Of a DNA stretch of 64,000 nucleotides, positions 1 to 64,000 are shown piece by piece. Source of the stretch: Branchiostoma floridae. Lineage: Eukaryota > Chordata > Leptocardii > Amphioxiformes > Branchiostomatidae. The stretch spans positions 16,873,781-16,937,780 of the forward strand of contig NC_049981.1 of assembly GCF_000003815.2 (NCBI RefSeq), in the 5' to 3' direction. The notes under the pieces were generated by a model. It did no database searches. It was not told the origin of the DNA and saw only the letters and a program-made list of their open reading frames with translations. How positions within the stretch are numbered: position 1 is the first letter of the stretch; the number at the start of each line of letters is the position of its first letter. The translations under genes were made by a program, and so were the position numbers.

Positions 1-219
1 GAAAGATTTATCAGAAACAACTTTATGGTTTTTGAAACCTCAGAATATTTCATGGACAACACAGTACTGTAGCTGTTTCCTAAACTGTTTGCAAAATAAC
101 AATTGCAAAAAAGGATTTATGGTATTGGCTGTTTTTAGACAACTATACTCTTTTAAGCTGCTGACTGTCTGATTATATGTAGAATTGTTACTAATATTTA
201 TTTGAACATGATGTACTAG

Positions 220-355
220 GTTGAGATGGAAAGAGTGGACACAGGTGAGGTGTACCTGTACAAGTGTGGCCGCTGGCTGGACAAGGGGGAGGATGACGGA
301 CAGATTGTGAGAGAGATGCCAGCTGAAGGGAAACTCATCAAGAAGCCTCTGCCAG
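220..355 (+). CDS. LOXHD1: LOXHD1 exon: C-terminal part of the first visible PLAT domain
   Basis: Opens after a TACTAG acceptor and closes at a GTCAGT donor (exit phase 1). It encodes the [18 protein letters not shown] strand that ends a PLAT domain, plus a short KKPLP linker. The N-terminal half of this domain lies before base 1, so the gene is truncated by the window edge. Confidence 0.85.
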
Positions 356-3300
356 GTCAGTCAAGATTGGTCTTTGACCAGTGATAAGTGAACCTTGCAG
401 CAAAGAAAAAGAAGAAGGATTTATCTAATAGTTGCACTTTTGGTATTATTGGGTAGACATAAAGAATAAAATTTTGCAGAAACCAACAACTTTACATTGT
501 ACTTTGATTTTGGTTTTACTAGTTGTCCTATATGATGTGGAAGTGCACACTGGAAAAAAGAGGAATGCTGGGACAAATGCCAACGTTTTTGTCTGTCTGT
601 TTGGTGAGCTGGGAGACACGGGAGAGAGGCCCCTGCTCAAGTCTAGCAACATGGACAAGTTTGAGAAAGGAAAGGTGAGACAAGGCAGTACATCCGGCAA
701 CTCACTACTTTGTTTTGTTGTGATTTGCTAAAGAAACCATTTGTCAGATATTCATCAGCTTTAGTGACATAAAATCAATGGTTTTATTGTCAGACTCTTT
801 GCTTCAGTATCAAACATGTTTTAAGTGGCTTTGTTGTAATGTTAGTAACGAAGAAGAAGGATTTTGCTAACTTTGACTGCACTTGCATATCCTAGGTTGA
901 TGAGTTCCAAGTTGAGGCTGTGACTTTGAAGAAGGTGACCAAAGTCAGGATAGGGCATGATGGGACTGGGTCAGGATCAGGGTGGTATCTGGACAAGGTG
1001 GTCATCAGGGAACATGGTAAGATGAAGTCAGAGACGATCTTCGCCTGCGACCGCTGGTTGGACAAAGGTGAAGACGATGGTCTGATTGTCAGAGAGCTTC
1101 TTCCAGAGGGGACACCTCAGCTGCTTGCAAGTGAGTTAATTCAGTATGTTCACTGTCACCTTATGGCAGAGTACTGTATTTTATAATCTTAGGCTGTAAT
1201 GACCTGTAAATTTTACATTTTATTTCAATTGGTAAGTATAAAAATTTAGTACATGAGAAACATGTGTTCTGTATTCCATTTTGTTACTATTATAATGGTT
1301 TCAACTGTGAACTCAGAGTTGCTGCAAACTATTTCTTTTGCACTATGCTGCAAATCATGAATTTGTAGAAACATGATAAAACTGACATTGTTCATCACAC
1401 ACTACTTTGAAATCACTAAAATGGCAGGGCTAAACTTTTTTGTTATTATAAGTTATTGGCAAATTTATAAAGATTTACTGTAGCAAAACAAACTGATATG
1501 TGTATACTAGATAAATGTATTTAAATGATATGTTTATACTAATAATGTACAGTATTGAAATGACAATATGGTTGTCATGGAAAATCCATTTTATATGATA
1601 TAGTTTTGAATGTAAAAATACACTACCTGATAGTGCAAGTCTGTCCTTGGTGCTGAAGTAACCATTGTTCTGATGTTTGCCTTCCAGCCACGTCCTACCA
1701 CGTCTCAGTCAAGACTGGGGACGAGCGGAATGCAGGAACAGACGCTGATGTCTTCCTCAAGATATTTGGTGCAAAAGGCGACACAGGTCTACTCAAACTC
1801 TACCAGTCTGACAACACAAGCAACAAGTTTGAGAGAGACAGAACCGACTTGTTCAAACTGGAGGCAGCAGACATTGGCAAGGTAGGCCTGTCAAACAGCA
1901 ATCCTGAAATATGATATAGAGATTTTTGCCTGCTGCATTGTCATCACATTGAGGGATATTTCATGTTAGCCAAGCAGTGAAGACATTGCCAAAAAAATTT
2001 CTCAAATGAGGCAGCCAAGCATTGGAAATGTGGCATTATCAAGAAGACGTGACCTGAGGTTTTAATGAAACCTGCACGGTTGATGATGTCATCACATTTA
2101 ATGGTGATGTCACACCCAGGCAGTGATGACATTGCCAATACTTGCCCAGGGGGTTTAATTGAAATGACATCAGAAGCATCAACTTGAGGCCGAAAATGGT
2201 GTTTTCCAGCACAATGTGTTTTGCTGATCCAGTGTCTTTGGATAGTTGTGCCTTAAAAAAAAGCTAGCTAAGGTTAGGCATACATTTGTATCATGACCCA
2301 TTTGATAGTGTCCATGCTAAAACCTATGCTGAAACCAATATTACTTTGTATAGATAAGCCAGCAGTAGTAACAAAGTTTTTTTTTAACAGATTAACCTTT
2401 CAATGTTGATTCTAGACCCAATATCATAATGTATATGCATATGCATAAAAGATTGCTTAGCAACTATGAGATGGCTCATTGGTCCCCATTTTTGGTCAAT
2501 TTCAGATTGAAAGGATCCGTATCGGTCACGACGACTCTGGCCCAGGGTCAGGATGGTTCCTTGACAAAGTTGACATCGATGTTCCGTCACGCGGCGAGCG
2601 CTACGTGTTCTCCTGCCACCGCTGGTTGGCGTCTGACGAGGGTGATGAGAAGACGGAGGTTGAGTTGTACCCAACAGAGCTCATAAAAGGGGACGTCCGT
2701 AAGTTCAGACTTGCTCGGCAAGGGGTTAGAGGTCCCTTTTGTCATGTTGATTTGTCATGCGATTTGCATTGACCAATCAGCATGTCAAAACTGACCTCAC
2801 TGTTGATTGGTCATGTGATCTGCATTGACCAACCAGGGGGTAAAAGGTCATATTTTGGCCTGTTGATAGGTCATGTGATCTGCACTGACCAGTCAGCAGA
2901 TCAAAAATGACCTTTACTTTAAGTGATTGTTATCATTGCTCATGAATCGTTAGCAATGTATTCTAGAAAATAATGATAAACGAGATGTTAATTAGCAAAC
3001 CAGCACTGACTATGTTTTCCTCTATCTGTATTCTGTCAGGTCTTGTATTCAAAAATAGTTTTCATATTTCTACTATCTATGATGATATTCATGAGTATCA
3101 GCAATGTCAAGGGATGATGTGTTGTACAATTGTCTTTCTCCTTGTATCTATATTTGAATGTCTGACTGTGGAACCTTACAAATTCTGTTTTAATTTGCAT
3201 TGAAAGGTCCGTTTGCATGAGGTCCTGCTTCCAGCTTCTGTCCATACTAACAGTCACTGCACCTTTTTCTTTACCCTGTTCACTGCCTACCCCCTCACCT

Positions 3301-6300
3301 TCCCAGCAATCTCCATAATACGGGTGGAACCAGGTAAACTTGAGCGATTATGTGATGTCAGTAGTGATGGTCAATTAGGGTGTCTCCAGGTTTTAGTGAT
3401 GCCTCTGAAAGATAGATTCTGAAATGTCCACTGTCAGATCAACAATCAAGTCCTGTCACACATTTAGGACCTCCCCATGACTGTACTTATGACCACCCTG
3501 CAGACAAAGTTGGTGCTGGGTTGGGAGTAGTCTGGAAACCTTCCTATTCCAATCCTCTGATTGCATCCAGGCAAAATATGTTTTTCCATATTTGATTTTT
3601 CAAAATTCATAGTTGACTGGTGCAGACAAATTTTAAAGACTAGTAGGCAAACTTGTTGACCAAGTTCTAACCACAGATGATATTACTGAAAACCCCAAGA
3701 GTGGTCTGGTGAAGGTCATGAGGCTATGTTCAGCACTGTGTGACAAAGATTCTAAAGAGACTTAAAGCTTAATAGTCAATCCTTTACCTTCCTATCTCAT
3801 TATGATTGTAAATTATACTGCAATTGAAGCCCTTCAAACACCCGTGACTACCATTCTAAGACTACAAACTGACAAAGATATTCGATGAAATTGGCCAAAG
3901 CTAAAGTCAAAGTCAAATTTTAAGTCAAAGTTGGCCAAAAAGCTCTGGAGACATTCATGCTAAAGACTGTAACACTTGTGTTGTCTTCCTGTAGATCTTT
4001 TTTTTCTGTATCAATAAGGCACATTCTGATTTGTTAAACTGTGCTAAATTCCATTGTTGTCATCTGTAAGATTCATTTATAATATTGTGCATTCTATTGA
4101 AACAACTTTCAATACATTGGGAATTAAAGGCCTTCAGTTGGCTACATGAATGACAGTATTAGTATTGGCCCCAAAGGCTATGTTCTGAAATGTCACATGA
4201 TTGTGATGCTATACTTACTATAGCTCAACAATGTTTTTCATAAAATGGAGATCACATTATTTTAGTAGTTCAAAATATTTATCCATAAAATCCAATGTCA
4301 ATATCTCACATGTGTCAAATGTTACTAGACTAAGTATAGAGCAAACTAGTGTGTATTTTCAACTTTTTCTGTAAGCAGACTCAGTGGATTATGTCTTGTG
4401 TATCTGTTTAAACCTAATGTCGTGAATTTCTGCAAGGATTATTATTTCGAACTTTGGGCTGTTGTATGGCTGTCTTCCATATACAGATGAGTCACTCTTT
4501 GCTTCCTCTCATTTCCAAACATTGTATATGTAGGTATTCCATATGAGGTAGACATCTACACAGGTGACATCAGAGGGGCGGGGACAGATGCAAATGTCTT
4601 CCTGCAGATCTATGGAACAAAGGGGAAGACAGAAGAGGTTCAGCTCAGGAATAGGACAGACAACTTTGAACGTGAGGCAGTTGACAAGTTTAAGGTATGC
4701 ACTCTTGATAATGGTTTAAAAACGGCACACATGAACACATTTGTACTGCCTCTCAGCTTAGCACATAGTTCTTACAAGAAAGATTACAGAAGCTGATCAC
4801 ACAGTGGTGCAGTATTGTATAATATATGTGAGGCCTAAGGGATAAAGAAATGATTACTGCCCAATATTCAAAACATGTTTGTCATACGGTATTGAAAGGA
4901 CTTGATTGTCATAGGAATGTTCATCTACTGTAAATGTTGACATGTAATGCTAGCTCACCTTTATTGGTGAGGTAACCTTCATCAGTTGTTAGAAAAGGCA
5001 TTTAGGGACATTAAGTCATTTCAAACTGCAATATTTTGAAATTGACTTATTGTTCTAGATACCCTGTTTTTTAATACAATGGATGTAAGTTACCCTGTGG
5101 ATAAAGGTGAACTAGCATTACACGTATATCCTTTTTTGTTTCCGTTCAGATTGAACAGAAGGATGTTGGACCCATCACAAAGATTAGGATTGGTCACGAC
5201 GGCACTAGCTTTGGGGCTGGCTGGTTCCTCAACAAGGTAACATAATTCTATACCATTTTTCTTTGTGAAATCGTAAATGAAACTGTCATAATGGTATACA
5301 GGAATGATTGATCATGAATTTATATTACGTGTGTTTAAATGTACAACATATTCTAGGCATGATAGTTGTCATTTTACAAGAGTCTAATCGAAAACAAAAT
5401 TATTGTTCACTTTGATATCTGGCTTGAACTTTTAATGAAACTGCAGTATTTTTTCAAATAATCATATGATTTGTAGAGCATAAGGTACCTACAGTAACTC
5501 TCAGACTAGTAAATATGGTTGCTGTAAACCTATGTAAACCTAGTCTTGTATGTCTTTTGAAGAAAACAATTCAAAGTCTTTTAACTAGTATCTTGTTTTA
5601 TATCTAGGTTGTCATTCAAAGATATCCAACAGCAGAAGAACTAAAGGAGAAAAGAAAAGCCAAGAAGAAGGGACTAAAGCGACAAAAATCTGCCTCGCCA
5701 TCCCGGAGAAAACCATCTCTCTCCCCCTCGCGCAAGAAAAAGTCTACAAAATATTCCAGCTTTTCTGACTCCGAGAGTGAAGACGAAAAATCCTCCAAGA
5801 AAAAGAAGTCTGCAAAAGGCAAGAAAAAGTCCAAGAAGTATTCCAGCTTCTCTGAGTCTGATTCAGAAAGTGAGGATGAAAAACCCTCCAAGAAGAAGAA
5901 ATCTCTCAAGGACAAAAGGAAATCCAAGAAAGACAGCTCTTCCTCTGAGAGTTCTTCTGAAGATGAAAAGAAGAAGAAAGACAAGAAGAAAGATAAGAAG
6001 AAGAAGAAAAAATCCAAGAAAGACAGCAGTAGCTCAAGTAGTGACTCAGAGAAAGAGGAGGATTGGAAGAAGAGCAATGCAGAAGTGTATCTATTTGTGG
6101 CTAATAGATGGTTTGCTAAAGACGAGGATGACAAACAGATAGTGCGAGAGTTGGTACCCACGGATGAGTCAGGAAAACCACTGGAAGGAAACATCCTTGA
6201 AGGTACAGGAACAAATTTTTATGGCCAGTTCCCATGGACTTAGATTACTTGTCTCACCACTGAGATAATTTCAGCATATCACTAGATTTTCTTCTCACTC

Positions 6301-9300
6301 ACATCACATCACTCTCTTCCTAGGGGAGTGCTTACCACAGAAAATGCAACTCCCATGCCTTCAAAACCAATGTACATGTATACTGCTATCTCTATACCCT
6401 TTTTAACAATACTCTTTGATAGTCTTCAATAGTTCAGATCCTATAAATGGCCAACACTCAGGCCTTGCATTATGCTACACCATTAAACATTGGAGATTAC
6501 TGATGCAGGTGGTTCAGCTCTTTACATTTCCATTTTTGAATGTGGCAGCTTTCAGGTACCAATCAGAATGTGAGAGCTGATGTAATATGCAATATGAACT
6601 AGAACTTTTCAATGTCTAGTATTTCTATTCAAACATATCACTTCTTGTCTTCAGAAAATGAGTATGTGGTGAGAGTGTACACCGGTGATAAGTTTGGAGC
6701 GGGGACAGACGCAAACGTTTTCCTGTCCGTTCACGGTGAGAACGGAGACACAGGAGAGCGTGAACTCAAGGACTCCGAAACCAACATGAATAAATGGGAA
6801 CGTGGAAATGTAAGTCAGATTTTTCTTCAGCGTTGGTTTTGGGAGTAGGTGCTAGTGTAAGTCAAGAGTTGCATGTACATTACTAAGGATATTAGATCAC
6901 CCATTATCATTATGATGAGCATTAAGTCTTTATCAACCAATTGATCATACAGTACTTAGTTGTTTTTGTTGTGATGAAGAAATAAATAGCTTTCAGTACG
7001 GCTGTTCTGGATTAAGATACAGTGTATAATTAATTTTTCTTGACCTTGAAATGTCTTGCCACAGGTTGACAAGTTCACCATGTCAGCCATCAACCTGGGG
7101 GAGGTGAAGAAGGTCAAAGTTCGGCATGACAACAAGGGTGGGGGGGCAGCCTGGTTCCTGGACAGAGTAGAAGTGGAAGATGTAAAGGCCAAGAAAAAGT
7201 AAGTTTGCATACTTAGATAAATAGATAACATTATAGATTTTTATCTCCACTACAGTAACTGTATTTTTAGGCAAATGTTTGGCCACTGTGACTCATCTTA
7301 TGTCGGCACTTTTAACAAACTTGTGTGAAAGAGGTATTGTCTGCCTGTACAGCTGTCTGGTACTGTGTATCCTTGACAGCATGTAGGATTGTCTGTGCTT
7401 GTAACAGCTGTGAGGTTCAAGGGCTGCAGAAACCATGTGTTGTGGGAAGGACTTCAACTTTTAACAAAACGACTGTACCATTATTCTGCAGGTACTACTT
7501 TCCATGCCAGCGCTGGTTGGCTACAGATGAGGATGATGGACAGATCGCGCGGGAGCTGGTTCCTGTGGACAAAGCTCTGTTTGACAAGACTAGGTCCCTG
7601 AAGAAGGGGAAATCTACGACAAGTCTGAGGGATGAACTGGGGCTGGAAATGATGGGTGAGCACCAATGGAGTTACTATTCATTTACAGCTTGAAAAATAC
7701 ATTCAAGAAATCTTTAAACAATAGCATAGGCCATATTGTATTGAATACTTGGCTCAATAGTTATGGGTTTGAATCTCCACCAACCAGCAAAAGTGTGTGT
7801 TGTAATGATTATAGTTATTGATAAGAGCAGGGGTAGCTTTTGTACATGATACTGCTCAATAATGCCAGGCAAAGGGCAAGCGGTTACTGCCTGAGTGTCA
7901 GACAAGCCAGTGAAGTACCATGTGAACATTGCTGAGGTGACAAACCCTCTAACCTTTATTTCAGCCCAGACAACGACGTACCATGTGAATGTGAAGACAG
8001 GAGATGTGAGAGGAGCTGGCACCGATGCCAATGTGTACATCATACTGTATGGGGAGAATGATGACACAGGTAAGATAAAAAATGTACATCAGGCCACAGC
8101 AAGTAAATTTTATGGATGACATCCTCTGCAGACTGCAAAAATAATGAGATAGGGCGAAAAAAAACAAGATGGGCAAAAAAAACAAGACGGCAAATTTTCA
8201 AAATAGACATTGTAACAAGACTTGAAGTGACAAAATATGGCATCACAGCCAACAAGTGCACCAATGTAGTTAAAGTGACACTAGTATGGTAGACTAGTAT
8301 CATTAACCATGTTGGCAACTACACTCATAGCTTCCATAGTTGTGCCACTTTTACAACTACCTATCAAGTTGCACCTCTGCAACTACAGTCAATGCTACAG
8401 AGTCTCTAGTGTCAATTCTACATTCAATGATTAGGTTACAACACAACCGTTACCCATTTTTGTCTATCCGGCCTTCCCTTAAGAAGAAAAAAATTCTTTT
8501 TTTTTTTTAAATCAGGCGAAAATTAATGAGCCTCAGATAAATTAGTAAAACCAGAGATGAATTACAGTTTACTGTACTGTTGTATCTATCTGTAGTAAGA
8601 TTGGTACAGATGCCAATGTATGCACCATACTGTGTGGGGCAAATGATGACACAGGTAAAATACCACTGTTGTACTTGTCAGTAGTAAAACCACAGATGAA
8701 TTACTACTTTTATATCTATCTGTAGTAAGACTGACACAGATGCCATTGTGCATACCAAACTGCATGATGACACAGTTAAGCCATTTTACAGCAAACTAAG
8801 GAGACACAAAGATTGTAGAGGAGCTAAAAGTTTGCAAGAAGTACAGGACGTTTACAGAAGAAATTACATTGGCATCGGTCATTTCATTCACTTTCCTATA
8901 CAATTCTCTGTTGATGAAGTTTTCATGAATCTATGATTTATAAGGCTAACTTAATATCATTGTTTTTCTCGTGCTGGTGATTTAAGGTATGTCTGTATTT
9001 TTGTCCCAGGTATCATGCAGCTTAAAACATCCAAGAACAACTCCAACAAGTTTGAGAGGAACCAGCTGGATGAGTTTACACTGGAAGCTGTGGACATCGG
9101 AGACCTGAAGAAAATCAAGTAAGCGTTACTAGGATTTGTTCTTTTATTGGTTGACAATTGTTTTGCCTTTAGAGAACCAAAATGTATTGTTACTATCCTG
9201 ATAGATAACATCCTAAAATATAGGATATCTGTATTTTCTAATGTAGGAATCTTGCAAATGGCAATTATGGTTAGACATCCATCTAATCACATGTAGATAG

Positions 9301-12300
9301 CAAGAACAAAAGTTACTCAAGTCAATGGATAGATTTTGTAAGCACACCTTTAGAAATGACAACTAAGTTTTGAATTTAGAACTTTGTCAACTATTGTCCA
9401 ATGCTATAGTCCTTGGTGTTTGATCATTCCTATTATTATCTTATGCATTATTTGTTTGTTTTTGTTTGCCAGGATTTGGCATGACAACAAGGGTGGCTTT
9501 GCTGGCTGGTTTTTAGAGAGTGTTGAAATCAACGCCCCCTCCCTGGGACAGAAGTGGTACTTCCCGTGCGGACGCTGGCTCGACAAGGGGCAAGACGATG
9601 GGAAACTTGAGCGAGAACTCTTCCCTGCCAACACTGCGACCGAGGAATACAACCCCTGTATGTCTCCATGATTTTTTAATAGCTGCATTTCTAAACAATG
9701 TCATGCTTCAACTGTCATAATTCTACTGGGTACTCTAAGACTTTCACAAGACCTGAATTAAACCTTACATACTTTGAAGTAGGTGTTTAGCTACCAATTC
9801 TCTATTGGTTTGGGTGTTAGACAGCAGGGAGAAGGCTAAAGAGACTATTGCAGCCTCTGTATTCCCCAAGGTATGTATGCACAGATCAGGTATCCTGGTA
9901 TTCAAGGCATTTTTTTAAGAGACCTTACTAACATATATATATTTTAAATGTTACATGCAGTTGTAGTGGTCTTAGAGTACCCAGCAGAGCTATGAAAGTT
10001 GAAGTTTGCAAAACATAAGCAAAACAATTTTGTTTGCAACAGAATCCATGCAAACCATTATGAATATGATAGTTGTATAGTAGTTAAATGTACAGATGAC
10101 ACAAAAACATCCATATATTTTTTTATATGATGTGGTTTTCAATACATGCAAAGTCACAGGATTTTTAATGTAAATGTTGGAATCACTTACGGTCTACAAA
10201 ATAATTGATGATTTGGTATTTTTTCATTGTTGCTGTTTTCAGGTGAGACAAGTACAGAGACAAGTTTTGATGCTGACTCAGACCCAATTACAGAAGACAT
10301 TTCAGTTGTAGATAGTGACTTTATTGCAGAAAACAGTATAGAAACTGACTCTATTATAATGGAATACATTATGGTTGTAGATTAAAGTGACAGGAGACCT
10401 TACAGTTGTACATGGTGACAATGACTGTTATGACGATTGACCAAGTAGTATACAGAGTATTAGAAATGCCTTATACTGGGTAGCATCATCATCATACTGG
10501 GTAAAAATTACCACTTTCCTTTAAACTATCATTTGAGCAGGGAGGAGCATGAAGTTTAAAACCTGCATATAGATTATGCTTTGCCTAGGCCTTCAATTTC
10601 ATTATACTGTATGCTTAACTTTTGTGATGCAAGACTTTTAAGGAATGCTTGTAAATGTGACAGTGACAGAAGCATGATCATAGCACAACTGTTCTTTCTG
10701 TTTATCTACTTGTACACCCATCATAATCTTAAACTTGAACTTTTGCATTTGGAAAATTCTTGCTGTTGTAAATCTCTGTAACGGTGTAACATACCATCAC
10801 TATCTTGTACAAACTTCTATGCTTATCTTTTTATGCTTGTGTTAAGCCATGCACTAGATTGTATTGGATATTCCATTTAAAAGACTGAGTGAAGCATCGC
10901 TCTTTTGATTTTCCTGTCACTATCCTCAAAATTTTTAAATTCAATGGCAATCACCACCAATCTTTTTTAATCCAACATAACAGAAAATTCAATGGCTGTG
11001 TTTTAAACTTTTTGAATGGAATAGCCCATTAGATTTGTTTATGCACAATGCAAAACATATTTTACACTGTGCAAGTCTCAAACACCCCTATTTGTGTGAT
11101 GGTAATGGTCATGTGTTCATCTCTGCATCTCTGATACTGGACATTCCTATTGTCTAAGTAGGGGTGAACATTGCATGTCTCTTCTTCCCTGTATGCTTCT
11201 TGCAAAGCTGATAGATTTCAGTACAATGTGAAAGGTATGTTGGTATGTATTAAAGAGAGCATTAGAAGTAGGTTTGAAATGTAGCTTCCACCTTGCAATT
11301 GCTAGATTTTTTAGGTAATTTTTTTAGGGTTTAGTTTTAGTAGACCTTGTAGAGTAACACCGAGTCAGTAGAAGCAATTGTAAATGTTAAGAGCAAAAAT
11401 GCTTCTGTATATAACTTGCAAGGATTTTGTTGTGTTTTCAAGTAAGGATGAAAGGTTTGGTGGCTTACACAATATATACCATATCTTTGAGCATGGACAC
11501 TTTCTGTAACAGTAACATTTAGCTCTAAGACAACAAGACAATTGACAGGTGTGATGTGAAAATCTGGAACAGCCCACATGTCTAGTGTTTAAATTCTTTT
11601 GGAAAAAAGTTGATTTATCACTCAAACCTGCACTCCTTGCACAAAACTGGTGACAAACTGTAGTGAAAAGAGCTCACTCAAATGTCTGATATCAACTGAG
11701 GTGGATGGCTTCTGAAATAAGTAGGGCTTGTTGTGAATTGTATGAATACAAAGTTTGCCAATACATCTTCATTTTCAAAAGTGAATATACCATGATTATT
11801 TGATATGCATTATACCTGCATTAATCTATCAGTGTTATGTTAAGTGGTCATAACAGTTGGCACCAAAATGTCGTCATTGACAGTATTCCTCATGCTGAAG
11901 GCTTTACCAGTACTTGATTGCTGTCCAAGTGCTGAAAATCCGGCTGTTCTAAAATTAGTTTTCAGGTCCTTTTTTAGTTGTTATACCATCATGGTGGTGA
12001 GTTATACCTCATATTTAATAGGTAGTCATAATGAACTTACAAGGATAGCTTTTTTTGTGGACACACTTAGCCTAGTTGTTTGTCATGTTTGTCCTAACAT
12101 AACTCATATTTGCAGATTTATTCAATCTAATGAATAGTATGTTACCAAAACAAATATAATGTGGCTTTTAAGCATTAAAAGATTTCATTAGAAAAGGAAT
12201 TTTTTTCAGGTTTTGCTAAAACTTTTTGATAATTGTGTGCGTGGCTGTCAGTTTGTATTTCTCTTATGTTGCTGTTGTTGTTTCTTTCTGCTGTCTTTTT

Positions 12301-15300
12301 TACTTATAAAGTAGATATTGTTAAGTTTAGAGCTTCATTTCTTTGATTTAACATGTGCTTATTTTTGTGCAATTCTTGTAATTCTAGATGTCCCATATGA
12401 GATCATCACCTACACCAGCGATGTTTCGGGTGCGGGAACGGATGCAGACGTTTACATCGTACTGTTTGGAAGGGACACACAAACTGAACAGAAAAGTCTC
12501 TGTGCAAACAAGAAGGAAAGGAAGGAAAAGTTTGAGAAAGCCCAGAAGGACATCTTTATTGTTGAGGTCAGCTTCTTCTTTCTTACTGCATGTAACAATG
12601 TATCTTCTGATCTTATGACATGGTGGCTTGGTGGCCTTGTTCACACTGGAGCTGGGGTTGTTGAGACATGTGTAGGTTCTGGATTCAAATTTCAAGCTGG
12701 ACCCTCGGATTGGACATAAGGCCAGAGGTCCCATGTTGAGAGTCACTCATGAATCACATTGAACAGTCCAACACACTTACAAATAATATCCTTTTCAGTG
12801 GGAATGGATCAAACCTTTTAGTCCAGGCATACGCATTTACTGATTGTGCAAAATTTGTGTGTAATGCCTATATTTGGTATACCAGTTATAGGATGGGAAA
12901 AAGACCAATATAAAATTTATGTAATTCATTTTTGTTAGACATAAAAGTAGGTCTCAAAGTATGTATTTTGATGTAAAACAAGTGTAAGCCTAAGGATGTG
13001 TCATCCCCACATGTCATGTCTTGACAGTTGCTATGGCAACAGAGCTGTTTTCACCAGGGCAGTCCATATTGACATTCCCTCAGTTAGGCTGATGAAATCA
13101 CTGATGACAGACCTCTTACTCAAGGCACAAAAATCCAATATTTATCCTGATTTGCTAAGATTTGCCCCAAGACAGAGTAGACTTCTAATCCTGTGTACTT
13201 CAAGACTTCCCGTGTTTGACCTTGAATATATTTGCTGTTATCTTGTTCTAGATGGAGGATGTTGGAGACCCCATTGAGAAGATCAGAATAGGGCATGATG
13301 GGAAAGGCTGGGGAGCAGGCTGGCATCTGGAGAAGGTGGAGGTTCGCAGACTGACAGATGACAAGAAGGTACAGCTGTGTTTTGGACTAAAGGTTTTAGA
13401 ATGTATTTGATAAAACTTTTTATAGCCCTATAACTTTTTATAACTTTTTATATGAATTGAAGATTACTTTTGACCTTGTGCAACTCAGGAATGAACTTTG
13501 ACTGTCCATGTTCTAATTGATGTTTCTTTACAATAATGTTTTCATTTTTGAGGTAAATGTCATAATCATTAAAATGATTTAAAAAAATACAATGTATGAT
13601 GCTTCTGTCTACTAAAGGAGGCATAATCCTAACGACCCCGAAGATCATTTTGTCTGTGCCCTCATATCTCTCTTAAAATACACTTTCTTCCAGGGTTCAA
13701 TCACGTATACCTTCCCATGTAAGCGGTGGCTAGCCCGAGGTGAGGATGATGGAGAAATTGTACGGGAACTCCTGCCAGATAAGATCATGGAGGAGAAAAC
13801 CAGGAAAGACGGGAGCATGAAGAAAAAGGAAATCAAACACGATGCCTTAGAAAGTAAGAATATTGCTTTTTTGAAAATTATTCACCAAATTGATTTTTTT
13901 ACTTCAATGACAGACTTGTATGGGTTTGTTTTACAAATATAGAGCAACTTCCTTGGAAGTTATGATTGCATAAAACTTTAGGATAAAGAGGTTGAAATGT
14001 ACTGTATTAAGAAATAATGACTAGGGATTTTAGTTTGAGGTAAAAAGCAGCTAATGATATATTGTCAATGATGAAGTTTATCTCCTCAATTTATCTACTA
14101 GTATACACATTACATTGTCATTGATGGTTTTCAGTACCAAGGCCAGGTCCGTTGTTTTGTTGACACAGTTCAGCACTATGGGTGCTTTTCATTTCCATAG
14201 TAGGCCATACTAAGGACAAATGTATTTTTTCCAACCTTTCCAGTGAAACAGTACCAAGTGTTGGTGTACACGGGTGATGTGAAGGGAGGGGGAACTGATG
14301 CTAACGTCTTCATAAACATCTTTGGAGAAAATGGTGACACGGGAGAGAGAAAACTCAACAAGTCAGAGACTCATATGGACAAGTTTGAACGTGGACAGGT
14401 ATGAAGTGCTCACTTTTAGCAGATGATTTGTGATTGTTTCTGTAAGGTTTGTCTGATAAAGTTGTGGAGACTTAAACAATACATTTCTCATGTACTTTTG
14501 AGCTCACATACTGAAGAAGTTACAAAAAATGTTTATCATTCATAAAGATTAAGTGCCATGAATGTATTCAAGTAATGTCTGATTGTATCATATATTAACA
14601 ATCTTTATGCAACTAGTTTTTGGTATTGTTAAAAGTTTGTAATTTTCTGCAAGTGTTCCTAAGGGACAGTAATGGGTGCAGTGATACCATAATGTGACTA
14701 TCTGTATTAATTCAGTTCTGTACTGTATCACTCAAGCCGGTTTAAATTACTAAGGTTTAGCCAAGCTAATAGTTTTGTGTCCAGCCTAATATAACTGTTG
14801 TTATGCATGTCTATGAGAAGCCACTAATTTTCTCCCAAGCATGTTGGCAATCTAAACAAAACACACAATGCTGTTATTCTGTGCACATTTCTTGATCACC
14901 TGCATATTGCATTTTGCTTGACCTTGCCATTTAGAGCTTTCACAGCTTGAAAGCTTGAGATGTAAGGCCAAAAAACTCACAATTTTCCAAATATCTTGCT
15001 CCCCTCCCCATGCATGGCAGAGTACTGAGGTAATCCTTTTGAAATCTCTGGGTTCAAAATCACCATTCAGAAGACTTTTGTGTGACCATGGTGCCTTTTG
15101 CTCCATGTATTGCACAAGCAAACACTTTGTGGCCAAGATTTATCAACACTTGCACATTTGCATCTGTCTTCAATAGTGTGAAATGCACTGGTTTCGGGTT
15201 AGCAAATTAAATGGTGCTACATTATGTCATGACATAGTTTGGATAGTGTAATGTTATCATATGTAATATCATTGACATTTGTTTGTGCTTTATTCAGGAT

Positions 15301-18300
15301 CAACTTTGGGCTAGAACTAAACTTCCAGAATTTGCCCAACTTACTCTCAACACCTAATTGTATACAGTCAGCTGACCAGTCAAATAGAAAAAGAAAAAAA
15401 AGAACTAAATTTGACTGGTTATTTGTTTGTAACAGGTCATTTCTTTTAATTCATGATGACTGTGTTGTCATGATGACTAGGTAGGCAGGTGTTAAGTTGG
15501 CACTTTACAAAGGGGTTATATACATTTTTTATACATGTATAGTAAGGTGTTTTGACACTGGTGTTGGAAGATTTAGTATGTATTGAAATAGCTGATAAAC
15601 TGCAAATAAAAATTACATTAATTATAAATTTATTTTTGTGTATAATAGTGATCTGATGCTTGTAACTGGGTGGTATTTTCACATTTCAAGAAGTGGTACT
15701 TTTTGCGTTGGTGGGATGATGTGTGTTAACCCTCCTTGTGCAAAGTAATGATTAGTAGTGTTTTGGTACATGAACACGTGTTGTCATCAAGAAGATTAAG
15801 ATTAATGTCTGGACCAATCAATAGTTTATTTCTGGCATGTTATGAATGAAGACTTTTTACCTGAAACATAGTACAATTGTAGCATCATTCATTCTTGTAC
15901 TGTTAATTACTGTTTTGGGAAGACTTGTAATTTTGTGTATTTCCTGTCTCAATTTTTTTCAAAGAATTGTATTGATTTATTATTATTGTCCTTTCGTTCA
16001 CCACAGGTAGACAAGTTCCAGCTAGAAGCAGTTGACCTTGGGAAGGTTTTCAAGGTCAAGATCCGCCATGACAACGCCATGTTGAACCCTGCGTGGTTCC
16101 TGGACAAGGTCGAGGTTGTTGACCTGGCTGACCAGGAGACTTTCGTGTTCCACTGTGAGCGCTGGCTGGGCAAGAACAAGGATGATGGGAAACTGGAGAG
16201 GTCACTCTATGTCAAGGTCAGATTTTATGATTACCTTCACAGAAGGGAAACATATTGTTTTTTTCTCTGTTTCTTCTTCCTGTTCTTCTTCTACAAACAA
16301 ATTAGATCAATGACCTGAACCAGACAGCTGTCACCATGTCTACTGAAGGTGTGTCAAATACTCACTGTGGTGTTGGATCACATAATGCAACAACTCACAG
16401 CTAGGAGGGAGACAGAGGGGATGGTCATCATATAGAATGAATGTGGTTGAGTAATAATTAACAGAGCAGTAGTTCATTAGGCTTGACAAAGAAACAAAAC
16501 AAACAAGAGTCTCATTCAAACTTTTCTCTTTTTACATTGTATGCCTGCTAGGGCTATGAGGGTGACACATCCAGCACATCGTCTCGCAGGAGCTCCTTTG
16601 GTGGCAGCCAGCTGTCGCTGAAAAGTACCAGCCCAAGTCTGAAGAGGAAGAACTCCAGAGGGTCCCTTATGGATGAGACAATACCAGAGGGACCTTGTAA
16701 GAACAATACCTTCAGTCACTACATATAGCTTTTGAACAGATACATGTGAATTATCTATGTAAGAGACATTGGCTAAATCATATCAACTGTTACCATTCAA
16801 TCTTGACTTTCAAATACCCCATAGATGAATGTTTCCTCTCATCTCTCTCTGCAGAATTCACTGGCAGTCCAGTTGATAGACAATAATTTGATTATTTACC
16901 TAAAATATTCAAGGTTCAGATTGATTCAGAGTTGCCCTGTTACATAGTAATGAAGAGTGACCCAGCATTTGGAAGTTTGATACCAGTTGCACTGTCATGA
17001 TACTTTTTCCTCCCTGTGATTCCCTACAATGTAAAGGCTGTGACAGGAGGTGGGACAACAATAAATGCCAACCCTTACTCTTCTCTTGAAATATGATATT
17101 CCTAAACACTGTGATACCTTTTCCTCCTAGTGATTCCCTACAATGTGAAGGTAGTGACAGGAGGTGGAGATGACAACGGGACCAACGCCAACCCTTACAT
17201 CATTATCATGGGACCCAAGAAGAAGACAACAGGCAGGATTCCTCTGGATCTGGAGGACAAGAGCAAGTTTGATCCCGCATCTGTGGAGACCTTTGCAATA
17301 GAAGGGGTGGATGTTGGAGATGTCAAGAGGATAGAGGTACGTTTAACACCGTGCTGTGTAACAATCTGTGCACTCAGAGGTCCTTGGTTCAAATCCCTAG
17401 TAGGTCCTGATATTGTGTCCTTGGGAAACATACTCCCCTCAGATAAGAATAAGTACCTAGCTGTGGACATTGTACATTTGTTCATTTACCTGATCTGTCA
17501 AATACTTACATAATGACAGAAAAAGAAGAGAACTTTTGGAGCCAAATGTAACCAAAACAGACAAAACTTTAGACAAAAGTAAAAAGAAAGAATGTGTTCT
17601 TGTAGCAAAAATCTCATACATCTTGTAGGCATATTTATGTCTTGAAAACCTTTGTAGTACTTGCATTATGATGTACCTTGTTGTAATCGCTACTTTCAAC
17701 AACTGCAGTTTGGCCATGATGGTGTGCTGCCAGGCCAGGGGTGGTTTGTCAAGGAGGTGGAGTTAGACGTGCCCACCGCTGGAAAGCACTACTACTTTCC
17801 CTGCAAGAGGTGGCTGGCTAAGGACAAAGAGGACGGACTGATCTCCCGTGTTCTCACACTACAGGATGCAGAGAGCACCATGCTCAGCTACACTCCCAGT
17901 AAGTAGCACCTTAAGCCCATGCCTTACAGTGAGAAATAGACATAAAGCAAGGAAGAAAACAACAACACTAAGCACAATAGTCATGGCGCATGAAATTAGG
18001 TGAAGCTAGAGTGAAGTGCAGCTAGCATGGAAGAAAAACTGAGGCAGAGAAAAGAACTTTGCAGCAGACCTGAGTCAGCTTACAGAGACTGCCATTTTCA
18101 TATAGAACTGTTTAGCCTATAGTGACCGCCTGTCTTCTTTATACCATGATCATTTTCTTCAAAGTAACTATAGACAGGTGTAGTGGCTACAATATATAAA
18201 AATGTACTTTGCATAAAGGTTAAATTCTTGCTTCACTGCTTTCTTTCATTTGTTTTTAAACAGTCCTTCAAAATCTGATTTGATTTGTGTTTATCTTTTG

Positions 18301-21300
18301 CCACTAGTGGTGCCGTATGAGGTAACAGTGTACACGGGTGATATAAGCAGTGGTGGCACCGACGGGAAAATCACCATGACTGTGTTTGGCTCTGGTGGCA
18401 CCACTCAGGAGATACCACTTGAGAAAGGGGAGGACAGATTTGAGAGGGGAAAGGTCGACATCCTTCGGGTGAGTATCTATTGAGGTAACAGCCCTCTGAA
18501 AGTTTGCTATCAATGACAAAAGGGACATACAAGACAAACAGGCAACTACTGCCACACCGCTTGCCTACAAAGCTGGTGTGTTACACTTAAGGGCTGTCCT
18601 ACCAGCTATACAGATACAGATGCTGATCTCAATTTCATTTTAAGATACATGTTTGGTCAAAGCTGCCAATGACTGAAAATGAAACATGACTGTCAGACTT
18701 TCTTCAATGGCAACAAATACAATGGGGTCAACCATGACTCACATACATGTGTGTATTTCAGTCATGCAAGCACACCGGGTTTGGTTTCACGTAGTGGATT
18801 CATTCAAGTTTACACTTTTATTATAAAGATATGCAACAGCTGTTGAATTGTTTCCATTGTTAACATGTTACAGATGGAGTTAGATGACGTTGGTGAGTTG
18901 AAGAAGATTCGAGTCAGCCACAATGGGAAGGGCAGTAGGCCTGACTGGTACTTAGAAAAGGTGAGTCTGTGCGTGCACATAGATATAATGCATCTCTACA
19001 ATTGTACTAGTTAGAAACTTTCTGTAAAAGCTTTCCTGTATTCCTTGAGTAAAATTTGAAGTTAGATTCAGTATACAGAATTTCAGCTCTGAAGAAAGGA
19101 AATAAGGTTTGTAATTTGCTGACATTCTCCTTTAAAACTGTGTACATTTACTCAAATTTTGGAGGCACAAAGGAAAGTGCATGATTATTATTGAGCACCC
19201 AGTATTTCAAGCAATGTTGTCAGATTGTTGGCCATGACAAAATTTGACCTGTGACCTATTACATGCAAAGGGAGCAATATACCTACTGATTATGATTACC
19301 TACTAGGCTATTGCTGTAGCTGATAACAATGTTTATCATAATGATTGTGTCTCATTTTCTCAATGTAGATTACTTTAAGGAACCAAGACTCTGGGGAACT
19401 CTCAGTGTTCATCTTAGATGACTGGATCTCCAAGAATAAAGGAGATGGCCAGCTGACCAAGGACATCCCTGCTAGTGTTGGTGGCAAAGCAACTATCAAG
19501 AGTAAGTTTTAACCAGAACACATTGGGCTTACCGTAGTCCATATTGAAACTGTTTAATATATAACCTTTTCTCTGCTGAAGTAAGCAGGGAGAAGGTTAG
19601 CAATAGGACAGTCGTCTGCAGATTATAGTGGGGGGAAAACTCTTCATCCAAATCCATATTGAAACTCAGTAACTATTATTTGATTAATTTTCTTCCTGCT
19701 GAAGCAGCCTTTTGGCACTGAACTAGTATTGGGCAGCAGTTAGGCAGCAGAGAGAAGGTTACAAAATGAATAGATTAACATTGTGCTACAGTTTATCTCT
19801 GGATAATAAGTTAAAAATGACATCACCCTTGGAGGGGATGGTAATGCATGATGACTTTGTAATAGTTAAACATTTGCTACTGTCTACATGGTTGTGTATC
19901 TCTGGATTATAGAAATTTTGAAATAGAATCTTTCTGCGATAACTCCCCGTTACATGACTTGGCTTGAATTGTAACAGAAATCTGATCTATTCAGCAACAT
20001 CTTTTTGTCTCATTTTTTTTTTCATTGTGAAACAACCAGAGGGGCGAGTAAGAACAGAAAGAAACAACACCCCGACTCCCGGGATTCGAACCCGCGCCAA
20101 ACCCGGGCAGCCGGATCACAAATCGAACGTGCAAACCGTTCGGCCATAAAGGCTTAAGCCGTTAGGCGTCTTCGGTTTAGCAGTCCTTGAACACCACTGT
20201 TACACTACTCCCCCTTTTCTTTTCAAGATTCGTCCTCGAATCTCCGAGTTCGACATCCCTGTGTGGCACATACTAGCCTGTTACTCACAGGGTCGGCATG
20301 GGAACCAGTGAAACAACCAGAGGGGCGAGTAAGAACAGAAAGAAACAACACCCCGACTCCCGGGATTCGAACCCGCGCCAAACCCGGGCAGCCGGATCAC
20401 AAATCGAACGTGCAAACCGTTCGGCCATAAAGGCTTAAGCCGTTAGGCGTCTTCGGTTTAGCAGTCCTTGAACACCACTGTTACAATTGTTATTTGTCAT
20501 GTACTGACAGTCAATGGATACTATAAGCAATCATAAACTACGTACAAGGTCTCGGNNNNNNNNNNNNNNNNNNNNNNNNNNNNNNNNNNNNNNNNNNNNN
20601 NNNNNNNNNNNNNNNNNNNNNNNNNNNNNNNNNNNNNNNNNNNNNNNNNNNNNNNNNNNNNNNNNNNNNNNNNNNNNNNNNGAAACCAAACTGATGTCTT
20701 TAAGTTCCCTGATATGTTGAGTCTTGGAGACCTGCACAAGTGTAGGGTGTGGCATGACAGTAAAGGTAAGGATTTTCTACATTTGACTTAAAGTTTACTC
20801 TCAATATGCTAAGGTAGCCATTTGTTTGGCACCAAATTTGAAAGTTTCAAAAACATGTCTTAGATTGAATAAAAACAGACAATATTGAGGTGAACGGAGA
20901 AGAATACAGGAATTACATGACTGTACAGATAAGGCAAGGACTATCATGATTTGTCTGAATGGGCAGAAATTAAAAAAAAAGGGTTTGATACTTGATATTC
21001 AGTCAGAAATTGTTTGAATGTTAAAAGCTCTATATAAATCCAAATGTCTTACAACTTGCTTACTTGCATGGATGCCATAATTCATTGCTCTAACTTACTG
21101 TCGTTCCCTTGTCATCTACCCCCCCCCCCATACTTCTGAAGCATGTTACCTGGCAGCTATATCATTAGGTTAGGTAATAGTTGGTGAGCATGTAATGTTT
21201 GCTAATCTAACTTTTTTTAGTTTGTGAATGACAAAGTTTGAATTACAAATCCTCTTGGATTAAAACTGTACATATTAGCATCTTCATTGTTATTACCTTT

Positions 21301-24300
21301 GCATGGAAAAACATTAGACATGTACATTTAATGTACTGTGTATTCTGCTTCTTGCAATAATTACATTCTTTCTTTAAGGTCCTTTTCTTCATGTCAACTT
21401 TTCTTCACTTTTTTTGCATGCAAAATTTCCTCAGTTTCCGCAGAAGGTATGATGGTGATGTTTTAGTGTATCAGACTTCAGAGGGTTTTAATTATACTGA
21501 TCCTGAAATGGAAGGTTTGGAAACTTGACTTAGGTTAATCATATCTCAACCCATGAAATTCAATGTACAAAAAACTATCCATCGGATCCATAGAAAATGG
21601 TCTACCATAATTGTTTCCAGACTTTTTGTGTTAGGTCAGAATTTATAACTTTTTATCTGTGTATTGACTGTGTAGTGTCACTCAACGACATATACATTTT
21701 GTACATGTACAAAGTATTGATATTCATGACGTGCAAAATTCTATGCAAGTTTGAAATATGTTTAACTTTATAATGCAAAGTCCCTTAGAAGTTTGCAGTG
21801 ATATTTTTGAGTGTGAATGGAAAGTTTATAAACTGTAGAAAAGAATATATCATATTGCAGTTGCCTTCATGTGAGAAATTCAATGTTCTTCTGTTTGATG
21901 AATATACATGTATGGTTCAGTATTTAACTGTATTTTTGCATGATATATTTAGCTATCTGTCAAGATGCAAAATCACTGCATAACACTGGCCTTTTATCCA
22001 TTATCAACAGGGTTTGGAGCAGGTTGGCACCTGGAATACATTGAAGTTCAAGACCAGAAGACGGACAAGTCGTTCATGTTCCCGTGTGGCCGCTGGTTGG
22101 CAAAGGATGAGGACGACAAACAGATCATGAGAGAGCTGGTCTGCACCACCCCGGACACTCCCAAGTCTGACAAGGAGAAAATAGGTTAGTACATGTATAC
22201 ATGCTGCATGTGTATGATCTGACATTGTGCCCTTGGGAAATGCGTGTTACACAAACTTACAGAGTCAAGTTTTACACAACTTTGCACAAGGTATGGCTCC
22301 AGGTACCTCAAACACGGGACGTCCATTTAACGTAATGACAGCTTCTGAAGCATACTCAACAATTTGATAATTAACATTTCAGTAAAATCAAACTACTTTG
22401 AATTACCATGTAAACAAACACCTGTTATCTTACAGCTTACAACATCAAGGTGGTGACAAGTGACAGGAAAGAAGCAGGGACTACCAACGATGCTTTCCTC
22501 ATCCTGGAAGGAGACTTGCGCAAGTCTAAGGAGTTTTCCATGGACAATACTGCCAAGGGGAAATATTTCAAACAGTAAGAAAACTTTCTCCCTTAGGCTT
22601 TAAGAGATGACCTTTTGGAAATTTAAGGTTCAGGGTTCCCTCTAGTTGTAAAACACTATGAATGCTAACTTACATGTCATGACGTTACCTCAGAAATCAA
22701 GCAAGACAAATTTTGTTATCTTTCTTCCAATAATGCTTGAATGTGTGTGTGTTTGTGTGTCTGTATGTGTGTTTGTGTTTAGATTAAAGTGTAGACAGCC
22801 TGCTTTTACTAACATCATGCGATCAATAAAAAAAAAGATTTCAATCCTAAGGCAGGTTACAGCTAGTCAATTGAAGACTAATGAACAAAGAAAGTAATAA
22901 ATTAAAACCACCTGTTCTTTTTCTCTCATCAGGGGTCGAACAGATGAGTTCAAGTTCACGACCCGGAATGTTGGAACGCTGAAGGGCATGACCTTGGGGC
23001 ACAGGAAGGCAGGGTCAAAGGACAAGCATCAGTGGCATGTGTCAGAGGTCATTGTGGAGAACACCTCAACCAGTGATAAGTACGTTCTTATTTGAGTCAT
23101 ATAGTTTGCCAAAATTTGAACATCTTAAAGCCTTTTTTAAATGTAATTATATTGAAATGCTCCCAACATTGTGTCTCAAAAGGAGTGACACTGTGCAATC
23201 CAAGAAGTGTCATAACGTTGGAACTACATAGTACAATGCATTTAGACATTTGTAGACATCAAGATTTTACTCCCTAAATTGGAAGTGAGATCACCAATCA
23301 GTGGACTTTCTGCATGTATGCCAAGTAATATTCTTCACCTTCAGGTATATATTTGGGTGCAACCACTGGATCCCGGCGGGAGAGGAGAGACACCTCAAAT
23401 TGACAGACACAGAGGAAAGCAGACAGACTGCAATCAAAAGTAAGTTGTTGACATGCAGTACAGGGCTCATAAGTTGTTGGAACACCTTAGACCCTTTTCC
23501 ACAGAATTTGTAAACATAAACCTCTTTCTATAATGTACAGGAAACCCTTTCAAGAATATGAACTACCAAGAAGAGGCCAATATGGGTGTCGCTCATGAAT
23601 TTTTTTTGCTAAACAGAAACCCATTACAGTGTAGTAACCACCCAGTACAGTGGTATTAGACACTGGCATTACAATCTATAGCAGCAATAAGTTCAAAATC
23701 TAAAACAATAAGATTTCTGTTAACCAACTTAATGAATACATTGATCTATGTTAGGCATTTGCCAACTGGTGTTTACATGTACATGTGATGTTAAAATTGT
23801 ACAAAATGTCCCTTATGATGGCTAGGTGTTAACTATCACATAGTACAGTTCAGCAGTGCTGTTGTATTGCTAGGTTAAACTTAATGACAAATCAATAAGA
23901 AAATAATTGTTTCTTTTTTGTTTTAGATTTAGCTCCAGTTCAGTATGAGGTTGTCACGGTCACTAGCGATGAGAAGGGAGCGGGTACAGACGCCAACGTC
24001 ACCATCATTCTGTACGGCGTAAACGGAGACACTGGAAAACGACAGCTCAAGCAGAAGTTCCGCGATCTCTTTGAGCGCGGGCAGACTGACCGGTTTCAGT
24101 TTGAAGCACTGGACCTCGGAGAGCTCACGAAGGTGCGCATCGAGCACGACAACAAGGGGTTTGGTGCGGATTGGATGTTGGACAGGGTCGAGATCACAAA
24201 TCTCGCCACCAATCAACAATGGACCTTCCCTTGTGGGCAGTGGCTAAGTACTAAGAAAGGAGACGGCCAGTTGTACAAAGACTTGCTGCCTAGGTCTTAG
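220..24300 (+). CDS. LOXHD1: LOXHD1-like multi-PLAT-domain protein (3' part of gene, exon-intron)
   Basis: Exons joined by eye with GT-AG borders and unbroken phase: 220-355, 523-674, 896-1130, 1688-1881, 2506-2698, 4534-4694, 5150-5236, 5608-6202, 6655-6809, 7065-7198, 7492-7655, 7965-8069, 9010-9118, 9473-9657, 12388-12566, 13252-13368, 13694-13853, 14244-14398, 16007-16216, 16552-16696, 17131-17336, 17709-17898, 18308-18468, 18874-18960, 19369-19501, gap-20765, 22011-22184, 22436-22574, 22933-23079, 23345-23439, 23927-24300. These give 5361 nt plus whatever the N gap hides. The product is a string of PLAT domains, each with a [16 protein letters not shown] strand, an IGHD..G..AGWFLDKV segment and a FPC.RWL..DEDDGQI.REL segment. 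Vertebrate LOXHD1 has 15 PLAT domains and is needed for hair-cell function; here 12 plus one partial are visible. PLAT domains bind membranes or proteins. No lipoxygenase catalytic domain is seen. The gene starts upstream of the window. Confidence 0.85.
523..1130 (+). CDS. LOXHD1: LOXHD1 exons: PLAT domain 1 of the window
   Basis: Two exons, 523-674 and 896-1130. The first carries the YDVEVHTG...[21 protein letters not shown] part. The second holds the [17 protein letters not shown] and [14 protein letters not shown] parts. The usual intron between these last two parts is absent here, so exon structure varies between domains. Confidence 0.88.
1688..2698 (+). CDS. LOXHD1: LOXHD1 exons: PLAT domain 2 of the window
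   Basis: Exons 1688-1881 and 2506-2698. The first encodes [20 protein letters not shown] through [11 protein letters not shown]. The second encodes [19 protein letters not shown] and [14 protein letters not shown]. The final strand diverges ([13 protein letters not shown] instead of DGQIVREL). The donor after 2698 reads GTAAGT. A 27-nt microexon may follow at 3307-3333. Confidence 0.87.
2746..2917. repeat. Tandem repeat, three copies of about 57-60 bp
   Basis: Units start at 2746, 2802 and 2862. Each opens GTTGAT(T/A)(T/G)GTCATG and contains GCA(T/C)TGACCA followed by a divergent half ending near TGACC. Unequal decay indicates an old duplication. Confidence 0.8.
3307..3333 (+). CDS. LOXHD1: Candidate 27-nt in-frame cassette microexon of LOXHD1
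   Basis: A pyrimidine-rich tract ending TTCCCAG precedes 27 bases followed by GTAAAC. The segment fits phase 1 to phase 1 between the exons ending at 2698 and starting at 4534. It adds nine residues (PISIIRVEP after the split codon) to the linker between two PLAT domains without a stop. No transcript evidence is available here, and chance splice-like signals in a 1.8-kb intron are possible. Confidence 0.4.
4534..6202 (+). CDS. LOXHD1: LOXHD1 exons: PLAT domain 3 with a long Lys/Ser/Glu-rich insertion
   Basis: Exons 4534-4694, 5150-5236 and 5608-6202. The domain starts [22 protein letters not shown] and continues [19 protein letters not shown]. About 140 residues of [17 protein letters not shown] and related repeats then precede the closing strand [20 protein letters not shown]. 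The insertion sits exactly between two PLAT strands, in a loop, and contains SxSE/D runs typical of casein-kinase-2 sites. The 595-nt exon is by far the longest of the array. The usual FPC is replaced by FVAN. Confidence 0.85.
6655..7655 (+). CDS. LOXHD1: LOXHD1 exons: PLAT domain 4 of the window
   Basis: Exons 6655-6809, 7065-7198 and 7492-7655, in phases 1, 0 and 2. The domain is canonical: [60 protein letters not shown] basic Ser-rich linker ([17 protein letters not shown]) follows. Confidence 0.88.
7965..9657 (+). CDS. LOXHD1: LOXHD1 exons: PLAT domain 5 of the window
   Basis: Exons 7965-8069, 9010-9118 and 9473-9657. The first two split the domain after GENDDTG, an intron position not used by the neighbouring domains. 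The 940-bp intron between them holds a transposon copy and two decayed partial copies of the 7965-8069 exon. The last exon encodes [19 protein letters not shown] and [20 protein letters not shown]. Confidence 0.87.
8092..8535. mobile_element. Dispersed inverted-repeat MITE, copy 1 (right end lost)
   Basis: Begins GGCCACAGCAAGTAAATTTT and follows the same sequence as 49422-49880 over most of its length, including ATGGATGACATCCT near the left end and TCAGGCGAAAATTAATGAG near the right. The right terminal repeat is missing and is replaced by the pseudo-exon repeats. It lies in a LOXHD1 intron. Confidence 0.75.
8544..8780 (+). pseudogene. Two decayed partial copies of the LOXHD1 exon 7965-8069
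   Basis: A roughly 139-bp unit is repeated (8544-8682, 8683-8780). Each unit contains GTAAGA(T/C)TG followed by ACAGATGCCA(A/T)TG and ATGATGACACAG, matching the GTDANV...NDDTG part of the functional exon at 8014-8069. Copy 1 (8601-8660) keeps the donor GTAAAA. Copy 2 (8731-8780) has a deletion and its donor GT is mutated to TT. Confidence 0.8.
9658..12387 (+). other. Largest LOXHD1 intron in the window
   Basis: 2.7 kb, AT-rich. Apart from the candidate alternative exon at 10243-10385, no coding or repeat structure stands out. Confidence 0.6.
10243..10385 (+). CDS. LOXHD1: Candidate alternative last exon of LOXHD1 (acidic tail)
   Basis: After a TTTTCAG acceptor, 140 nt stay open in the phase (1) left by the exon ending at 9657 and finish at TAA 10383-10385. 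The encoded tail is rich in Asp, Glu, Ser and Thr. If used in place of the exon at 12388, it would yield an isoform ending after PLAT domain 5. No clear AATAAA was noticed just downstream, so this may be a chance open segment. Confidence 0.35.
12388..13853 (+). CDS. LOXHD1: LOXHD1 exons: PLAT domain 6 of the window
   Basis: Exons 12388-12566, 13252-13368 and 13694-13853. Motifs are [39 protein letters not shown] and [21 protein letters not shown] Lys-rich linker of about 25 residues follows. The first codon (Tyr) is split with the exon ending at 9657. Confidence 0.87.
12600..12780 (+). repeat. Decayed tRNA-derived SINE fragment
   Basis: TGGTGGCCTTGTTCAC followed 50-60 nt later by GGTTCTGGATTCAAATTTC resembles degenerate A and B boxes. 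The tail (GGATTGGACATAAGGCCAGA) resembles the tails of other SINE-like pieces in the window. It lies in a LOXHD1 intron. Confidence 0.45.
14244..16696 (+). CDS. LOXHD1: LOXHD1 exons: PLAT domain 7 and a Ser/Arg-rich linker
   Basis: Exons 14244-14398 and 16007-16216 form the domain ([59 protein letters not shown]). Exon 16552-16696 joins in phase 0 and encodes a roughly 48-residue linker with RRSSF and KRKNSRGS, resembling basophilic-kinase sites. The FPC cysteine is kept as FHC. This linker is the longest between domains in the window. Confidence 0.83.
14399..16006 (+). other. LOXHD1 intron, no recognised content
   Basis: 1.6 kb of AT-rich sequence. Several short open stretches lack splice context matching the neighbouring phase (0). 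Nothing further is supported. Confidence 0.55.
16996..17080 (+). pseudogene. Decayed tandem copy of the 5' end of LOXHD1 exon 17131-17336
   Basis: Reads TGATTCCCTACAATGTAAAGG and AATGCCAACCCTTACTC, matching the functional exon start at 17131. The acceptor CCTCCTAG has become CCTCCCTG and the frame is shifted by a small deletion, so it cannot be spliced as in the parent exon. Confidence 0.8.
17131..17898 (+). CDS. LOXHD1: LOXHD1 exons: PLAT domain 8 of the window
   Basis: Exons 17131-17336 and 17709-17898. It begins [20 protein letters not shown], where the usual GAGTDANV has become NGTNANPY, and ends [21 protein letters not shown] decayed tandem copy of the 5' end of this exon lies just upstream at about 16996-17080. 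Confidence 0.86.
17345..17480 (+). repeat. tRNA-derived SINE fragment
   Basis: CCTTGGTTCAAATCCCTAGT is a B-box-like motif. It is followed by GTCCTTGGGAAACAT, resembling the body sequence of other SINE pieces here (compare the region of 22205-22260). No intact 5' half is visible. Confidence 0.45.
18308..19501 (+). CDS. LOXHD1: LOXHD1 exons: PLAT domain 9 (divergent)
   Basis: Exons 18308-18468, 18874-18960 and 19369-19501. The start is canonical ([18 protein letters not shown]). The DANV strand is replaced by GKITM, IGHD by VSHN, and the FPC.RWL strand by [15 protein letters not shown]. Reading frame and splice sites are intact, so the domain is diverged but not broken. Confidence 0.84.
20070..20153 (-). 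other. tRNA-like Pol III promoter unit in LTR copy A
   Basis: Minus strand: A box TGGCCGAACGG (20136-20146) and B box GGGTTCGAATCC (20082-20093), separated by about 42 nt as in class II (Leu/Ser-like) tRNAs. The T stem is mostly preserved. The acceptor stem does not pair, so this is not an intact tRNA gene. Confidence 0.7.
20351..20434 (-). other. tRNA-like Pol III promoter unit in LTR copy B
   Basis: Same sequence as in copy A, offset by 281 bases: A box 20417-20427 and B box 20363-20374. In minus-strand orientation it belongs to the 5' LTR and so could drive transcription of the element. Confidence 0.7.
20556..20681. other. Assembly gap (126 N) overlapping a LOXHD1 exon
   Basis: A run of N directly abuts coding sequence at 20682. 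The hidden part should encode the first half of PLAT domain 10. The gap lies 70 bp from the TRIM, whose identical LTRs may have upset assembly. Confidence 0.95.
20682..22184 (+). CDS. LOXHD1: LOXHD1 exons: PLAT domain 10, first half hidden in an assembly gap
   Basis: Coding sequence emerges directly from the N run at 20682 ([20 protein letters not shown], then VWHDSKG) and ends at a GTAAGG donor after 20765. Exon 22011-22184 adds [12 protein letters not shown] and [20 protein letters not shown]. The missing PLAT N-terminus needs roughly 40 codons, about the length of the 126-base N run, so the exon start is probably inside or at the edge of the gap. Confidence 0.8.
20766..22010 (+). other. 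LOXHD1 intron, no recognised content
   Basis: AT-rich, with a short poly-C tract near 21120. Nothing else supported. Confidence 0.5.
22436..23439 (+). CDS. LOXHD1: LOXHD1 exons: PLAT domain 11 (divergent)
   Basis: Exons 22436-22574, 22933-23079 and 23345-23439, in phases 1, 2 and 2. The domain starts [20 protein letters not shown]. It lacks the GENGDTGER loop, has [20 protein letters not shown] in place of IGHD...GWFLDKV, and [14 protein letters not shown] instead of FPC.RWL..DEDD. This is the most divergent domain of the array. Confidence 0.82.
23927..24300 (+). CDS. LOXHD1: LOXHD1 last exon: PLAT domain 12, complete and intronless, with stop
   Basis: A single 374-nt exon after a TTTTAG acceptor encodes a whole PLAT domain: [39 protein letters not shown] and [19 protein letters not shown]. 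It ends in LLPRS and a TAG stop at 24298-24300. Unlike every other domain here it has no internal intron. It also looks richer in CpG and GC than its neighbours. Confidence 0.9.
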
Positions 24301-26165
24301 ACAGATTGTTTTCAAGACACATCTTAAGACTTAAGGTGGTGTGGATTTGTTTTCTGGTGAGGATAAAAATTACAGTTACACTCCGTATGTTTCAATACCT
24401 CCTAACTTTATCATAGGGGCATTGGGACATAGGGGTATAAAAACATACTGAGGTGTATATAGGACTGTTCCAAGAATGACAGATTCTTGTTTATTTCACA
24501 GCTCAACATTAATGTCTACAAATTCAAAGCTTTATTTGTACAGTTTTCTAAAGGTAAAGAGCCACATATATTCCTTGCTATGGTGTTACTCAATTGTTGT
24601 CCTGCTGACATGTGCTTTGATAATATATGATGCCCATAGTTGCGAGAGGGCTGCCAGGGCTGAAGCTTTGCAAAAGAACTAGTCTACATTGTAGATGGTC
24701 TGACAATGTATGTTAGATGCTCTGCATATATGTTAATCATATTGCAATACAATGTACTTTTGATATGATGTATGAATATACTTTTTTTAAAGTAATTTTA
24801 TGCTTATGAGATTTTTGCAGTGTAAGAGATTGATAAACAATTATGACATTATTATAATTGAGAAATTTATATATCATCAAATGATTTAATTCTTATCCTG
24901 CCAACTGGCAAAGCCACAAATATTATTGCCACAAAATTGCACAGTGCAGCTACATGTACACATGTACATGGCTCGAAATTTTTGCTACACTTCAGGAGTG
25001 CAGGCCTTTATTTGTAAATATCCGCAAGCAACATCATATATATATATATATATATAACGTAATCATCAGGAAGTGCAATGATACATGTAACTACGAATCA
25101 TATGTGCTCGTCTTTCAGTGAGGTTGCAGTAATGACTGTGTAGAGAATTGTAGAGAAATATCATAGTATACTGTGTACCAGCATTCACTCAAACCTGCCC
25201 AAGAAGATCACTTATAGGGACCAATAAAACCTGGTCTATGTCGACAGATGGCCACTATAGACAGGATTCTTAATGCTAATGTAGAGGTGGTCACTTGTAC
25301 AGGTTTGACTGTATGCCCAAATCTTGAAGGTTATCAGCCACAATGAAAATGTATCCCCAACAAACTTGTCTACTTGGAAAGTTGCATCTATTTACTGATT
25401 GCATGTAATATAATTGTGTGTGGTATTGTGTAGTGCCTTAGTGAGTCAAAGTCAGTTTATCTGTGGCAGGCAGCTATAAGTACATGTATGATATTTTGTA
25501 AGAAGGTACATTGTAATTTGTGATACGTACACACTGTGGACCAAACTTCACGTTATCAAAGACTTTTTGTCTACACTACAATTAGTGCAGTAACTGTTCA
25601 GAATCTCTGATTACATTGATGGAAAACAAGTGCAAATGAACAAAACAAAGATATCTACTTGGAAGTAAGACAAGTTCATATGATAAAAAGACTATACAAG
25701 ATTGCATGTATGTTAAAAATAGTGTCATGATTTTTGTGAATGATAAAAAGTATACTTGAGTGCTTTGAGGATTGCATGATCAAGCTCTGTACATTTTACT
25801 GTTAAAAGCTTAACAGCAAATGTGGTGGCATGGCAGCTATTGGTATTTCAATCTTGTTATATTAAGACTGTTTAGGTCATCTTTGGGATGCATGTAGTGA
25901 TAATGCAATGTAGATGACATCTAGTGTCACTCAGATAAGCTGTAAATGTATTGTGTAGTACAGTCACATAGTTGTAAAATTATTTGCCTTGATGAAAACG
26001 TTGTACTATGGTGTGTATATATACCTTGTTCTTGCTGCAAATTATTTCATGTTGTAGCATCTTACTGAAATATACATGAACTCAGATTTTGAATATTTTT
26101 GGAATTGGTTGGATGAAATAATTCAACTATATACATTTATCAATAAATGATTATTGTGTACTTGC
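24301..26165 (+). other. Probable 3' UTR of LOXHD1
   Basis: AT-rich, no coding potential. AATAAA occurs at 25223-25228 and at 26142-26147. The second is followed by T/GT-rich sequence and is the better poly(A) candidate, giving a 3' UTR of about 1.85 kb. A (TA)n run lies near 25038-25058. Confidence 0.5.
26142..26147 (+). terminator. Candidate poly(A) signal AATAAA for LOXHD1
   Basis: Canonical hexamer followed within about 30 nt by GT/T-rich sequence (ATTGTGTACTT, then GATTTGTTCTTT). It is the last such signal before the opposing gene. Confidence 0.5.
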
Positions 26166-27480
26166 TGAATTTGATTTGTTCTTTAAGTATGCACATTATC
26201 TAGTGCATGCCTTAAGTTACCTCAGACATTAGGTCCTCCTGCAACTTTGTTGCATATATGTTGAGTCGTTGGACTGCTTTCCTCCATAAGATAAAATCCT
26301 GTGCCGCTTCTGCCTTTTGTCCTTTTGGCATCACTTTGCAAGGTTTATCAAGGAGGTGATTGTACATTTGAAGGTCACTCTCTTGGCCATTTGCCTTCTG
26401 GTTGCCATGTCATTTGCAACTTTTGTTTGTCTAAAAGTATAGAATATTTGTTGACATGGTTGTACTCATTTTGTTATATTCCTGTGCTGTCTCTGAACCT
26501 CTTGTTTTCTGATGTGTATAAAGAGTCACACAGACCCTTAACAGTTGAAAGAAGTAGAAAAGGAGTGAAACAATGCCCCTTCTTCTCTTTACACACGTCA
26601 TTGTAGTTAAAATTCTGGGTAGGCCCTTAGTATCTTATAGGAGATTTACACCTTTGTGCTGAAGTCACTTCCCAAGGCAGACATGATGACTGGTCAGGGT
26701 GCTTGAAAACTTTCTAAAAAGGCTTTTTAATCAACTTAACTATAACCATACAAAGACGTTTAGAATGAAGGTGCATATCTCGAGCTTGTTTAAAACAAGT
26801 TCGTGTGCATCTTTCCCTGTCCTTGGTGCTGAACTCAATTTCCGGGGTATCATAGCATGACATCTTGTCAGGGGTTTTGTACAAACTGTAGGCTTGTGGA
26901 CTGCTAGACTTTGTATAAAGATTAAGAATCATCTCAGCCACCATGGTACAAAGTACTTTGGCATAAAATTCCTATCTTTTGTGTAAAACAAGCTGGTGAA
27001 CTCAGAACTCGCCTCTTCCCTGTCCTTGGTGCTGAACGTTCTGGGGCAGAAAAGCAGAGTGCCAGTTTGTACAAATTTGGTTTGTCAGTTTGAGGGCCAT
27101 CAACCTTCTGGTAGTGTCATGAAGGTAGATGGTGGGGAAAATGTTAGCAAATTCAGTACACAGTATAGTAGATACACACTCTAGCATCAGGTTTTTGTAT
27201 TTATTGTGGAACAGGCTAATTTGTGTTGGGCCAAACAGCTACAATTGCTACAGGAATGCACAGGCACTCCAAATGCACCATGTGCTAAAAAGTAAAGATG
27301 GAACTCGGAAGAAATTTGCCCCTTCCATTAAAGTGTTAATGAATGAATGAATGAATGGACGGATGGATGGATAGGTTACTAAGAGTCATATTTGCCTTAC
27401 AAGCAAGCTTGATTATTGTTTGATATCTATGCATAGAAAGAGACAAGTTTGGCCCACAAGACTGACTTCATGATGATACT
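26166..27480. other. Convergent intergenic spacer
   Basis: No gene seen. It contains two copies of a dispersed 17-nt motif (26817-26833 and 27020-27036) embedded in longer related sequence. An AATG/GATG simple repeat lies near 27340-27372. Confidence 0.5.
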
Positions 27481-27481
27481 C

Positions 27482-27487
27482 TTTATT
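27482..27487 (-). terminator. Candidate distal poly(A) signal for the lectin-receptor gene
   Basis: AATAAA on the minus strand, about 1.3 kb after the stop. The 27488-28785 stretch between has no coding potential and would be 3' UTR if this site is used. Confidence 0.35.
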
Positions 27488-28751
27488 GCACAAAACAACA
27501 TTAAGTACTACTATGGCTGACACAAGACCAGCTTGATCAGGCCATCCTTCTATACATCACAAATATTCTCTACATGGCTGTACCAGAAAAGATATCCATC
27601 TAATATTTTGCTGACATTGATTATGTCTTAGAAATATAATATATAATGTAACATTAAATACATATGGTCCATCCCTGTGTGAGTGGATCACACCAATGTG
27701 ACTCAATCTTACACAGCTTGCACAAAACTCTGTATAACCAGTAAACCACTCTTACTTGACAGCACACTTGTGTTGTGTGTGTTATGCCTAGGTGAAACTT
27801 TTGCATTCCGTATTCTTGGAATACCAATACATTTTAGAGTGTGTAATTGATTTGCTGTTTTGATTCAAATCTGAAAACCATTTATGATCTACGTAAATAT
27901 ACAGTATATGTAGCACATGGCTGAAAAATTGTGAAAATATGTCTGTGAAAAGCAAATTGAAGCTTACACCAAAAAGCTGTTACTCAAGCAACTGGACATG
28001 ATTTTGGAAACAGACATTTTAGACAGCAGTCACTGTCTTTTGTCAGTAACACTGAAGAAGGCTGGTTAGAGCAGATTTTATACCCTTCCTATGAATTGAT
28101 GGATGACAATTGATGACAATTTGAATAGTCCAATAGGAACCGAATTAAAGTAAGACAAAGTCAAGTCAAGGTTGATGCAAATGAGTCAATTAGCTCCAGA
28201 CCTGTTGTATGAAGTAACAGGAGCTTATGTTTTTTTGTGGGGAGATCTAGATCTCAAATGTCAGAAAGTTTGAGTTTAATGAAGTTTGATGTAATGTTTA
28301 AATTGAAACTTAATGCATGAGCTGTATTAGATTTCTGCAATTGTATATTGATCTACAAAATAAAGTCAGGTTACATGACTTTAAAGGCACATTCAAATTC
28401 AACGATCAAAAGAAAAAGAAAATACTGTTCTTGTGACAAAACTTGAAGAAGATTCACCTGGCCAACATTTTGCAACTCCTTAGCAACTTTCATCTGATTG
28501 ACCTCTACTACTGCCACATGGTGAATTGGTGGCAAGAATGCAATCCCAAATGTGACTGAGCATATACCCCTCTCCCAGTCTTTGTTCCTGATACAGTAAG
28601 TGTTTTCTGGCAAGATAGCCTCTTAGATTCAGTATGTTTCTGAGATGACCATGATTTTTTTCGAGTTATGTCACAAGAGCGTTGTTCCTATAATCAAATG
28701 ACAAGTTATGCACACAAGCTGTAATGACAAAAGTCATTACCAGTATCGTCC

Positions 28752-28757
28752 TTTATT
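28752..28757 (-). terminator. Candidate proximal poly(A) signal for the lectin-receptor gene
   Basis: AATAAA on the minus strand, 29 nt after the stop, with GT-rich sequence (CTTGTGTGCATAACTTGTC) about 40 nt further on. This would give a very short 3' UTR. A second hexamer lies at 27482-27487. Confidence 0.45.
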
Positions 28758-28785
28758 TCCAATGTTCAGGATATTTCCTCTGCTT

Positions 28786-30178
28786 CTACCCCTTCTTGCA
28801 GATGAAGCCAAGCTTCCTGGTGCAAGGGCCCTGCATGTTGTGGTAGGGGCGATGATAAGCATTCTCTCTGCCTGTAGATTGCTGGAATAAACACAGATGG
28901 AAGTTACAATTACATTTATCATTATGTAGATTAAGTAAAAAAGGAAAAAAGTAAAAAGTTGAAGTTCATTCAGACAAGTTAGAATAGACACTGAAGTTAC
29001 AGCTAAAGCTAGAGTTAAAGTTGAAGTTAATGTTAAAGTCACCCAGATGTCATGGTTAGATGCATATATATATAGGGGTCACCAGGTGCCCATTTCCAGT
29101 TCTAGGGCCACACAACATTCTGCAACGATTCACTACAGAAGGGGGCTTAAGCTCCCTGGGAGTGCTGAATGCTGACTTTGCATTCAAGAGGTAAACACAT
29201 GGCAGTGCCTTTTGTCAAAAATGTTTGCTGACTTGCATTGCATTTCTGATGCACATTCAATATAAAGAACTTCACCTGTAACATGAAGGTCACAATTAAA
29301 ACACTGTTTTTGACTCACTGGTATGAGGAAAGACCTGCATCTTGATGATGGGATGTCCTGTTTTTCTCTGCCTGTCCATACCCAGCGACTCTTACCTAAT
29401 AACATAGGAGAAAGGTATGATTTTTACTTACTGTTACAAATAATTTGATTGGCTTGTTTGCACATAAAGTGACACACATGTAGATCACAAAATCATGTGC
29501 TTGAAGAGGAGGGCACAATCATGACTGTTTTATTCCCTTGAGATCAATGTCTCAAAACTGTCCGACAGTACTATCCTGCAGCTAAGCTATAGATTAGTAA
29601 CAAAGAACCAAAATTTCATTTGTGTTGCAATCAATCAATCAATCAACCAATTGATCAATCCTTAATCAATCTATCTATCTAATCCATGTATCAAACAAAA
29701 ACACAGTCCATGGCTCAATAAAACAAGCAACAATTACTTATTTGATTTCACTTATTTGGAGTTATATTAGGATTAACGTTGTACAATTGATTTGCCTTAT
29801 CTTGTCTTAGTTAAATTGCGTTATTCTTTGTCGATTCTTGCTAAGTTACCATTTATTTAATTTTATATTGTTATTGATTATTGTTATGTATGTACGGGGT
29901 TTCCCCCCAGGGATCTTTGAAAAATGCCGGCCAGGCGACATGTACCCCTGGATAAATAGATAAATAAACAAACAAACAAACAAACAAACAAACAAACAAA
30001 CCAGTTTTGGCAAGACCCTGAATGGTTCGCAACCCCTCTTCATCAGCAGCAGTGTGTAGGCTTGCTCCCATGTTCTTGCAGACATTCTCCGCATCTTCAA
30101 ATGTGGCAGGTTTGTCAATATGCATGAAGCAGTCTGGATCTAGCTTGGTCCATCCAATGGGACATGCAGTAGTCTGAC
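28786..30178 (-). CDS. Lectin-receptor gene: C-type lectin domain 2 (degenerate) and stop
   Basis: Exons 30178-30002, 29395-29319 and 28881-28786. Starts CPIGWTKLDPDCFMHI and FEDAENVCKNMGASLHT. It continues SRWVWTGREKQDIPSSRC and ends QGPCTRKLGFICKKG before TAG at 28788-28786. Neither EPN nor WND is present, so it is unlikely to bind sugar through Ca2+. The donor of the first exon lies inside a (GTTT)n microsatellite. The small middle exon is placed by phase and splice sites, with moderate certainty. Confidence 0.72.
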
Positions 30179-33100
30179 CTGGCAGAGGAATATAAGTCAG
30201 TTCACAGTTGCAGAGCACATTATTTTGCAGTGTGATGTAAAAAGGGAATGACTTTAACCTTCTAGATGTGCATTCAAAACAGTTCCTGTGAACTGGCATA
30301 TTGTAGAATAAATGTCAGTTGTCACTGTGTATCTGCAGAATCTATCCTATAGCTAACCAGGCAACATCTGTACAAATGTAGTTTAGGAAATTACTGCATC
30401 ATCAATGAAGTGCCATAGAAATATGGAAACAGCGCAGTAAAACAAGATATGATTATAATTATGATGATAGAAATAAAAGATATAGACTGCATAAGTATAT
30501 GAGGAAGTCTGAACAGTTGAAAAAAGCAAAAAAGTGAAAGGGAATAGTGAACGAATTTTCAATGACCTCAAAAGAGATCAGAAGAATTAGATATGGTGAA
30601 GAGAATAAGGAGAGATAAAAACAAATGAAGGAGGCCATACATACCTTTCTCACAGATCACACCAAAGGTCCCCAGGGTACAGGGGAAGTCCCTCCACTTG
30701 TTTGCACCAATGAACCCAGTTGCTTTCTCAATGCGGACGCAGTCGGAGTCTCCGGGCTGGTTGTTGGGCTCCCCAGGTCCCCAGGCACGGAACCTTCCCA
30801 GTTCTTCTCCATCCTCCCACACGTGCTTTCCCTCTTCTTCCTTATCCCTAAGTCCAATCCATGTGGGCAGCGTCTTGTTGACCTGTTGGAAATATATTCA
30901 TTGACTTTAATACTAATTATCATATGGCACTGCCCTGGGCTAAATGTCTACCTAAAATTACCTACCTGCCTTGTCCCTAGCTGCTGATCTCCTGATTGTT
31001 TGGAGGGTAAGGTAGATGTTATAGTGCACAAGTTAAGCCTCCATTATCAACCTTCTTGTTATACAGCCATAACATCATAAGAATTGCTTTGCTCACTCTG
31101 TGATTAATTAGTTGGATATCACTCACCAAGGATTATGTCACCATAAACACAAAGGAAAAACCTGGTCTTTTAATCCTGAAATAGGTACTTCAGAATATAT
31201 CAATATAATATGTATTGCTGACTGCAGTCACAATAACTTTTTTATAGAATGATACTAACAGCATAACCCTCTTTTGGTAAATGTAACAAACCTTGTTTCG
31301 CAGTTGTACAAGGAAGTTGTTGGTCGGCAGGTCTTTTGGGAGAGCTACTCGTGAGTTGTGACGAGCGCACACAGCTTTAGCTTCTGCATATGGCACTGCA
31401 ACGCTGAAAATTCGGAAGCATCTGGACCCATGTCTGTGCCAGCTGGGATCACAGACAATTTCATTCACTAGGTGGAAAGAAAGAGGCACAATATAATTGT
31501 TTGGGCCATTCACATCTAATATCTAAAAAAGTCAAATATATCTAACATTTAACATAGGCCGTAATGATTTTGTCATACGGTTAAACCTGTCTATAAAGAA
31601 ATTGACCACTAGCAACAAGTATCAAATGTCTGAAACACATTCATGTGTTGACATTCAACATGTATTAAGATTGCTTTGTCTGGCAATATCTTCAATCTCC
31701 ATTCTGTTAAAAATAAATGAGGCCTTACCTTGGCATTTGTGCATGGCTGCAGTGATCTGTTTCTGTGTCAGGGCATAGTCGTAAACCTGTAGGCAGGATA
31801 GCTGTCCAGAGAAGGGTTTGGAGACTTTTCCGTTGTACCCCACCAAAAGGGGGAATCGGGCTCTATGTTCCGTAATCCCAATCAACTTTTGCGCCACCTG
31901 AAATTTCGGTTGATTTGTTTCTAACAAGTCGCACACAGTAAAAGCAATTTAGGCCACACTAATATAATTTGTTGCTTCTAAGATTTTTCAAGTAGAAATA
32001 TAGAAAGTGGACAAAGTATATGTATATACAATGTAAAAGCCGAGGGCTGGGAAGAAAGCTTGAATGTGACCGTAGTCTAAAAACTGAGCATAAACCATAG
32101 CATAAACCTTTTTTATATCATTGCTTTTCAAGTTAAGCTTGCTTTTTTTCTAAATCTGAGAAACAACAGATTAAATAGGTGTGGTGTAAAAAAACACATA
32201 AATGACAACAAACTGCTGGGACAGAAAAGCCATCATATGATAATGTCCTGTTTGAGATCATCCCATCGAGCTTAACAGCTGACTCCTAGCTATAGATTAG
32301 TGCAAGTTTGACAAAGTAGATAATGAATATGAATAATAACAATACATGATTATCAAACAATAGTTGATAAGGCCACAACAATTCAATTTGTTGGTTCTCG
32401 GGTTTAAAAAAGAGAAAAACATAATGAATACAAAGCCTGAGGATCAGGTATATGCTATAATTATGGTACTTGTTTAATGCTCAGTTGTATTGAGTGAATA
32501 CAGTCACATCTAAGCTTTCCTCCCTGCCATCAGCTATTAGATTTGAACCAAAACACATCCTATTTGCCATGTGCAGGCCATAAAAAGCCCCTTTTACCAA
32601 CCAACAGTTAACGTTACCGGTGGTTCATGTTTACCCATGGGGTATGCTATATCCGTTGTATATAAAAACAGTGTATTTAGGGATGATACAGCAAGTTGAC
32701 AGAAAGTGGTTTCAAAATAAATTATAAAATTATAAAGAAAACAGAGACTTGTCCACCACCTTGATGTTGTCCATCCAGAGTGCTACCTCCCCACTGCTGT
32801 AGTTGTAGCTGATTCCAACATATGTCCACTTGTTGAGGACAAGGTGGGGAGCATTTATGTCTGCAGGTTGTGTGCGCCCTTTATTGTGTGGCCAAAATCT
32901 TTGTTTGAAATAAGACAATCAAATTATTTTTTTCTCCAGCATAAATACAAGACATAAGTTCATTGTTGTTTAAGAATTTGGATTAGCAGGACCTGAAACA
33001 CATATGGCGACAATTGTGTTTCAAATAAAAATCAGGTCCTGCTTATCCAATAATGGAAACGGTGTACTGTTGTCAAATGCAAACCAACTCATAAACATGT

Positions 33101-34076
33101 TCCAGCCAAATTGTAGGGGGAGTTCTTCCATGTCAAACTTCCTGTTGACACAGTGCTGAAATGCCATCCAATGTTTAGTGCACGTTTAAAAGTCACAATA
33201 TGGAGGAGGGTTTCAGTTCCGAGGTCAGTGGTCAAACCCTTGCACTAAGAGCAATTGTACAAGTCTGAAACTCTGGCAGCTTAGAGATGAAGGAATCTAT
33301 GGTACTTTCCCCTGTCTCTAGAGGGCTGCTGCTCCCAAGCCCCCCCCCCCCCCTCATTGATTGGTCAGTCACCCCCATTTGTCCAACCAGATGGGGATGA
33401 CCATCTTACTCAACAAGAGCAGACCTTGGTTGCTGAGCAGTCAGAAGCAAATCCATGGGTAGGTCCTGCATGTGTGACAGGCACTTAAGTCTATGCTAAT
33501 GATAGTACATGTACCTGTCTCCAGAGGGCTGCTGCCCCCAAGCTGATTGGTCAGTCGCTCCCGTCCTGTCTGCTGGGGTTGCCATGGTTCTCTTCCAAGC
33601 CTCCATCAGTCCCCAGCTATCGCCCATGAAATCATGCAGGGGTAGTGCGGTGACACTGGCACGCACATACACCAGGATGGTGAGGGAATACCTGAGATGA
33701 TAATCGGATAAATGAGGTTAAGAAAGGTCAATTTAGTCCTGTACCAATAATCATAGCCTTTTTTAGGCCTCACAACTGTAATTTCTTGGATTAAAAAAAA
33801 TTGCTTATTCACTGGAAAAACATAATGAAAAAAACAGGACCAGGTTTATCCCTAGGTGCACTGAGTTAATACAACCATATTCAAAGTTTCCTCTGTGCCC
33901 TTTGCTTTTATGATTCTGCTTGCATCTTGACCTTCATTGTCTCATCCCATACTAACCTACCAAATATCACAATCCATTCACACAGCTTCTCGAGTTATGC
34001 TGTCCTCAAACACCCACATCCACATGTACATACACACACAAACATTTGCATGCATACACACACACACATTTGCATG

Positions 34077-34110
<34 letters not shown>

Positions 34111-37100
34111 CACACTCGCACATAACACACATAAGCAGCACCAAAAAACGAGGTGATGAGATTCTTGGCAAAAGTTATTAATTACTGGATATCCAGGACA
34201 CTCTTGTAAGGAATCAGCATGCGAGACATTCGTCTGCCCGTGAAGCGGTATGACCCAAATATTTGGTTGTTTGGGCCAGGTGCGGGAAAGACGCCGATTG
34301 CTCTGCCGTCATTTCCATTTCCAGTCATGTCCCTTGGTCCGGACTCAAAGGTCATGGGCCACAAACCCTTGGGCTGTCGTCCTGATGGATCTGAACAAAA
34401 AAAAATTTATGTTAGGTTTTTAGCTCGAAGTCATTGATTGTATTGTTTTTTGTCTGTGTGTTTATTTGTCTTGATGTGTGTTCAGTTCTGTTGCTGAAGG
34501 TCTGGGTCCACATAGGCAAAGTCAGGAAGTCAAGGACAGAATGTGTTCAAGCGAGGAGCATGTAATGTGTGACCATGTTATGCAGTGTCAAGAAATTTTG
34601 AAATATTCCACAGAAGTATGACATCTTCAATTTCTTCATTGAAACATACAGTCATATATTAAAGAAAGGAGTAGACAAAAATATATTGCATGGAAGGAAA
34701 CGAAACAAGTAAGAGCTTTTAAGTCCAATCTGTCATAAAATGGCCTGCCAGTTACATAATTATCTGATTCAAAACTCTATGCTCTGCTGCAAATAATGAT
34801 AGAGTTTGACATCCATAATCAAAGTTACCTTGAAGTTCATTTTGAAAACACATACTCATACTCACATACATAATGTTAAATATCATAAAGATCCATCCAC
34901 TCTTTCTACAGTTATGCGGTCCAAATAGTTACAAATGTACAAATGAAAACTTATTATATAAATATTATAACCTCTTTCATCCCTTAGATGATGTGGAATT
35001 GGTGGGAACAAGGAGGTCCTTTTTTCAACCTCCTTGGTGGGAAGATTTTTAACAATGTCATGGATTTATTTTTTTGCAGGGAGACTTTTAATAGCAGGTT
35101 TGACATAATTATCTTTTTGGCCATGATCATAACAGAACTTACCACTTTCTTATCATTTTTGTCTCAATGAAATTGATAAATGCAATACACACTGTTGGAG
35201 CAGAACTTCCACACTGCATCGCTGGCCCCAAACCCTGTCGTGTAGCCCACATGGTGGATGGGGAGGGGTGCAGGGTCCCTCCAGCTCATGAAGGGTGCAG
35301 TCCCAGGGACCTTACTCACGCTGATGGTGCCATCAGCCGCCCACTGGATGGAAAAGGTCTGGAACAGTGCTGGCGATGCAATGCCTAATGGGGAAAAGTC
35401 CATTAACGGTTTCATCAGATTGCTTCTTTTTTTTAATTCTTTTTTTGTACTTCTATTAGTCAAATGTTGGTATGTTCTTTGCACAGTGTTTTTATAAGAC
35501 TAATGCTTAATGTTTTGGCCATGGCCATGTGTCTTCTTCCAAAGGGAAATTCTGACAGATTCTGTTTCAAAATACAAGTAGATGCATACTTTACGTTGGG
35601 ACCACATCCGTTAGCATCAACATTACAGTCTACCTTAAGTGCATGACACTACAGTCAGAGTTGCCATGAGGAAGATGACAGACATAACGGTCATTGAAAG
35701 GTCTGATGGCTTTGGCATTGAAATGAAATACAACATCATGCTGCATTCTATATTTACATACCAGGGGTTCTGGCCTTGACCTTTATTTGTCCTTGCTTCT
35801 CCCTCCGAATGACGGACTTCTGGTTCCTCCAGCCTCCAATGACAATCTCGTACATTTGATTCATGTCTTGGGCAAGGGCAATGTGGATGTCATGGCTAGC
35901 CTTCACATCAAACCTACAAGGAAGGAACAAGAAATATTTCAAGGTTTTATCAATTTTCAATGCCATAGCCCCAGCTTTATTATGTACTATAACAGTCTAA
36001 AGATTGGAAAACACCAAAATACAACATTTTCTTATTATATGTATCAATAATATGAACATGAACATTTACATCAAATACACACCTGTCTGCCTTGATTGCA
36101 CATCAAATCATCAAAAACCTTTCATTAAAATGTTTATTACCTGGTGAAAAGACTCAAAACCTCGAGGTATGATTTTTATACGATTTGATTTTCAATAACA
36201 TCAGAAGGGTTTATAATTTGTGCAAATGGCTATGTAATTAAGTAATATCATTGTGCTTAAATGGAATTTCAGAGAATTTCGATTTTGATGTCATTGGTGT
36301 CTTAAACCCTTTAATGCTTCGTTATACCGGCAAATTAAGGCCCAAGTCACTCAGATGTCCCAAATTTAGTTTATTGACCCCTACCAGACAACCTGTCTAT
36401 TGTGCTACACAACACTTAAGGGGTGTTTGCCTGTGTTGCCCCTGCAGGCCATCTTAAACTTTTCCTAAAACATCTCAAGATCAAGTCAAAGCATCTCAAG
36501 ATTTAACACAAAATCATTAGTATAAATATCAAGATTTTCCGATTTTCAACATAGCGTGAAGACCACCGCTAGGGGTCATTAATAATATGATCCGTTGAGT
36601 ACCAGGGATTTTAGTTTTCACAAAATATCAGATATGTAGATTTAAACTGTAAAAGACTACAAGCATCATTTCAAAGTGTCTGCTCGGTCCAATGATAATC
36701 TGCTCGCAGTTTTGTGTGCTACCCCAAAACAAGACCATGTGTGTTACTCCTGTACAGATACATGTTCAGAAGCTTGGAGTGTTATGCCAAAGGGTGTTTT
36801 TTCCGGCTCATAATACTTGTACAGATACAGATACAGAAGCCGTTTTGTTACGCTGAAGCGCAGTTATACTGGCTATACAGATACAGAAGCTGGTGCCAAA
36901 TGATGTTTTTAGATAGACATGTTTACACTGACCTGAATGGAGAGGTGGTAAGCGGAGGAAGGTCCCATCGGTAGCGATAGATGTTGTTGGTTGCCTTGAT
37001 CTTACACACTGAAAACAAGTCGTCTGAATTAGCAACAAGCCCTTACATCATAAAAAGGACCCCAACATCTGCTATAATGTTAGCTGTGTCTTTGATGTCA

Positions 37101-40100
37101 CAACCTGGTGCTGATTTGTCACACCAATTATCAAATTTTAACATGAATGATAGAGGAAATTTCAAAACACAAAAACTGGGTTGAATATTATAGAAAGCTC
37201 AGGTGTGTGAGTTCTTACCAGTCTCTTTTTCATAGAAGAGGCTAGTTGGGTTTGTTGGGTCTGCACATGGCTTGGACATTGGGCTGCAGGTTTTGTTGGT
37301 GATGACAGTGAAGGCGGCGCAGTCTGGCCGGGTGTCACAGTGTTGGGCACAGTCCTGCAGGGTGATGCCAGTACCAGAGATGGATCCGAGGTTGTCTCCA
37401 AAGCTACTGCAGTACCCTTGACGGACAGTGTAGCCATTCACCACTCGTGGACCATCTGGAACAAGTTACCAATCAACCAATCAATAATCAATTATCATCA
37501 ATGATTGCCGATGATCCCAAAGTTAAAACTTGAAACTTGGAAGTTAAATTTCTTTATTTCACTCTAAGCAGGCATCAGGTGCTGATGCATGACAGCTGTA
37601 GACATCTCTCTTCATTAAGGATGTTCTATTTTCAGCAATGGACCTCTGCTTGGCTCTGTTGTTCTCTTGCCCAGAAGCCAATACAAGCCAGAAGACATTC
37701 ATCTTTACTCAGTTATCCCTATTTAAAGTTCCCAACAAGAATGCATCTGCAGTTCCAAATGAGCTATGGAGCCCAAATGATGCTAGCCACTGAAAAAACA
37801 TAGCATGTTTAAATTAAACATGATCAATTTGGAAGTTCCTGAGGCAAGGGGCCCATAAAAGAACCTTTTCTTTTGTATTTTCACTACCTACCCAGTACCC
37901 ACATCATCATCACAATTGATCTATAGCTTCTTATGTAATTCTGATCAATGTATGTTGACGCATGAAGGGTTAAGCAGACAAATAATCAGACAGACCATTA
38001 AAACAGAGAGCTCATATGCTGATTGTTTACCACTCTTTTTGTCGTAGAACATATTCATGACAGGGGTCTTCCTCATTTTGGTGCAGGTTTTTGTCTTGGG
38101 GAAACATCGGTGGTTGTCAGTAAAGGTGAAGGCAACGCAGCCAGGGTGATTTGTGCAGCGTTCGGCACAGTCTTCCAGGGTGGTGCCATCTTCAGAGATA
38201 GACGGGATGTCGTTTCCAGGACAGCTTCCTTGGCGGACGGAGTACCCATCAACTGCCGGCAAAAGTTCTTGAAATAGAATTGAAAGAAAAGGAAATAATT
38301 TAGCATGTTGTCAATGTATCACAAATAAACAACATGGTTATTCATTGCATGGCATAATCATGATGTTTGGCCCAAATAGATTTCATGGACAGGCAAAACG
38401 TTTTGTAAACTCACTTGCAATGCACCCGTCCCCAAGCTGTTGCCCAAACAGTTTGCCTAGCCAGAATCAGTGGTTCTATGATATCATACTATGGTATTTC
38501 TGTAGTATAAAAAGTCTAAAGAAAACAGAAAAATTGGCAAATGCTTAAATACCTCGGTCTCTCAACTTTTCACAAAACAAAAAATATAATGGCGATTCAT
38601 CCAGAATTCTTGAAGTATGGCACCAGACAGACAAAAACGGAGCGCCTACTACAGGACTAAGGTTGGCCACAAGAAGCCCCCCCAAAAAAATCCAGGAAGA
38701 CTGTCAACAACACCTAGCCACCCACATTTTAAATTTGTTTGCAATCCATCCAGAGGTTCTTGGATATTCCGCTGGACACGCAGGCACACCCAAAAAGTCC
38801 AATGCTAAAACTATAGTCCTGCATTTTCATTGACAGAGGAACTAAGGAACATGGAACTTACTCTCCAATCAGAGGTTGAGTCGTGTAGATATAGTAGAGC
38901 GCCGGTGTAATTTTTCCGACTACTACTATATATACGCGACACAACCTCTGATTGGAGAGTACACGGAACTAAGGATAAGGAGTGAAACATACTGAAAACA
39001 CTCTTTATAAAAGCTCCTTGCTGAAACCAAGGAGGTTATAACCTCCTTGCTGAAACATAAGATACAACATTATAAATCATGACGTCACGGCAAAAGCTCT
39101 GCAATGACAGCCCCAACCTCCTGTCCCTGGTACTGAAGCTATGGTCGGCGTGTCTCCCTCATTGCTGGTCATAGATGTGGTCAGCGGCTGATGATCAGTG
39201 TGTTCCATGTGGGTGGCACCGGTGTCGTTTATCCTGGAGGCTTCTGGAACAGTCTGTGCAGGGCAAAATATACCAGTTAGGCATGCCAAAACAACAGTGA
39301 ACAATTTGGTCCCATTCAGAATAAAAAGATACACATATAAAATTACTACAATAGTGGTAAAGACTTCTTCTCTAACTGACTGCAGTAGCTAGCCAGACTG
39401 TACACTGAGAAGAATTTCTTTTTCAAGGCACACAACATCAAACTCAGGACTTGGATGCTTGGATATTTTCTATTAGCAAGCATACATGAATATAGCATAT
39501 TTTAACATCTATATCCCTTTGTTACTATCAAAGCATTCACTATAGGAACGATAATAGGAACGATAAAACACCTATCAAAGAGAGTATTGATTAATTGGAA
39601 ACCAGGAGTCCAACAGAAAAGTATCCCATATGTTATTTTTCAAATTTTCGAGTGTACTCATTTTCCATCCATAATATGAAAATGGCAAACATTGCTAGGC
39701 TAAATAACGTTAAGTACTTCGTTGGCAACGTTGTCACATATTTTACATATAGCTGAGTCTTTGAATTAAATTACTTTGTAATTCGTAACCTGATTCAAGT
39801 TTCAACATTTCTTTTTCACATATGCTTTTTATAGACTTGGAAAAAACACCAGCACTGTTCTTTACCACGTATGGGCCAGGCATGTCTCCCCTGAGCTTCC
39901 CCATCTTCAGGGTGAGCAGAACGTCCTGCAAGGCTTTGCCGTTAACCTCCAGCTAGGGACAGTTTTAAGAACGTTATTGCGTGACAGTTGTAACAAGTAC
40001 ATTGCACGGCAAATATAAGAATACAGTTGAACTATATGTATTCTTATTATGGTCATGGCTGTGACAGAGCCAACCGTTTAGCAACCATCCAAGGAAGTCT

Positions 40101-43100
40101 TTTCCGTAAGTAAGACACGTGCACGACTATCAAAACAATGCCCTCAGTTTGCAATCGTACGACGATTGTACGATCGTAGACGGGGCCCCTTACTTGTTTG
40201 TTTATGGACTCAAGAAGTGGCTCAGTGCTGTCCGCAGCCCGGTGATACTGGGCCATTGCCACCACCGTTAGACCGACGAGAGCGCACAGACCGATTGCCG
40301 CGAGGATCCAGCAGCCAGGCCGGCGGCGCTTGGAGCTCGGACGCCCGGGGACGCTGTCTGCCATGTCTTCGGTGTCGGTGGAGTCAATGGTATGGTCAGT
40401 ATCTGGAATTCAATCACAAACAACCCACTTTTATTCATGTACGATTTAAATAAAGTAAAGGTAAAGGTAGTCTCATAACGTTTTAAGGCCGTAGGGGTTA
40501 TTTGAATTTGTTGTTATCCACTGTGCCTAGGGCACGGTATTGGAGGGGGGCCCATTCCTCTCCTTCCACCATCTCTAACCTCCCCAACTGAAATCCCCCC
40601 CCCCCCCTGCATTTAGACATCTGGATGGAGTGAGGAAAGTCATGTAAAATGCCTTTCCCAAGATCACCACATCAGTAGCACGATAGGATTTGTACCCAAG
40701 ACCTCTGCTTCTGGACCAAGCAACCTGTAGCTATATGCTACACGACCCAAGTTTGCGATTACAATCCTGAAGAAAAGTAGGGTTGGTAGGTAGAGATTCT
40801 CTATTCTTGTAGATCCAAGTAATGCAGCAAATACAGCTAAACAGTGTAAAACTTCCAGAACAGCATGTGTATGTTTTTTTCAACATCGATCCCATATTCC
40901 AAAGATACAGACTGAGATAAATTGTACAAGTACAAGAACTTCGGTTAAGTGTTAAGAAAACTTTTTCTATTGCAATAGAAATTAGGAGAATGGTCTACAA
41001 CATTTTTAGATGTCAGAGCAAAAAGTCTGTCCCTTGCCCGGGGTTTTGTCCCTAGGCTCAGCCGGGTATTTAGGAAAGCAATCTGTTTTCCGAAGCCATA
41101 CCGTGATAACATTCCTGTTCGCAGACTAATTTATGTCCGCAGAGATGGTTTGGACACATATCCCAGGTATCACCACCGGTGTTCTGTATGGAAATCTTTA
41201 AGCACCAATCTTGGATGGATTTGTTATTTTTAACCCTTGGGTCACTTTTATTTAAGATCTTTCTTCGGATTTTGCAAAACAAATAGAAAAAGCGAAAGAA
41301 ATAAGGGATAGACCAGATTAAGCAAGTTACAACCCCGCCCCACTACAGGCTGCCACTGCGCTGTGACTCCCGAGCGGCAGATCGCTCAACAACCTTTACA
41401 GATAAAGAACGACTTTGTACGTTCTGTGTGTTTGGTTGTCGTTTAAATCTAAGTTTACATCTTTCATCACAATCCAATGATATAAAATGAAGGGTCACAA
41501 AAATTGAATCGCTAAGTGGTCAAAGTTGTAATCTTTTTTTGAACCAGCCAAAGATGAAGCGGCGAATCAGAGAATAAAAGAAATTGAATGGCGTGGTATT
41601 GGTACAGTGATTTTTATGAACAGGTGGCTTTTTGAATTTAGATACAAAATACAAACAATAATGACAGCTAGTAATCCGTGTATTGAAGCGTATACTATAG
41701 ATGTTGTTTTTTTCTGTACTGAAATGGGGGCAATAGTGCATTGTAACCCGTAAATGTTATGCAGACTGTATTCAATACGATGTTCGTAGATTTAGAAATC
41801 AGTCAAGACTAACAGTAGATCTGCCTGTATTTCTTCAAATGACAATACGGACACATGGCAAGTGTGTTTAGAAGGTCGTTTACAGAATGACTGTGTTTTG
41901 CATCTGTGTGAGCAATGTTCAGCACCAAGGACAGGTGTGGATGAATAATGATGTGGTGTTCAGCACCAAGGACAGGTGTGGATGGATAATGTGGTGCGCG
42001 CGCGCATGTGTGTGTGTGTGTGTGTGTGTAGGCGTACTAAAAAAATAGTTTGGCAAAGAAAAAAATTGAAATCAAAATGGCCAGGAAGGTTAAAAATGAC
42101 TTAACACAGCGAGTATTGTATACCGAACATCAGATTTTTCATTTTTGTCTTTCATATCTTCTTCTTTGACTTTTGAATCGACTTAGGACTCTAAGACATT
42201 AGTATCCGTTTTCTGATGTTTATTTTGCAATTTACGATTTCTATTTGTTCATTGGCAGCTGCTTTGTACGATTTACTGTACAGTCGAAAACATTTTTCTC
42301 TGTAAATGGATTTGGATGCGGATTTCATCCATTTATTCAAATCAACATGGCCTAGTTTTGTTTATAATTTCAATATTTAGAAAACGTATACAGTCATACA
42401 TACTGCAGACTCCATAGATTTCGTTGACTTGAGTATTTCCGTCAGAGCCACCGGCCCGACTGTCAGCCCCCTCGGTGCTCCTCAGCTTCGCTGCCGAGAA
42501 GGAATCGCGCTGCTTGCGCTGGTTCCCTTTGGAAAAAACAAATCTATCTAATCAGATCTATTTTTTTAAATTTCATGTTTAGATTTGACTGACTTCAGAC
42601 TATTCAGATTGTAACAAAACAATACATGGTGGAGACTAGGCAGCGAGGCTGGTATCGTGGCCACAGACATATACATATACAATATGTTTAGATTTAAGAG
42701 TGTCATTTCTCTTGAGATGAAATACTTTATGCCATAATCTATCTTTGACTTGTTTTGAAACTGGAAATGTGGTCACGACAAAATGTCCTGCAGACTAAGA
42801 GTGGCAAAACATTTTACACATTCACTGAGCACAGAGCTTTCCCTGTTCGCTATCGTTTTTTTTATAAAAGAAAACGATTTCTAACATTTGAACATGACTA
42901 TGCAACATTGATACAGAACAGCAATATAATATCTAAACATGTAAAATTCACGTGTGTTTTCAGGTTGCTATAACAATAAAGACATTGACTGAAGCATGTC
43001 GTATTATCGCAATGATCAATGATCAAAAATAACACATTGACATTGTTTATAAAATAGTGAAAGACTCACCATTTTCTGGCTTGAATGCCAAACGAACGTC

Positions 43101-43178
43101 ACAGGCTTGTTCGTAGTTCCCTTTGGTACCAGGGGCAGTATCCGGTGGCACCCACGCCTCCTCGTACACGTCCACCAT
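28786..43178 (-). CDS. Type II membrane protein with PAN x2, PF12248-type, LamG and C-type lectin x2 domains
   Basis: Exons in transcript order: 43178-43070, 42526-42404, 40402-40194, 39952-39866, 39253-39118, 38267-38031, 37455-37219, 37008-36933, 35913-35762, 35384-35193, 34390-34186, 33691-33515, 32898-32760, 31897-31729, 31467-31292, 30882-30645, 30178-30002, 29395-29319, 28881-28786. Lengths sum to 3012 nt, exactly 1004 codons including the stop, and every junction keeps phase. Predicted layout: cytoplasmic tail 1-107, transmembrane about 108-128, stalk to about 221, PAN 222-300 and 301-379, PF12248-type about 405-519, LamG about 520-749, lectin domains 750-887 and 888-1003. It is likely a cell-surface carbohydrate- or matrix-binding receptor. 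I do not recognise a named orthologue. The start is the first in-frame ATG (context GCGGGATGG) after an in-frame TGA; an upstream exon cannot be excluded. The donors of exons 39253-39118 (GTTGGG) and 32898-32760 (GTGGTG) are weak. Confidence 0.85.
29952..30001. repeat. AAAC/GTTT microsatellite at a splice donor
   Basis: About ten AAAC units (GTTT on the gene strand), preceded by AAATAGATAAATAAAC. The first GTTT forms the donor of exon 30178-30002 of the lectin-receptor gene. Confidence 0.85.
30645..31467 (-). CDS. Lectin-receptor gene: C-type lectin domain 1 (EPN-type)
   Basis: Exons 31467-31292 and 30882-30645. Starts CDPSWHRHGSRCFRIF, then YAEAKAVCARHNSRVALP, TWIGLRDKEEEGKHVWEDG, WGPGEPNNQPGDSDCV, KWRDFPC and GVICEK. 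EPN predicts mannose/GlcNAc-type specificity. The usual WND is WRD, so one Ca2+ ligand Asn is replaced by Arg, which may weaken Ca2+-dependent sugar binding. Confidence 0.88.
31729..34390 (-). CDS. Lectin-receptor gene: laminin-G/concanavalin-like domain
   Basis: Exons 34390-34186, 33691-33515, 32898-32760 and 31897-31729. Typical elements: LWPMTFESG with TGNGNDGRAIGV, YRFTG, YSLTILVYVR, NKWTYVGISYNYSSGEVALW, then SGQLSCLQVYDYALTQKQI...MHKC. This matches LamG_3-type domains. The exon at 33515-33691 carries an unusual segment (about SVTALPLHDFMGDSWGLMEA) in the middle of the fold. A decayed copy of that exon's 3' end lies at about 33310-33375. Confidence 0.82.
31898..32759 (-). other. Intron of the lectin-receptor gene, no recognised content
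   Basis: AT-rich. No extra exon or clear repeat seen. Confidence 0.5.
33310..33375 (-). pseudogene. Decayed copy of the end of the LamG exon 33515-33691
   Basis: CTGTCTCTAGAGGGCTGCTG and CATTGATTGGTCAGTC match the exon's 3' part (CTGTCTCCAGAGGGCTGCTG, GCTGATTGGTCAGTC). A 14-base C run interrupts the copy and the donor is lost. It lies in the intron immediately downstream in transcript direction. Confidence 0.75.
33955..34030. repeat. Dispersed repeat tail, copy near 34 kb
   Basis: CCTACCAAATATCACAATCC followed by CGAGTTATGCTGTCCTCAAA. The same tail recurs near 45408-45470 and, more decayed, around 38735-38790. It resembles the conserved 3' tails of many invertebrate LINE-type elements (from memory). 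It runs into a CA microsatellite. Confidence 0.55.
34025..34132. repeat. CA-rich microsatellite
   Basis: Interrupted (CA)n with TTTGCATGCATACACACA repeated twice. The apparent open frame across it is low-complexity and not a gene. Confidence 0.9.
35193..37008 (-). CDS. Lectin-receptor gene: farnesoic-acid-O-methyltransferase-like (PF12248-type) domain
   Basis: Exons 37008-36933, 35913-35762 and 35384-35193. Recognisable family features are FDVKASHDIHIALAQ, YEIVIGGWRNQKSVIRR, WAADGTISV, GTAPFMSWRDPAP and GYTTGFGASDAVWKF. In animals this fold is usually found as an extracellular binding module beside lectin domains or in insect juvenile-hormone-related proteins. Nothing here shows methyltransferase catalysis, and a ligand-binding role is inferred. 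Confidence 0.82.
37219..37455 (-). CDS. Lectin-receptor gene: PAN/apple domain 2
   Basis: Also 237 nt and phase 1 to 1. It begins GPRVVNGYTVRQGYC and contains TLQDCAQHCDTRPDCAAF, again with six cysteines. It ends FYEKET, parallel to FYDKKS in the first PAN exon. Confidence 0.87.
38031..38267 (-). CDS. Lectin-receptor gene: PAN/apple domain 1
   Basis: A 237-nt exon (phase 1 to 1). Six cysteines follow the PAN pattern: SC, LEDC, ERC, GC, RC, TC. Motifs are VDGYSVRQG at the start and EDGTTLEDCAERCTNHPGCV in the core. It has the same length and phase as the next exon, so the two are a tandem exon duplication. PAN domains mediate protein or carbohydrate binding. Confidence 0.85.
38838..38975. mobile_element. 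Short hairpin element with 39-bp inverted arms
   Basis: Arms 38859-38897 and 38923-38961 pair nearly perfectly (TACTCTCCAATCAGAGGTTG at the outer end) around a 25-nt loop. GGAACTAAGGA is directly repeated at 38838-38848 and 38965-38975, like a target duplication. It lies in an intron of the lectin-receptor gene. Confidence 0.78.
39029..39048. repeat. Perfect 20-bp palindrome
   Basis: AAGGAGGTTATAACCTCCTT, flanked by a direct repeat of CTCCTTGCTGAAAC (39014-39027 and 39043-39056). It sits 55 bp from the preceding hairpin element. Confidence 0.85.
39118..39952 (-). CDS. Lectin-receptor gene: stalk exons
   Basis: Exons 39952-39866 (LEVNGKALQDVLLTLKMGKL..., phase 0 to 0) and 39253-39118, which is Thr/Ser/Asp-rich (HQPLTTSMTSNEGDTPT) and may be O-glycosylated. 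The donor of the second exon is uncertain. GGAG|GTTGGG is the site that keeps phase with the next exon, but it is weak, and an alternative at TCA|GTACCA would not match the next exon's phase. Confidence 0.6.
40194..43178 (-). CDS. Lectin-receptor gene: cytoplasmic tail and transmembrane exons
   Basis: Exons 43178-43070, 42526-42404 and 40402-40194. The tail carries possible tyrosine signals: VDVYEEAW at residue 5 and NEIYGV at residue 74. Basic stop-transfer residues SSKRRRPG come before a 21-residue hydrophobic helix beginning CWILAAIGLCALVG. There is no signal peptide, and the positive charges on the N-terminal side fit a type II orientation. The segment after the helix (QYHRAADSTEPLLESINKQ) starts the extracellular stalk. 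A second in-frame ATG at residue 91, just before the helix, could give a short-tail form. Confidence 0.8.
40478..40748 (-). mobile_element. tRNA-derived SINE (minus orientation)
   Basis: On the minus strand it begins GGGTCGTGTAGC and has a B-box-like GGGTACAAATCCT (40685-40697). It continues TCTTGGGAAAGGCATTTTAC and TTTCCTCACTCCATCC, then a poly-G/C interruption. It lies in the large intron after the second coding exon of the lectin-receptor gene. Confidence 0.7.
40749..42403 (-). other. Intron of the lectin-receptor gene, mostly featureless
   Basis: No exon seen. It contains a 41-bp tandem duplication (41917-41996) and a short GC/GT simple repeat directly after it (41996-42029). Confidence 0.55.
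41917..42029. repeat. Tandem duplication plus GT repeat
   Basis: Two units of about 40 bp (41917-41957, 41958-41996), both starting GTTCAGCACCAAGGACAGGT, followed by GCGCGCGC and (GT)n. The unit contains the dispersed 17-nt motif in reverse orientation. Confidence 0.85.
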
Positions 43179-44258
43179 CCCGCAGTTTGGCGGGAAAATA
43201 TCCTCACCAGCCGTCGTCTGACGGGCTCGCTTGTTGTCTGTGTTTGTGTCAGACTTAGATGGTCTAGATAGTCAGGGAAACGTGTTTTTTTGTTGTTTTA
43301 TTCCCATGATTCTTTCCTATGAATATACATTATTTTGACATACTAAATATTTTCAATCAACATATTGTCTGCCCCGTAGGATTTGAATACGTAGTTTTCA
43401 CGTGCGTCAAAAACAATTAAATTTTTCATGTAGAATTTTTTTATCATCTAATATAACGTTATAATAATCTTATAGTACCAATACTAGAAACTAAGGCTTC
43501 TATGGTTATCATCACTTGATACAACAAACAGTAATATTGATCGATGGTTTGTGGATGTGGTCGAAAAAATGTAATGTATTGCATGAAATAATTCATCTTT
43601 CTGATATTGAATTAGTCTGGGGACGCAAATTACTTTCCGGCTTTGCCACATCAAATAAACTCCACTAATTACAAACATTTTTGGGAAATCTAGCACGTGT
43701 CAAGAACTCGTGCTATCCCTTAGATGGTTTTATAGTAAACAACAGTTCTACACTAGAAGCGCTAGGTGTTTACTGCAGAAACCAATGTACAACACAAGCA
43801 ATCAGTTGGTTGTTCCGAAACCCCAGCAAGAGACATTCAGAACATCCATTGCAATAAGCTACCGTGGACAAAGACCTTTACTTAGCTTGTTGAACTGTTC
43901 AGTGCCAGTTGATTAATGCATTACCCGTTCTGGGACTCACTCAATACTTATGTCTACGGTGTCTTGTATAAAGAATAGTCTAATGACACAGATGTCCTCT
44001 CGTCTCGTACATTGAATGTTTGATGTGTATTAAATCATTAACGTTATGAATTAATGTTTTTTCATAGTATCAATAAATTCAGTTCAGTTGTAAACTTTTT
44101 AAATGGATAAACATTTGAATCTAGTTTTAGCACCACCCGGGTAGCAGTTCGCTCCAAACGAAATAGCAGAGAAGCGACTGTCTATAGTGTATAGTTAATA
44201 AGAATTACCTACACACACATGGTATTATGAAAAGCACAACAAATGTTTCTGACTTAAT

Positions 44259-44511
44259 GTGTACTCTCACTGCACTTGCGTCAAGCTTTGCGTCAAGCTT
44301 TGCGTCACTGCGGGGTACAAAAGATACTCAGCGAATTTCAGACATAAAGAACGCATTTTCTTACTTTTTATATTTTTTCGACTTCTAAGTCATACTTTTA
44401 CGTACTAAGCAATATCTAAACTACAAAAAATTGGATAAAATAACGAAACAGTGACGCAGTGAACGAACCCCACAGTGACGCATGCTTGACGCAAGTGCAG
44501 TGAGAGTACAC
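44259..44511. mobile_element. 253-bp inverted-repeat MITE
   Basis: The left end starts GTGTACTCTCACTGCACTTG and the right end is its reverse complement. The arms extend through GCGTCAAGC...GCGTCACTG (about 40 bp). The interior is AT-rich, without an open frame. GCGTCAAGCTTT is tandemly repeated inside the left arm. Confidence 0.82.
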
Positions 44512-45407
44512 CTTTAAATTTAGGTGCTGCTACAGTTAGAGTTAGTTCAGTACCCAGAAGTGGTCCACGTGGCCTTGCACTGAGTGAACTCGTTAACAAA
44601 ATGGAAATTGGCGTATGGCCATGTCCTTTTATTCGGGTCATTCTAGTCATTGCAGGAGTCTCTCCAAAGAGGACAGATTGTGGCTGTACACGTGTCTGGT
44701 GGGAGAATGTTTCAGACATTGGGTCCACGGTAGTCACGTTGCCTAATGATAACGTGACATTTCTTTTTCCCTTTGACAGTGGAAAATGTATACAGTCTCC
44801 TCATTGATAATTGTAAACCGGCTCCTGATTTTTATAGTATAGAATCTTTTTATGTCAATAATTACTTAAGCTATCTATATAGGAAAAGAATAATGAAATA
44901 TTTTCCCCGGTAGGGATAAACATATTCTTCTTCTTTTTCTTTTGTCAGGAAACAATCAGAGCTTAGAACTGCCGTGAACCAATCAGAGCTAAGAACTGCA
45001 TTCGCATATTAGCTGTTATAAGTACAAAGAGTTACAGGACATATAATAGCAAAAATTGTACATATTTAATCGCATAGAATACTATGTGTAATTGTGTTAA
45101 CGACCTGATGCAGTGGTCCCCAAACCAAGTAGATGTAGGGTGGCTCTTTTTTTACTCACACTCTTTAGGTCGAGCCTAATGGTATAGTATTATGTGCTGG
45201 TGGCTTGAAAAATGCCGAGGCAAGATGTTTTGCACTCTCGCGAAAATGTGACCTTTCTCGTTGAGCTAGGTAGAATGAAGCTACACCACCTTTTACCGAG
45301 CTAGTGATTATAGCATGTCCAGACCAGGAGAAGTGGATACTACAGTTTCACAAAACGCCGCTAAGAGGTCCACAATCAATCTTGTGTTTAGTTTGACCAA
45401 CCCCTAC

Positions 45408-45510
45408 CCACCTACCAAATATTCATTCATTGTTTCTTGAGTTATGCTGTCCACAAACAAATACGCCTACAAACGACAGCGGAAACACAACCTTATTGGT
45501 GAAGGTAAAA
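45408..45510. repeat. Dispersed repeat tail, copy near 45 kb
   Basis: CCTACCAAATATTCATTCAT then TTGAGTTATGCTGTCCACAAA and CAAACGACAGCGGAAACACA. Same family as the tail at 33955-34030. Confidence 0.6.
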
Positions 45511-45704
45511 CCAAACGTCAGGCATACTCGTAATAACATCTACTCCAACACTTATGTCTAGATTCGCCAGGTGGCGCTTCTGTTCCGTTGTTCAGTTCTG
45601 CTGATTGGACACCAATGTACGCTTGAGAAATCTACTTACGAATATTTGAATATAACGACGAGTTGACAGACGTCGTCATTGGCTAAAAAGACAATTGATT
45701 CTAC

Positions 45705-45765
45705 TTTCTTCCCTTAACCCAGGTGTGAAAATGAGTACCTGACTTCGGTTAAGGCAAATATGTAA
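45705..45765. repeat. SINE body fragment
   Basis: GAAAATGAGTACCTGACTTC followed by GGTTAAGG also occurs within the SINE at 52369-52744. Only the central region is preserved here. Confidence 0.55.
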
Positions 45766-46368
45766 AGGAGAAGGAGAGCCTTTCCATAGACAAATTGGAT
45801 GCCAATCCATCGGTCTTTTGGCCTACAAAAGGCTATGAGACAACCTTACTAATAGTTACATGTACCTTACCCGCAGGCTCAATATAGTCATATCTCATCT
45901 TCACCTGTTATATATGGCCTTCTTTGGTCAATATTGAACATGGTGACTTATACCAGCCTTACAGGTTCTGCTATGGCTAACAGTCCTATATGGGAATGCC
46001 AGTCTCTGCTACACATGGCACATCCGTAAGCTAACTCTGTTGTAAGGTTCGTTTTTCAGGATCTGCTTTTGTTCTGCTCTGCGCATCAGTCTGGCTTCTC
46101 CAAATCGATGTCTATGTGAATGTTAATTTGTATACAGATGGGTGGAGATATGGAAGTCCTCTTAAGAATTACATGAAGATGTGTTTTTTTTTATACCCAC
46201 AGATGAACGCCGTTAGCAGCTTGGGCCCATTTTCACTGAATGGGAATTTCTTGACTTATAGCATTATAAACTGAACGCAACTCATGCTGTAAAAACGTTT
46301 TTAAAGAGGACAAAATATCAATGAAGTTCATTTGAAGTACTAATGAGATCTTTAATTGATTGCTCAAT

Positions 46369-46562
46369 GGTCGTCGCCATAACAATGAAGGAATCCTGTA
46401 ATGGCATGACTTATTCACATTACAGCACAAAAACGAATATTACAGCAAACTTTCCGAACTACGGAAAGATGACTTAAAGGCAAGGTATTATTTTAGCAGT
46501 GTTTACGGTGAAAGTTGTCGCCTCGACAGCCATGAAGGAATCCTGCAATGATATGACTAGTT
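46369..46562. repeat. Diverged direct duplication of about 45 bp
   Basis: ATGAAGGAATCCTG(T/C)AATG followed by (G/A)(C/T)ATGACT appears at about 46384-46411 and 46531-46558, each preceded by a GTCGCC segment. Confidence 0.6.
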
Positions 46563-47237
46563 CGTGTATACTCCTTGCCGTCCCAGTGCACTGAAGTTCA
46601 TGGTGTATTTGACATTTGTAAGCTTAAGAATGAGCCACATTAAATTGCTGAAAACGTAGGTCACGTTGTTGTTTTCGTTTTCGATAGTGTTCTTGTGTAT
46701 GTCGCTCGGAAAATTCTGGCCAACAATAACTTGTGATTGATTGTGAGAATATCTTGTCTTCGGAACAGTAAGGTAATGGTCCATTATAATTTCACATTGA
46801 TTTTGAAAGCTCGGATGAGGACTGGACAACGAATTCTCACAACCGTCGATGCCATCAGCGACTTTCATTAACCGAGAGAGTCAAATACTTTACCCGCATA
46901 TCCGTTTCCTAGCTTCCAATATTGCCCACAATGGTTTCTTAATGGTCAAATAATTTTTAAGTCCATTAGAGAAAATTCGCGCCATTCATCAAAAATACAT
47001 CTGCACAGAAGTACTTAGTTGCCATGGCAACGACACATCCCGAACGGAATTAATCTCTCTTCATATTTCGAGTCGTGCTGTTGTTAGGGGACTCTGTTTT
47101 CGGTCTGCTAAACCAATTATTTAGCCGGGGTGAGAGACGTGTCTTAGTCATTGATTCCAGAGAAAAGCGCGTGCTTTCCTCTACCTTCTACACTGATGAC
47201 ACTGTCATCTGCTACTGTAGCTGCCAGGAAAGTTTAA

Positions 47238-48179
47238 CCCTCATCCGACCGTATGGGGTCATTTTTGACCCCAGGCGTATATTTTGATCTGCCATAGCAA
47301 CATTTTTCATCAGAGAAAAAATTCCTTCCATGAATTTGTTTGTATACATGTCTTACAACATCTACCAATTTTTCGCCGAGTTTTGCCCATTATTGTATAA
47401 GCTATACCTGAAAGTTTGTGTCTTGTTCGGTGGGGTCAAAAATGACCCCAGCCAATTATGAATCATTAATTACATAAATATCAAGATATTTCAATAAAAT
47501 AACAGGCATTCCTCATTATTGCTATTGCAGCAACAGGTTATAGTTGCTTAGATGAGTAAACACCGAATATTTTGAAAGAAATTTAGTATTTTAAGTGTAA
47601 AACACAGTTTTTCGACATTCTGCATAAATTATGATAATACGCACTTATTACCTATGCTAATGAAAGTGAAAATGTTTCTAATTAATTAAAAAACAATATA
47701 TGGACAGAATGTGCAGAAGGAACCTACAAGAAAGATCTTTGCGGGAAAATAGACAAGAGTTATTGTATGTATGTGTTTAGATGGCGGAATATGGTGCATA
47801 ATTAAGTAATAAATTCGTTACTTTTCACAAATATTGTATTTTTTCTTGTTAAATAACATTATTATGCTATCAGCATTATTGCATCATCACAATTATTGTT
47901 TAGAAATTGATAAAACAAAACATTGTTTAAGTAAGTTTAGTATGGTAGATTTTCAGAGCAAATTTGGGTTTTCCTCATTTTCTGCATAAATTATGATAAT
48001 GAGTAATAACTACTGACAACAAAACTTGTCAAAATATTTTTCATAGGTTAGTGAAACAGTAAATACATAGAAATGACAAAATAAGCCAGCAGAAATATGT
48101 CTATGAGCAAAACAAAATGGGGTCAAAAATGACCCCATACGGTCAGATTCGTCGTAAAAATGTAACGGTCGGATGAGGG
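47238..48179. mobile_element. piggyBac-type MITE flanked by TTAA
   Basis: TTAA lies at 47234-47237 and 48180-48183. Termini are CCCTCATCCGACCGT and its inverse. The perfect palindrome core GGGGTCATTTTTGACCCC occurs near both ends (about 47255 and 48118) and once internally (about 47431). The 942-bp interior is AT-rich with no transposase frame. TTAA targets and CCCT ends are the piggyBac hallmarks. Confidence 0.85.
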
Positions 48180-48354
48180 TTAAACAAAGGTTTCATCTGT
48201 TATTACTATTATCAGCAATAGAAAAATTGACAAAGACTGGCTACAAATTGGGTAAGAGCGCCTTCTGATGGAACCATTCTGTACTGCAGTAACGTAAAAG
48301 AAGGTAGCCTTTCGAGGCTGTGGGGATCGTTGGTTGTTAATCCATCGAGTCTGC

Positions 48355-48479
48355 TACTCCCTTAAGTAGAGGTTAGGCTTTTGCTTGCGGACATGAAGAA
48401 AATAGAAAATAGAAAGCCCGATAAAAACGTTTAAAGCACGTCAACAAACAGCCGGAGCCGAACCTCTGCTTAGAGAGTA
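48355..48479. mobile_element. 125-bp inverted-repeat MITE
   Basis: Left TACTCCCTTAAGTAGAGGTT and right AACCTCTGCTTAGAGAGTA are imperfect inverted repeats, continuing into GGCTTTTG and AGCCGGAGCC. It is similar in size and outer sequence (TACTC...AGAGGTT) to the hairpin at 38859-38961. Confidence 0.72.
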
Positions 48480-48703
48480 CGCGTCTATGGTACGGTATAA
48501 GAAGTCAGATTCACCTGCAAAGAGGAAAGGCGTGGAAAGAGCCCGTTCCGTTGACGCAATATCAAGTCAGGAACGCCAGGAATCGACCCCATGACCTTTC
48601 GATATCGCGCGGTCAGTCATGCCCCGTGCTGCAGTACCCAACTAAATGTCATGCACGGAGTCCGGACACTACACCGGAAATGCCGTTGATATGACAATGT
48701 CCG

Positions 48704-48900
48704 TCTAGGCTTAGGTCACATTTCCAAACCGGGGCCCGGTCGGGATGTTTTAAGAAGCGAAAAATCAAATTGTATACACAAATCATGCCCATGAATCATA
48801 TTTTTGACATTTTGTGCAGCTTGGTGTCTTTCATATCATTCTTTTTGCTCCCCAAACCTGCCCGGCCGGGCCCCTGATTGAAAATGTGACCTAGGCCTTG
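48704..48900. mobile_element. About 197-bp inverted-repeat MITE
   Basis: The left arm contains TTAGGTCACATTTCC and GGGGCCCGGTCGGG. The right arm contains CCCGGCCGGGCCCC and AAAATGTGACCTAGG. The arms are about 40 bp with few mismatches and the interior is AT-rich. Confidence 0.8.
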
Positions 48901-49421
48901 ATAGGTGTCCTGTTTTTACCTTTCAGAAATGCCAATCTCTTAGAAATAAAGAAAATAGGTATGCTTTTCTTAACCTTAACCTTCGCCTTGATAATATTGC
49001 CTATTTATCAACATCCACCGAGTTTCAAATCATTAATTTTCAGTCGACGCCCTTCTTAAAACCTGTAGTTTAAGTGACGCGAAACGTAAGCAGGGTGAAC
49101 AGTGATTAGAGCTGTGTGGGTCTTGTTCCACATGCTATGAAATGTTCAAAGATATTCCCTTCGATTTTCAACCAGAAAGAAGAATGTATTTGATTTCCAA
49201 CAAAGCAAGTTGACCCGCACACCTCAGGTCACAGCTCAGTTGTCCACGTTTTTCCTCAGTCAGTGTCATCTGCAAAGTGATCACGATGATTTAAATTTCG
49301 TCAGACATTCATGAAAGGTGTCATACTTTGTAAAACTACCCCGAAACTTAAGTTACGTACGTTATTTCTGGGCGAGGCCGCAAAATTGACTTCCCTCGTA
49401 TGCGTTAACCAGACATGTTTA

Positions 49422-49880
49422 GGCCAGTTTTAGCAAGTAAATGTTATGGATGACATCCTATGCAGAGTGCAAGAATAATGAAATAGCTAATTTTCAGAAT
49501 AGACACTATACCATAAACGACGTAACAAAATTTGACAAAACGTGGTATCACAAAAGTGACAAAACGTGGTATCACAACTAACAAGGCATTCATTCCTGTA
49601 TTAAAGAAGTGAATTAGTGTACTTGCCAAGTTGGCAACTATAGTCATGACTTCCATATTGGTGGCACTATCTAACTATCCGTTTCGCTTCTGCAACTATA
49701 GTCATGGCTACCTCCCTAGTGTCACTTCTACAAGGCAACAACACATGTACAACATGTTTCGTTTCCTATTTTGGTCTATCTGGCCATCCCCAAGAGGAAA
49801 AAATTCTTGTTTTTTTTCTGAAATCAGGCGAAAATTAATGAGCGCGCTAATGTCATTCATAAAATTTCCTTGCTGTGGCC
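49422..49880. mobile_element. PIF/Harbinger-like MITE, copy 2 (complete)
   Basis: Starts GGCCAGTTTTAGCAAGTAAA and ends TTTCCTTGCTGTGGCC, imperfect inverted repeats of about 30 bp including ATGGATGACAT. TTA flanks both sides (49419-49421 and 49881-49883), matching the 3-bp TWA target preference and GGCC-type ends of PIF/Harbinger MITEs. It shares its interior with copy 1 at 8092-8535. Confidence 0.8.
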
Positions 49881-50642
49881 TTACGTGTATCACACACAAC
49901 ACTGCTATTTCTACCGTTAGTTATCAATGTTTGTTGTGGTAATCAATATCAGACGCTGTCACAGACAGTCAAATATTCCTGGCGCCGCTAAATCCTCAAT
50001 ATTTCTCCTTCAAATAAAGATTACATATAAGTGCCTTCTTACGGTTGACTCTACCCTTGGTACGTCTACATAAAAGTGAATCGAGTATTCTTATATCCGG
50101 AAAGAGCTTTAAAAGTAGTCCAATTTTATTCAATGCAAAACTAGCTGAGTCGTGAGTATGTATGCTGAGGAATGTAGATTCTCGTTACAAACAGTTTCTA
50201 TTGACACATACACAAACAGGGACCAGCTTTCAGCACAATGCAGAACAGCAAAACCGGCAGAATCAGCAAGCCATTGTGCCCGGAAAACACGCACTGTTAC
50301 AAAAGTCATTTTATCTGGCCCTATCTCTTGTTTCCTTAATTGAATTGGGTGCTAGCATTATATGATGAAAACAAAAAGTTGACATTTTTCTTCGGCTTTG
50401 TGAAGTCTTGCACGTCATCATAGCAACACCCCCATTAAGGTGTGCAACGAGGGGGGCGCTTGCTTTATAATTTGGAAAACTTGCTAGTTTACGCTTTGAT
50501 TGCTCGTAGCAGATTTCTCACTATTGGATTGACATCCCCAGTCCTGGTTATCATAACTCATTTATATCAACCAAGCGTTACTCACAGATCTCTGCTTCTT
50601 AGCGTAATCAACTCATGCGATGAACCAAGGGTTACGTTGAGG

Positions 50643-50752
50643 GTTCGGGCGGCCACCCCATGCTGTTCGGGCGGCCACCCCATGCTGTTCGGGCGGTCAC
50701 CCCATGCTGTTCGGGCGGTCACCCCATGCTGTTCGGGCGGTCACCCCATGCT
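50643..50752. repeat. 22-bp minisatellite, exactly five units
   Basis: Unit GTTCGGGCGG(C/T)CACCCCATGCT. Units 1-2 carry C and units 3-5 carry T at the variable base. It is very GC-rich in an AT-rich region. Confidence 0.95.
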
Positions 50753-50821
50753 ACCGTAGTCAACTGTTCATTGTGCTTGTCGAAAAGAGTTTTCCCGATA
50801 CAATGCACCTGTGAATACTAG

Positions 50822-50923
50822 TGTACATAGTGTATCTTCTACTGTACATAGTGTGTCTTCTACTGTACATAGTGTGTCTTCGACTGTACATAGTGTGTCT
50901 TCTACTGTACATAATGTGTCTTT
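50822..50923. repeat. 21-bp minisatellite, about five units
   Basis: Unit TGTACATAGTGTGTCTTCTAC, starting at 50822, with single-base changes between copies. Because the unit is a multiple of three, the minus strand gives a repetitive open frame that is not a gene. Confidence 0.95.
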
Positions 50924-51768
50924 ATGACCAGTGGAGGAACAATTCTTCACTCAGATAAACTGGTTCTAGATTCCTTTCACTTGTTCCTTCTGCCGGAGTC
51001 ATTGAACTAATGCTGAAATTCCTTATTCTGTGAGAGTTCCAGGGTTCCAAAGCTGAACATCTGTCATTCTTACCCGACCATACCGCTCTGTGTGTGATGG
51101 ATACCTCCCCGCAGGACAGAAACATATCCCGGGTAACGATTCATATAAAGTAATGATTTTGGGTGCAGTTTTTGTATATAGGTTTGCCCAAAGACATCGT
51201 TTTCCTGTTTTGATTAATGGCCGTCACCAATATGGTTAAAAGTAAATATGCTGGAGGAAGAGAACTATTTCAAAGGTACTTATCACCATGTGATAGCCTA
51301 AATACCGCACAGAAAGCATATTTTACCACGACATACGATCATAAAACTGTAATAAAATCTCATTATACCCACATAACATCTGGGGCACCAGACACTTTAA
51401 AGCAAGATAGGAAATAAGAAGGGTTATAAACAGCGTGTTGGAAAGAAAATGGCATAACGAACCAGAGTACCTTCATAACAAGATCTTGCCTCACAGAAGT
51501 ACCATTTCATACAAAGTATGTCTCCACTTTGATTAATGCCATTAAGTACACCAAATCGTAAGTTTTAAATGAAGACAAGGTATTTTATATTCAGTCAGTT
51601 CCTTCCTAATGAAACGCTCTATTAACAAAGGTCTTTGCACTCTGTTGAGTTGAGTTTGTTACGACCCACAATTAGCTTGACAATATAACGTCAAAAGACA
51701 TATCGCGACTTGTGTAATGCCTTCTTAAGCTGTCATTCTGCATCGGCCTCAAGTAACCGTAACCATAA

Positions 51769-51966
51769 TTATTCTTCTTTCATGGCCTTGCGATGTTCGT
51801 ACAAATGACACATCCCATACCTCTCCCTGCCAGGCACGGACATGATATGTGTAATGCCCACAGTAAGAGCGATGCCATCTGGATCCATGGCTGGAGGCGA
51901 GCAGTTGGGCGCCGTAGTTACACGGAGAAACAGTATATCGGGATAATGCGCTCTTTTGAAGTTAGA
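51769..51966 (-). other. Unrecognised open segment with protein-like composition
   Basis: A minus-strand frame ending TAA at 51771-51769 reads NCSPPAMDPDGIALTV, THIMSVPGRERYGMCHLYEH and KAMKEE. It has more balanced composition than nearby chance frames. No domain is recognised, and no splice partner or promoter was identified. It may be an orphan exon, a transposon remnant or chance. Confidence 0.2.
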
Positions 51967-52368
51967 CAGCCGCCGACGGGAATGAATTAACAAACTACTA
52001 ATAACCACCGCAATTCATGTTCCTTCTTTTCTTTTTCTTTACGATGCCTTTTAGTAAGTAGAGGAGGTTGTACTATTCGTAAAAGTGCATTCCTTGACAG
52101 ATAGACAAGTAAACAATATTTATTCATTGATGAGTTAAAAACTACAAGAGGTCTTAATCAAATGTAATTTTTAGACCTTTACATGATTTATAGCTTTCTT
52201 ACGTTCGAAACTACATTATGAGAATAGCCTCTAGAAGTTTCAAACTTTTTAACGTTATAAGAAAAAGAAATATATTAGAAATTTGTACCCTGAAGCCAAA
52301 CTGACTGCTTAATTATGAAATTTTAGATTAATATCTATAATAAGTCTATAGTTATCGTAGCTATTTGT

Positions 52369-52744
52369 GGGATCGTGTGGCGAAATCGGCAGGGTGTTCG
52401 ATTCATAACCCTGGGATTCTGGGCTAGAATCCGTCGATGTGCTACCGATCTTGTGACCTTGGATAAATTTCCATAGAGTGAAGTGAAAATGAGTACCTAC
52501 TTGTAGCTTCGGTTAAAATGAGTAGCTAGCTTCGGTTAAGGCCGTTCCTCGGATGGATGTCCCGTTTTTGCGGAGAGCTACACCCCAAGCACGCAAAAGA
52601 ACCCACCGCACTTACCGAAAAGTGTAGGGGTCAATCCCAGTGTGATTGGACCAAATAAATCCGTCCGGATATGCAACTTGCACTATTGAGTACAAACCTG
52701 GTGTCTTACGCCCTAAGGTGGTTTACCGGGAATGCAAAAAAAAA
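52369..52744 (+). mobile_element. tRNA-derived SINE, near full length
   Basis: Head GGGATCGTGTGGCGAAATCG (A-box region) and GGGCTAGAATCC (B box, 52421-52432), with CATAA in the anticodon-loop position. The body contains GAAAATGAGTACCT...CTTCGGTTAA (partly duplicated). The tail ends in an A run at 52736-52743. Confidence 0.75.
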
Positions 52745-52959
52745 TACAATTTGTGCTATTTTTAAAAAAAGATTTAAGGGAAGTCAACATCATACATGCA
52801 ACCTGCAGTGATTGTGATTCATACCCTTGTAGTGTTATTACCCTTGTAGCACGGAGGTCTGCAGCCTTTTTTGTTGTTGTTGTTTCAGTAGCAATAACAT
52901 TTACAGGGCGGGGTTGCTAGCTGGACCTTTCCTTTCAACATGTTCGAGGTGCTTCCTCG

Positions 52960-53000
52960 AACACGGGATCGCCAATTTACGTCCCTTCCAAAAGACGGGT
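52960..53000 (+). repeat. Dispersed conserved motif, copy 2
   Basis: CGAACACGGGATCGCCAATT followed by TACGTCCCTTCCAAAAGACG. Related pieces lie at 22311-22335 (plus) and 63050-63100 (minus). Confidence 0.5.
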
Positions 53001-53668
53001 GCAAGTAATTTGAACCAGAAGGTCAACTGTGAGGCTGCTAGCAGTTGAGGTATAGGGGCATCCCAGATGACTTGTAGTAATGTCAGAATACTTTTTGCAG
53101 CCGTCCGTTGCCACAAAGGTTTGGGAATGATTAATATTGCTCAGCCAGAAAAAAGAACCCACAATGGATAGAAACTTAAATCTATCCCTAAAGGCATCAA
53201 GAATCATTGCGGGATGAAATATAGTCTCTTTTTGTATTCCTAGACGAGCCTTGCCGCTAATGTAACGAGTAATTCGGATGTTTTTAAGCTTGTCCTCGGG
53301 AGAGATATTTCAGTTGTTGATCTTTTTCTTGTGATGTCGCTATTTTCCCGGTGGGCCTTGTAATCAGTTGGTGTGATATATCACCTCGATTTCTTCCTGA
53401 AGAAGTATGAAAACATTTTTCATTGACGCCATGACGTCACATAGAGGACGTGATAAGTTAATGCGAACAGACTTCAATGTGATATTACAAAACTAATAGT
53501 TACGGGCATATTCATAGAAAGTTTTAAGACATAACCCCGTTTGAGTCTTTGGCAGAGCCTTAACTGCTCTAAGACGATTGAAATATGTTAGCACGTCACA
53601 GGAATTTGTGTCTTCAATCTAGCGGGTATAATATAATATTCGCGTATCTATGTTGTTACGCATTGCAG

Positions 53669-53739
53669 CTTCCATCAACATATATGGATGATGAAGCCAC
53701 AGATGAGACCTACAGGGGAGACGAGGGAAGGATCACAGG
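53669..53739 (+). CDS. Possible orphan exon, plus strand
   Basis: A 71-nt segment after TTACGCATTGCAG and before GTAACT stays open as LPSTYMDDEATDETYRGDEG and RIT. The ATG inside it could be a start. The acidic, tyrosine-containing sequence looks like the N-terminus of a membrane receptor, but no partner exon was found. Confidence 0.2.
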
Positions 53740-54390
53740 GTAACTGGTGTCAGAGGGACCAGCATCAGGGTAAGGGTCATGTTCGTGGGTTCACCGCGCA
53801 TTCACGTCGGATTCTCCACATCAAGTTCAAGTTTTTTTGACTAGAACAAACACTTTCAAAGTTTTTAAGAACACAACATGCTGACTTAATTATTGGACTG
53901 GCCTTCGCGCACTGGTATCAGTTTTTGCCTGTTTCCAAATAGAAATTCAACCAAACTTAAGTTTCAAAATGTGCAAATTAATGCCGACTATCGAAAAATG
54001 GAAACAAATGTCGTCCTGTGCCTCTTTTCCTGTCGTAAAACGTACTGCTTTTGTCGTAGACTTACTCATTGCACAAAAAGTACGGATCAAAGATTTCCAG
54101 TCTTCTAATACAACATGAAAGAACGCCAAAAAATGAAGAATCTTTTGTTTGGTATACCTTTGTCTGCAAGTTCATTAATTTGCAATACCTTCTTCACCAA
54201 TTTGATGACATAACGACAGCAGTCATTTGGGCCCGTTTTTTTAAATTTTTTTTGCACATTCTCATCAGTTTTCCAGTGCCCGAGGATGCCATCTAAATAG
54301 TCGAATCAACATGCTCTTATAAACTAACTACAGTAACTGTGAGGCAACATCAAAAACGACAAACACACACTGATAGTAAATATTCGTTGT

Positions 54391-54396
54391 TTTATT
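54391..54396 (-). terminator. Candidate distal poly(A) signal for the CELF gene
   Basis: AATAAA on the minus strand with a GU-rich element about 20-35 nt downstream. It also marks the left boundary of the long non-coding stretch below the CELF stop. Confidence 0.35.
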
Positions 54397-55767
54397 ATCT
54401 CCCTATGGTAGATATATCATCTGTACAGGCTGGACTGGGAGCACCCCAAAATTACCAGGAACCACACCCCAAACAAAAACACACGCCTGTTTCAAACCAC
54501 AACATGACCAAACTTAGGAACATGTAATCCATTCTCCAGTGATACCGAAAAATCTTTGACATCATCCTTTCCTAACAATTGACTGCAACAAGTTCACATG
54601 TATGTGGTTGGGGATAGGGAAAGAAAGGACATGTATACACTCATTGATTACTTTGGTCCAATTGATAGTAACATTTCTATGTGATGGTGTTGATGGTCTG
54701 TTGCCAATCAATGAGCTTCTGAATCCGTAGAGATAGCCCTGGTTGTGGATTCTTCGTAACAGCAGAAGAATGAAAGACAATACAATTTCTTAATGTCTGG
54801 TCACACCTTACTTCTTGCTGGTTGACAAAATGTGGTCGCTGTTATGTAATAGTAGTCACATTACCCTTCAAAATGGTACAGTTTAGCAATTATTGTGCAT
54901 GTACATGTAGTTGTGACAAGTATAATGGCACACAACTCTTTCAAGTGTCTTTTTCTACTCTTTCATTTCTAAGCATGTCACATTTTGGGTTACACATTTC
55001 TCTGACTCAACAGGAATAAAGAAGGCTCTACCCCTGAGGCATTGCCAAAAAACAGCATAACCTGTGATGTGATGTGGTACCATCTATTGGTCTTACAACA
55101 TCAAGTTTGTGATATCAATTCTTGACCAGTAGCCAGAATCACCCTGATGAAAATGTAAGCGTTAACGTGCAGCCCGGTAAGTTTGGATGCTCCTCAGTGT
55201 CAAGATTTTTTCTTCATTGTACATCCTCTTAGTAAATTCTAGACAAAAGGCTGCCGGTGCGTTGTTCTATATACATCTCACCTTTTCAGTACTTTAGGTG
55301 AATTCTCAAGCATTTTGTAGACTAGGTCCTTTCACCAGCATTGTTAAGTACATGTTACCCTAAGGAATATATGGAACCTATGGGCCATTTATAAGATTAG
55401 GCTTAGTGGATAATGCTCCAAGAGCATGACTTTTCCCCTGCTGTCCTCCCTGCATGACACATGGTACCGTCCAAAATCTGACGACAACCAGAGGAAACTG
55501 GACCGTATCAAGTTCACAGAAGGGCGAGGGTTTTGATATATATCGAAGCAATGTTGGTAAAAAGTTGCTGTGCTTATAGATGAGGTAACATTACACGTGT
55601 TAATGCCTTTCAGTCTTACAACAGTTCCTCCATTGTAAGCTGTGCAACTTGGCTAGCTGTGCAAGAACCTCTTCATTTCAGACCATGAAACCATTATTAT
55701 GGTTAGGCATCCAGATTAACAATAGTTAAAGGCAGTTCAATTTCTACAAGTAGATGAAGTTCAGAGA

Positions 55768-55883
55768 TTTACTTCTGGATGTTTCGAGTGACATCCACTC
55801 TTCTTCAGCGTCACTTTGTCCTGCCAGTTCACCGTAGTGACACTGAAGAAGAGTGATGGATGTCACACAATATCCTGAAGTAT
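55768..55883. repeat. Inverted-repeat hairpin with about 48-nt arms
   Basis: Arms 55768-55815 and 55836-55883 pair with a few mismatches around a 20-nt loop. Both contain a GAAGAAGAGTG element (reverse-complemented on the left). It lies in the possible CELF 3' UTR. Confidence 0.7.
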
Positions 55884-58800
55884 ATCTCCTAATTTCATCC
55901 ATCTGTGGAGCAAACAGCTGTTTGAAAGTATTTTCATAAATGAAGACGATGGCAACTTAAAGATGATTGTTTTGTAGCATACTTGTACAAACTAACCAAT
56001 TTGCACAGCTAAGTACATTCCACATTCCAGCCTTTTCTAAATATTATACCTGCCATTGTTCATTCCTTAAGCATGAAGTTTACAATTGCAATGGTAGTGT
56101 CTACACTTTCATTTATAGCCTTAGTACTCTCCTACCCTCACTAGATATATTAGTTCCCTTCTTGGTAGATGAACCACCCCCTTTAACTTTAATGGCATGT
56201 TCCTTTACAATTGTTGACAGTTCCATAGCTTCTCATGGGCGCTGGGTGATCAAAACAGGAAAAAGCGGGCTTCGCCTCGGAGGCGTCACCAAAAAATGCC
56301 CTCATTAACATAATTAATGAAAGGCCAAGCCATGCATGCTTTGGTGTGTATGATTTTTATGTTGAGAAGAGTTTTACCCTATAGGCATTCTAGAGAAAAG
56401 GCAGCAAGTGATCTTTCCTTAACTTAACAATAAATTAATGAATAACTTAATTAATCATCCCTACCTTAACATCAGCCAATAATAATGGCATCAATAAATA
56501 GTAATAAATAGAAGTTGATCAATAAATTATCACGTCACAAATCAAACACAATAAATAGAATTATCTCTAGTCACTGTTTGGCACAACACAAAATCTACAT
56601 CTTTAGCGTCTCTATCATGTTATAATACAGAACACCCCTCTTAACTGAATGGTATGCTCCGAAACTGTATGCATTCATTCTGTAAATGCCACAGGTAAGG
56701 AACATACCACGGCAAAAAAGGGGTATCAGTAGTGTAGTTTTTACATCACTTAGCGAAGTAATGTCTCAGATTGTCAAATAAATCTTTTTGTCATCTTCCG
56801 ATAAAATTCTACACCTCTGATATGTAATTTTGGTGTCCACGATTGGTGAAGAAATGTCTAATAATCTCAAGAGTAATTAAGATGATTAAAATCAACCCTG
56901 TTTAAGATATTTGTGACGATACGACAATTATACCCTAAAACAAACTTCACCATTTACCAACCCACAGTTGACACAATTTTCCTCTGGGTTTAGCAATAGT
57001 GCATCCCAGTCTGAGTGGCACTGTATGCAAATACATAGATATGACTATCTTTCTATAATCAGCATCTCTGTTCATTTGTCAGACTGCTTAGCAATTATTC
57101 CCTTCTTTTAAAAACAAGAATAATACGTACTCAATACACAAGACAATAAGTATACTAAGGTAATACAAACTACAGCTTTTGTTTTGAAATGGTGATAAAT
57201 ATTAGGTAAAACTTTCAAATGGAAATGCTTTAAAAATCTGTTGTATACAGTGTCACACACTAGTTTGTTGATTGGTGATGCCTGAAAAATTGCGCAACAG
57301 AAACCATCTCTTGTCAGTTGAATATCATACATATGTGCACTGAGCCCCGAGCAAGAATTTTTTTCCATTTTTTTTCACACCTGTCACATTTGGTTTTGTA
57401 GCCAGATGCGCTAGTGTAGACAGGTGCACCCCTCTTGGTATATTACATTGGAATGTTCCTACATATCTGGGGTAGTCCAATTTTTGTTTTGTTCTACAAA
57501 TTACCTTAATATGTATACGCATATGAAGCGCTTTTATTTCTAATATGCTTTTAAGCATTTGTGTCCCAAGCTGTTGCCCTCTTTATCGATAAGATTAATA
57601 CGAAATGCATTTCATTTACTTCTACATTTTCAGATGATTTTTATCATCTAAGATTTGGGGCTTGTTTGAATTCCTACTCATTTCTACACGTCCTACTGGT
57701 AGCCATTCCTATAAAGTGACCGCGATTTCCCTGATTTCTGGAAATCAGCACTACTCTAGGCTATAAAATGGTTCTTGTTCTGAGAAATCTATAAGAAACA
57801 TTCTCTCGAGAATTCTACAAGTCGTTTTCATCTAAGTTTGGTTATACCTATGTTCCTATATTGTTGTATCTCTACTGCCCTAACTCGAACTTGTAATTAT
57901 TATTCTACAATTAAAAATGATGGCATGTTACTGTACAGACGCATGATTATAGAAAGCCTGCCGTAACTTTATGAATCCTGTGACAGCATTCACAAACCTC
58001 GGCATTTTTTCATAGGTCATAGGTCATATTCCCAGCAGGCCGTGCACCAATTGTGCATCTGCGTCCGATTTGTTTTTTCGTTTACTTCAGTGAACATTAT
58101 TGGTCCCTCACTACATGGGTAAGAATTGTTTACATTTCACCTATAGTTGACCTAGCAACAATCGCTGTAGATATATGTCCCACTGTAGTCTAAAGTCTGG
58201 CATCTGGGTCCATGACAATGGTTGCCAAGAGATCCCACCTCCTTTTTCATCAGTCAGCTTTCAATATTGCACCAAAGCCACTTCATTGAGAACCTGGGGA
58301 GTAAACAAGAAAATCAAGATTTAGTCAAAGTTTTATGAACGTTTTAGTATATCTGAAAAAGGCAATGGCTCAGATCTCAGATGGAAAATAGTATCAGATT
58401 CTTCTCTGTCTAGCCATCTAGCTATACTAGAAAGCTTTCATTGAGTTCTGGATATCCAGATATGCTTTCCTTCTTTCAGTTTCTGACAACTGATTTACTT
58501 GATGATTGATATACAGAATACACTACAATACCAGCAAGGATAAGGGTTGGGGTATGTATCATTTACTTTCTTATTTCAAGAACAGTTAATATGGAATTTC
58601 TTTTCTGAGTCAAACACTTGTATAAGGACCATCTGGCAAATGTAACCACTTTCTGGTGTACTCTTAAATATGTTTCCCATTAACACAAGGTTAAGAACCC
58701 TATCTATAGTGACCACCTGTCTACCAAGACAAGTTATTTTTTGGTTCCCTGAATTCTTCAGTTCTTCTGAAGTTTTAGTGCTTTTTGGTTCTTTAAAAAT

Positions 58801-61338
58801 TTCCTTTTCACCCCCCCTCAACCTTCTTGGTATTAGTCATGAGGTCTCTAGTTTCTACTATAGACAAGTGTATACAGTTATTCAGCAAGACATGCCACAA
58901 AAGCTTCCCTCAAACCTTCCACAGGTTTACATTCCAGCAAAATCTGTGAAGCTATTTTAGTCAGGTCAGTTAATGTTCTGGTTCTGGGAGTAAAGAAAAT
59001 AATTTTGAACTGGAATATCAATAAGAAAACAGACTATGAGGGGAAAAGTCTGTACCTTGCTTCATACAGTTTCATATTGTTAATATAGTCTATTACATTT
59101 TTTTCCCAACATCTAAAATAATAAATATTTTCCTCTTCTTAACTAAATTTTCACTTTGTAACTTTGACACACTAGCTCACTGTGTAAGGTTGAAACTTTT
59201 TAGAAGCTTTTGTACCACTGATTGCACATTAAATTTGTAAATGTTTCCTCACTACAATACATTAATAAACATACACTATCAGCATATCATTCAAATCCTG
59301 TATATGTCATCATGATTAGCTTTGTGTCAACTTGGTTGTTTGTCCTTTTGGAGTTGACACAAAGCTTACCAATAATGATCCAGTGAGCTGCCACAACAAT
59401 GTCTTGATCTAACAAAAAGGTACTTGAATATAAAACAGACAAAAGTAAAGAGCAATATGACAATATAACTATAAATGCAACTGGATTGAAAACAATTGTG
59501 TCAAACACAAAATGGCAACATTGAAGCCCTTGAACACAATAGCAAGCTGACATTAGTACGGATATACATATTACCTACTTCAACAAACTGGATACAACAT
59601 ATCTTTAAAAAGCAGGAGTCAAGGGATGGGAGTTGATACTGAAATGATATATTAATTCCTTTTTGCTGTAGCGGAGCCCCGAAACAGATTTTCAACACTA
59701 AGGGATGTGCACACAATCTAGATTCAGCTAAAACAAACAACACCTAGTGATTTTCAAAACTGGTTGTTGCAATGAGCTCTGGGTTTGGAGTATTATCTTT
59801 GAAGTTGGGGAAGCACATGATTTAGGAGTTGACTGCAGCTGGTTAGCATAGTGAGTACAGCACCCTGCAATGGTCACCAGAACACAGGTCAATATGGGCA
59901 CAGATCATAGGTCACAATATCTAGACAGGCCACAGACTGGCTACCCATAAAGTCACACCACTGCAAATACGCCACCGAATTTCCGACAACACCGCCATTG
60001 AATTTGTCACTTACTGCTGGGTGGGTATCTGCCAGTCTTAGGTCTAGGGGCGGACCCTGAGTGGTCTCTGTGCGGGCTTTGATTGCCCTGCTTGCTTTAG
60101 TTGCCATGGAAATATGATGATGGACGGGGTATGCAGGAGAGAACCATGGGAAGGGTGCAGGATCAGTTCAGAGTTCAGAGTGCAAAGGTTAAAGCAGATC
60201 ACAGGTATAAAATGAGACATTCAAATGGGAACTAATTTGTTTTGTAAAGAATAACAGACTTTTCTCAAGCAATGGGGATGGTAAAGAAAAGATCACACAG
60301 ATTTGTAAGAAGTGGAGGAGGTTGACTATTTGATACAGAAAAGAATAGAAGGAGAAGGATGACTTTCTGTGCAAACTGTGGCACATAGAAATGTCCTTAC
60401 AATGGGTAAGTGCACTTAGAGCTCGTTTGAAGATGTGTATCATCCCAAATATTTGCCATCATATGCATGCCATTCCCAAGAAAGAAATTAAAGAAAGGTA
60501 TCAAGTAAACAATTTTACATTTAACAGTAAAAAGTAGTCTAAGAGTGTATTGTTTTTTCAAGTTGCCACCCCATTCCTGCAAAAGATGCTTCAAATATAA
60601 AACAATGGCAGTATTAAAATAAAAAGAAATTGAATAGATGTTAAAAGTTTAAAGTAACATAGTCTTCATAATTATCAAGGACCAACCAAGATTTCAAAAT
60701 AAATCATTAAACTATTGTTTAATTCAACTTAGCTTCAGAATAATTTCTACTGACAGAGGTAACAAAATGTGAGTGTATGAAAGATGTATGTTAATGCGTA
60801 AGTGCTTGAAATGTTAGGTGGTCCTGACATGATGCCATTGCATTGCAAGAATAACTCACTTTTGTAACTTGCCATTTATAGTACATGTATTAGTACATTT
60901 CAATTTCTTAACAAAATCACATATTCCACAGAAACAGTTGAAACCCATGGGGAACTTCTAACCCTGAATTGATGTGCATTTTGCCTACTGTGCACATGCA
61001 TGTGCATAGGGTGTGAGATTTAAAGGAAACTTTGAGTTGATGACAGAGTAAAAATAATTTAGTTCTAGGAAAATTATTCCCATACAATCTAATTCAATTT
61101 GTGTATTGAGTATTGGACAACAGTAACTAGAATACTGCAAATAACTTACTACAAAACTAGAATTAAACTTATTGGATGTTTGGATTGAGATGATATTCCA
61201 GATGAATGACGTGTACTATACTGAGTTTCAGCTGTCAAATCTGTCATTGCTGAATTTTTAGATTCTCTTACTTACAGAAAACACAACAGGCAAAAAGACA
61301 TTTTACCTGATTTCAGTAGTTTAGCACAAGTTAGGAGG

Positions 61339-62592
61339 TCAATACGGGCGATTGGCATCCTTTGGTCGCTTCAGTTGAACCTTGAGGCGTTTCATCCCAA
61401 TCTGGAACCCGTTCATGGCCTGGATGGCAGCTTGGGCAGACGCAGGATTGTCAAAACTCACAAACCCTGAAGCAAGACACGGAAAGGACATGTTATGAGC
61501 GCATCAATAAAAAAGCACTCTGTCACCCCAGAGTCCATTCTTGATAGCCTGTTGCAACAACTGCTGAAAGCAGACTAAGAGCTTGGTCATCTATGTCATA
61601 TCTATGTGTCAGTCATCTACACGTATGTCATGTGATTGCCACACAGAGGCATTCTTGAAATAGGCAGGCGTGCATGTGTAGAAATGGGACATCATCATAT
61701 CAATGTATAGAAAAGCTGTTTATATTTGCTTGTATTTATTTGAACCTGGGAGTGGAGTGTTTTTGCTTTGTTTTAGATTTAGAAATATAAGATAATAAGG
61801 CAAGTGTGTAAATGTGTTTGAGCACTAAATATTAAAAATAAACATGTTATTTAAGTATCTAGAATCAGATGAGTTTTGCTGTTAAAATACTATTATAGTG
61901 AGCATCTTTATCATGTAATATGCCTCCCTGTTTATATAAAAGTGCCAGTCTTATCTACATGTATCCATTTTAGCTCAATGAAGAAGTCTTCCATTGATCA
62001 CGACTGAGAATACAGATGCTATGTACGTACAGTTTTTGCAGGTTCATTGTGACAGGGAAATTCCCCTAGCTCTCTTTTACAAGTACAATGAACAGTGGAC
62101 CACAGCTTTATGTCCTGTTCTAGGTGCTGCAACCTTTTCAGTATCATAAAGCCAACAAAAGGCTATAAAATAGACACATAAAGTCCAGAAACTTCAATTT
62201 GTTAAATCATACTTCCATAAATTTCATTTGTATTGTATCAAATATCATTAGAAAGCTTATTCACTGTGTAAGCATTCCAATGATACAAAATACAATTCAT
62301 AAAGTAAAAGCGGAGATATGATTGACCAAATCTAACTTTCTGAACTTTTTGTGTTGAGTGTACATAGATCATGGAATGACACAAGTGTGATAACAGTACG
62401 TAACACCCATGCATGGGCAATATGAAACAACAATCACTGTTTAATTACCAAAGCATTTACTCTGGTTGGTGGCACGGTCCACGAACACCTTGGCGCTGAT
62501 GACATTGCCAAAAGGCATAAACATCTGCATGAGTTCAGCATCGCCAAACTCCTGAGGAAGGTGGTAGATGAAGAGGTTGCACCCCTCCGGCC
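61339..62592 (-). CDS. CELF-family RNA-binding protein, last two coding exons (RRM3)
   Basis: Exons 62592-62449 and 61466-61339 join in phase 1. Together they encode the C-terminal [19 protein letters not shown] (RNP2 LFIYHL), [20 protein letters not shown], then KCFGFVSF (RNP1), [20 protein letters not shown] and the conserved end RPKDANRPY plus TGA. This C-terminus is diagnostic of CELF/Bruno-like splicing and translation regulators that bind GU-rich RNA. RRM1, RRM2 and the linker must lie beyond base 64000. Which CELF paralogue (CELF1/2 or CELF3-6 type) cannot be decided from this exon pair alone. Confidence 0.95.
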
Positions 62593-64000
62593 CTGAAAGA
62601 ACAAGTCATGTAGAGTTGACGGAAACTTGAATAGTCAATTCTTTAGTTCTTTTTCTACTTCTAAATCCTATCATCTGTATGAACCTGGCTTTGCTAAACT
62701 CCAGCAATCGTAGATTAAGCTGTTGCACCCCTCTGTACCTGGGAGAACAAACTTTTTGGGGTTCACAGATACTTGGATAATGAATTTTAGTTCTCCTTTT
62801 ATGCCACACTCAAACAATGCTTTGGCCCTACATTTCTATGTTGAATTTTAGCAAGTCAGGACCTCATGAAAACTGATGGATGGGAGGGGAGGCAGAAAAT
62901 CAAGATTATCTGTCCCTTTGTTTTCAGAAATATGCCATGTGGTGCATTGGATACACCCGATCCCTCAATCTCAGCAGTTAGGCAACTCCCAGTCTGGACA
63001 GTTCTTGGGGGGGAGACCACCCAAGGACGACCGGATCAGACCAAAAATTCCATGAAATCGTCTTCCGGGTGGGACGTAAAATGGGGGTCCTGTGCTCAAG
63101 GAGGCGCCTCAACAACGTGAATCAGCCTCATTACCAAAATATTACCTACAATAGTACCTACATGTACTGGCTGCAAATATACCAGATATCATTATCATTA
63201 TTATTACTATAGCTCACTCTGACTTGTTCTCGCATCTGAATATCAAAAGAGGGACTAAAAGGACTGTAAATGCAATTATTTTGCAGTGACAATTCATTGT
63301 AAGAAGGGGAAAAGAGGTTTTATTGTCTTCTACGTTTATGGTTAAAACATTTCTGTAGTACAATTATAGTTAAAAATACAAAACACACATTTGGGGTGTC
63401 ATAATTTCAAGGCCACTGCAAAAACTGTGAATTCTGACCACTGCAAACATTTCGAGATTTACCATATTAGCAAGAATAACAGGTAACATATACATAATGG
63501 TTGAATTGATTGTGTCATAATCTACAATGTTAACTGTTCTACATATAATGGGCATATATGAATACATTATCACAGAGAGAGATGGCAGCACAGTGTACAT
63601 AATACACCGTAGCTGTTCTGAGAGTGTCACCAAATGGATCAAAGGGAAAAAGTTGAAACCATGACTTAACCAACAAACTACAGTATTGGGATCTAATTTT
63701 GATGTCCAGCAAAGACTGTTGATACAAAAAATGAAATTAATGAAAAGAAATAAAAAGTATCCATAATAATATTTCATTAGAGAAAGCAGACTGTTCTTAA
63801 ACAAAACCTAACAATCTAACCTTCTACCTGCTGCTTAACTTGTAAAAACAACAGGAATTTGGTACTGAACAGGTACCTTTGCAGGCTGGAGGTTAAAAGT
63901 TTAAAGCATTTAACCCTTTGGACTCATCAATTTTCTTTTGATCCATTTGGTGGAAGAGTATTATGGACTATTTACCAGTTGGAGTTGAGTGACCATCATG
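62593..64000 (-). other. Intron of the CELF gene running off the window
   Basis: No coding exon found. A GC-richer patch at about 62930-63120 resembles a dispersed repeat containing the element ACGTCCCACCCGGAAGACG (minus strand) and is not a recognisable exon. The rest is AT-rich. Confidence 0.55.

Follow-up and report, generated by a model that had tools for sequence, protein, structure and literature searches.

The question raised by this locus is whether two direct repeats lying close together in the amphioxus genome, each carrying a tRNA-like stretch, are the LTRs of a miniature retrotransposon with a Pol III promoter inside them, or have come about in some other way. In the window, which is the whole stretch of 64,000 nucleotides of Branchiostoma floridae DNA analysed here, the element extends from 20028 to 20485 and is 458 bp long, consisting of a 177-bp LTR, a 104-bp interior and a second 177-bp LTR. 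We consider it to be an LTR retrotransposon that is non-autonomous and belongs to the Helenus type, meaning a TRIM whose LTRs contain a Pol III promoter derived from a tRNA. It was probably inserted recently, and we give this reading a probability of about 0.88. Coordinates of the features are listed in Table 1.

Table 1. Features of the element and its flanks, in window coordinates and in the order in which the element is read.
Feature	Position	Strand	Basis
Target site duplication beside 5′ LTR (ATTG on plus strand)	20486..20489	.	boundary shifts
5′ LTR, 177 bp	20309..20485	-	identity to 20028-20204; PBS/PPT orientation
A box in 5′ LTR, TGGCCGAACGG	20417..20427	-	consensus match
Possible variable-arm hairpin of class II tRNA-like unit, 5′ LTR	20381..20398	-	by eye
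B box in 5′ LTR, GGTTCGAATCC	20363..20373	-	consensus match
T-rich stretch without TTTT after tRNA-like unit, 5′ LTR	20334..20349	-	
Interior, 104 bp, without long ORF	20205..20308	-	
Primer-binding site (PBS), complementary to tRNA-Glu 3′ end	20294..20307	-	comparison with tRNA sequences
Polypurine tract (PPT)	20208..20224	-	
3′ LTR, 177 bp	20028..20204	-	identity to other LTR
A box in 3′ LTR	20136..20146	-	consensus match
B box in 3′ LTR	20082..20092	-	consensus match
Target site duplication beside 3′ LTR (ATTG on plus strand)	20024..20027	.	boundary shifts
First minus-strand run of at least 4 T downstream, 211 bp past the element; Pol III read-through is predicted to stop here	19813..19817	-	function inferred

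The two repeats are identical at 177 of 177 bases. TG...CA ends are obtained at only one of the seven boundary shifts displayed, and it is at this same shift that ATTG is found on both flanks. The G+C content is 54% in the LTRs and 52% in the interior, compared with 37% for the 1-kb stretch on the left-hand side. With its two LTRs, a length below 1000 bp and no proteins, the element has the form of a TRIM; the single ORF of at least 75 aa (stop to stop) that overlaps it has 79 aa. No second copy of the LTR or the interior was found within the window, where the best other match has an E-value of 0.03. Exact patterns, one from the LTR and one from the interior, had no match in a viral contig collection, and an exact LTR pattern had none in a genome contig collection, both collections being unsuited to testing an animal family.

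A PBS follows the 5′ LTR and a PPT precedes the 3′ LTR, the former judged against tRNA sequences. A single base separates the PBS from the 5′ LTR, the interior on the minus strand opening C-TGGTTCCCATGCCG. The PBS agrees with the complement of the 3′ end of Drosophila tRNA-Glu at 13 of 18 positions, namely at 13 of the first 14, the remaining one being a possible G:U pair; the corresponding values are 11/18 for human tRNA-Glu, 9/18 for human tRNA-Lys and 6/18 for human iMet (best of four offsets in each case). The interior ends with GAAAAGAAAAGGGGGAGTAG on the minus strand, which constitutes the PPT just before the 3′ LTR; 19 of its last 24 bases are purines, a level reached by 1,887 of the 127,700 24-mers of the window. 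Because the PBS and PPT are correctly placed and ordered on the minus strand, the element should be read on that strand, from 20485 to 20028, with the right-hand repeat as the 5′ LTR and the left-hand one as the 3′ LTR. The initial annotation had described identical 177-bp repeats, TG...CA ends with a 4-bp ATTG duplication, and a 104-bp interior with a tRNA-Glu-like PBS and a PPT, from which it recognized a TRIM; all of this anatomy holds, with the strand, which had been left unstated, now assigned. Priming of the element by its own tRNA-like unit was also considered and found no support, since the complement of the PBS finds no more than 8 matching bases out of 14 anywhere in the LTR.

On the element's own strand, each LTR carries the A box TGGCCGAACGG and, 43 bases on, the B box GGTTCGAATCC. 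Compared with the consensus of the two boxes, both are perfect when an 11-base A box is used, and there is one mismatch with a 12-base A box. The two LTRs are the only places in the window with a perfect pair of A and B boxes. None of 60 shuffled windows contained such a pair, and among 20,000 shuffled LTRs there was one that did. Since one mismatch per box already gives 1.8 pairs on average in 20 shuffled windows, only the perfect pair is telling. An additional pair with one mismatch per box, at 32599 on the minus strand, is at the level of the shuffled windows.

Similarity to tRNAs, on which the class II reading depends, was scored against nine human tRNA sequences. The class II tRNAs among them (two Leu and two Ser) scored 33–42, values attained by none of 1000 LTR shuffles, and tRNA-Glu scored 33, a value attained by three of 1000; the scores of Lys, Val, Arg and Ala were equalled by 120, 168, 96 and 790 shuffles per 1000, respectively. 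Ungapped identity of the unit to tRNA-Leu-CAG was 42/83 (51%), versus 38–44% for the other eight. These results bear out the earlier statement that each repeat has the A and B boxes of a class II tRNA, in that the boxes are perfect and class II tRNAs are the best match.

A functional tRNA gene was rejected as an explanation of the unit. No tRNA was called by ARAGORN (bacterial code) or by Rfam at the gathering score, the acceptor arms appear unpaired by eye, and for 73 nt of the unit that include the possible variable-arm hairpin the folding z-score is 0.29 (125 of 200 shuffles were at least as good). When Rfam was run at E-values up to 5 on 20001–20540, two weak tmRNA matches were obtained, one per LTR (13 bits and E about 0.0035, with a gathering score of 47), which we read as T-arm similarity; a further match that overlapped and belonged to the same clan was left out. 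Judged by its sequence, the unit reads as a promoter relic and not as a tRNA gene. The capture of a tRNA-like unit inside the LTRs, as proposed in the initial annotation, is thus supported by the boxes and by the similarity, and its use by Pol III is predicted.

One alternative is that a tRNA pseudogene or a SINE has been duplicated locally and that there is no retrotransposon at all. A single locus in the window, with the tRNA-like unit present twice and 281 bp apart, would be in line with this. The boundaries of the repeats, however, coincide with the TG...CA ends and with the outer 4-bp duplication, and a PBS lies one base inside one repeat while a PPT lies at the other. The A-run beside the element (minus strand) sits outside the 4-bp duplication, and is therefore not the SINE tail of the insertion. 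On the basis of these boundaries, target duplication, PBS and PPT, we rejected local duplication of a SINE or tRNA pseudogene, which we regard as hardly credible. A conventional TRIM transcribed by Pol II, whose tRNA-like stretch would be a mere passenger with no role as a promoter, is somewhat less improbable, though still quite unlikely; the lack of a tRNA call by ARAGORN or by Rfam at the gathering score could be cited in its favor. Against it stands the fact that both boxes are perfect while the remaining tRNA has decayed, a combination regarded as a sign of promoter function in the available text of PMC10886601. The element also lacks TATA and AATAAA, as well as ATTAAA, on both strands.

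For a Helenus-type TRIM, the following cycle can be proposed. The A and B boxes of the 5′ LTR would be bound by TFIIIC, and Pol III would initiate some 12 bases ahead of the A box; the part of the LTR to the left of this start would then act as U3. Meeting no TTTT in the element, Pol III would continue as far as the 3′ LTR or beyond it into flanking DNA. The particle, reverse transcriptase and integrase would come from a helper element, which is probably of the Ty3/Gypsy type since the target duplication is 4 bp. With tRNA-Glu as primer at the PBS, strong-stop DNA would be transferred to the 3′ LTR, finding matching sequence on any transcript that contains a 3′ LTR; the second strand would be primed from the PPT, and the ATTG duplication would be produced by integrase. 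Reverse transcriptase, integrase and gag families were absent from the 132 of the 146 window ORFs of at least 75 aa covered by a Pfam scan. Further copies of the family would be expected elsewhere in the genome, interspersed and accompanied by solo LTRs as for Helenus.

The sense strand of the element has no TTTT, so that an RNA made by Pol III reading through could contain the entire element. As the first T-run lies 211 bp past the element, a transcript begun by Pol III in the 5′ LTR could reach about 0.6 kb, and it would presumably still serve as a template because strong-stop DNA only needs a copy of the 3′ LTR. TTTT is also missing when the sequence is shuffled by dinucleotides (164 of 2000 cases) or by single bases (653 of 2000), and from 137 of 1268 stretches of the window that have the same length. 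Given the dinucleotide shuffles, its absence may be due to chance, and selection against TTTT on the sense strand, when tested, was not significant for one element. A more specific reading, which we consider doubtful, is that this is the first cephalochordate Helenus, with a class II tRNA-Leu head and in a terminator-free form from whose sense strand TTTT has been purged family-wide. According to this reading, read-through RNAs would replicate because only the start site must lie in the LTR, with the purging of TTTT as the consequence.

The absence of differences between the LTRs (0/177 sites; 95% upper bound of divergence 1.7%) makes a recent insertion, as claimed previously, likely, provided that the LTRs do not owe their likeness to gene conversion or to a fault in the assembly. 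Since the heterozygosity of amphioxus is given as 3.2–4.2% in the available text of PMC12500494, the insertion may perhaps still be polymorphic.

Elements of this kind have already been named Helenus by Kojima (2024, PMC10886601), so the strategy is not new; Helenus comprises TRIMs of 311–1263 bp, known from fungi, animals and a plant, in which the LTRs are tRNA-like. In animal Helenus elements, according to the available text of that paper, the target duplications are of 4 bp, the 3′ ends of tRNAs serve as primers (tRNA-Glu is among those in bivalves) and PBS regions are shared with Gypsy elements, the autonomous LTR retrotransposons that would mobilise them. Pol III use by Helenus is called unvalidated by the paper itself. 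The amphioxus element resembles them in the tRNA-like sequence with A and B boxes in both LTRs, even though ARAGORN and Rfam (gathering score) call no tRNA, and in the tRNA 3′-end PBS, the PPT and the 4-bp duplication (ATTG), which also agrees with a Gypsy helper. It differs in that its host is outside Table 1 of PMC10886601, whose only chordates are fishes, coelacanth included; Branchiostoma, lancelet and amphioxus are absent from the main text of that paper. The head is class II tRNA-like here versus tRNA-Lys and tRNA-Val in the figure legends on animals, but class II heads have a precedent in fungal Helenus copies predicted as tRNA-Ser (PMC10886601). The initial annotation had regarded the replication strategy as unusual; the features inferred do fit such a strategy, but it has already been described under the names Helenus and TRIMp3 (PMC10886601). 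At most, therefore, the element extends the known Helenus group and opens no new one, and it may already be included in Repbase or in the supplements of PMC10886601.

Among the literature matches listed, as judged from titles and the beginnings of abstracts and with most subscription papers and Repbase lying outside this scope, there was no paper on an amphioxus Helenus or TRIM, and the full name of TRIM combined with amphioxus gave no match. Pol III LTRs do not appear in the available text of PMC6934838 or PMC11417395, and Helenus is mentioned only in passing in that of PMC12859917.

Among other systems, the plant TRIM Cassandra is alike in having a small-RNA Pol III promoter within its LTRs (PMC7215508, PMC10886601), and transcripts reading through LTRs have been reported for its tandem arrays (PMC7215508). 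Cassandra LTRs contain a 5S rRNA promoter and conserved Pol III terminators (PMC7215508), whereas the unit here is tRNA-like and without TTTT; no 5S rRNA was detected by Rfam at the gathering score in the window or at E-values up to 5 in 20001–20540. Ajax, a nemertean TRIM, also has a Pol III-type small-RNA sequence in its LTRs, but this is 5S-derived and the duplications are of 5 bp (PMC10886601). In tRNA-derived SINEs (SINE2), a decayed tRNA head is likewise retained as promoter (PMC10886601), but these are mobilised by non-LTR elements and lack LTRs, PBS and PPT. If the amphioxus element is indeed a Helenus, it would make the patchy animal range of Pol III-type TRIMs wider. Its identical LTRs make this copy well suited to two questions about the group, namely whether the template for retrotransposition is really transcribed by Pol III from the tRNA-like unit, and how Pol III passes the first LTR.

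As for the surroundings, ORFs with a PLAT domain are present on the plus strand on one side of the element (15872–16318 and 17115–17513) and on the other (23899–24300), and 11 of 65 further ORFs in 40–34437 match PLAT at E-values up to 0.01. The PLAT ORFs at 15872–24300 are probably exons of one multi-PLAT gene, presumably LOXHD1-like. Since they lie on both sides of the element and on the opposite strand, the element is probably located in an intron of this gene in antisense orientation. A PLAT ORF compared with PDB matched 13 sequences, including Rab6-interacting protein 1, polycystin-1 and lipoxygenases. At 20556–20681, 70 bp from the element, there are 126 consecutive N, either an assembly gap or a stretch of withheld sequence. 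Upstream of the PLAT ORFs, at 5608–6243, there is an open frame of 211 aa rich in Lys and Ser repeats and without a Pfam match. Other Pfam domains in window ORFs are C-type lectin, PAN (an ORF at 37945–38310, minus strand) and Methyltransf_FA, the last matched by two ORFs between 35104 and 63212. Together with PLAT, these domains are in keeping with an invertebrate such as amphioxus. Two adjoining tandem arrays occupy 50643–50922, one built from a 22-bp unit repeated five times (98% matches), the other from a different unit of 21 bp, also present in five copies (94%).
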